38,980 bases of DNA from Magnetospirillum sp. WYHS-4 (GTDB taxonomy: Bacteria; Pseudomonadota; Alphaproteobacteria; Rhodospirillales; GLO-3), in contig JAMOBD010000024.1 of NCBI GenBank assembly GCA_039908345.1, positions 1-38,980 of the forward strand, read 5' to 3'. Shown piece after piece: positions 1 through 38,980 of this stretch; the stretch's first letter is position 1, and each line of letters begins with the position of its first letter. A program made the position numbers and the translations under genes. The notes below the pieces were generated by a model that had not been told where the DNA came from, searched no databases, and saw only the letters and a program-made list of their open reading frames with translations.

Positions 1-80
1 CGGGCGGCCCCGGCTACCCGATGCCCGCCGCTCCCGGCGCGCCGGCCCCTTGGGCTCCCGCGCCCCAGCAGGCTCGCTAA
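1..80 (+). CDS. C-terminal tail of an upstream protein (partial)
   Basis: An open frame enters from the left edge in frame 3 and stops at TAA 78-80, so only about 25 C-terminal residues are visible. They are almost entirely Gly, Pro and Ala and end in PAPQQAR, which looks like a low-complexity, probably disordered tail. Nothing identifies the protein. A strong intrinsic terminator starts 15 bases after the stop, which supports this being the true end of a transcribed gene. Confidence 0.55.
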   Translation, partial: GGPGYPMPAAPGAPAPWAPAPQQAR

Positions 81-94
81 GTCACGACCCAGAA

Positions 95-130
95 CGGCGC
101 CGCGTCGACCAGACGCGGCGCCGCTTCTTT
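95..130 (+). terminator. Intrinsic terminator of the upstream gene
   Basis: A perfect 12-bp GC-rich stem (95-106 pairing with 112-123) closes a 5-base GACCA loop and is followed by the pyrimidine/T-rich run CTTCTTT. It lies just after the stop at 80 and separates the upstream gene from the mraZ leader. Confidence 0.85.
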
Positions 131-234
131 CCGCCGCGGCAACCTGCGGCGACGGGCTCGCCCTTTCAGGCACAGCCACCAAAGACGCCCCCCCTTCCGT
201 CCGACGGTTCTTTGGGTGATGAGCAGCGGCTAGC

Positions 235-390
235 CGCGTCTAGAATCGTGGCTAGTGGCACCCATCATCTAAAATGACGGGTGCCTCTAGATTCGACGCG
301 AGGCCTTCGCCTCCGGCTCCGGCTGGCTCAAACGCCGCTCGGGCTGGGTGGCGCCCTTCACTTAAGGTGAAGCGCGCCACTAGCACGATT
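235..390. repeat. Nested inverted-repeat element (MITE-like or structured RNA)
   Basis: Three pairings overlap here. First, 235-300 folds into a long interrupted hairpin: CGCGTC/GACGCG outside, GAAT/ATTC and CTAG/CTAG in the middle, and a GGCACCCATCAT arm inside, with loop CTAAA and one mismatch. Second, 348-361 pairs with 367-380 (GTGGCGC and CTTCAC arms, one C-C mismatch, loop TTAAG). Third, the outer arms 244-259 and 376-390 are near-perfect inverted repeats of 15-16 bases with a one-base bulge, enclosing the rest. No target-site duplication is obvious and no transposase is present. It could be a miniature inverted-repeat element or an RNA that switches between folds. Confidence 0.6.
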
Positions 391-552
391 ATGCTTATAT
401 TTCACATTATCCGAGGCCGGGCCGCCGGGCGGCGATTCGGACGGTCTCGAGCACATTCAGCCTCGCATTGTTAGTCGCTTCGCCCCTTTCCTTGGCCGCG
501 GATGCAAGCCGGCTTGGTTAACACGTCCCCGCACCACTATCGATCTCAATCA

Positions 553-589
553 ATATGTTGGGCGTATATGCTTCTATTGCACAACATAT
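553..589. repeat. 8-bp inverted repeat in AT-rich promoter zone
   Basis: ATATGTTG (553-560) and CAACATAT (582-589) are exact inverted repeats separated by 21 bases, in the AT-richest part of the leader. The two-turn spacing suits a dimeric regulator, or the repeat could form a weak hairpin. No regulator can be named. Confidence 0.4.
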
Positions 590-630
590 AGAGACAAGGA
601 CCTGGCGGGCTTAGGGTGACGGTTAATCCG

Positions 631-646
631 CTAACGCTTTCTTAAC
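631..646 (+). promoter_or_regulatory. CtrA-like binding site
   Basis: CTAA-N7-TTAAC (631-634, seven bases, 642-646) differs by one base from the alphaproteobacterial CtrA consensus TTAA-N7-TTAAC. It lies about 140 bases before mraZ and 20 bases before the CCCA array, a sensible position for cell-cycle control of a division operon. Whether this organism uses CtrA for division genes is unknown from the window. Confidence 0.4.
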
Positions 647-665
647 CCAGATGAGACCAGTATGT

Positions 666-709
666 CCCATTGACGCCCACATTTGCCCATGATATCCCAA
701 TTCTACCCA
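666..709 (-). promoter_or_regulatory. MraZ operator: five CCCA (TGGG) boxes at 10-bp period
   Basis: CCCA occurs at 666-669, 676-679, 686-689, 696-699 and 706-709, one per helical turn without a miss; on the minus strand these read TGGG. MraZ is known to autoregulate dcw operons by binding tandem TGGG-type boxes with 10-bp spacing, usually three in enterobacteria. The array begins 122 bases before mraZ. A TTGACG -35-like hexamer (670-675) overlaps it, so bound MraZ would plausibly occlude polymerase. Confidence 0.8.
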
Positions 710-787
710 TCAAGAGCATCCGTGGGGGTTTGCGGCGTCCAGGAGCGGGTCCGGGACGGCGGATGAACAGGGCAGGCGGGGGCCTCA

Positions 788-1282
788 ATGGCGCTGCTGG
801 TCGGCAGGCACCTGAACAAGATCGACAAGAAGGGACGGGTTTCCGTGCCCAAGCCCTTCCGCGACGCCCTCGCCCCGGCGTCGGCGGCGGGCGGGGCGTC
901 CTTTTCCGGCCTCTACGCTTATCCCCTGTTCAAGGTCCCGGCCCTTGAGGCTTGCGACGAAGCCTTCCTGCAGCGGCTGTCTTCCAGCCTGGAGGACCTG
1001 GACATGTTCTCCGATGAACAGGACGACCTGGCCGCCATCCTGCTGGAGAATGCCCATCCGCTACCCTTCGACCCGGAAGGCCGCATCGTCCTGCCCAAGG
1101 AACTGGCCGACCATGCCGGCATCGACGGCGAGGCCCTGTTCGTCGGACGCGGCACCCGCTTCCAGATCTGGGAACCCGCCGTCTACGAGACCCATCGCCG
1201 CCAGGCCTTCGAACGGGCCCGGTCCCGCGGCGCTACCTTCAAGCTGCGCCGGCCCGACGGCTCGGACGGGGAGGAGGGCTGA
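788..1282 (+). CDS. mraZ: Transcriptional regulator MraZ
   Basis: MraZ is an AbrB/SpoVT-fold DNA-binding protein that forms a ring of subunits and controls its own division and cell-wall operon. The 164-residue product has the two expected swapped-hairpin repeats: [16 protein letters not shown] near the N-terminus and [18 protein letters not shown] in the second half. Its length is normal for alphaproteobacteria, with a slightly long basic and acidic tail. It is the first gene of the dcw cluster; rsmH starts one base after its stop. The upstream CCCA array is its probable operator. The ribosome-binding site before ATG 788 is only a loose purine-rich stretch. Confidence 0.95.
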
Positions 1283-1283
1283 G

Positions 1284-2246
1284 ATGGCGCCCCAACCCCA
1301 CGTCCCCGTGCTCCTCCAGGAGGTCCTGGATGCCCTGGCTCCCCGCGACCAGGGCATTTACGTAGACGCCACCTTTGGTGCCGGCGGTTATTCCCGCGCC
1401 CTGCTGCGGGCGGCCGGCCGCTGCACCGTCTGGGGCATCGACCGCGATCCGGATGCGGTGGCCCGCGGCCAGGAGATGGCCAAGGAATTCCCGGGCCGCT
1501 TCGCCGTCCTTCAGGGCCGCTATGGCGACATGCGCGAGTTGCTGGGCGCCGCCGGGGTTAACCGGGTCGACGGCGTTGCCATGGACTTGGGGGTTTCCTC
1601 CATGCAGATCGACGAGGCGGAACGCGGCTTCTCCTTCCGCACCGACGGGCCGCTCGACATGCGCATGGAGAGGGACGGCCCTTCGGCCGCCGATCTGGTC
1701 AACGAACTGCCCGAGGTCGAACTGGCCGACATCATCTATCGCTTCGGCGAGGAACGCGCCTCGCGGCGCATCGCCCAGGCCATCGCCGAGGCCCGCCGGA
1801 GCACCCCCTTCGCCCGCACCGCGCAGTTGGCCGAACTGGTCCGACGCTGCGTGCGCAAAAGCGGCGACGGCATCGACCCCGCCACCCGCACCTTCCAAGC
1901 GTTGCGCATCGCGGTCAACGACGAGTTGGGCGAAATCGACCGCGGTCTGGCCGCCGCCGAATCCCTGCTCGCCCCCGGCGGAAGGCTGGCCGTCGTGTCC
2001 TTCCATTCCCTGGAGGACCGCAAGGTCAAGGAATTCCTCCGCCTGCGTAGCGGGGATACGCCGCGCCCCTCGCGCCATCTGCCGCAAGCGGCTTCCAGCC
2101 CCGCGCCCAGCTTCCGGCTGCTGACCCGCGGTGCCGTCAAGCCCTCGGCCGCCGAGGCTTCCGCCAACCCGCGCGCCCGTTCCGCGAGGCTACGCGCCGC
2201 CGAACGCACCGAGGCTCCGGCCTGGGAAGGGAGGCACGCCGCATGA
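1284..2246 (+). CDS. rsmH: 16S rRNA (cytosine(1402)-N(4))-methyltransferase RsmH
   Basis: This S-adenosylmethionine-dependent enzyme (formerly MraW) methylates N4 of C1402 in the decoding centre of 16S rRNA. The 320-residue protein opens with [13 protein letters not shown], typical of the family. The SAM-binding FGAGGYS loop follows at about residues 31-37, then [11 protein letters not shown], and later [15 protein letters not shown] near the C-terminus. The start at ATG 1284 is fixed by the conserved N-terminus, one base after the mraZ stop. Its stop overlaps the ftsL start (ATGA). A large overlapping open frame in another frame is a GC-rich shadow. Confidence 0.96.
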
Positions 2247-2554
2247 AGCGCCAGACCGTCACCCTCGCCCTGCTCACGGCCGGAGGCATGAGCCTCGCCC
2301 TGTTCGGCATCAAGTACCAGGTCCGCGATCTGGAAAAGGATCTCGATTCGCTCAACCGCACCATCGCCCGCGATCAGCAGGCCATCCACGTGCTGAAAGC
2401 GGAATGGAACTATCTGAACGACCCGCGCCGCCTCAACGACCTCGCCGGCCGCCATCTAGGACTGAAGCCGACCGAGATGCGCCAATTGGGCACCCTGGAA
2501 CAACTCCCGCCACGCCCCGAGACGGCGGCTCCGCCGGAGAAGGGGCAGCCATGA
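2243..2554 (+). CDS. ftsL: Cell division protein FtsL
   Basis: FtsL is a small bitopic inner-membrane protein that works with FtsB and FtsQ to activate the septal synthase FtsWI. The 103-residue product has a short cytoplasmic N-terminus, one membrane segment at about residues 6-24, and then a periplasmic coiled coil ([19 protein letters not shown]) with heptad spacing. Identity rests on this architecture and on its position between rsmH and ftsI, because FtsL sequences diverge strongly. It overlaps both neighbours by ATGA, which suggests translational coupling. The C-terminal 15 residues are Pro/Glu-rich. Confidence 0.88.
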
Positions 2555-4395
2555 GCGGCCACATTTTTTCCCGCGTCGACTATTCGGCCAGCCGTAACGC
2601 CAGCCAGATCCGCGTCGAAGGCGCCCGCAAGCAGGCCGTGGAAACAGGCCGCAGCCGGCTGATCGTCACCGGCGCCCTGTTCGCCGCCGTTTTCTCGGTT
2701 ATCGCCGGGCGTACCGTCATGGTGGCGGTGATCGACGAAGGCCACATGCCCAGCCTGACCCGCATGGTGGCCATCGACACGCCGCCCATCGACCGGGCCG
2801 ATATCGTGGACCGCAACGGCGTCGTGCTTGCGACCAGCCTGCCAACGTCGTCGCTTTTCGCCAACCCCCGCGAAATTCTCAATCCGGCCGAGGCGGCCGC
2901 CCGCCTGGTCGAGGTCTTCCCCGACATGGATCGCCATGTCCTGGAGACCCGCCTGTCAAGCAAGGGCCAGTTCGTCTGGCTGCGCCGCAACATCACCCCC
3001 AACCAGCAATACGAGGTCCACCGCCTCGGTCTGCCCGGCATCGAGTTCCGTTCCGCCGAACGCCGCCTCTACCCGCAAGGCAGCCTGGCGTCCCACATCG
3101 TCGGATTGACCGACATCGATGGACGCGGGATCGCCGGGGTGGAAAAGACCTTCGACGGCCGGCTGGCCGAGGGTGGCAAGGCGCTGCACTTGTCCATCGA
3201 CGTCCGAGCGCAAGCCATGCTGATCGAGGAACTGGCCGCCTCCCAGGCCGCGTTCAGCGCCATCGGCGCCGCGGGCGTTGTTCTCGATGCCCGCACCGGC
3301 GAGATCGTCGCCATGGCCTCCCTGCCGGACTTCGACCCCAACCAACCGGCCACCATGGTCGAGGACACGGGTTTCAACCGGGTCGCCAAGGGAGTCTACG
3401 AACTGGGCTCGATGTTCAAGGTATTCAATACCGCCATTGCCCTGGATACGGGTATCGCCAAAGTCACAGACAGCTACGATGCCCGCCAGCCCATCCACTA
3501 CGCCGGCTTCACCATTAGCGACTACCATCCCGAGAACCGGTGGCTGACCGTCGAGGAAATCTTCGTCACTTCGTCGAACATCGGTTCGGCCAAGATCGCC
3601 CTCGATATCGGCGGCCGTACCCAGAAGGCCTACCTGCAGAAGCTGGGCATGCTGGAGCCGGTTCCCATCGAATTGCCCGAGGTCACCAAACCGCTCTATC
3701 CCACGGTCTGGCGCGAAATCAACACCATGACCATCTCGTACGGCCACGGCATCTCGGTGAGCCCCCTGCATTTGGCCACCGCCGTCGGCGCGGTGGTCAA
3801 CGGCGGCGTGCTGCGCACCGCCACCCTGCTCAAGCGCACCCAGGCCGAAGCCACCGGCACCCGGGTCTTTTCGGACGCCACATCGCGCGAGATGCGCCGC
3901 CTGATGCAGCGGGTGGTTGCCGAAGGGACGGGCAAGCAGGCCGACGTCCCCGGCTACCAGACCGGCGGCAAGACCGGCACGGCCGACAAGAAGCACGGCC
4001 ACGGCTATTCCAAGACCTCGAAAATTTCGTCCTTCGTCGGCGCCTTCCCCATGGAAGACCCCCGCTACGTGATCCTGGTCATGGTCGACGAACCGCACGG
4101 CACCAAGAAGACTTACGGTTTCGCCACCGCCGGCTGGGTGGCGGCTCCGCTGTTCGCCCGTGTCGCGGAGCGCCTGGGTCCCCTGCTGGGCGTGCAGCCC
4201 AATCTGATCGAGGTCCAGGCCGCCGCCGAGAAGAGCGACAAGGCCAAGGCGGCGAAGGAAGCCCGCGAAAAGGCCGCGGCCAAGGCCGCCAAACCCGCCG
4301 CTCCGGCTCCGACGCCCAGAGCTGTGCCGGTTCCCGCCGGTCCGCCCCGCCAGGCCAAGGACGAGTTCGGGGAGAACCAGCTTGCGGCTAACTGA
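2551..4395 (+). CDS. ftsI: Septal peptidoglycan transpeptidase FtsI (PBP3)
   Basis: FtsI is the class B penicillin-binding protein that crosslinks septal peptidoglycan with FtsW. The 614-residue protein has an N-terminal cytoplasmic segment, one membrane anchor (about residues 36-56), and a pedestal region including the RGIAGVEKTFDG block. Its transpeptidase domain has all three catalytic motifs: S287-M-F-K290, S341-S-N343 and K474-T-G476. The start is ATG 2551, overlapping the ftsL stop. After the transpeptidase fold there is a roughly 55-residue tail of Lys/Ala and then Pro, absent from the textbook enterobacterial protein. Its 3' end overlaps murE by 14 bases. Confidence 0.96.
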   Translation: MSGHIFSRVDYSASRNASQIRVEGARKQAVETGRSRLIVTGALFAAVFSVIAGRTVMVAVIDEGHMPSLTRMVAIDTPPIDRADIVDRNGVVLATSLPTSSLFANPREILNPAEAAARLVEVFPDMDRHVLETRLSSKGQFVWLRRNITPNQQYEVHRLGLPGIEFRSAERRLYPQGSLASHIVGLTDIDGRGIAGVEKTFDGRLAEGGKALHLSIDVRAQAMLIEELAASQAAFSAIGAAGVVLDARTGEIVAMASLPDFDPNQPATMVEDTGFNRVAKGVYELGSMFKVFNTAIALDTGIAKVTDSYDARQPIHYAGFTISDYHPENRWLTVEEIFVTSSNIGSAKIALDIGGRTQKAYLQKLGMLEPVPIELPEVTKPLYPTVWREINTMTISYGHGISVSPLHLATAVGAVVNGGVLRTATLLKRTQAEATGTRVFSDATSREMRRLMQRVVAEGTGKQADVPGYQTGGKTGTADKKHGHGYSKTSKISSFVGAFPMEDPRYVILVMVDEPHGTKKTYGFATAGWVAAPLFARVAERLGPLLGVQPNLIEVQAAAEKSDKAKAAKEAREKAAAKAAKPAAPAPTPRAVPVPAGPPRQAKDEFGENQLAAN

Positions 4396-5842
4396 TTTGA
4401 TCGAAGGAGAAGGCTTGACGGTGTCGAACGCGCTTCGCACGGACGGAACGGAGATCACGGGGCTGACCTGCGATTCGCGGAAGGTCGCGCCCGGCTTCCT
4501 GTTCGCCGCCCTGCCGGGCGCGAAGGCGGACGGCCGCGCCTTCGTGGCCGATGCGGTCGCGCGCGGCGCTTCGGCCATCCTCGCCTTGCCGGGCGTCGAG
4601 GCAGCCGTTCCGACCCTCTCCGATACCAATCCGCGCCGCGCCTATGCCCGCCTTGCCGCCCGCTTTCACGGCGGTCAGCCCGAGATGGTGGCGGCGGTGA
4701 CCGGCACCAACGGCAAGACCTCCACCGTCACCTTTCTGCGCCAGATCTGGACCCATCTGGGCATGCCCGCCGCCAGCATCGGCACCCTGGGTATCGCCTC
4801 CCCCGTCTTCACGGTGGAAAGCGGCCTGACCACCCCCGATGCGGCCGACCTGCACCGCGATCTGAAGCGCCTCAAGGACGGCGGCGTCGAGCATCTGGCC
4901 ATGGAAGCCTCCAGCCACGGCCTCGACCAGTTCCGCCTGGATGGCGTCCGCATCGCCGCAGCCGCCTTCACCAACCTGACCCGCGACCACCTGGATTACC
5001 ACCCTTCCATGGAAGCCTACCTGCAGGCCAAGCTGCGCCTGTTCCGCGAGGTGGTGTCTCCCAGCGGGGCCGCGGTCGTCAATGCCGATTCCCCGGCCGC
5101 CGGCGCCGTCGTCGCCGCCTGCCAGGCACGGAATCTCAAGGTCCTGACTTACGGCCGGGCGGGCGCGGACCTGCGCCTCAAGGACATCCGGGCACTGCCG
5201 GAAGGCCAGCGCCTGGACCTGGAGGTGCGGGGCCGCGCCTTCGCCGTGACCCTGCCCCTGCTCGGCCGCTTCCAGGCAGAGAACGCCCTTTGCGCTCTGG
5301 GCCTCGCCCTTGCTTTGGGCGAGGACCCGGCCGCAGCCGTCGGCGCCCTGGCAGGCCTGCAAGGCCCGCCGGGCCGGCTGGAATGGACGGCCCGCCACCC
5401 CAACGGCGCCCCCGTCGTGGTCGACTACGCCCATACCCCGGACGCCCTGGCGACGGTTCTGGCCGCTCTGCGGCCCCACGTTAACGTTAACGGGCGCTTG
5501 ATCGTCGTCTTCGGCTGCGGCGGCGACCGCGATCCCGGCAAGCGCCCGGAAATGGGCCGGATCGCCGCGGAAGCCGCCGATCTTGCCATCGTCACCGACG
5601 ACAATCCGCGTAGCGAGGACCCGGCCGCCATCCGCGCCGCCATTCTGGCCGCCGCCCCCGGCGCCCGCGAGATTGCCGACCGCATGGAAGCCATCCGCGC
5701 TGCCGTCCGCGAAATGAAGCCCGGCGACCTGCTGCTGATCGCCGGCAAGGGCCATGAACGCGGCCAGATCGTCGGCGGCCAGGTATTCCCCTTCGACGAC
5801 CGCGAGGCCGCCCGGCACGCGGTCGGGGAGGTGTCGGCATGA
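4382..5842 (+). CDS. murE: UDP-MurNAc-tripeptide synthetase MurE (meso-DAP adding)
   Basis: MurE is the cytoplasmic ATP-dependent ligase that adds the third amino acid to UDP-MurNAc-L-Ala-D-Glu. The 486-residue product shows the Mur ligase P-loop GTNGKT at 108-113 and the DNPR motif at 407-410, which is the known signature for meso-diaminopimelate specificity and fits a Gram-negative cell. The start is TTG 4382, preceded by GGGGAG with 7-base spacing; the N-terminal RLTDLIEG fits the family. In-frame TTG 4397, TTG 4415 and GTG 4421 are weaker alternatives. It overlaps ftsI by 14 bases and murF by 4. Confidence 0.94.
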   Translation: MRLTDLIEGEGLTVSNALRTDGTEITGLTCDSRKVAPGFLFAALPGAKADGRAFVADAVARGASAILALPGVEAAVPTLSDTNPRRAYARLAARFHGGQPEMVAAVTGTNGKTSTVTFLRQIWTHLGMPAASIGTLGIASPVFTVESGLTTPDAADLHRDLKRLKDGGVEHLAMEASSHGLDQFRLDGVRIAAAAFTNLTRDHLDYHPSMEAYLQAKLRLFREVVSPSGAAVVNADSPAAGAVVAACQARNLKVLTYGRAGADLRLKDIRALPEGQRLDLEVRGRAFAVTLPLLGRFQAENALCALGLALALGEDPAAAVGALAGLQGPPGRLEWTARHPNGAPVVVDYAHTPDALATVLAALRPHVNVNGRLIVVFGCGGDRDPGKRPEMGRIAAEAADLAIVTDDNPRSEDPAAIRAAILAAAPGAREIADRMEAIRAAVREMKPGDLLLIAGKGHERGQIVGGQVFPFDDREAARHAVGEVSA

Positions 5843-7245
5843 CCCCTCTCTGGAACGCCATCGAGGCCGGCAACGCCACCCGCGGCAAGGTCATCCGCCC
5901 CTGGACCGCCGGGGGGGTCTCCATCGACAGCCGGACGGTGGCCAAGGGCGACCTGTTCGTCGCCCTCAAAGGTCCCACCTTCGACGGCCACGACTTCGTG
6001 GGCCAGGCTATCGCCCGGGGCGCCGTGGCCGCCATGGTCGACCATCCGCTGCCCGAATTGGTGAAGGAGGAAGCGCCGCTTCTGGTGGTTCCCGACACCT
6101 TGCGCGGGCTTGAGGCCCTGGCCGCCTTTGCCCGTCACCGCTCCACCGCCAAGGTGGTCGGGGTAACCGGCAGCGTCGGCAAGACCGGCACCAAGGAGGC
6201 CCTGCGCCTGGTGTTGTCGGCCCAGGGCCCCTGCCACGCCACCGAGGGCAACCTGAACAACCACTGGGGCCTCCCCTTAAGCCTCGCCCGCCTGCCCCGC
6301 GAGGCCGCCTTCGCCGTCCTCGAAATGGGCATGAACCATCCGGGCGAGATCGCCCCCCTGTCCCGCCTGGCCCGCCCCCACGTCGCCATCGTCACCACCA
6401 TCGAAGCGGTCCACAGCGCCTTCTTCGCCACCACCGAGGAGATCGCCGACGCCAAGGCCGAGATCTTCCTCGGCATGGAGGCGGGCGGCACGGCGGTCCT
6501 GAACCGCGACAACCCCCATTTCGCCCGCCTGGCCGCCGCCGCGGTCAAGCAGGGCCTGAAGGTGCTGTCCTTCGGTGCCGATCCCGCGGCCGATCTGCGC
6601 CTCGACGAGGCCCAGCTGGGCTCCGACGCCACGCGCGTCGCCGCCACCCTTATCGGCCGTCCGGTTTCCTACGTCCTTGGCGCCCCCGGCCGCCACTGGG
6701 CGATAAACAGTCTGGCGGTGCTGGGCGCCGTCGCGGCCGTCGGCGCTTCGGTCGACGAAGCCGCCCAAGCCCTGGCGGATCTCGTGCCCCCCAAGGGCCG
6801 GGGCCTGCGCAAGGACATCGCCGTCGACGGGGGCAGCTTCCTTCTGGTCGACGAAAGCTACAACGCCAGCCCCGCCTCGGTCGCGGCCGCCCTCGACACC
6901 CTGGGCCGCAGCCAGCCCGGCCCCGGCGGCCGGCGCATCGCCGTGCTGGGCGACATGCTGGAACTGGGCCCGGCTTCCGCCGAACGCCACGCCGCCCTGG
7001 CCGAGCCGGTGGAAAAGGCGAGCCTGGATCTGGTCTTCACCGCCGGCAAGGACATGGCGGGACTGCACGAGTCCCTGCCGATCGGGATGCGGGGCGCCCA
7101 CGCACCCGACTCCGCCGCGCTGGCGCCCCTGGTGGCCGCCGCGGTCAAGGCCGGAGACGTGGTGATGGTCAAAGGGTCGGCCGGCAGCCGCATGGGCGCG
7201 GTCGTGCGGGCCCTGGACGCCCTCGGGAAGCAGGAAGGACTCTAG
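5839..7245 (+). CDS. murF: UDP-MurNAc-tripeptide:D-Ala-D-Ala ligase MurF
   Basis: MurF attaches D-Ala-D-Ala to make UDP-MurNAc-pentapeptide, the last cytoplasmic Mur ligase step. The 468-residue protein has an N-terminal substrate domain (SIDSRTVAKGDLFVALKG, about 28-45), a P-loop GSVGKT at 111-116, the EGNLNNHWGLPLSLARL block typical of MurF, and a C-terminal domain with DESYNASPASVAAAL. The start ATG overlaps the murE stop (ATGA). mraY begins three bases after its stop. Confidence 0.96.
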   Translation: MTPLWNAIEAGNATRGKVIRPWTAGGVSIDSRTVAKGDLFVALKGPTFDGHDFVGQAIARGAVAAMVDHPLPELVKEEAPLLVVPDTLRGLEALAAFARHRSTAKVVGVTGSVGKTGTKEALRLVLSAQGPCHATEGNLNNHWGLPLSLARLPREAAFAVLEMGMNHPGEIAPLSRLARPHVAIVTTIEAVHSAFFATTEEIADAKAEIFLGMEAGGTAVLNRDNPHFARLAAAAVKQGLKVLSFGADPAADLRLDEAQLGSDATRVAATLIGRPVSYVLGAPGRHWAINSLAVLGAVAAVGASVDEAAQALADLVPPKGRGLRKDIAVDGGSFLLVDESYNASPASVAAALDTLGRSQPGPGGRRIAVLGDMLELGPASAERHAALAEPVEKASLDLVFTAGKDMAGLHESLPIGMRGAHAPDSAALAPLVAAAVKAGDVVMVKGSAGSRMGAVVRALDALGKQEGL

Positions 7246-7248
7246 GCG

Positions 7249-8337
7249 ATGCTCTACCACATCCTCTTCCCCATGGCGGATCAGTTCGGTTTCCTGAACG
7301 TCTTCAAATACCTGACCTTCCGCACCGGCGGAGCCATCCTGACCGCGCTAGTCATCAGCTTCATGGTCGGCCCGGTGCTGATCGAGGTGCTGCGCCAGAA
7401 GCAGGGACGCGGCCAGCCGATCCGCGAGGACGGGCCGGAAAGCCATCTGCTGACCAAGAAGGGCACGCCCACCATGGGCGGCTTCCTGATCCTGCTGGCA
7501 CTGGTGGTTTCCACCCTGCTGTGGGCCGACCTCCGAAACCCATACGTCTGGGCGGTCATGGCGGTAACCCTGGGCTACGGGATCATCGGCTTCCTCGACG
7601 ACCACCTCAAGGTCTCGCGGCGCAACCCCAAGGGGCTGCCGGGCAAGCTCAAGCTGCTCATGCAGGTTTCGATCGCCCTCGTGGCGGCCTTCTGGATCGT
7701 CGACCATCTGCCGGACGGCCTGGCGACCAAGGTCGCCATCCCGTTCTTCAAGGCCGCCCTGTTCGACCTGGGCTTCGGCTTCGTCCTGCTGGCCGTCTTC
7801 GTGATGGTGGGCGCCTCCAACGCGGTCAACCTGACCGACGGCCTGGACGGCTTGGCCATCGGCCCGGTGATGATCGCCACCGGCGTCTACATCCTGATCG
7901 CCTACCTGGTCGGCCATACGGTTTTCGCCAACTACCTCCAGCTTCCCCATGTGCCGGGTTCCGGCGAACTGTCGGTCTTCCTTGGGGCGCTGCTGGGCGG
8001 CGGCCTGGGGTTCCTTTGGTTCAACGCGCCGCCGGCCCGCATCTTCATGGGCGATACCGGCTCGCTGGCCTTAGGGGGCGCCCTGGGGGCGGTGGCCGTG
8101 GTCACCAAGCACGAAGTTGTTCTGGCCATCGTCGGCGGCCTGTTCGTGCTGGAGACGGTCTCGGTGATCGTCCAGGTCGCCTCGTTCAAGCTGACCGGCA
8201 AGCGCGTCTTCCGCATGGCGCCGCTGCACCATCATTTCGAGAAGAAGGGCTGGGCCGAACCGACCATCGTCATCCGCTTCTGGATCATCGCCGTCATCCT
8301 GGCGCTGATCGGCCTGTCCACCTTGAAGCTGCGCTAG
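7249..8337 (+). CDS. mraY: Phospho-N-acetylmuramoyl-pentapeptide transferase MraY
   Basis: MraY is the integral membrane enzyme that transfers phospho-MurNAc-pentapeptide to undecaprenyl phosphate, giving lipid I. The 362-residue, about ten-helix protein contains the catalytic Asp pair at 117-118 (FLDDHLK), [11 protein letters not shown] at 191-201, [12 protein letters not shown], and the HHH triad at 327-329 in [12 protein letters not shown]. Length and motif order are normal. The start is ATG 7249, just after murF; murD follows after 18 bases. Confidence 0.97.
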
Positions 8338-8355
8338 GAAGGGGAAGCGGGCATC

Positions 8356-9705
8356 ATGATCGCGGTCAACCTCTTCGGCAATCGTCCGGTCGCCGTCCTC
8401 GGGCTGGGTAAGGCGGGGCTCGCCGCCTGCCGCGCGCTGAAGGCCGGCGGCGCCGAAGTCCTGGCCTGGGACGATTCCCCGGCCGCCCGCCTAGCCGTAG
8501 CCGTCGAGGGCTTCGCCCCCGTCGATCCCGTGGGCATCGACTGGTCGAAGGTGGCCGCCCTGGTCTTGAGTCCCGGCGTGCCCCACACCCATCCCAAGCC
8601 CCATCCGGCCTGCACGGCGGCGAAGGCGGCCGGCTGCCCGATCGTCGGCGAGGTGGAACTGCTCTATCGCACCCAGATCGCCGCCACCTTCGTCGGCATC
8701 ACCGGCACCAACGGCAAGTCGACCACCACCGCGCTGATCGGCCATATCCTGGAAGGTGCCGGACGGCGCGTCCAGGTTGGGGCCAACCTGGGCACCCCGG
8801 CGCTGGCCCTGGAGCCGCTGGCGGATGACGGCATCTACGTGCTGGAAATGTCGTCCTACCAGTTGGAACTGACCGAACGCACGATCTTCGACGTGGCGGT
8901 GATGCTGAACATCACCCCCGACCACCTGGACCGCCACGGCGGCATGGCCGGCTACATCGCGGCCAAGGAACGCATCTTCCTGCACCAGGACGAGGATTGC
9001 ACCGCCGTGCTGGGCGTCGACGACGCCGACAGCCGCGCCCTGGCGGATCGCTTGGCGGGTCCCGCGAAGGTCCTCGTCTCGGCGGCCGGGGCTCCGGCAA
9101 GCATCCGGGTCCAGGAGAGCATTCTGTACGACGAACGCGGGCCGGTCGCCGACCTGACGAAGGCCCGCGCCCTGCCCGGCGCCCACAACGGCCAGAACGC
9201 AGCGGCCGCCTTCGCCGCCTGCCGCGCCCTCGGCATTGCGCAAGACGCCATCGTCGCCGGACTGTTGAGCTATCCCGGCCTCGCCCACCGCCAGGAACTG
9301 GTGGCGATCCGGAATGGCGTCCGCTATGTCAACGACAGCAAGGCAACCAACGCCGATGCCACCTTGCGGGCCCTGTCTTCTTACTCCGCCATCTACTGGA
9401 TCGTCGGCGGCCGCCCCAAGGAAACCGGCCTTTCCGGCGTCGAGCCCTTCCTGCCCCGGGTCTGCCGGGCCTTTCTGATCGGCGAAGCGGAGGCCGATTT
9501 CGCCCGTTTCCTCGACGGCCAAGTGTCAGCCGTCCGCTGCGGCACCCTGGAACGCGCCGTAGCCGAAGCCCATGCGGCGGCCCAGAAGGACGGCCTCGAC
9601 GGGGCGGTGGTGCTGCTGTCTCCGGCCTGCGCCTCCTTCGACCAGTTCAAGAATTTCGAGGAACGCGGCGCCGCCTTCCGGCGCCTGGTGGAGGCCCTGC
9701 CATGA
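8356..9705 (+). CDS. murD: UDP-MurNAc-L-alanine:D-glutamate ligase MurD
   Basis: MurD adds D-glutamate to UDP-MurNAc-L-Ala in the cytoplasm. The 449-residue protein begins with a Rossmann-like UDP-binding block (VAVLGLGKAGLAA), has the ligase P-loop GTNGKST at 117-123, the EMSSYQLEL segment, and a C-terminal domain with YVNDSKATNADAT. An AAGGGGAAG purine stretch lies upstream of ATG 8356. Its stop overlaps the ftsW start by four bases. Confidence 0.96.
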   Translation: MIAVNLFGNRPVAVLGLGKAGLAACRALKAGGAEVLAWDDSPAARLAVAVEGFAPVDPVGIDWSKVAALVLSPGVPHTHPKPHPACTAAKAAGCPIVGEVELLYRTQIAATFVGITGTNGKSTTTALIGHILEGAGRRVQVGANLGTPALALEPLADDGIYVLEMSSYQLELTERTIFDVAVMLNITPDHLDRHGGMAGYIAAKERIFLHQDEDCTAVLGVDDADSRALADRLAGPAKVLVSAAGAPASIRVQESILYDERGPVADLTKARALPGAHNGQNAAAAFAACRALGIAQDAIVAGLLSYPGLAHRQELVAIRNGVRYVNDSKATNADATLRALSSYSAIYWIVGGRPKETGLSGVEPFLPRVCRAFLIGEAEADFARFLDGQVSAVRCGTLERAVAEAHAAAQKDGLDGAVVLLSPACASFDQFKNFEERGAAFRRLVEALP

Positions 9706-10832
9706 CCGCCACCCCCTTCCTGCGCAACGACAACAGCCTGATCGCCCGCTGGTGGTGGACGGTCGACCGCATGACCCTAACCGCCCTGATGGTGCTGATC
9801 GCCCTGGGCGCCCTGATGGCCCTGGCCGCCTCGCCGGCGGTGGCGGACCGCATCGGCCTCGACAGCTTCCACTTCGCCCGCCGCCAGTTCGTCTTCCTTC
9901 CCTTCGCCCTGGTGGTGATGCTGGGGGTCTCGCTGCTCTCTCCGGCCAACGTGCGGCGGCTGGGGCTGGCGATGTTCGCGGGCTTCTATTTGTTGACCGC
10001 CGCCACCCTGGTGATCGGCGTCGAGATCAAGGGCGCCCATCGCTGGCTCCACCTGGGCGGGCTGTCCCTGCAGCCGTCCGAATTTCTCAAACCCGCCTTC
10101 GCGGTCCTGGTGGCCTGGATGCTGGCCGAGCACCGCCTCGACCGCCACTTCCCCGGCCGCGCGATCGCCTTCGGCCTGCTGGTCTTCGTGCTCGCCATCC
10201 TGGCCCGCCAGCCCGACATCGGCATGTCGGCGGTGATCCTGGGTACCTGGGGCGTCCAGTTCTTCCTGGCCGGCCTGCCCTTCCTCTGGGTGGCGGTGCT
10301 GGGATTGGGCGGCGTCGGCCTGCTGGGCGCCGCCTACATGGCCCACGACCACGTGCGCAGCCGCATCGACCGCTTCTTCGATCCCAGCGGCGAGGAACCC
10401 TACCAGATCATGCGCTCCATGCAGGCCTTCAAGAACGGCGGCCTGTTCGGCACCGGCCCCGGCGAGGGCAAGGTCAAGTCGATGCTGCCCGACGCCCACA
10501 CGGATTTCGTCTTCTCGGTGGTGGGCGAGGAATTCGGCCTGATCGCCGCCCTTCTGGTGGTCGGCATCTTCGCCTTCGTGGTGCTGCGCGGCTTCGCCCG
10601 GGTATTCAAGGACGAGGACATCTTCGTCATGCTGGCCACCTCGGGCCTGCTCACCCAGTTCGGCCTGCAGGCGATCATCAACATGAGCTCGGCGCTCAAG
10701 CTGATCCCGCCCAAGGGCATGACCCTGCCCTTCATGTCCTACGGTGGTTCCTCCACCGTGGCGCTGGCCTTGGGCATGGGCATGGTTCTGGCGCTCACCC
10801 GCCACCGGCCCCGCGCGGGAGGTGCCCCGTGA
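9702..10832 (+). CDS. ftsW: Septal peptidoglycan glycosyltransferase FtsW
   Basis: FtsW is the SEDS-family polymerase that makes septal glycan strands from lipid II in partnership with FtsI. The 376-residue polytopic protein shows SEDS hallmarks: [20 protein letters not shown], the periplasmic-loop block [13 protein letters not shown], and the C-terminal [19 protein letters not shown]. The start is ATG 9702 overlapping murD (ATGA); the stop overlaps the GTG start of murG (GTGA). Confidence 0.96.
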
Positions 10833-11944
10833 CCGCCCCCCTTATCGTCCTGGCGGCCGGCGGAACCGGCGGCCACGTCTTCCCGGCCGAGGCCCTGGCC
10901 GTCGAACTGTTGGGACGCGGCTGCCGCCTGGCCCTGGTCACCGACCGCCGGGGTGGCGCCTACGGCGGCGCCTTGGGCAGCCTGGAGACCCACCGCATCC
11001 AGGCCGGCGGCCTGGCGGGCAAGAGCCTGCTGGCCCGCCTGCGCGCCGTTCCCGAACTCCTGATCGGCACCTTCCAGGCGCGCGCCTTGCTGGCCCGCCT
11101 GATGCCCAGCGTGGTGGTCGGCTTCGGCGGCTACGCCTCGGTGCCCACCATGATGGCCGCCGCCCTGTCCGGCGTGGCGACGGCGCTCCACGAACAGAAT
11201 GCGGTTCTAGGCCGCGCCAATCGGCTGCTGGCCCACCGGGTCAAGCGTATCGCGACCTCCTTCGAGGCCGTCGATGCGGTTCCGCCCGAGGCCCGCGACC
11301 GTCTGGTCCATACCGGCATGCCGGTGCGTCCGGCCATCGCCGCGGTGCGCGAGCGGCCCTATCCCGAGCTTTCGTCCGATGGTCCGGTCGACCTTTTGGT
11401 CCTAGGCGGCAGCCAGGGCGCCCGCGTGCTGAGCGACGTCCTGCCCGCCGCCGTGGGCCTGCTGCCCGAAGGCCTGCGCCACCGCCTGTCCATCGTCCAG
11501 CAATGCCGCCCCGAGGATCTGGAACGGACCGCCGCCGCCTATGCCGACCGCGGCCTGACGCCGACGCTTTCGGCCTTCTTCGACGACGTTCCCGAACGCT
11601 TGGCTGCCTGCCACTTGTTGATCGGCCGGGCCGGCGCCTCGACGGTGGCCGAGGCGACCGCCGTCGGCCGGCCGTCCATCCTGGTGCCCTATCCCCATGC
11701 CATCGACGACCACCAGTCGGCCAACGCCCACGCGGTGGACGAAGCCGGCGCCGGCTGGCTGATGCAGCAGGATTCCTTCACCCCCGAGACCCTGGCGGCC
11801 CGCCTGCAGGCCCTGCTCGCCCAGCCGGCGATCCTGGCCAAGGCGGCCGCCTGCGCCCATGCCGCCGGCCGGCCCGACGCCGCCGCGCGCTTGGGCGATC
11901 TGGTGCTCGACCTGCTGCCCGCCCACGAAAGGAACGCCGCATGA
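10829..11944 (+). CDS. murG: Lipid II synthase MurG (GlcNAc transferase)
   Basis: MurG is a peripheral inner-membrane GT-B enzyme that adds GlcNAc to lipid I, giving lipid II. The 371-residue product has GGTGGH at 11-16, [11 protein letters not shown] in the N-domain, [12 protein letters not shown] at the start of the C-domain, and the UDP-GlcNAc-binding region [18 protein letters not shown]. The start is GTG 10829, overlapping the ftsW stop, with GGGAGG six to ten bases before it. The stop overlaps murC (ATGA). Confidence 0.95.
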
Positions 11945-13362
11945 GAGCCCTGCCCTTGAACATCGGCACCATCCACTTCGTCGGCATCGGCGGCATCGGC
12001 ATGAGCGGCATCGCCGAAGTCCTGCACAATCTCGGCTATGCGGTCCAAGGCACGGACATCGCCGACAACGCCAACGTCAAGCGCCTAGGCGGCATGGGTA
12101 TCAAGGTCATGGTCGGCCATGGGGCCGAGAACCTGGGCGAGGCCCGCGTGGTGGTCACCTCGTCCGCGGTCAAGCGCGACAACCCCGAGGTCCTCGAAGC
12201 CCGCAAGCGCATGATCCCCGTGGTTCGCCGGGCCGAGATGCTGGGTGAGCTGATGCGTCTCAAATGGTCGGTAGCGGTCGCCGGCACCCACGGCAAGACC
12301 ACCACCACCTCGCTGGTGGCTTCCCTGCTGGACGCCGCCGGACTCGATCCCACCGTCATCAACGGCGGCATCATCAACGCCTGGGGCACCAACGCCCGCC
12401 TGGGCAGCGGCGAGTGGCTGGTCGCCGAGGCCGACGAATCGGACGGCACCTTCCTCAAGCTGCCCGCCACCATCGCCGTGGTCACCAACATCGACCCGGA
12501 GCATCTGGACCACTACGGCTCCTTCGACAAGGTGCGGGCCGCCTTCGCCTCCTTCGTCGAAGGCATCCCGTTCTACGGTTTCGCCGCGCTCTGCATCGAC
12601 CATCCGGAAGTCCAGGCGATGATCCCGAAGGTCCTGGACCGCAAGATCGTCACCTACGGCTTCAGCCCGCAGGCCGACGTGCGGGCCGTCAACCCCGAGA
12701 CCGAAGCCACCCGCGTGCGCTTCGACGTGGTGGTCACCGACCGCAAGACCGGCGCGCAGCGGACCATCGACAACGTGGTGCTGCCCATGGTGGGCGCCCA
12801 CAACATCCAGAACGCCCTGGCCGCCATCGCCATCGCCGCCGAGATGGGCATCGAGGACGCCATCATCCGCCGCGGCTTTTCCGGCTTCGAAGGCGTCAAG
12901 CGCCGCTTCACCCGCACCGGCGAGGTGGACGGCATCACGGTGATCGACGACTACGGCCACCATCCGGTGGAGATCGGCGCGGTACTGAAGGCCGCCCGCA
13001 CGGCGGCGCGCGGCAAGGTGATCGCCGTGGTGCAGCCGCACCGCTTCACGCGGCTCCGCGATCTGTTCGAGGATTTCTGCACCTGTTTCAACGACGCCGA
13101 CACGGTGATCGTCGCCCCGGTCTACCCGGCGGGCGAGGAGCCCATCCCCGGCATCGACCGCGACTCCCTGATCGAGGGCCTCACCAACCACGGGCACCGC
13201 TCGGTGATGGCGCTCGCCAATCCGGAGGAACTCGCCAACCTGGTCAACGGCTTGGCGGCGGCGGGCGATATGGTGGTCTGCCTGGGCGCCGGCAGCATCT
13301 CCCAATGGGCCAACGCCCTGCCCACCGACCTGGACAAGCTGCGTCACGGAGGAAGGGCATGA
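11941..13362 (+). CDS. murC: UDP-MurNAc:L-alanine ligase MurC
   Basis: MurC catalyses the first peptide addition, L-Ala onto UDP-MurNAc. The 473-residue protein starts with the UDP-binding loop [15 protein letters not shown], has the P-loop GTHGKTTTT at 115-123, [13 protein letters not shown] in the centre, and [12 protein letters not shown] plus [11 protein letters not shown] in the C-terminal half, all diagnostic. The start ATG 11941 overlaps murG. The stop lies inside ATGATG, so murB starts by direct coupling. Confidence 0.97.
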
Positions 13363-14294
13363 TGGCCGCAGCCCAACTCCACGCTTCGGCGCTGATCGGC
13401 CGGCTGCCGCCGGTCAGGGGCCGCTATACGGCCGAGGCCCCCTTGTCCAAGGTCACCTGGTTCCGCGTCGGCGGACCGGCCGAGGTGCTGTTCAAGCCGG
13501 CCGACGCCGAGGACTTGGCGAGCTTCCTCGCGGCCAGGCCGGCCGAAGTGCCGGTGACCGTGATCGGTGTGGGCTCCAACCTGCTGGTACGCGACGGTGG
13601 CGTTCCCGGCGTGACCATCCGCCTGGGCCGGGATTTCGCCTTCGTCGAGACCGAAGGCACCGTCATCCGCGCCGGGGCCGCCGCACTCGACCTCAACGTC
13701 GCGCTGGCGGCACGCGGCGCCTCCATCGCCGGCCTCGAGTTCCTGTCGGGCATCCCCGGCACCCTGGGCGGCGCCTTGCGCATGAACGCCGGCGCCTACG
13801 GCCGCGAGATGAAGGACGTGACGGTTTCCGCCCGCGCCCTCGATCCCCAGGGCGGGCTGCATGACCTGTCCTCGGCCGACCTGGGATTTTCCTATCGCCG
13901 CTGCGCCGTGTCCGCCGACTGGCTGTTCGTGTCGGCCGTTCTCAAGGGCGAGCCCGGCAACGAAACCGACATCGCCCGGCGCATGGCCGAAATCCGCGCC
14001 GCCCGCGAAGCCACCCAGCCGACCCGCGAGCCCACCGGCGGCAGCACCTTCGCCAATCCGCCCGGCCACAAGGCCTGGGAACTGATCGACAAGGCCGGCT
14101 GCCGCGGCTTGGTCCGGGGCGGCGCCAAGGTATCCGAGAAGCACTGCAACTTCCTGATCAACACCGGTACCGCCACCGCGGCCGACCTGGAAGGGTTGGG
14201 CGAGGAGGTGCGGCGCCGCGTCCTGGAGACCTCCGGCGTGACGCTGGAGTGGGAAATCCGCCGCATCGGGCTGCCGAAGGAGACCCAGCCATGA
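13359..14294 (+). CDS. murB: UDP-N-acetylenolpyruvoylglucosamine reductase MurB
   Basis: MurB is the FAD- and NADPH-dependent reductase that completes UDP-MurNAc. The 311-residue protein has the FAD-binding [10 protein letters not shown] and [13 protein letters not shown] blocks, [24 protein letters not shown], the active-site region TGGSTFANP, and [17 protein letters not shown]. Two in-frame ATGs are adjacent (13359 and 13362). The first overlaps the murC stop and follows GGAGGAAGG closely; the second has better ribosome spacing. The stop overlaps ddl by four bases. Confidence 0.95.
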
Positions 14295-15196
14295 CCAAAA
14301 ACGTCGCGGTCCTCATGGGCGGCTGGTCCGCCGAACGGGAAGTCTCCCTGGTCTCGGGCGCCTCGGTCGCCAACGCCCTGAAGGAGGCCGGCTACAAGGT
14401 CACCGCCATCGACGTGCAACGCGACATGGGGGCCCTGCTGACGCGCCTGTTCCCCCGGCCAGACGCGGTATTCAACGCCCTGCACGGCCGCTTCGGCGAA
14501 GACGGCTGCGTCCAGGGGCTGCTGGACATCCTGGGCATTCCCTATACGCATTCGGGCCTGCTGGCCTCGGCGCTGGCCATGAACAAGCCGATGGCCAAGC
14601 ACCTGTTCGCCGCCGCCGGCATCCCGGTGGCCGAACACCGCATCGTGTCCCAGGCCGAGATCATGGCCGGCGACGTGCTACCCCGGCCCTACGTCATCAA
14701 GCCCTTCAACGAGGGCTCCAGCGTCGGCGTGCATATCGTGCGGGAAGGCGACAGCGAGCCCCCTTACCACGACACCGGCTGGCCGCACGGCGACAAGGTG
14801 ATGGCCGAACGCTACATTCCGGGCCGCGAATTCACGGTGGCGGTAATGGGCGACCGGCCCCTGGCGGTCACCGAGATCCGCACCCACCGCGGTTTCTACG
14901 ACTACGACGCGAAGTACGCGGCGGGCGGCTCCGTCCACGAAATTCCGGCCAAGGTGGAGCCGGAGATCGAGGAAGAGACCAAGCGCCTCGCCGTCCTCGC
15001 CCACCAGACATTGGGCTGCCGGGGCGTAAGCCGCGCCGATTTCCGCTACGACGGCGACAAGATCTACATCCTGGAGGTCAATACCCAGCCCGGCATGACG
15101 CCCACCTCGCTGGTACCGGAGCAGGCCCGCCACGTGGGAATCGCGTTCCCCGAATTGGTGAGCTGGATGGTCGAGCGGGCGGAGTGCGACGCATGA
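14291..15196 (+). CDS. ddl: D-alanine:D-alanine ligase
   Basis: Ddl is an ATP-grasp enzyme that makes the D-Ala-D-Ala dipeptide used by MurF. The 301-residue protein begins with [21 protein letters not shown], contains [11 protein letters not shown], the ATP-grasp [15 protein letters not shown], and ends with [18 protein letters not shown], which carries the metal-binding residues. Of two co-linear starts, ATG 14291 is chosen because it matches the conserved N-terminus and overlaps the murB stop; an upstream frame extension adds only non-conserved residues. It overlaps ftsQ (ATGA). Confidence 0.96.
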
Positions 15197-16044
15197 TTTC
15201 CGTCGACCCCACCCTCGCCCACCCCATCGCCATCGAGACCCCGCCCCGGCCGTCGCGCGCTTGGCGCTGGCTGAAGCGCTTGACCGCCACCGCCGCCCTG
15301 GGTGCCCTGGGTGCCGGAACCTGGTGGCTCTGGCAAGCCGGCCTGCTGCCCCGCCTGCAGGCCGACGCCAAGCGGGAAATCTCCGCCTTCGCCGCCGACA
15401 TCGGATTCCGGGTCAAGGACGTCCTGGTGGTCGGCCGCCAGGAGACCAGCCCCCAGGCCCTGCTGGCTGCGGTCGGCATCGGCTACGACAACCCCATCCT
15501 GGACTTCGACGCCAAGGCCGCCAAGCACCGCGTCGAGGCTCTGCCATGGGTGCAGTCCGCGACCGTCGAACGAGTTCTGCCCGACACCGTCGTCGTCCGC
15601 GTCCAGGAACGCCAGCCGCTCGCCATCTGGCAGCACAAGGGCGCCTTCCATCTCATCGACCGGACGGGCGCGGCGATCGCCGGAGCCGGAGTCGAGCGGT
15701 TCCCACATCTGTTGCAAGTGGTGGGCGAGGACGCGCCGGAACAGGTGGTCGGGCTGGTTCGCCTGCTACAGGGAGAGCCCGAGATCGCCGGCCGGGTCAA
15801 GGCCGCCGTCCGCGTGGGCAACCGCCGCTGGAACCTGCGGCTCGACAACGGCATGGACGTCCGCCTGCCCGAGCAGGAGACGGAGACCGCCTGGAAGCGC
15901 CTGGCCGACCTGCAGCGCACCCATCGTGTCCTCGAACGCGAGGTCCAGGTGCTCGACCTGCGCCTGCCCGACCGTCTGATCGTCCGTCGCCCGGGCGACC
16001 CGCCACCGCCACCGCCGGGTCCCGGCAAGGCCCAGGAAACCTGA
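15193..16044 (+). CDS. ftsQ: Cell division protein FtsQ
   Basis: FtsQ is a bitopic divisome scaffold that binds FtsB and FtsL in the periplasm. The 283-residue protein has a cytoplasmic N-terminus, a membrane segment at about 31-50, a POTRA domain at about 72-140 ([20 protein letters not shown] through [19 protein letters not shown]), and the beta domain with [18 protein letters not shown] 15193 overlaps the ddl stop; an upstream in-frame GTG at 15184 is less likely. The tail is a Pro-rich stretch. ftsA follows after two bases. Confidence 0.94.
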
Positions 16045-16046
16045 CC

Positions 16047-17312
16047 ATGAGCAGAAAAAAGACATCCCAGAGCAAGTCCCGCAGCGGCACCGTCGCCGCC
16101 CTCGACATCGGCTCGACCAAGATCTGCTGCCTGATCGCCCGTACCGGGGGAGACGATGGGCCGCGCATCGTCGGCATCGGCCATCAGGCGTCCCGCGGCA
16201 TCCGCAGCGGCACCGTGGTCGACATGGACGCGGCCGAGGCCTCCATCCGTGCCGCCGTCGCCAACGCCGAGCAGATGGCCGGCGAGACGCTCCGCCAAGT
16301 GACGGTCAACGTCTCGGCCGGACATCCTCGTTCGCGCCTGATCGCCTACGAGGTCTCGGTGGCCGGCCACGAAATCGGCGAGGCCGACCTGCGCGGCTTG
16401 ACCGATCCCCAAGTCTACCTGCGCGGCGAGGCCCGCGATCACGAGATCATCCATTCCATCCAGGTCGGCTACACCATCGACGGCAGCCGCGGAGTCAAGG
16501 ACCCCCGCGGCATGTTCGGCGAGCGCTTGGGAGTCAACCTCAATCTGGTGGCCGCCGCCTCGGGGCCCGTCCGCAATCTGGAAAGCTGCGTCGCCCGCTG
16601 CCACTTGGCGGTGGAACACAAGGTCGTCTCGGCCTATGCGGCGGCCCTGGCCTGCCTGGCTCCGGAGGAACGGGAACTGGGCGCCACCCTGATCGACATG
16701 GGCGGCGGGGCGACATCCATCGCCGTCTTCTTCGATGGCGATCTGGTCCATACCGATGCCGTTCCCGTGGGCGGCTGGCACGTCACCAGCGACATCGCCC
16801 GCGGCCTATCCACCCCCCCGGCCCACGCCGAGCGGATGAAGACCCTCTATGGCAGCGCCCTGCCCTCGCCGGCCGACGACCGCGAGACCATCCGCGTGCC
16901 TTTGATCGGCGAGGACGAGCGGGAGGCCAACCAGATTCCCCGCTCGGTGCTGGTGGGCATCGTCCGCCCGCGGCTGGAAGAGACCTTCGAGATGGTGCGC
17001 GCCAAGCTGCAGGCCGCCCACCTGGATCGGGAGGCCGGCCGACGCGTCGTGCTGACCGGCGGTGCCGCCCAGCTCCCGGGCGTCCGCGAGATGGCGGCCA
17101 CCATGCTCGACAAGCAAGTCCGCCTCGGCCGCCCCAAGGCCCTGCCCGGACTGGCCGAGGCGGTAAGCGGACCGGCCTTCGCCGCCTGCGTGGGCCTACT
17201 GGATTTCACCATCGACGACCGGGCCAGGGCCGAAGGCGCGGCCTACCGGCCCACCGAACAGCCGACCGGCCGCCTGGGCCGCATCGGCCAGTGGCTGCGA
17301 GAACACCTTTGA
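16047..17312 (+). CDS. ftsA: Cell division protein FtsA
   Basis: FtsA is an actin-like ATPase that tethers FtsZ filaments to the membrane and recruits the divisome. The 421-residue protein has the phosphate-1 loop VAALDIGSTKICCLIA (about 16-31), the SHS2-type 1C domain, LIDMGGGATSIAVF as phosphate-2, LTGGAAQLPGVREMAATML as the adenosine motif, and a C-terminal amphipathic stretch ending RIGQWLREHL that fits the membrane-targeting helix. The N-terminus is Lys/Ser-rich. A 55-base gap separates it from ftsZ. Confidence 0.96.
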   Translation: MSRKKTSQSKSRSGTVAALDIGSTKICCLIARTGGDDGPRIVGIGHQASRGIRSGTVVDMDAAEASIRAAVANAEQMAGETLRQVTVNVSAGHPRSRLIAYEVSVAGHEIGEADLRGLTDPQVYLRGEARDHEIIHSIQVGYTIDGSRGVKDPRGMFGERLGVNLNLVAAASGPVRNLESCVARCHLAVEHKVVSAYAAALACLAPEERELGATLIDMGGGATSIAVFFDGDLVHTDAVPVGGWHVTSDIARGLSTPPAHAERMKTLYGSALPSPADDRETIRVPLIGEDEREANQIPRSVLVGIVRPRLEETFEMVRAKLQAAHLDREAGRRVVLTGGAAQLPGVREMAATMLDKQVRLGRPKALPGLAEAVSGPAFAACVGLLDFTIDDRARAEGAAYRPTEQPTGRLGRIGQWLREHL

Positions 17313-17367
17313 CCCTCGATCACCCTGAACCAACACCCCCTTCACGAGAGACCCGGAGGACGACGCA

Positions 17368-19056
17368 ATGAGCATCAATATCACCCTTCCCAGCCTGGAC
17401 CATACCGACCTCAAGCCCCGTATCACCGTCGTCGGCATCGGCGGCGCCGGTGGCAACGCCGTCAACAACATGATCGACTCGGGCCTTGAGGGAGTCGACT
17501 TCCTGGTCGCCAACACCGACGCCCAGGCGCTCACCCATTCCAAGGCGGACCGGCGCCTGCAACTCGGCACCACCCTGACCAAGGGCCTGGGTGCCGGCGC
17601 GCGGGCCGAGATCGGCCAAGCCGCCGCCGAAGAGGTCCTGGACGAGGTCGGCGACCAACTCCGCGGAGCCCACATGGTCTTCATCGCCGCGGGCATGGGC
17701 GGCGGAACCGGCACCGGTGCCGCCCCGGTGATCGCCCGCACCGCTCGCGAGATGGGCATCCTCACGGTCGGCGTGGTGACCAAGCCCTTCCACTTCGAGG
17801 GCACCCACCGCATGCGCATCGCCGACTCCGGTATCCGCGAGTTGGAAAAGCACGTGGACACCCTGATCATCATCCCCAACCAGAACCTGTTCCGCGTCGC
17901 CAACGAGAAGACGACCTTCGCCGAGGCATTCAAGAAGGCCGATGACGTGCTCTACTCGGGCGTGCGCGGCGTGACCGACCTGATGGTCATGCCGGGCCTG
18001 ATCAACCTCGACTTCGCCGATGTCCGCTCGGTGATGAGCGAGATGGGCAAGGCCATGATGGGCACCGGAGAGGCCGACGGCGAGCGCCGGGCGCTGGACG
18101 CCGCAGAAGCCGCCATCTCCAACCCGCTGCTCGACGAGGTGTCCATGAAGGGCGCCAAGGGCGTGCTCATCAACATCACCGGCGGCGCCGACATGACCCT
18201 GTTCGAGGTCGACGAGGCCGCCAACCGCATCCGCGCCGAGGTCGATCCGGAAGCGAACATCATCTTCGGTTCCACCTTCGACGAACTGTTGAAGGGCAAG
18301 ATGCGGGTCTCCGTGGTCGCCACCGGCATCGATTCGGCCGCCGCCGTAGAACCCTTCCGCCCGGCCGTCGAGACCGTCCGCCGTCCGGAGAAGCCGCTGT
18401 TCATGTCGGTGCGGCCGGCCGTGGAGCCCAAGCCGGCCGCCGTCCATCCGGCCGTCGCGGCCGCCCCTGCCGCCCCCTTCGCCGTTCCGAAGGCAGTTCC
18501 GGCGCCGGCCCCCATCATGACGGCTACCGCCCAAGCCATCGATCCGGTCCCGGCGGAGGCGGTCGCCACTGCGGCCGTCGAACCGGCCCCGGCCATCGAG
18601 CCCGTCCCCGCCCTCACGGTCGCCGAAGTGGCGTCGGTCGTCGCCACGCCGGCCGGCGGCGCCCTGGACGCCTTCATTCCGCCCAGGCCGGTGGAGGCGG
18701 TCGTCACCGAACCCCGCCAGCCCGACGCCTTCGCCGAGGCCGCCATGGTCAATGGACCGAAGGCCGACGACAAGGCCAAGAAAGTGGGCTTCGGGGCCAA
18801 GAGCCTCAGCCTGTTCGAGCGGGTGACCGGAGCCTCGCGCACCGCCGCCAAGCCGGCCGAAGCCAAGCCGGCCGCGGCTTCCACCGCCACGGCAGCTCCC
18901 GATTCGGCCCGTCCCGTCGCCCTCCAGCCCAAGCCGGCCGTCGCTACCCTGACCCCGAAGCTGGGCGGCCTGCAGGCCGCCGAACGGACGGCCGCGCCGC
19001 GCGACGATGAAGATCTTCTTGAAATTCCTGCCTTTCTTCGCCGGCAGGCCAACTAG
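17368..19056 (+). CDS. ftsZ: Cell division GTPase FtsZ
   Basis: FtsZ is the tubulin-like GTPase that forms the Z-ring. The 562-residue protein has an N-terminal GTPase core with [16 protein letters not shown], the tubulin signature GGGTGTG at 111-117 and the [12 protein letters not shown]7-loop region. The core ends near residue 320. A very long Ala/Pro/Val-rich linker follows, and then the conserved C-terminal peptide [12 protein letters not shown], the docking site for FtsA and other partners. It starts at ATG 17368 after a strong GGAGGACG site. It is the last gene of the cluster, closed by a terminator at 19103. Confidence 0.97.
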
Positions 19057-19102
19057 GGATCAGGTATCGCAATCGGTAACAATCGGAAACAAAGATTGAT
19101 TT

Positions 19103-19151
19103 GAGCGCTCCAGGGGCCCCTGCTACTAAGCCACTGGAGCGCTTCTCTTTT
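19103..19151 (+). terminator. Intrinsic terminator after ftsZ
   Basis: AGCGCTCCAG (19104-19113) pairs perfectly with CTGGAGCGCT (19134-19143) around a 20-base loop that itself contains GGGGCCCC. It is followed by the T-rich run TCTCTTTT. It lies 47 bases after the ftsZ stop and before lpxC, so most dcw transcripts should end here and lpxC probably has its own promoter or depends on readthrough. Confidence 0.75.
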
Positions 19152-19187
19152 GCGCCCGACGGTGAAACAATACGAGGCCAGGGGCTC

Positions 19188-20153
19188 ATGCACGGCGACC
19201 GCAAGGCTGCGACCGACAAGACCACCGCCCGATCTTCCCGCCAACGGACCCTCAAGAGCACCATCGCCTGTACCGGCGTCGCCCTCCATTCCGGGATCAA
19301 GGTCTCGATGACCCTGAAGCCCGCCGCCGCTAATCACGGCATCGTTTTCAAGCGTACCGACATCAAGGGCAAGGGGGCCTTTATTCCCGCCCGCTGGGAC
19401 CATGTGGTCGACACCCGGATGTGTTCGGTCCTGGGCAACGCCGACGGCGTCACGGTCGGCACCGTCGAACACCTGATGGCCGCCCTGGCCGGCTGCCGCA
19501 TCGACAACGCGCTGGTCGAAATCAACGGCTCGGAAGTGCCGGTCATGGACGGCAGCGCATCGCCCTTCGTCTTCCTGATCGAATGCGCCGGCGTGGTCGA
19601 GCAGGACGCTCCCCGCCGGGCCATCCGCATCCTCAGGCCGGTCATCGTCAAGGACGGCGACCGTATCGCCACCCTCCTTCCGGCTTCTTCCTTCACCGTC
19701 GATTTCGAGATCGATTTCCGCAACACCGCCGTTTCCCGACAGGCCCTTGGGCTGGCGCTCGTCGACGGAGCCTTCAAGAAGGAACTGGCCCGTGCCCGCA
19801 CCTTCGGCTTCCTGCACGAGGTGGAAGCCCTCTGGGCCATGGGCCTGGCCCGCGGCGGCTCGCTGGACAACGCCGTGGTGGTGAGCGGCGAGAAGATCCT
19901 CAACGAGGACGGCCTGCGCTACGAGGACGAATTCGTCCGCCACAAGATCCTGGACGCGGTAGGCGATCTTTACCTGGCCGGCGCGCCCATCGTCGGACAC
20001 TTCCGGGGTGTTTGCACCGGCCATGCCCACACCAACCGCCTGCTGCGCGAATTGTTGGCGAATCCCGACGCTTGGTGCTGGGAAGAAGCCCGTGACTCCG
20101 TGGCGCTCGCCCCCCAGCGGCCCGCCGCCTTCGCCCTTGCCGCCAACGGCTGA
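19188..20153 (+). CDS. lpxC: UDP-3-O-acyl-N-acetylglucosamine deacetylase LpxC
   Basis: LpxC is the zinc-dependent enzyme of the committed step in lipid A synthesis. The 321-residue protein shows [26 protein letters not shown] with zinc ligand H95, [33 protein letters not shown]252 and D256 in [15 protein letters not shown], and [12 protein letters not shown] 19188 is preferred: an in-frame TTG at 19101 lies inside the ftsZ terminator stem, and the family core begins about 23 residues after this ATG. The ftsZ-lpxC order is standard in alphaproteobacteria. Confidence 0.95.
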
Positions 20154-20268
20154 TCCGTCCCTCGGGCCTTCCCCCATCCACGCCGTCGCGGCCCCCCATT
20201 GTCGCGGCGATTGAACTTTGGCAGGATGACCGTCCTGCAGCGTACGGGAAGGGGGCCTGTCGGCGGGC

Positions 20269-22077
20269 ATGAAGAGGCGTTCCAAGGTTTTCCTGGCGCT
20301 CAGCTTGGTCATCGCCATCAGCGACGGCCTTTTCGTTGCCGCCAACAACCTGTTTTCGGCCCAGGCCCTGGAAGAATCGCTGACCCGCGAGGGCCGGCAG
20401 CTTCATGCCGCCTACGACACCCTGGTCGCCTTGACCTTGTCGAACATGCTGGCCATGGCGACCTTCATCGCCAACGACGCGGAGGTGCAGCAGACTTTCC
20501 TGAAAGGCAAGCGGGCGGTCGAGGCGGAAGGCGGCGGGAAAGGTGGCCCCGAGGCCATGGCGGTACGCCGTGAACTGATGGACAAGGTCGGGTCCAACTG
20601 GAAGATGGTCCAGGAGCGCTTCGACGCCCGCCAACTGCACTTCTTCCTCGGGCCCGGCTCGCTCAGCTTCCTCAGGGTCCACGATCCGGTGAAGTTCGGC
20701 GACCAGATCGAAGACATCCGGTTCACCATCGCCGAAACCCAGACGCAACGGACTCCCCGCGCAGGCTTCGAAAGCGGGCGGGTCTATGCCGGATTGCGCG
20801 GTGTAGTGCCGGTCCCCGCCCAAGATCCCGCCAGTGGGCAGGCCGTGCCCGTCGGCGTCCTGGAAGTCGGCACATCCTTCGCCAAGACACTGAAAATTCT
20901 CGACGACCGCTATGGGCAGGGACTCGGCGTGCTGATGCGGCGCGACCATGTCTCCAAGACCATGTGGGAGGATTATGCCAGGAAGCGGTTCGGCGACGGG
21001 ATCGCCGAATGCGATTGCGTGATCGAATCCGTCTCCCGCGACGGCCTGGAGGAGGTGATCCGCGACGGTCGGGAAGCCGGTATCGACGTCCTCCGTCCGG
21101 GAACCGATCTGCTCAAGTCGGGAGGCGGCCATCTGGCGGTCACCCGATTCCCGTTGCGCGACTATAAGGGCGACGTCGACCCCGCCCGGGCCCCGGTCGG
21201 CAGCATCGTCTTCTGGCGCGACGCATCGGCCGAAGTCCGGACCTTCCGGCTCGAACAGCTTTTCAACATCGGGCTTGGCATCGGAGGGTTCGTCCTGGTC
21301 GAGTTGCTGCTGATGCTGGCCTTCCGCTATACGGCCCGCCATCTGGAAGCCGAAATCGCCGCCAAGACGGCCGAACTGGAACGATCCAACCGCGAACTGG
21401 CTCATTTCTCCTATGTGGTCTCCCACGACCTGAAGGAACCCTTGCGCGCCGTCAGCAGCTACCTGGGCCTGCTGGAAAGGCGCTACCTGGGCCGGACCTT
21501 GGATGACACCGCCAAGGAATTCCTGGATTTCGCCGTCGATGGCGCCAAGCGCATGTCGACGATGATCGATGACCTGCTGGCCTATTCCCGCGTCCATACC
21601 AAAGGTGGGGAGTTCACCCCCACCGACACCGCCGCCTGCCTGGAAGCATCGCTTTCCAACCTGCATGCCGCGATCGCCGATTCCGGCGCCGACGTTCGCG
21701 TCGAGACGGAAATGCCCATCGTGGTCGGCGACGAGACCCAACTCGTCCGCGTCTTCCAGAACCTGATCGGCAACGCGGTGAAGTACCGCGCCGCCGACCG
21801 CCGGCCCGAGGTCAGGGTATCTGCCGGCCTGCAAGGCGGCGACTGGCTGTTCGCCGTGCGCGACAACGGTATCGGCATCGCGCCCGAGCATCACGAGGCC
21901 ATCTTCCAGGTTTTCCGCCGCCTTCACTCGCGCAACGAATACGAAGGCACCGGCATCGGCCTGTCCATCACCCAGAAGATCGTCGAACGCCACGGCGGGC
22001 GCATCTGGGTCGAATCGGAACCGGGCCGGGGCGCCGCCTTCCTCTTCACCCTCCCGGCGACACCGGCCCGTTGCTGA
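20269..22077 (+). CDS. Membrane sensor histidine kinase with large periplasmic sensor
   Basis: The 602-residue protein has a first membrane segment at about 7-29, a roughly 300-residue extracytoplasmic domain (double-Cache-like by layout, not proven), and a second membrane segment at about 328-350. It continues with a helix rich in Glu/Lys, a HisKA domain with phospho-acceptor H386 (VVSHDLKEPLRAVSSYL), and an ATPase domain with N498 (FQNLIGNAVKYR), DNGIGIAPEHHEAIF and EGTGIGLSITQKIVERHGG. No HAMP, PAS or receiver domain is evident and no response regulator lies nearby. The kinase core resembles the phytochrome-type HisKA group. It sits between lpxC and bamD, where the usual order has none. 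ATG 20269 is the first in-frame Met. Confidence 0.88.
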   Translation: MKRRSKVFLALSLVIAISDGLFVAANNLFSAQALEESLTREGRQLHAAYDTLVALTLSNMLAMATFIANDAEVQQTFLKGKRAVEAEGGGKGGPEAMAVRRELMDKVGSNWKMVQERFDARQLHFFLGPGSLSFLRVHDPVKFGDQIEDIRFTIAETQTQRTPRAGFESGRVYAGLRGVVPVPAQDPASGQAVPVGVLEVGTSFAKTLKILDDRYGQGLGVLMRRDHVSKTMWEDYARKRFGDGIAECDCVIESVSRDGLEEVIRDGREAGIDVLRPGTDLLKSGGGHLAVTRFPLRDYKGDVDPARAPVGSIVFWRDASAEVRTFRLEQLFNIGLGIGGFVLVELLLMLAFRYTARHLEAEIAAKTAELERSNRELAHFSYVVSHDLKEPLRAVSSYLGLLERRYLGRTLDDTAKEFLDFAVDGAKRMSTMIDDLLAYSRVHTKGGEFTPTDTAACLEASLSNLHAAIADSGADVRVETEMPIVVGDETQLVRVFQNLIGNAVKYRAADRRPEVRVSAGLQGGDWLFAVRDNGIGIAPEHHEAIFQVFRRLHSRNEYEGTGIGLSITQKIVERHGGRIWVESEPGRGAAFLFTLPATPARC

Positions 22078-22142
22078 GGCTGTGGGATTCTCCGCCCGGC
22101 GTGCTATACAGGGGAAAATCCGTTTCCCGATGGACTGGACCC

Positions 22143-23102
22143 ATGGCTGGACGCACCTTCTCCCTTCGCATGTTCCTTCCGGCCGTCGCGGCCGCCCTGG
22201 TGCTGGTCGCCGGCGCCTGCGACAAGAAGAAGGACGACTACGTCGAACGGCCGGTGGAAGAACTCTACAACGACGCCCTAGGCGCCCTGGAACGCGGCAA
22301 CTACGAAGGCGCAGCCAAGGCCTTCGACGAAGTCGAGCGCCAGCATCCCTATTCGGCCTGGGCGACCAAGGCCCAACTCATGGCGGCCTATGCCAACTAC
22401 GAGCGCAGCAAGTACGACGACGCCATCGTCGGCCTGGACCGCTTCATCCAGCTCCATCCGTCCAACAAGGACATCCCCTACGCCTATTACCTGAAGGCGC
22501 TTTGCTACTATGAACAGATCTCCGACGTGGCGCGCGACCAGAAGATCACCGACCTGGCCCGCAAGACGCTGCGCGAACTCATCACCCGCTATCCCCAAAG
22601 CAAGTACAGCCGCGACGCCAAGCTGAAGTACGACCTGACCGAAGACCATCTGGCCGGCAAGGAGATGGACATCGGCCGCCACTACCTGCGGACCAAGCAC
22701 TACCTGGCCGCCATCAACCGCTTCAAGGTGGTCACCGAGCGCTTCCAGACCACCACCCACGTCCCCGAGGCGCTGCACCGATTGGCAGAGGCCTATGTCG
22801 CCCTCGGCCTGACGCAGGATGCCGAGCGGGTGACCGCCGTGCTGGGCCACAACTACCCGGGCAGCGATTGGTATCTGGATGCCTATGAAATGGTCACCGG
22901 AAAGCGCGTCCGCACGGCGGAGGAGGCCGCTTGGTACAAGGTTTGGCACCGCCCCGACGAGCCGGACGTGAAGCCCCTGCGCGGCGAGGGCAGCCCGGCC
23001 GGAAAGCGGGCCGGGCGGCCGCCGGCCGAGGGCGACCGCGAGGAGACACAGCCGGCCGATTCCGCTCCACCGGGCAATGCGCCCTGGTGGAAGGTCTGGT
23101 AA
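22143..23102 (+). CDS. bamD: Outer membrane assembly lipoprotein BamD
   Basis: BamD is the essential lipoprotein of the BAM complex, which inserts beta-barrel proteins in the outer membrane. The 319-residue product starts at ATG 22143 with a signal peptide ending in VAGAC, predicting lipidation at C26. Tetratricopeptide-type repeats then cover most of the protein (for example ALERGNYEGAAKAFDEVERQ and YERSKYDDAIVGLDRFIQL). The last about 60 residues are a charged, Pro-rich extension ending in WWKVW. An upstream in-frame start at 22071 would bury the signal peptide and is rejected. recN follows after seven bases. Confidence 0.93.
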   Translation: MAGRTFSLRMFLPAVAAALVLVAGACDKKKDDYVERPVEELYNDALGALERGNYEGAAKAFDEVERQHPYSAWATKAQLMAAYANYERSKYDDAIVGLDRFIQLHPSNKDIPYAYYLKALCYYEQISDVARDQKITDLARKTLRELITRYPQSKYSRDAKLKYDLTEDHLAGKEMDIGRHYLRTKHYLAAINRFKVVTERFQTTTHVPEALHRLAEAYVALGLTQDAERVTAVLGHNYPGSDWYLDAYEMVTGKRVRTAEEAAWYKVWHRPDEPDVKPLRGEGSPAGKRAGRPPAEGDREETQPADSAPPGNAPWWKVW

Positions 23103-23109
23103 GGGCGCG

Positions 23110-26872
<3,763 letters not shown>

Positions 26873-26887
26873 CGAGGCCGATTCGGG

Positions 26888-26914
26888 GGGAACCTGTGCG
26901 AACGCCCGGTTCCC
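26888..26914 (+). terminator. Possible weak terminator after ligA
   Basis: GGGAACC (26888-26894) pairs with GGTTCCC (26908-26914) around a 13-base loop, 15 bases after the ligA stop. There is no clear T-run after it, so factor-dependent termination or a simple hairpin is as likely. Confidence 0.3.
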
Positions 26915-27006
26915 AGGCACCCTTGCCGCAGGGATTTTCCGCGGTCCCTTGCCATTTCCGGAGGCTTCCCCCCGAAGCTCAGGTTCCGTTTTGGTCCGTT
27001 CCGGGC

Positions 27007-27012
27007 TATACT
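27007..27012 (+). promoter_or_regulatory. Possible -10 element of the toxin-antitoxin operon
   Basis: TATACT lies 28 bases before the antitoxin start in otherwise GC-rich sequence. It is flanked by imperfect inverted segments TTGG...TTCC and GGAACCAA that could serve as an autoregulatory operator. No good -35 hexamer is seen at the usual spacing. Confidence 0.4.
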
Positions 27013-27039
27013 GGAACCAACTTCACGAGTGAGGCAGCC

Positions 27040-27249
27040 ATGGCCGTCAACGTCAAACTCTCGGAATCCCTGATGGAACAGGCCCGTCTCCACGGCCGGG
27101 TTCAGCACCGTTCCGTGCCCAAGCAGATCGAATACTGGGCGCAGGTCGGCCGGATCGCCGAGGAAAACCCGGACCTGCCCTTCGCCATGATCCGCGATAT
27201 CCTGATCTCCCGACAGGAAACGGCAACCGAAGAGTATCGTTTCGGCTGA
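27040..27249 (+). CDS. ParD-like antitoxin
   Basis: The 69-residue product starts with VNVKLSESLMEQARLHG and continues RSVPKQIEYWAQVGRIAEENPD, a pattern typical of ParD-like antitoxins with a short ribbon-helix-helix-type DNA-binding N-terminus and an extended C-terminus that wraps the toxin. ATG 27040 follows GTGAGGCAGCC. Its TGA shares one base with the ATG of the toxin gene, the usual antitoxin-first arrangement. By analogy it would repress its own operon. Confidence 0.75.
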   Translation: MAVNVKLSESLMEQARLHGRVQHRSVPKQIEYWAQVGRIAEENPDLPFAMIRDILISRQETATEEYRFG

Positions 27250-27518
27250 TGCGGATCGTCGTCTCGCCGACCTTTTCCCGCGCGGTCAAACGGCTTCATG
27301 AAAATCAGAAGGCCGCCCTTGACGGCGCTGTCCGCGAGATCGCCCGGAACCCGCGATTAGGGGATGCGAAGGTCGGCGATCTTGCCGGTGTCCGGGTATT
27401 CAAGTTCCGGATGGTCGATCGGCTCTGCCTGCTGGCTTACACGCAGCCGGAGGACGACATCCTCGAACTCCTGGCTCTCGGCGCCCACGAGAATTTCCAC
27501 CGAGACCTGAAGCGCTGA
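27249..27518 (+). CDS. RelE/ParE-family toxin
   Basis: The 89-residue basic protein begins MRIVVSPTFSRAVKRLHENQK and contains NPRLGDAKVGDLAGVRVFKF and LCLLAYTQPEDDILELLALG. It ends HENFHRDLKR, matching the RelE/ParE fold: an N-terminal helix pair, a central beta sheet with basic residues, and a C-terminal H-x3-H-type tail. RelE members cut mRNA at the ribosome and ParE members poison gyrase; the sequence alone does not decide between them. It overlaps the antitoxin gene by one base. Confidence 0.75.
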   Translation: MRIVVSPTFSRAVKRLHENQKAALDGAVREIARNPRLGDAKVGDLAGVRVFKFRMVDRLCLLAYTQPEDDILELLALGAHENFHRDLKR

Positions 27519-27557
27519 CCGTGCCGCCACCCCTGGCCGGGCTTTCGGGCGGACGGG

Positions 27558-27827
27558 ATGAACGACGCCCTTCGCCAGGCCTTGTGCCTGGTCAAGGAAG
27601 CTGTCGAGGTGGCATTCTGACCTACTACGAGACCGCCGCCCCTAGCAGATGCGCTATATCCCCAGGCAGTCAGGGGATATCTCGTATCCTATAGAGACAT
27701 CTCGACCATCATTAACGACAATAAGGTGTTTCGCGGGGACAATGGCCACCTGGGAGAATTCATCCGGAAATCCTATGAGCATGCCCTGGGGCTGCGCCTT
27801 CGTGAGCGCGATAATCGGCCGCTTTAA
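27558..27827 (+). pseudogene. Decayed reading frame, unknown family
   Basis: In one frame, ATG 27558 begins MNDALRQALCLVKEAVEVAF, hits TGA at 27618-27620, and then stays open for about 68 codons to TAA 27825-27827. The downstream part reads like real protein (GYLVSYRDISTIIN, then GEFIRKSYEHALGLRLRERD) but has no ATG and no ribosome-binding site. Codon use is less GC-biased at third positions than in neighbours. The two parts may be one gene interrupted by a stop or a frameshift. I do not recognise a family. A minus-strand frame of 61 codons over the same DNA is an alternative. Confidence 0.3.
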
Positions 27828-27855
27828 TGTCATATGCACGCAAAAGGGCCGGAAC

Positions 27856-27883
27856 GAGAAAAGGCGGGGTGCGCACCCCGCCT
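27856..27883 (-). terminator. Intrinsic terminator of the minus-strand small RNA
   Basis: AGGCGGGGTGC (27862-27872) and GCACCCCGCCT (27873-27883) form an 11-bp perfect palindrome. On the minus strand it is followed by TTTTCTC; on the plus strand the following bases (CTTCTGG) are much less T-rich, so it points leftward. Confidence 0.75.
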
Positions 27884-27975
27884 CTTCTGGTCTGGTATCC
27901 TCCCCCCACCGCTACGGTGGTCCACCAGACGCTGTCCTCTGCCTACGTCCTCCCGGTCCCCACCGGTCCGTAGTT
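27857..27975 (-). ncRNA. Unannotated GGA-rich small RNA, about 119 nt
   Basis: On the minus strand a promoter (TTGCAA, 17 bases, TAATAT) predicts a start near 27975. The transcript would fold into three elements. Hairpin 1: CTACG/CGTAG (27969-27973 with 27943-27947) enclosing CCGGT/ACCGG with a GGGG loop. Hairpin 2: GTCTGGT/ACCAGAC (27924-27930 with 27890-27896) enclosing CCACCG/CGGTGG with a triloop. Third is a perfect terminator stem at 27862-27883 followed by TTTTCTC. Eight GGA trinucleotides lie in about 95 bases, several in internal loops or the linker (GAGGA, GGGGAGGAU). No reading frame of note is present. It does not match 6S, SRP, RNase P or tmRNA landmarks that I know. A CsrA/RsmA-type sponge or a Shine-Dalgarno mimic is speculation. 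Confidence 0.6.
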
Positions 27976-27981
27976 GTCCTG

Positions 27982-28010
27982 ATATTAGCGTCACCCTTCC
28001 GTTTTTGCAA
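27982..28010 (-). promoter_or_regulatory. Sigma70-type promoter of the small RNA
   Basis: Reading the minus strand, TTGCAA (28005-28010) is separated by exactly 17 bases from TAATAT (27982-27987). These match consensus at 4 of 6 and 5 of 6 positions, unusually good for this GC-rich genome. The next gene in this direction is only the small RNA. Confidence 0.65.
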
Positions 28011-28178
28011 ACCTTATCCGCATTTTCGGCATGGCTATCGCCAGGTTATTCCATCCTGCCGCATCGATTGACCGTTATTATTACACCGATGGCACGTCAT
28101 ATTCCCCTTGCCGGCCCTTGCCCGAAGGCTCTGCCGAACCAAGATTGAATCAGGAATGCTATGCAATGGAGGATCGTC

Positions 28179-28463
28179 ATGGCGACGCCCCGTTGGGAGA
28201 ACCAACCGCCGATCGACGGGCTATTCTGCCGCCTGGGGGCGGCCGACGGCTATGGCGGCGAGGCGCCGGGCGCCGAATACTGCCACGGCGAGGCCGGCGA
28301 ACCCGATGCCGAATTCGAGCCCCCGCGCGACAAGACGCGCATCGTCGATTTCCATCTGGTCCCGAATGGCCGCTTCTGGGTCTGCTACGACGACCTGTGC
28401 CGCGAAGGCACCTACGAGGAAGCCGTCTACCTGCTGGCCGGCCGGCGTGAAATCGAAGGATGA
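28179..28463 (+). CDS. Small acidic hypothetical protein
   Basis: The 94-residue product starts at ATG 28179, which has a strong GGAGG six bases upstream; ATG 28161 is in frame but overlaps that site and is less likely. The protein is acidic and soluble, with no signal peptide or membrane segment. Its N-terminal half is rich in Gly, Glu and Pro and carries two Cys. Its C-terminal half looks folded (RIVDFHLVPNGRFWVCYDDL, then EGTYEEAVYLLAG). I do not recognise a family. It ends seven bases before the stop of the convergent sigma54 activator gene. Confidence 0.65.
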   Translation: MATPRWENQPPIDGLFCRLGAADGYGGEAPGAEYCHGEAGEPDAEFEPPRDKTRIVDFHLVPNGRFWVCYDDLCREGTYEEAVYLLAGRREIEG

Positions 28464-28470
28464 AGGAAGC

Positions 28471-29436
28471 TCAGGCCTGGATGGCGTGCTTCTTGATGCG
28501 ATAAAGCAGGGTATCGCGGGTCAGCCCCAAGAGGCGTGCCGCCCGCGAACGGTTGCCGCCAGCCTTTTCCAGGGCCATGCGGATCATGTCCCGTTCCACC
28601 GACACCAAGCTGATGCCCGATTCCGGCAGGCCGAGTGCCAAGCCGGGGGCTCCGGCTTCGCGGCCCCGCATCTCGGGCGGCAGGTCCTCGGGCCTTACCG
28701 GGATGCCGGCCCGCAGCACCGCCATGCGCTCGCACAGATTCCTCAACTCGCGCAGGTTTCCGGGCCAGCCGTGACGGCTCAGCATCGCCAGCGCTTCGGG
28801 CGTGAAGCGCGGCGCCTCGTTGCCGTGGCGCGCCGCCGCCCGTTGGGCGAAGACCTGAATAAGCAGCGCCAAGTCGCCGGTGCGTTCGCGCAACGGCGGC
28901 AGGGTGAAGGGCACCACGTTGAGCCGGTAATAGAGGTCGGCGCGGAACAGGCCCCCATCCACCAGATCGTGCAGGTCCCGGTTGGTCGCCGCCACCAGGC
29001 GCACGTCGGCGCGCGCCGGACGGGTATCGCCCACCGCTTGCACTTCGCCGGAATCGAGGAAACGCAGCAGCTTGCCCTGGGCTTCCAGCGGCAGTTCGCC
29101 GATCTCGTCCAAAAACAGGGTGCCGCCGTCGGCGGCCCGTACCCGGCCGGGATGGCTGGTGCCGGCGCCGGTAAAGGCGCCCTTGCGATGGCCGAACAGT
29201 TCGGATTCCACCAGTTCCGACGGCAGGGCCGCGCAATTGATGGTCACCAGAGGCCGGGCGGCGCGGCGACTTTCGCGATGGATGGCCTGGGCCAGCAGTT
29301 CCTTGCCGGTGCCGCTTTCGCCCTGGATCAGCACGGCCACATCGACCGCCGCCGCCAGGCGCGCGGCGCGCAGCACCGCCTGCAACTCGGGGGAGTTGCC
29401 GACGAAAAGCTGGTCGAAGGCGTCAGCATGTCTCAT
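28471..29436 (-). CDS. Sigma54-dependent transcriptional activator lacking a receiver domain
   Basis: The 321-residue protein is an AAA+ enhancer-binding protein that would remodel sigma54 RNA polymerase. It has Walker A GESGTGKE at 39-46, an intact GAFTGA loop at 86-91 for contacting sigma54, Walker B GTLFLDE at 105-111, an arginine-finger region (FRADLYYRLNVVPFTLPPLR), and a C-terminal Fis-type helix-turn-helix (GGNRSRAARLLGLTRDTLLYR). Only about 14 residues precede the AAA+ domain, so there is no receiver or sensor; control must come from a partner, as in PspF-like proteins. ATG 29436 overlaps the stop of the upstream TauE-type gene by ATGA. Confidence 0.9.
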   Translation of the reverse strand: MRHADAFDQLFVGNSPELQAVLRAARLAAAVDVAVLIQGESGTGKELLAQAIHRESRRAARPLVTINCAALPSELVESELFGHRKGAFTGAGTSHPGRVRAADGGTLFLDEIGELPLEAQGKLLRFLDSGEVQAVGDTRPARADVRLVAATNRDLHDLVDGGLFRADLYYRLNVVPFTLPPLRERTGDLALLIQVFAQRAAARHGNEAPRFTPEALAMLSRHGWPGNLRELRNLCERMAVLRAGIPVRPEDLPPEMRGREAGAPGLALGLPESGISLVSVERDMIRMALEKAGGNRSRAARLLGLTRDTLLYRIKKHAIQA

Positions 29437-30149
29437 GGCACGGGTCCAAGGGCCGAACAGATGGCATCGCCAATCGTTCCTGAATAAATCAGGCCGGCCG
29501 CCGCGACAAGAACTATCGAGATTCCCGCCGCCTGACGCAGGTAGGGCTGGCGCAGCATGTCGAACAGCCGGCGCGACACCAGGCCGGTACCCATCATGGC
29601 CGGCAGGGTGCCCAGACCGAAGCCCAGCATGACCAGCGCCCCGTTGGCCGCCCCCCCGGCCGAAAAGGCCCAGAGCAGCGAGGTATAGACCAGGCCGCAG
29701 GGCAGCCAGCCCCACACCACTCCCTGCAGGAAGGCTTGGGCGGGGCTGCGGGCGGGCAGAAGCCTGCGGCCCCAGGGCTCGATGCGGCGCCAGAGCGGCA
29801 CCCCGGCCCCTTCGACCAGGGCCAGGGCCGGCAGCCAGCCCCCGATATAGAGGCCGATGGCCGCCAGCACCGCGGCGCCCAGGCCCTTGACCAGCAGGAA
29901 TCCGTAGCCCTGGCCGGCGATCTGCACCAGACCGGTGCCGAAGGCGCCAATCGCGGCGCCGGCGGCCATATAGGTTGTCAGGCGGCCGGCATTGTAAGCC
30001 GCCAAGTAGGCGAGCAGGACGCCCTGGCGGTGGCGGACCTCGCCCGGCAGGCTGGCAGCCAACAGCCCGGCGATGCCGCCGCACATGCCGAGGCAGTGCA
30101 GGCTGCTGAGAAGCCCGACCGAGATCGCGATGCCCAGGGTCGCCAACAC
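29433..30149 (-). CDS. TauE/SafE-type (DsbD_2-like) membrane protein
   Basis: The 238-residue polytopic protein has H18-C-x3-C23 in the first membrane segment (SSLHCLGMCGG), a second conserved site WGWLPCGLVYT with P150-C151, and about six membrane helices. This pattern belongs to the sulfite exporter TauE/SafE family subgroup related to the transmembrane part of cytochrome c biogenesis proteins. Members are often linked to heavy-metal (copper) handling and cbb3 oxidase assembly. The start is GTG 30149 after an AAGGAAAAAGGG purine run. It is the first gene of a two-gene minus-strand unit with the sigma54 activator, and is divergent from the NosL-type gene. Confidence 0.85.
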   Translation of the reverse strand: MLATLGIAISVGLLSSLHCLGMCGGIAGLLAASLPGEVRHRQGVLLAYLAAYNAGRLTTYMAAGAAIGAFGTGLVQIAGQGYGFLLVKGLGAAVLAAIGLYIGGWLPALALVEGAGVPLWRRIEPWGRRLLPARSPAQAFLQGVVWGWLPCGLVYTSLLWAFSAGGAANGALVMLGFGLGTLPAMMGTGLVSRRLFDMLRQPYLRQAAGISIVLVAAAGLIYSGTIGDAICSALGPVP

Positions 30150-30234
30150 GAAACGACGGTTGCCCTTTTTCCTTGGAGTCCCTAAATCATTTCACCATGC
30201 GGCCCGCTTTGCAACGCCCGTTCCGGAGAGAGCG

Positions 30235-30696
30235 ATGAAGGTCCCGTTCCACTTCCTGGCCGTCCTGCTGCTGGTCATCACGGCCTGCGACGGCAAGGAG
30301 GCCACCGGACCGGAAGAGATCAAGTGGGATCGCGATATCTGCACCCTTTGCACCATGGCCATCGCGGATGCCCGCTTCGCCACCCAGGTGCGCGGCGGGC
30401 CGAAGCGCAAGGTCTTCAAGTTCGACGACATCGGCTGCGCGGTCAACTGGCTGAACGAACAGCCCTGGGCCGGCGACGCCAAAACGGAAATCTGGACCGC
30501 CGACCTGACGAGCACGCGGGCCAAGGTGTCGTGGCTGGACGGGCGCAAGGCCTTCTACACACCCCAAAAGACCTCGCCCATGGGCTACGGCTACGGCGCC
30601 CAGGCGGAGCCGGGCGAGAACGCCCTGTCCTTCGAGGATCTGACCCGCCAGCTCCTGCAGAACGGGCCCAATCACATCTGTCCCGTGAAGCGTTGA
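30235..30696 (+). CDS. nosL: NosL-family copper-binding lipoprotein
   Basis: NosL is an outer-face lipoprotein that delivers copper to nitrous oxide reductase; paralogues serve other cuproenzymes. The 153-residue product has a signal peptide with lipobox ITAC (C18), then C36-x2-C39-x-M41 in RDICTLCTMAIAD, and SPMGYGYGA in the centre, as in NosL. ATG 30235 follows GGAGAGAGCG. It is divergently oriented to the TauE-type gene and shares an 85-base intergenic region. No other nos genes are in the window, so it is either a remote nosL or a stand-alone paralogue. Confidence 0.82.
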   Translation: MKVPFHFLAVLLLVITACDGKEATGPEEIKWDRDICTLCTMAIADARFATQVRGGPKRKVFKFDDIGCAVNWLNEQPWAGDAKTEIWTADLTSTRAKVSWLDGRKAFYTPQKTSPMGYGYGAQAEPGENALSFEDLTRQLLQNGPNHICPVKR

Positions 30697-30703
30697 CGGC
30701 CCT

Positions 30704-30717
30704 GTGACCCCGGTCAC
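30704..30717. repeat. GTGACC-cc-GGTCAC palindrome
   Basis: A 6-bp inverted repeat with a 2-base centre starts seven bases after the nosL stop, at the head of a 296-base gap (30697-30992) in which I see no gene. It has no T-run, so it is more like an operator than a terminator. Another hairpin (30942-30958, GCGGCG/CGCCGC) lies shortly before the next gene. Confidence 0.3.
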
Positions 30718-30992
30718 TTCAAGACGCCCTCCATTGTGCGAGGATGTCCTGGTCAACACGAGGAGCGGCCACTTTCCCACCGGTCCCCGTCCGAGACGAA
30801 AACAGGAATATGCGCCCCGGGGGCACACCCTCACCTTCCCCCTTCCCCTCCGTGACCCCGGGGCGTGTACCTTCCTTCCCCTCCCCGCCCCGATGCTCAA
30901 GGACTTGATCGCAGCCGTCGCCCGCGACAGGCAGGAATGGCGCGGCGTCTGTCGCCGCTCTAGAATCGGCCTTGTGAATTGGAGCGGAGCTT

Positions 30993-31409
30993 ATGCGCTG
31001 GTTGTTCTTCATCGACGGAATCGGAGTGGTCGTTTCGGGCGCTTTCGCCGGGATCGCCCTGAACGGCGGATTCTCACCGGTAGGCGGGTTGGCGGCGGCC
31101 GTGATCTTCATGGCCGGACTCTTCGCCCCCTTCGTCATGGAATACACCTCGGTCGGGCGCGACTTCGGCGCCATCGGCGGGGATTTTCTGCAGGAAGCCC
31201 GGCGCCCCTTCTTTCCGGGCGGCCGGGGCCAAGCCGAAATCTTCGGCGCTCACGACCACCGTCCCGGTTGGCATCGCCTGCGCGAGCCGATCGGCGTGGT
31301 CGCCATGCTGACCGTCGTCGCCACCTTGCTGATCGCCACCGACCTGAGTCGCTACGCGCTTCACCAAGCGGCGGTACAGCAGCAGAGAACCACCATCACC
31401 AATTTCTGA
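30993..31409 (+). CDS. Small membrane protein, unknown function
   Basis: The 138-residue product has three hydrophobic segments (about 4-25, 30-50 and 99-117). They are separated by a polar loop rich in Gly, Arg and His (ARRPFFPGGRGQ then HDHRPGWHRLREP). The start at ATG 30993 is well supported by GGAGCGGAG just upstream. A TAGAAT hexamer at 30961-30966 could be its -10 element. I do not recognise a family; it stands alone between nosL and a convergent ATPase gene. Confidence 0.7.
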   Translation: MRWLFFIDGIGVVVSGAFAGIALNGGFSPVGGLAAAVIFMAGLFAPFVMEYTSVGRDFGAIGGDFLQEARRPFFPGGRGQAEIFGAHDHRPGWHRLREPIGVVAMLTVVATLLIATDLSRYALHQAAVQQQRTTITNF

Positions 31410-31453
31410 TCGGGATTCGCCGGAAGTCGTCCGGGATTCTCGCGGGCGGAAGT

Positions 31454-31504
31454 TTCGCGGCGGCGCCCCAATCCGCCGCCGCGAAGGCGATTCCCACAAT
31501 CGCC
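31454..31504. repeat. Tandem hairpins in the intergenic region 31410-31620
   Basis: TTCGCGGCGGCG (31454-31465) pairs perfectly over 12 bp with 31474-31485. Immediately after it, GGCGATT (31486-31492) pairs with AATCGCC (31498-31504). The two hairpins abut without a gap. Neither strand has a T-tract, so they are not classical terminators. They lie between two convergent genes, a common site for bidirectional transcription stops or REP-like elements. Confidence 0.45.
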
Positions 31505-31620
31505 GGAAACAACCGTTCGTGCTTTTCCACCCCACGCCGGATTATGCGTGAATACATTGTGAAATCTGCCCAAACCGGAACTCGTTCGCAACCCTTACAT
31601 TCCCGCTGAAAACGACGAAT

Positions 31621-32430
31621 TCAGACGGCTCCCCCGGGGCCGCCATGCAGGACGGGCATCAGGTCGAAATAAGGGCGGATGACCGGCGAGGCGGAGCCGT
31701 GGAAGCCCGCGAAGGGGCCATCGAAGAAGACCCGTCCTTCATGCAGCATGACGACGCGGGGAGCCAGGCGCAGCAACAGATCCTTGTCGTGGGTGATGAT
31801 GACGGTGGTGCGAAAGCCGCCGTCCGCCTGATGGGTGGCAAGGATCAAGTCCTGAATCTGGGTGGCGCTGGTGGGGTCCAGGCCGGTGGTCGGCTCGTCG
31901 TAGAACATGACCTTGGGATCCATGGCCAGCGCGCGGGCGATGGCCAGCCGCTTGGCCATGCCGCCCGACAGGCCTTCGACGGGACTGTCGAGGAAGGCGG
32001 GGTCCGACGGCAGCGCCACCGCATCCAGTACCCGCCGTGCGATGGGAGGAATGCCCTCGGGCGCCAGGTTGCGCACCTCGGTCAGCCAGAGCCCGATGTT
32101 GTCCAGTACCGACCCGGAAAACAGGGCGTTGCGCTGGAACACCACCCCCCAATGGGTATGAATGCGGTCGCGTTCCGCCTCGTCCAGGGCGCCCAGGTCG
32201 GTGAGCGGCGCGCCGGGCCGGCCGTGGTCGGCGACCATGACTTGGCCCGCGTCGGGCGCCAGCAGGCCCAGCACGTGGTTGATAAGCACCGTCTTGCCGC
32301 AGCCCGACCCGCCCACCAGGGCGACGATCTCGCCCCGCCGGATCTCCAGGTCGACTCCCTGCAGCACCCGGTTTTCCTCGAAAGCCTTGAAAAGTCCCGT
32401 GACCTTGATTTCGACATCTTCGCGGTCCAT
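31621..32430 (-). CDS. ABC transporter ATPase, MlaF-like, orphan
   Basis: The 269-residue nucleotide-binding subunit has Walker A GGSGCGKT at 40-47, Q-loop Gln99 ([17 protein letters not shown]), signature LSGGM at 154-158, Walker B VMFYDEP at 174-180, and the switch His in [10 protein letters not shown]. The [15 protein letters not shown] and [10 protein letters not shown] patterns match the MlaF/Ttg2A group, which powers phospholipid transport between membranes. No permease (MlaE) or substrate-binding (MlaD) gene is adjacent, so its partners are elsewhere. It is divergent from glmM with a 94-base gap; TATAGA on the minus strand in that gap may be its -10. Confidence 0.85.
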
Positions 32431-32524
32431 GACCGCAGTCTATACCAATTCGCAGGATGGCGTCTCTGGCGTCCGTGCCCCTCGATCTGGTATGAGTCCC
32501 CGACGACCAGGGATGGGAACGACC

Positions 32525-33873
<1,349 letters not shown>

Positions 33874-33877
<4 letters not shown>

Positions 33878-34686
33878 AGGGACGGGTCCTGATCGTCGCG
33901 GGCTCGGATTCCGGAGGCGGTGCCGGCATCCAGGCCGACGTCAAGACGGTGACCGCGCTGGGCGGCTACGCCATGACGGCCATCACCGCCCTGACCGCCC
34001 AGAACACCCGGGGCGTGTTCGGCATTCACGAAGTGCCGGCGGATTTCGTCGCCCGGCAGATGATCTTGGTCCTCGACGACATCGGCGCCGACGCCGTTAA
34101 GCTGGGCATGCTGCACCGGGCACCGGTGATCGAGGCGGTGGCCGACGTTCTGGAGGCCCGGACGCCCGGCATTCCGCTGGTGCTCGATCCCGTGATGGTG
34201 GCCAAGGGCGGAGCCTTGCTGCTTCAGGACGAGGCGGTGGCGGCCCTGAAGCGCCGCCTGCTGCCGCTCGCCACCCTGCTCACGCCCAATCTTCCCGAGG
34301 CCGAGGTCCTGGCCGGCCACTCCATCGCCACGCCTGACGAGGCGGCACGGGCCGCCGTCGACCTGTCCCAGGCCAATGGCGGGCGGGCGGTGCTGTTGAA
34401 GGGCGGGCATCTGCCCGGAACCCGCCTGGTCGATATCCTGGCCGAAGGGGGGGCGGTGATCGCCACCTTCGAGCAGGAACGCATCGACAGCGGCAATACC
34501 CACGGTACCGGCTGCACCCTGGCTTCGGCCATCGCCACCGGTCTCGCCCAGGGAATGGCGGTCGGGACGGCGGTGGCCCGCGCCCGGCGCTACGTGATCG
34601 AAGCCATCCGGACCGCCCCCGGTTTCGGCCACGGGCACGGCCCGCTCAATCACGGACATACGATACGCCCCTTCACGGAGGACTGA
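33874..34686 (+). CDS. thiD: Hydroxymethylpyrimidine/phosphomethylpyrimidine kinase ThiD
   Basis: ThiD phosphorylates HMP and HMP-phosphate in thiamine biosynthesis. The 270-residue ribokinase-fold protein starts [20 protein letters not shown], has [27 protein letters not shown], and the anion-hole motif [16 protein letters not shown]. It overlaps glmM by four bases and the next gene by one. Pairing with glmM is a packing choice rather than a shared pathway. The C-terminus is His/Gly-rich ([13 protein letters not shown]). Confidence 0.94.
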
Positions 34687-35276
34687 TGACCATGCGCTCC
34701 TGGATACTGGCTCTCGCCGCCCTGTCGCTGGCCGTCGCGCCGGCCGAGGCCTCGGACAAGAAGCCCGAAGCCAAGAAGGTGGAAAAAGGCACCGACAAGG
34801 AGGATACCCTGGCTTGGCGCCGTCCCGGCCCGAAGCACCTGCAACTCGCGTCGCTGATGGCGCCCGTGGAATCGGCCGACGGACTCCGGAAGTCCATGGT
34901 GACCGTCACTCTGGTCATCAAGACCCTGACATCCGACGACGTTCCGAAGATCTGCAGCCTCACCCCGCGAGTCAACGACGCGGCCCTGACCGAACTGCAC
35001 CGCCGGCCGATCCGGTTGCGCCCCGACCGGGAGATGGACGTCGACGAGGCCGGCCCGCGCCTCAAGGCTCCGATCAACCGGGCTCTGGGCAAGGCGATGG
35101 CCGACGAAGTGTTCATCGTCCCCGGCGCCAAGAAGATGGGAAGCGGTTCCATGAGCCGCCTGCCGTTCGCCAGCGTCTTCGGCTGCCGCGAGTTGAAGCT
35201 CGACGAGTCGGCCAGTGACAAAAAGAAGGATGGGGAGAAGAAGGACGGGGAAAAGGACGACAAGAAGAAGCACTGA
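34686..35276 (+). CDS. Secreted Lys-rich protein, possibly FliL-like
   Basis: The 196-residue product has a signal peptide (MRSWILALAALSLAVAPAEA) with likely cleavage before SDKK. It has a Lys/Glu-rich linker, a central domain of about 110 residues (MVTVTLVIKTLTSDDVPKI then LTPRVNDAALTELHR), and a C-terminal tail of Lys, Asp and Glu (KKKDGEKKDGEKDDKKKH). The central order, a beta strand followed by a PRVxDA helix, faintly recalls FliL, but I cannot confirm it. ATG 34686 shares a base with the thiD stop; ATG 34692 is a possible alternative. Confidence 0.75.
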   Translation: MTMRSWILALAALSLAVAPAEASDKKPEAKKVEKGTDKEDTLAWRRPGPKHLQLASLMAPVESADGLRKSMVTVTLVIKTLTSDDVPKICSLTPRVNDAALTELHRRPIRLRPDREMDVDEAGPRLKAPINRALGKAMADEVFIVPGAKKMGSGSMSRLPFASVFGCRELKLDESASDKKKDGEKKDGEKDDKKKH

Positions 35277-35354
35277 CTCACGGCTTTCGGCGTGACGGCG
35301 GCAGCGGTTGTGGGTAATATGGGGGAGCCACCGTAGATGTGGGGGGAGCCAAGC

Positions 35355-36758
35355 GTGAGCGGACGATTGGGGCGGATCGGGATCGCGGTCGCGGTGGCGA
35401 TTGGCCTCAGCGCTTGCGGAGGCTATCTCAGCGACGAGATCGGCGGACCGGGATTCTTCGCCGGCGGCCCCATCGGGGGTGGTGCGCAAGCCACCGACCT
35501 GGGACTGGCGGCCCTGGCCAAGGGCGATCTGGTGCTGGCCGAACGCTACTTCAAGGGTGCCCTGAAGCGCGATCCGAAGAACGCCTATGCCCAGTTCGGC
35601 ATGGGCGTCATCTACCACGCCCTTGGCGAAGCGGCGCGGGCCCGCGAGATGTACGAAGGCGTCCTGGCCCAACGGCCCGGTAGCCAGATCCGCCTGATTC
35701 CCTGGAATGGCACCGTCGCTCGCCCCCTCAACGACGTGGCGACCAGCCATCTGACCCTTTTGGACAGCGGCGGGGTCCTCAGTTCCATGGGCGGCATGCT
35801 GCCCCCGATGCCCAATGGGGCCCGGCCGGGCGCCCAGGGCGGCGGTGTGAGTGGCGCCGCGGCCGGCGCGGCGGTCATGGGCCGCAAGGGCGCCGTTCTG
35901 CCGGCGGCCGGCAGCGGCGGCGACATCCTTCTGGCGGGCGGCGATCTCAACGTGGTGTCGCGCTTCAAGACCTTGGCAGCCCTCAAGGACCAGGGATTGA
36001 TCACTTCGGACGAATTCCAGGCCCGGCGCCAAGCCAACGTCGGCGCGTTGCTGCCCCTTACCGCCCCCCCGCCGGCGGCCGGACTGGACCGGCCGGTGCC
36101 GGCAACCGACCAGATCGTCGGCCGTCTGAAGGCCCTGGCGCGATCCCTGGAAACCCGCAACATCACCCTGGAACAGCAGAGCGCCGAGCGGGCCATGATC
36201 CTGGACGCCCTGGTACCGGCGGCACCGGTCTCCATCGCCGAGGCACCGGCTCCGATCAAGGCCATGACCCAGGCGGCCGAGGCGGCCCATCGCCTCGAGT
36301 TCCTGCGCAAGGGCGATTTGGTGACGCCCGAGGAATTTCAACGGGAGCGGAGTGCCATCGAGGCAGCCTCCGCCCAGATCAAGGCGGCCGAACCGGCTCC
36401 CCGGACGACCGCCCCGGCAGCCAAGGGCGCGGCCAAGAAGGCGCCGGATGCCAAGGCAGCCGCCAAGCCCGCCGCCGGCAAGGCCAAGGGCAAGGCCACC
36501 GGGCCCCAGCATGGCGTCCATGTCGCCTCCTTCAAGTCCCAGAAGGAAGCGGAAAAGGGTTGGGAGCAGATCAAAAAGACCCACGCAGCGCTGCTGGGCA
36601 AGTTGCAGCCGGAAATCCGCAAGCAGGACCTGCCCAAGGGCACCTTCTGGCGGCTCAAGGCCGGTCCGCTGCCCGACAAGGCCGCCGCCCAGGACCTGTG
36701 CAAGAAGTTGAAGGCCAAGGGCCAGTACTGCGATCCCGCCTTCGTCAACGCCGACTGA
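35355..36758 (+). CDS. TPR and SPOR-domain lipoprotein
   Basis: The 467-residue protein starts at GTG 35355, six bases after GGGGGGAG; ATG 35337 lies upstream without a good site. A signal peptide ends in LSAC (C21 lipidation). Tetratricopeptide-type repeats follow at about 45-115 (LAKGDLVLAERYFKGALKRD, AQFGMGVIYHALGEAARA). Two SHOCT-like short helices come next (RFKTLAALKDQGLITSDEF, then RLEFLRKGDLVTPEEFQRE), then an Ala/Lys linker and a C-terminal SPOR domain (HGVHVASFKSQKEAEKGW to FWRLKAGPL). SPOR domains bind septal glycan, so a peptidoglycan- or division-linked role is likely. Confidence 0.85.
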   Translation: MSGRLGRIGIAVAVAIGLSACGGYLSDEIGGPGFFAGGPIGGGAQATDLGLAALAKGDLVLAERYFKGALKRDPKNAYAQFGMGVIYHALGEAARAREMYEGVLAQRPGSQIRLIPWNGTVARPLNDVATSHLTLLDSGGVLSSMGGMLPPMPNGARPGAQGGGVSGAAAGAAVMGRKGAVLPAAGSGGDILLAGGDLNVVSRFKTLAALKDQGLITSDEFQARRQANVGALLPLTAPPPAAGLDRPVPATDQIVGRLKALARSLETRNITLEQQSAERAMILDALVPAAPVSIAEAPAPIKAMTQAAEAAHRLEFLRKGDLVTPEEFQRERSAIEAASAQIKAAEPAPRTTAPAAKGAAKKAPDAKAAAKPAAGKAKGKATGPQHGVHVASFKSQKEAEKGWEQIKKTHAALLGKLQPEIRKQDLPKGTFWRLKAGPLPDKAAAQDLCKKLKAKGQYCDPAFVNAD

Positions 36759-36765
36759 ACGCGCC

Positions 36766-37710
36766 GTGACCTACCTTCTGCTTGCCGTCGGTTCTCTGCT
36801 GCTGGTGATCGGCGCCGAGTTCCTGGTGCGCGGCGGAGTGTCCCTGGCGCAAAGGCTCGGGGTGACGCCGCTGCTGATCGGGCTCACGGTGGTAGCATTC
36901 GGCACCTCGGCGCCCGAGTTGTTCGTCAGTGTCGATGCCGCCCTGGCGGGGTCGTCCGGCATCGCGGTCGGCAACGTGGTGGGCAGCAATATCATCAACG
37001 TCCTGCTCGTTCTCGGCATGGTCGGACTTGTCGCCCCGATACCTTTGGCACGGCGCACCACGTTGCGCGACATCGGTCTCGCCCTGGCGGCCAGCGCCTT
37101 GTTCCTGGTCGTCGGATGGACGTCCGACGCTATCCGCTGGGGCCAGGGGCTGGTCATGCTGGGCCTGCTCGCGGTCATTGGGTTCCACACATACCGCCAA
37201 GAGCGTCTATCGGATGCCGAGGCGAAGGACCTGGAAGCGCCCTACCGCAGCCTCGGGGCCATCCTGCTGGCCATAGCCGCCGGCCTGGGACTGCTGGTGG
37301 GCGGGGCGCGGCTGCTGGTGGAATCCTCCATTGCCATCGCCCGTGATTTCGGGATTTCGGAGGCTGTGATCGGCCTTACCCTAGTGGCGGGGGGAACATC
37401 GCTCCCCGAACTGGTGACCTCGGTCGTCGCGGCCCTGCGCGGGCGCACCGACATTTCGGTCGGCAACATCCTGGGCAGCAACATCTCCAACCTTCTGCTC
37501 ATCCTGGGCACGGCATCCCAGTTCGGCACCTTGCCGGTGCCGCCCGAGATCATGGGTTTCGATGCCTGGGTCATGCTGGCGGCAACCGCCGTCCTGCTGC
37601 CGCCCACCTTGCTGGGCGGTCGCCTGGGGAGGCTTTGGGGATTGCTGTTCCTGGCCGGCTACGGGGCTTATCTCCACGCCCTGTACCTTGGGCAGGTCAG
37701 CCCTTCCTGA
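36766..37710 (+). CDS. Calcium/sodium antiporter (CaCA family, YrbG-like)
   Basis: The 314-residue inner-membrane protein has about ten helices and the two inverted alpha-repeats of the cation/Ca2+ exchanger family. Repeat 1 has GTSAPEL at 46-52 and GSNIINVLLVLG from 73. Repeat 2 has GTSLPEL at 210-216 and GSNISNLLLILG from 237. The acidic residue of each PEL motif is the ion ligand. The start is GTG 36766, seven bases after the SPOR gene stop, so co-transcription is likely. The ion exchanged cannot be fixed from sequence alone. Confidence 0.9.
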   Translation: MTYLLLAVGSLLLVIGAEFLVRGGVSLAQRLGVTPLLIGLTVVAFGTSAPELFVSVDAALAGSSGIAVGNVVGSNIINVLLVLGMVGLVAPIPLARRTTLRDIGLALAASALFLVVGWTSDAIRWGQGLVMLGLLAVIGFHTYRQERLSDAEAKDLEAPYRSLGAILLAIAAGLGLLVGGARLLVESSIAIARDFGISEAVIGLTLVAGGTSLPELVTSVVAALRGRTDISVGNILGSNISNLLLILGTASQFGTLPVPPEIMGFDAWVMLAATAVLLPPTLLGGRLGRLWGLLFLAGYGAYLHALYLGQVSPS

Positions 37711-38320
37711 GCAGTTCCTCCAGCACGAAGGCCGGATAGCCGCCTTCGCGCAGGATCTCGGCGCAACGGCGCAGCATCTCGGCCTTGTCGGCCGGTACCG
37801 TCTCGTTCACGGCCACCTGAGCCGCGCCGGCGGCGAGCATGGCCGGACTGCGGGCCGAGCCGCCCTTCTCGCCCCGCAGGTAGGGCACGAAGGCCATGTC
37901 CTCGACGAGGATATGCTTCTCTAGCCAAGCCTTGAGGAAGGCCAGGACGTCGCGCCCCACCACCGTTTCCGGAGTACGCTCGTACTGCCGCTTCAGGCCG
38001 TAGACCACGCCGGTGAAGCGCTTGTGCTCGATGCCGTGTTCGATGCGCCGGGGATAGCCGCAACGTTCCTGGTAGCCTTCCTCGCGCTCGAAGTGGCTTT
38101 CCGCATATGAGACCAGAGCGTCGAGGATCGCGCCGACCATCTTCTGGTCGGCTTGGCGATGCACCGCGTCATGCAAACTGTTGATGATGTCGAAAAGCTG
38201 GCGGTGGTCGTTATCCAGCACCCGGATGCCCAGGCTGAACGCCTCGGACCAGGGCATAAACGGTCCACTCGCCGAACCAGGGCCGGAAACAATTGCGGGT
38301 CCGCGATCAACAACCGTCAT
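37697..38320 (-). CDS. Bacteriohemerythrin with C-terminal extension
   Basis: Hemerythrins bind O2 at a non-heme diiron site and act in oxygen sensing or carrying. All seven ligands are present when numbered from ATG 38320: H39, H76, E80, H95, H99, H136 and D141. The domain spans about 21-148 (FMPWSEAFSLGIRVLDNDHR to FVPYL). A roughly 60-residue helical extension follows. The start ATG 38320 has GGAGGAG upstream. A longer frame to 38422 would add a hydrophobic segment, but that DNA is AT-rich and contains a promoter, so it is discounted. The 3' end overlaps the end of the exchanger gene by 14 bases. Confidence 0.88.
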   Translation of the reverse strand: MTVVDRGPAIVSGPGSASGPFMPWSEAFSLGIRVLDNDHRQLFDIINSLHDAVHRQADQKMVGAILDALVSYAESHFEREEGYQERCGYPRRIEHGIEHKRFTGVVYGLKRQYERTPETVVGRDVLAFLKAWLEKHILVEDMAFVPYLRGEKGGSARSPAMLAAGAAQVAVNETVPADKAEMLRRCAEILREGGYPAFVLEELLRKG

Positions 38321-38360
38321 AGCGGTCGTCACTCCTCCGTCGAACCCCATCCCTGAATTC

Positions 38361-38389
38361 ATTATCAGATAAATTACGACAAAAACCAA
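38361..38389 (-). promoter_or_regulatory. Sigma70-type promoter of the hemerythrin gene
   Basis: On the minus strand TTGGTT (38384-38389) and GATAAT (38361-38366) are 17 bases apart in a clearly AT-rich block. The hemerythrin ATG is about 40 bases downstream. This argues against translation starting at 38422. Confidence 0.55.
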
Positions 38390-38453
38390 CCAAAAACGAT
38401 TCAATTTCGCAATTATCGTCATGCCTTGAAGAGGAAATCACAAGACGAAGGCG

Positions 38454-38980
38454 CTACCCTTCTCCGGTACCCGCCAGGCTGAAGCGGATCGGTACCTCGA
38501 CCAGCGCCTCCACCGTCCGCCCGCCGCGATGGGCCGGCTTGAACCGCCAGACCCTGACGGCCTCCAAGGCCGCGGTGTCCAGAGATCCGATCCCCGAACC
38601 GCGGGCCACCGCAATCTCCCGAACCGCTCCATCCTCGCCCACCCGGACGGACAGCACCACCACCCCTTCCTGGCCGCGTCGGCGGGCGGCCAGGGGATAG
38701 GCGGGACGCGGATTGCTCAGGTAGGCTGCCCGAACATCGGGAAGCGTCAGGGAAGCCTCGGCCGGCGGTCCCGGTGCTGGAGCCGGGGCCGGAGCTTGGT
38801 CGACAGTCGCCATTCCGGCGGGCGGGCCGGAAGCCTCGACTTGGATCTGTGCCGACCTGGCAGCCGGCGACTCGGTCTTACGCGGCTTGGGCGGCCTGGG
38901 AATTGGCGGAGGTGGAGCCGGCACGACCGGCTCCTCGGCCACGGGCTCGGGCGGCGGCTCCCCGGCCGGGGGCGCCGGTG
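38454..38980 (-). CDS. TonB-family energy transducer (partial, N-terminus outside window)
   Basis: The frame ends at TAG 38454-38456 and runs open to the right edge, so the N-terminal membrane anchor is missing. The visible 175 residues comprise a Pro-rich periplasm-spanning region (PAPPPPIPRPPKPRK, PAPAPAPGPP). A C-terminal TonB domain of about 80 residues follows (NPRPAYPLAARRRGQEGVV, VRVGEDGAVREIAVARGSG, TAALEAVRVWRFKPA), ending near FSLAGTGEG. TonB transmits inner-membrane proton-motive force to outer-membrane receptors; no ExbB/ExbD gene is in the window. Confidence 0.88.
   Translation of the reverse strand, partial: PAPPAGEPPPEPVAEEPVVPAPPPPIPRPPKPRKTESPAARSAQIQVEASGPPAGMATVDQAPAPAPAPGPPAEASLTLPDVRAAYLSNPRPAYPLAARRRGQEGVVVLSVRVGEDGAVREIAVARGSGIGSLDTAALEAVRVWRFKPAHRGGRTVEALVEVPIRFSLAGTGEG

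Follow-up and report, generated by a model that had tools for sequence, protein, structure and literature searches.

The region described here belongs to the genome of Magnetospirillum sp. WYHS-4 (3.65 Mb in 172 contigs, rated 100% complete with 2.76% contamination), and the window, that is the whole stretch of 38,980 nucleotides that was analysed, corresponds to contig 24. A candidate small RNA (sRNA) gene in this window is flanked by ligA and a toxin-antitoxin pair on one side and by a 100-aa open reading frame (ORF) on the other, with the following features.

ORF ending at 26872: ligA, with NAD-dependent DNA ligase domains (Pfam)
27040-27518, plus strand: ParD-like antitoxin and ParE-like toxin pair (PF11903, PF15781), immediately downstream of ligA
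27696-27820: decayed frame, sharing 82% identity with the 3' end of a 217-aa ORF from another part of the same genome
27975-27857, minus strand: predicted 119-nt transcript, from the spacing of candidate promoter and terminator
28010-28005, minus strand: candidate -35 hexamer TTGCAA, read from the sequence, agreeing with TTGACA at 4 of 6 positions
27987-27982, minus strand: candidate -10 hexamer TAATAT, after a 17-nt spacer, agreeing with TATAAT at 4 of 6 positions
27973-27943, minus strand: hairpin 1, whose asymmetric internal loop has GAGGA on the 3' side, according to the minimum free energy fold and the probabilities of being unpaired
27931-27942, minus strand: linker GCAGAGGACAGC, with its central 8 bases unpaired and one AGGA
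27930-27890, minus strand: hairpin 2, with an asymmetric internal loop of 8 nt (GGGGAGGA) on its 3' side
27888-27857, minus strand: intrinsic terminator hairpin, formed by a 22-nt palindrome (27883-27862) and followed by TTTCTC
28161-28463: 100-aa ORF without a Pfam match

The initial annotation had placed the RNA beside a toxin-antitoxin pair and a decayed frame, and these neighbours were identified as the ParD-like/ParE-like pair and as a truncated gene copy whose paralog lies elsewhere in the genome. The decayed frame is a truncated copy that corresponds to the 3' end of the 217-aa ORF on contig 17 (L096, 5830-6483). That ORF overlaps a 383-aa ORF at the latter's end, and the 383-aa ORF has HTH_3 and IrrE N-terminal-like (Peptidase_M78) domains; neither the 217-aa ORF nor the decayed-frame fragment has a match in Pfam. 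The interval holding the decayed frame and the candidate RNA was probably rearranged. The further idea that the RNA itself could be part of a mobile island is unsupported, as it is present in a single copy and plasmid and phage collections gave no match to a 642-base query that includes it. Of minus-strand ORFs adjoining the terminator, only short ones were listed, 54 and 56 aa long and located upstream of it.

Sequenced relatives of this lineage are few in the collections used, since the 60 genomes drawn as relatives include one of the same family (G001, 99% complete) and none of the same genus. G001 encodes a relative of the 100-aa ORF with 59% identity (L009, about 9950-10192), and no other relative was found in the remaining 58 genomes searched or in the genome_contigs collection. 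The G001 ortholog has other genes upstream; comparison of the window with 19 kb of G001 (L009) gave no DNA match between window positions 7494 and 28341, similarity resuming only inside the 100-aa gene. LigA shares at most 67% identity (best segment) with the best 80 of 209 named ligA loci, a list in which the first two rows are Rhodospirillales metagenome-assembled genomes and which may lack the own genome or very close ones.

The two hairpins with asymmetric loops that had been described on the minus strand are borne out by the predicted fold, and the palindromic terminator by both the fold and a terminator scan. The scan, covering 27500-28500, recovered the terminator, which sits in the intergenic region, together with one other minus-strand site (28219-28206), compared with an average of 0.6 in shuffled sequences. 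Relative to dinucleotide shuffles, the minus-strand fold has a z-score of -5.5 for 119 nt and -4.35 for 126 nt. The two hairpins without the terminator (27890-27975) gave z -4.0, with none of 500 shuffles folding as well, although placing the ends of the stretch at the hairpin base favours a good fold score, and a terminator-free stretch cut two bases short of hairpin 2 reached only z -2.0. The plus strand folds nearly as well (z -4.5 in full, -3.6 without the terminator), and folding alone therefore cannot fix the strand, which is weakly indicated by the orientation of the promoter and terminator.

Eight GGA trinucleotides, several of them unpaired, had been reported for this locus, and eight were counted in the predicted transcript (nine in 27980-27857), of which four are wholly unpaired in the predicted ensemble and the other four each have one paired base. 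Among 119-nt windows of either strand in a 439-kb sample of the own genome (20 stretches plus the window), 0.19% contain at least eight GGA. When GGA was counted in the 95 nt upstream of terminator-like sites in the same 439 kb, the candidate ranked first of 23 sites, with eight against four for the next; one of the 23 sites is the plus-strand reading of this palindrome. GGA density and a terminator form an unusual combination, but these traits were also the reason for choosing the locus. The stretch 27980-27857 carries four AGGA and one ANGGA, one AGGA preceding the predicted start, and the predicted fold presents no A(N)GGA within any terminal hairpin loop. The GGGG loop of hairpin 1 includes two bases of one GGA, the A of which is paired; this GGA is not preceded by an A. 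The predicted transcript is free of ATG, and a stop breaks two of its three frames. A coding reading through the 54-aa GTG frame at 27994-27830, which spans the transcript, was judged unlikely because its start lies only about 20 nt before the predicted RNA start.

The proposed minus-strand promoter, TTGCAA-17-TAATAT, is present where it had been placed. It is weak, matching 8 of 12 consensus positions (4+4), and a promoter scan of 27500-28500 with a threshold of 9/12 did not report it and returned no minus-strand promoter. Pairs of promoter-like hexamers matching at least 4+4 positions, with A and T fixed in the second hexamer and a spacer of 16-18, occur at about 0.33 per kb of strand in the 439 kb of own genome, or roughly once per 3 kb.

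Searches for homologs returned little beyond the locus itself. With a 171-nt query, blastn matched one of 60 genomes including the own one, namely itself; with a 642-nt query against 314 genomes of the order, it gave itself, one 31-nt match that lies outside the RNA and, in the own genome, the paralog of the decayed frame, with only two candidates scored per genome among the matches listed. A covariance model built from this one sequence recovered only the locus itself in 385 genomes of the class and in 398 of the phylum, and in 317 genomes of the order it added two weak matches (E 0.017 and 0.030, one genome each); these three sets overlap and include the own genome. Distant homologs may have been missed, because the model rests on one sequence, its filters were stricter and few candidates (at most 13 among the matches listed) were scored per genome.

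The two weak matches (L011 and L012) gave E 0.0003 each when four loci were searched. The L011 match lies within a 545-aa ORF on the same strand. In the L012 match, hairpin 1 is well covered but most of hairpin 2 is missing, and inspection by eye showed no terminator downstream of it. Both were regarded as chance matches. Two further matches in ligA neighbourhoods (L017 and L032, E 0.28 and 0.68) were likewise set aside. No convincing homolog was found with the model in the best 80 of 209 ligA loci together with the window, L009 and L096, some of these ligA loci holding little DNA downstream of the gene, and nothing was obtained in L009. Two exact patterns searched in viral contigs led to no recognised homolog. 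A repeat element was rejected, as nothing was found in the own genome apart from the self match and the reverse of the palindrome.

The locus had been called apparently undescribed, and in agreement with this no Rfam 15 family reached its gathering score anywhere in the window. A permissive search of 27600-28200 gave 12 matches, comprising RF00166 (PrrB_RsmZ) and 11 microRNA models. RF00166 was the best of them, at 21.2 bits against a gathering score of 44, and in a search of the whole genome with this family the candidate locus ranked best (E 0.0139), above nine weaker matches. However, RF00166 also matched weakly in 12 of the 14 control genomes when E values up to 10 were allowed, with none over the cut-off, and its model rewards GGA and a terminator, the traits by which the locus was picked. 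The likeness to PrrB/RsmZ extends to length, number of GGA, unpaired GGA, hairpins and the intrinsic terminator. For instance, one report describes the RsmZ of P. fluorescens as 127 nt long with eight GGA, four stem-loops and a terminator, and states that A(N)GGA is presented in hairpin loops, an ANGGAX loop atop a stem being bound with high affinity (PMC4005645). In contrast, the candidate has two hairpins before the terminator, and its GGA are located mainly in internal loops and the linker. No GacA-type box was seen by eye upstream of it.

The initial annotation had suggested a protein-sequestering RNA of the CsrA/RsmA type, and this suggestion did not hold, as neither CsrA nor presentation of A(N)GGA in hairpin loops was found. 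The CsrA domain (PF02599) had no match at E 0.001 in the own genome, the best chance match being at E 8.2, whereas the controls E. coli, B. subtilis and T. maritima were over the cut-off; CsrA was also not found in G001, the single family relative. It is possible but unlikely that a csrA gene was missed in a gap of the 172-contig assembly, because neither genome shows it. The candidate can thus not be classified here as a CsrA sponge, and this class was rejected. CsrA is present in 24 of 199 genomes of the order, where it is nearly confined to one family and genus (f29, g30), which account for 22 of the 24 (e.g. L003-L006). In the open-licence literature, nothing was found that joins CsrA, CsrB, GGA motifs and alphaproteobacteria.

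The preferred reading, to which we give a tentative probability of about 0.48, is that the minus strand of this intergenic locus holds an sRNA gene that is transcribed independently and restricted to the lineage (about 27975 to about 27857), the product of which may act by base-pairing through unpaired G-rich segments, possibly aided by Hfq. What the initial annotation observed was confirmed and its interpretation partly supported, a small RNA gene with a terminator being fair as a reading of the letters of the locus.

The main alternative is that there is no sRNA gene at all, the palindrome serving as a (perhaps bidirectional) terminator for the toxin-antitoxin region and the G-rich stretch being decayed or a chance occurrence in a genome of high G+C content. 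A terminator-like tail, TCTTCT, follows the palindrome on the plus strand, and such an origin would agree with the similar folding of both strands, with the lack of detected conservation of the candidate sequence in the genomes searched and with the truncated gene copy that adjoins the G-rich stretch. However, the GGA density places the locus within the top 0.2% of windows and first among the 23 terminator-like sites, the two-hairpin fold outperforms all 500 shuffles, the promoter-like hexamers are correctly placed, and the plus-strand gene pair ends about 340 nt short of the palindrome. On balance we regard the absence of a gene as the less likely case, though one with a fair chance.

An improbable alternative is that the RNA mimics a Shine-Dalgarno sequence and binds the anti-Shine-Dalgarno region of 16S rRNA, or that it acts as a sponge for alphaproteobacterial sRNAs of the CcsR/cuckoo kind that bear CCUCC. 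Two segments contain a GGAGG that is wholly or mostly unpaired, but the core complementarity extends over only about 5 nt and no conservation was found. The CcsR/cuckoo RNAs are short hairpin sRNAs of the same broad kind as the candidate and carry CCUCC loops; the term CUCCUCCC was not found in the cuckoo RNA paper. The likeness to them lies in the complementary strand at this locus, which carries CCTCC, whereas the candidate strand presents GGAGG and is single-copy, and no DUF1127 gene was noticed beside it among the ORFs read. It is still less probable that a GGA-rich, RsmZ-like RNA sequesters a different GGA-binding protein, or sponges CCUCC-bearing sRNAs, in a lineage without detectable CsrA.

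A CCUCC-repeat, cuckoo-like sRNA transcribed in the opposite direction would agree with the CCTCC segments opposite the GGAGG ones and with the folding of the plus strand, for which the z-score remains -3.6 without the palindrome. However, the palindrome would then fall at the 5' end, the candidate promoter is oriented the opposite way, the scan of 27500-28500 showed no plus-strand terminator-like or promoter-like site, and the permissive Rfam search of that strand gave only microRNA models with E above 1; we consider a functional plus strand very improbable. Titration of CsrA by a CsrB/RsmZ-type RNA is the least credible explanation, being largely refuted by the absence of CsrA despite the resemblance to RsmZ and to RF00166.

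For the preferred minus-strand sRNA gene, transcription would start at about 27975 and end at the terminator at about 27857. The unpaired G-rich segments, namely GAGGA in hairpin 1, AGAGGACA in the linker and GGGGAGGA in hairpin 2, could then pair with C/U-rich stretches in mRNAs or in other sRNAs, and Hfq may assist this pairing. Base-pairing would be the most likely route if the RNA acts, because the own genome encodes Hfq (E 7.6e-32) and CsrA was not found. When the three accessible segments were compared with five neighbouring start regions, pairing was no better than with random windows: in the best of the 15 comparisons, 19% of random windows did as well, some of the starts being approximate. 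No target is therefore proposed.

The candidate resembles Hfq-dependent trans-encoded sRNAs in being intergenic, about 100 nt long and provided with an intrinsic terminator, in a genome that contains hfq. As for the signals of a trans-encoded sRNA, the terminator was recovered by the scan and the candidate promoter, at 8/12, was missed by it. A short U-tract (here TTTTCTC) is unfavourable to Hfq binding, and in contrast to Hfq-dependent sRNAs the candidate has a U-tract that is short and interrupted, and no known family or target.

If transcribed, the candidate would be another orphan small RNA, from a Rhodospirillales-like lineage that has been little sequenced. It would be of interest if the RNA were to act as a sponge for a different GGA-binding protein. 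The presence of RsmZ-like features in a genome with no detectable CsrA would, if the RNA is transcribed, warn against naming Csr sponges by GGA counts alone.
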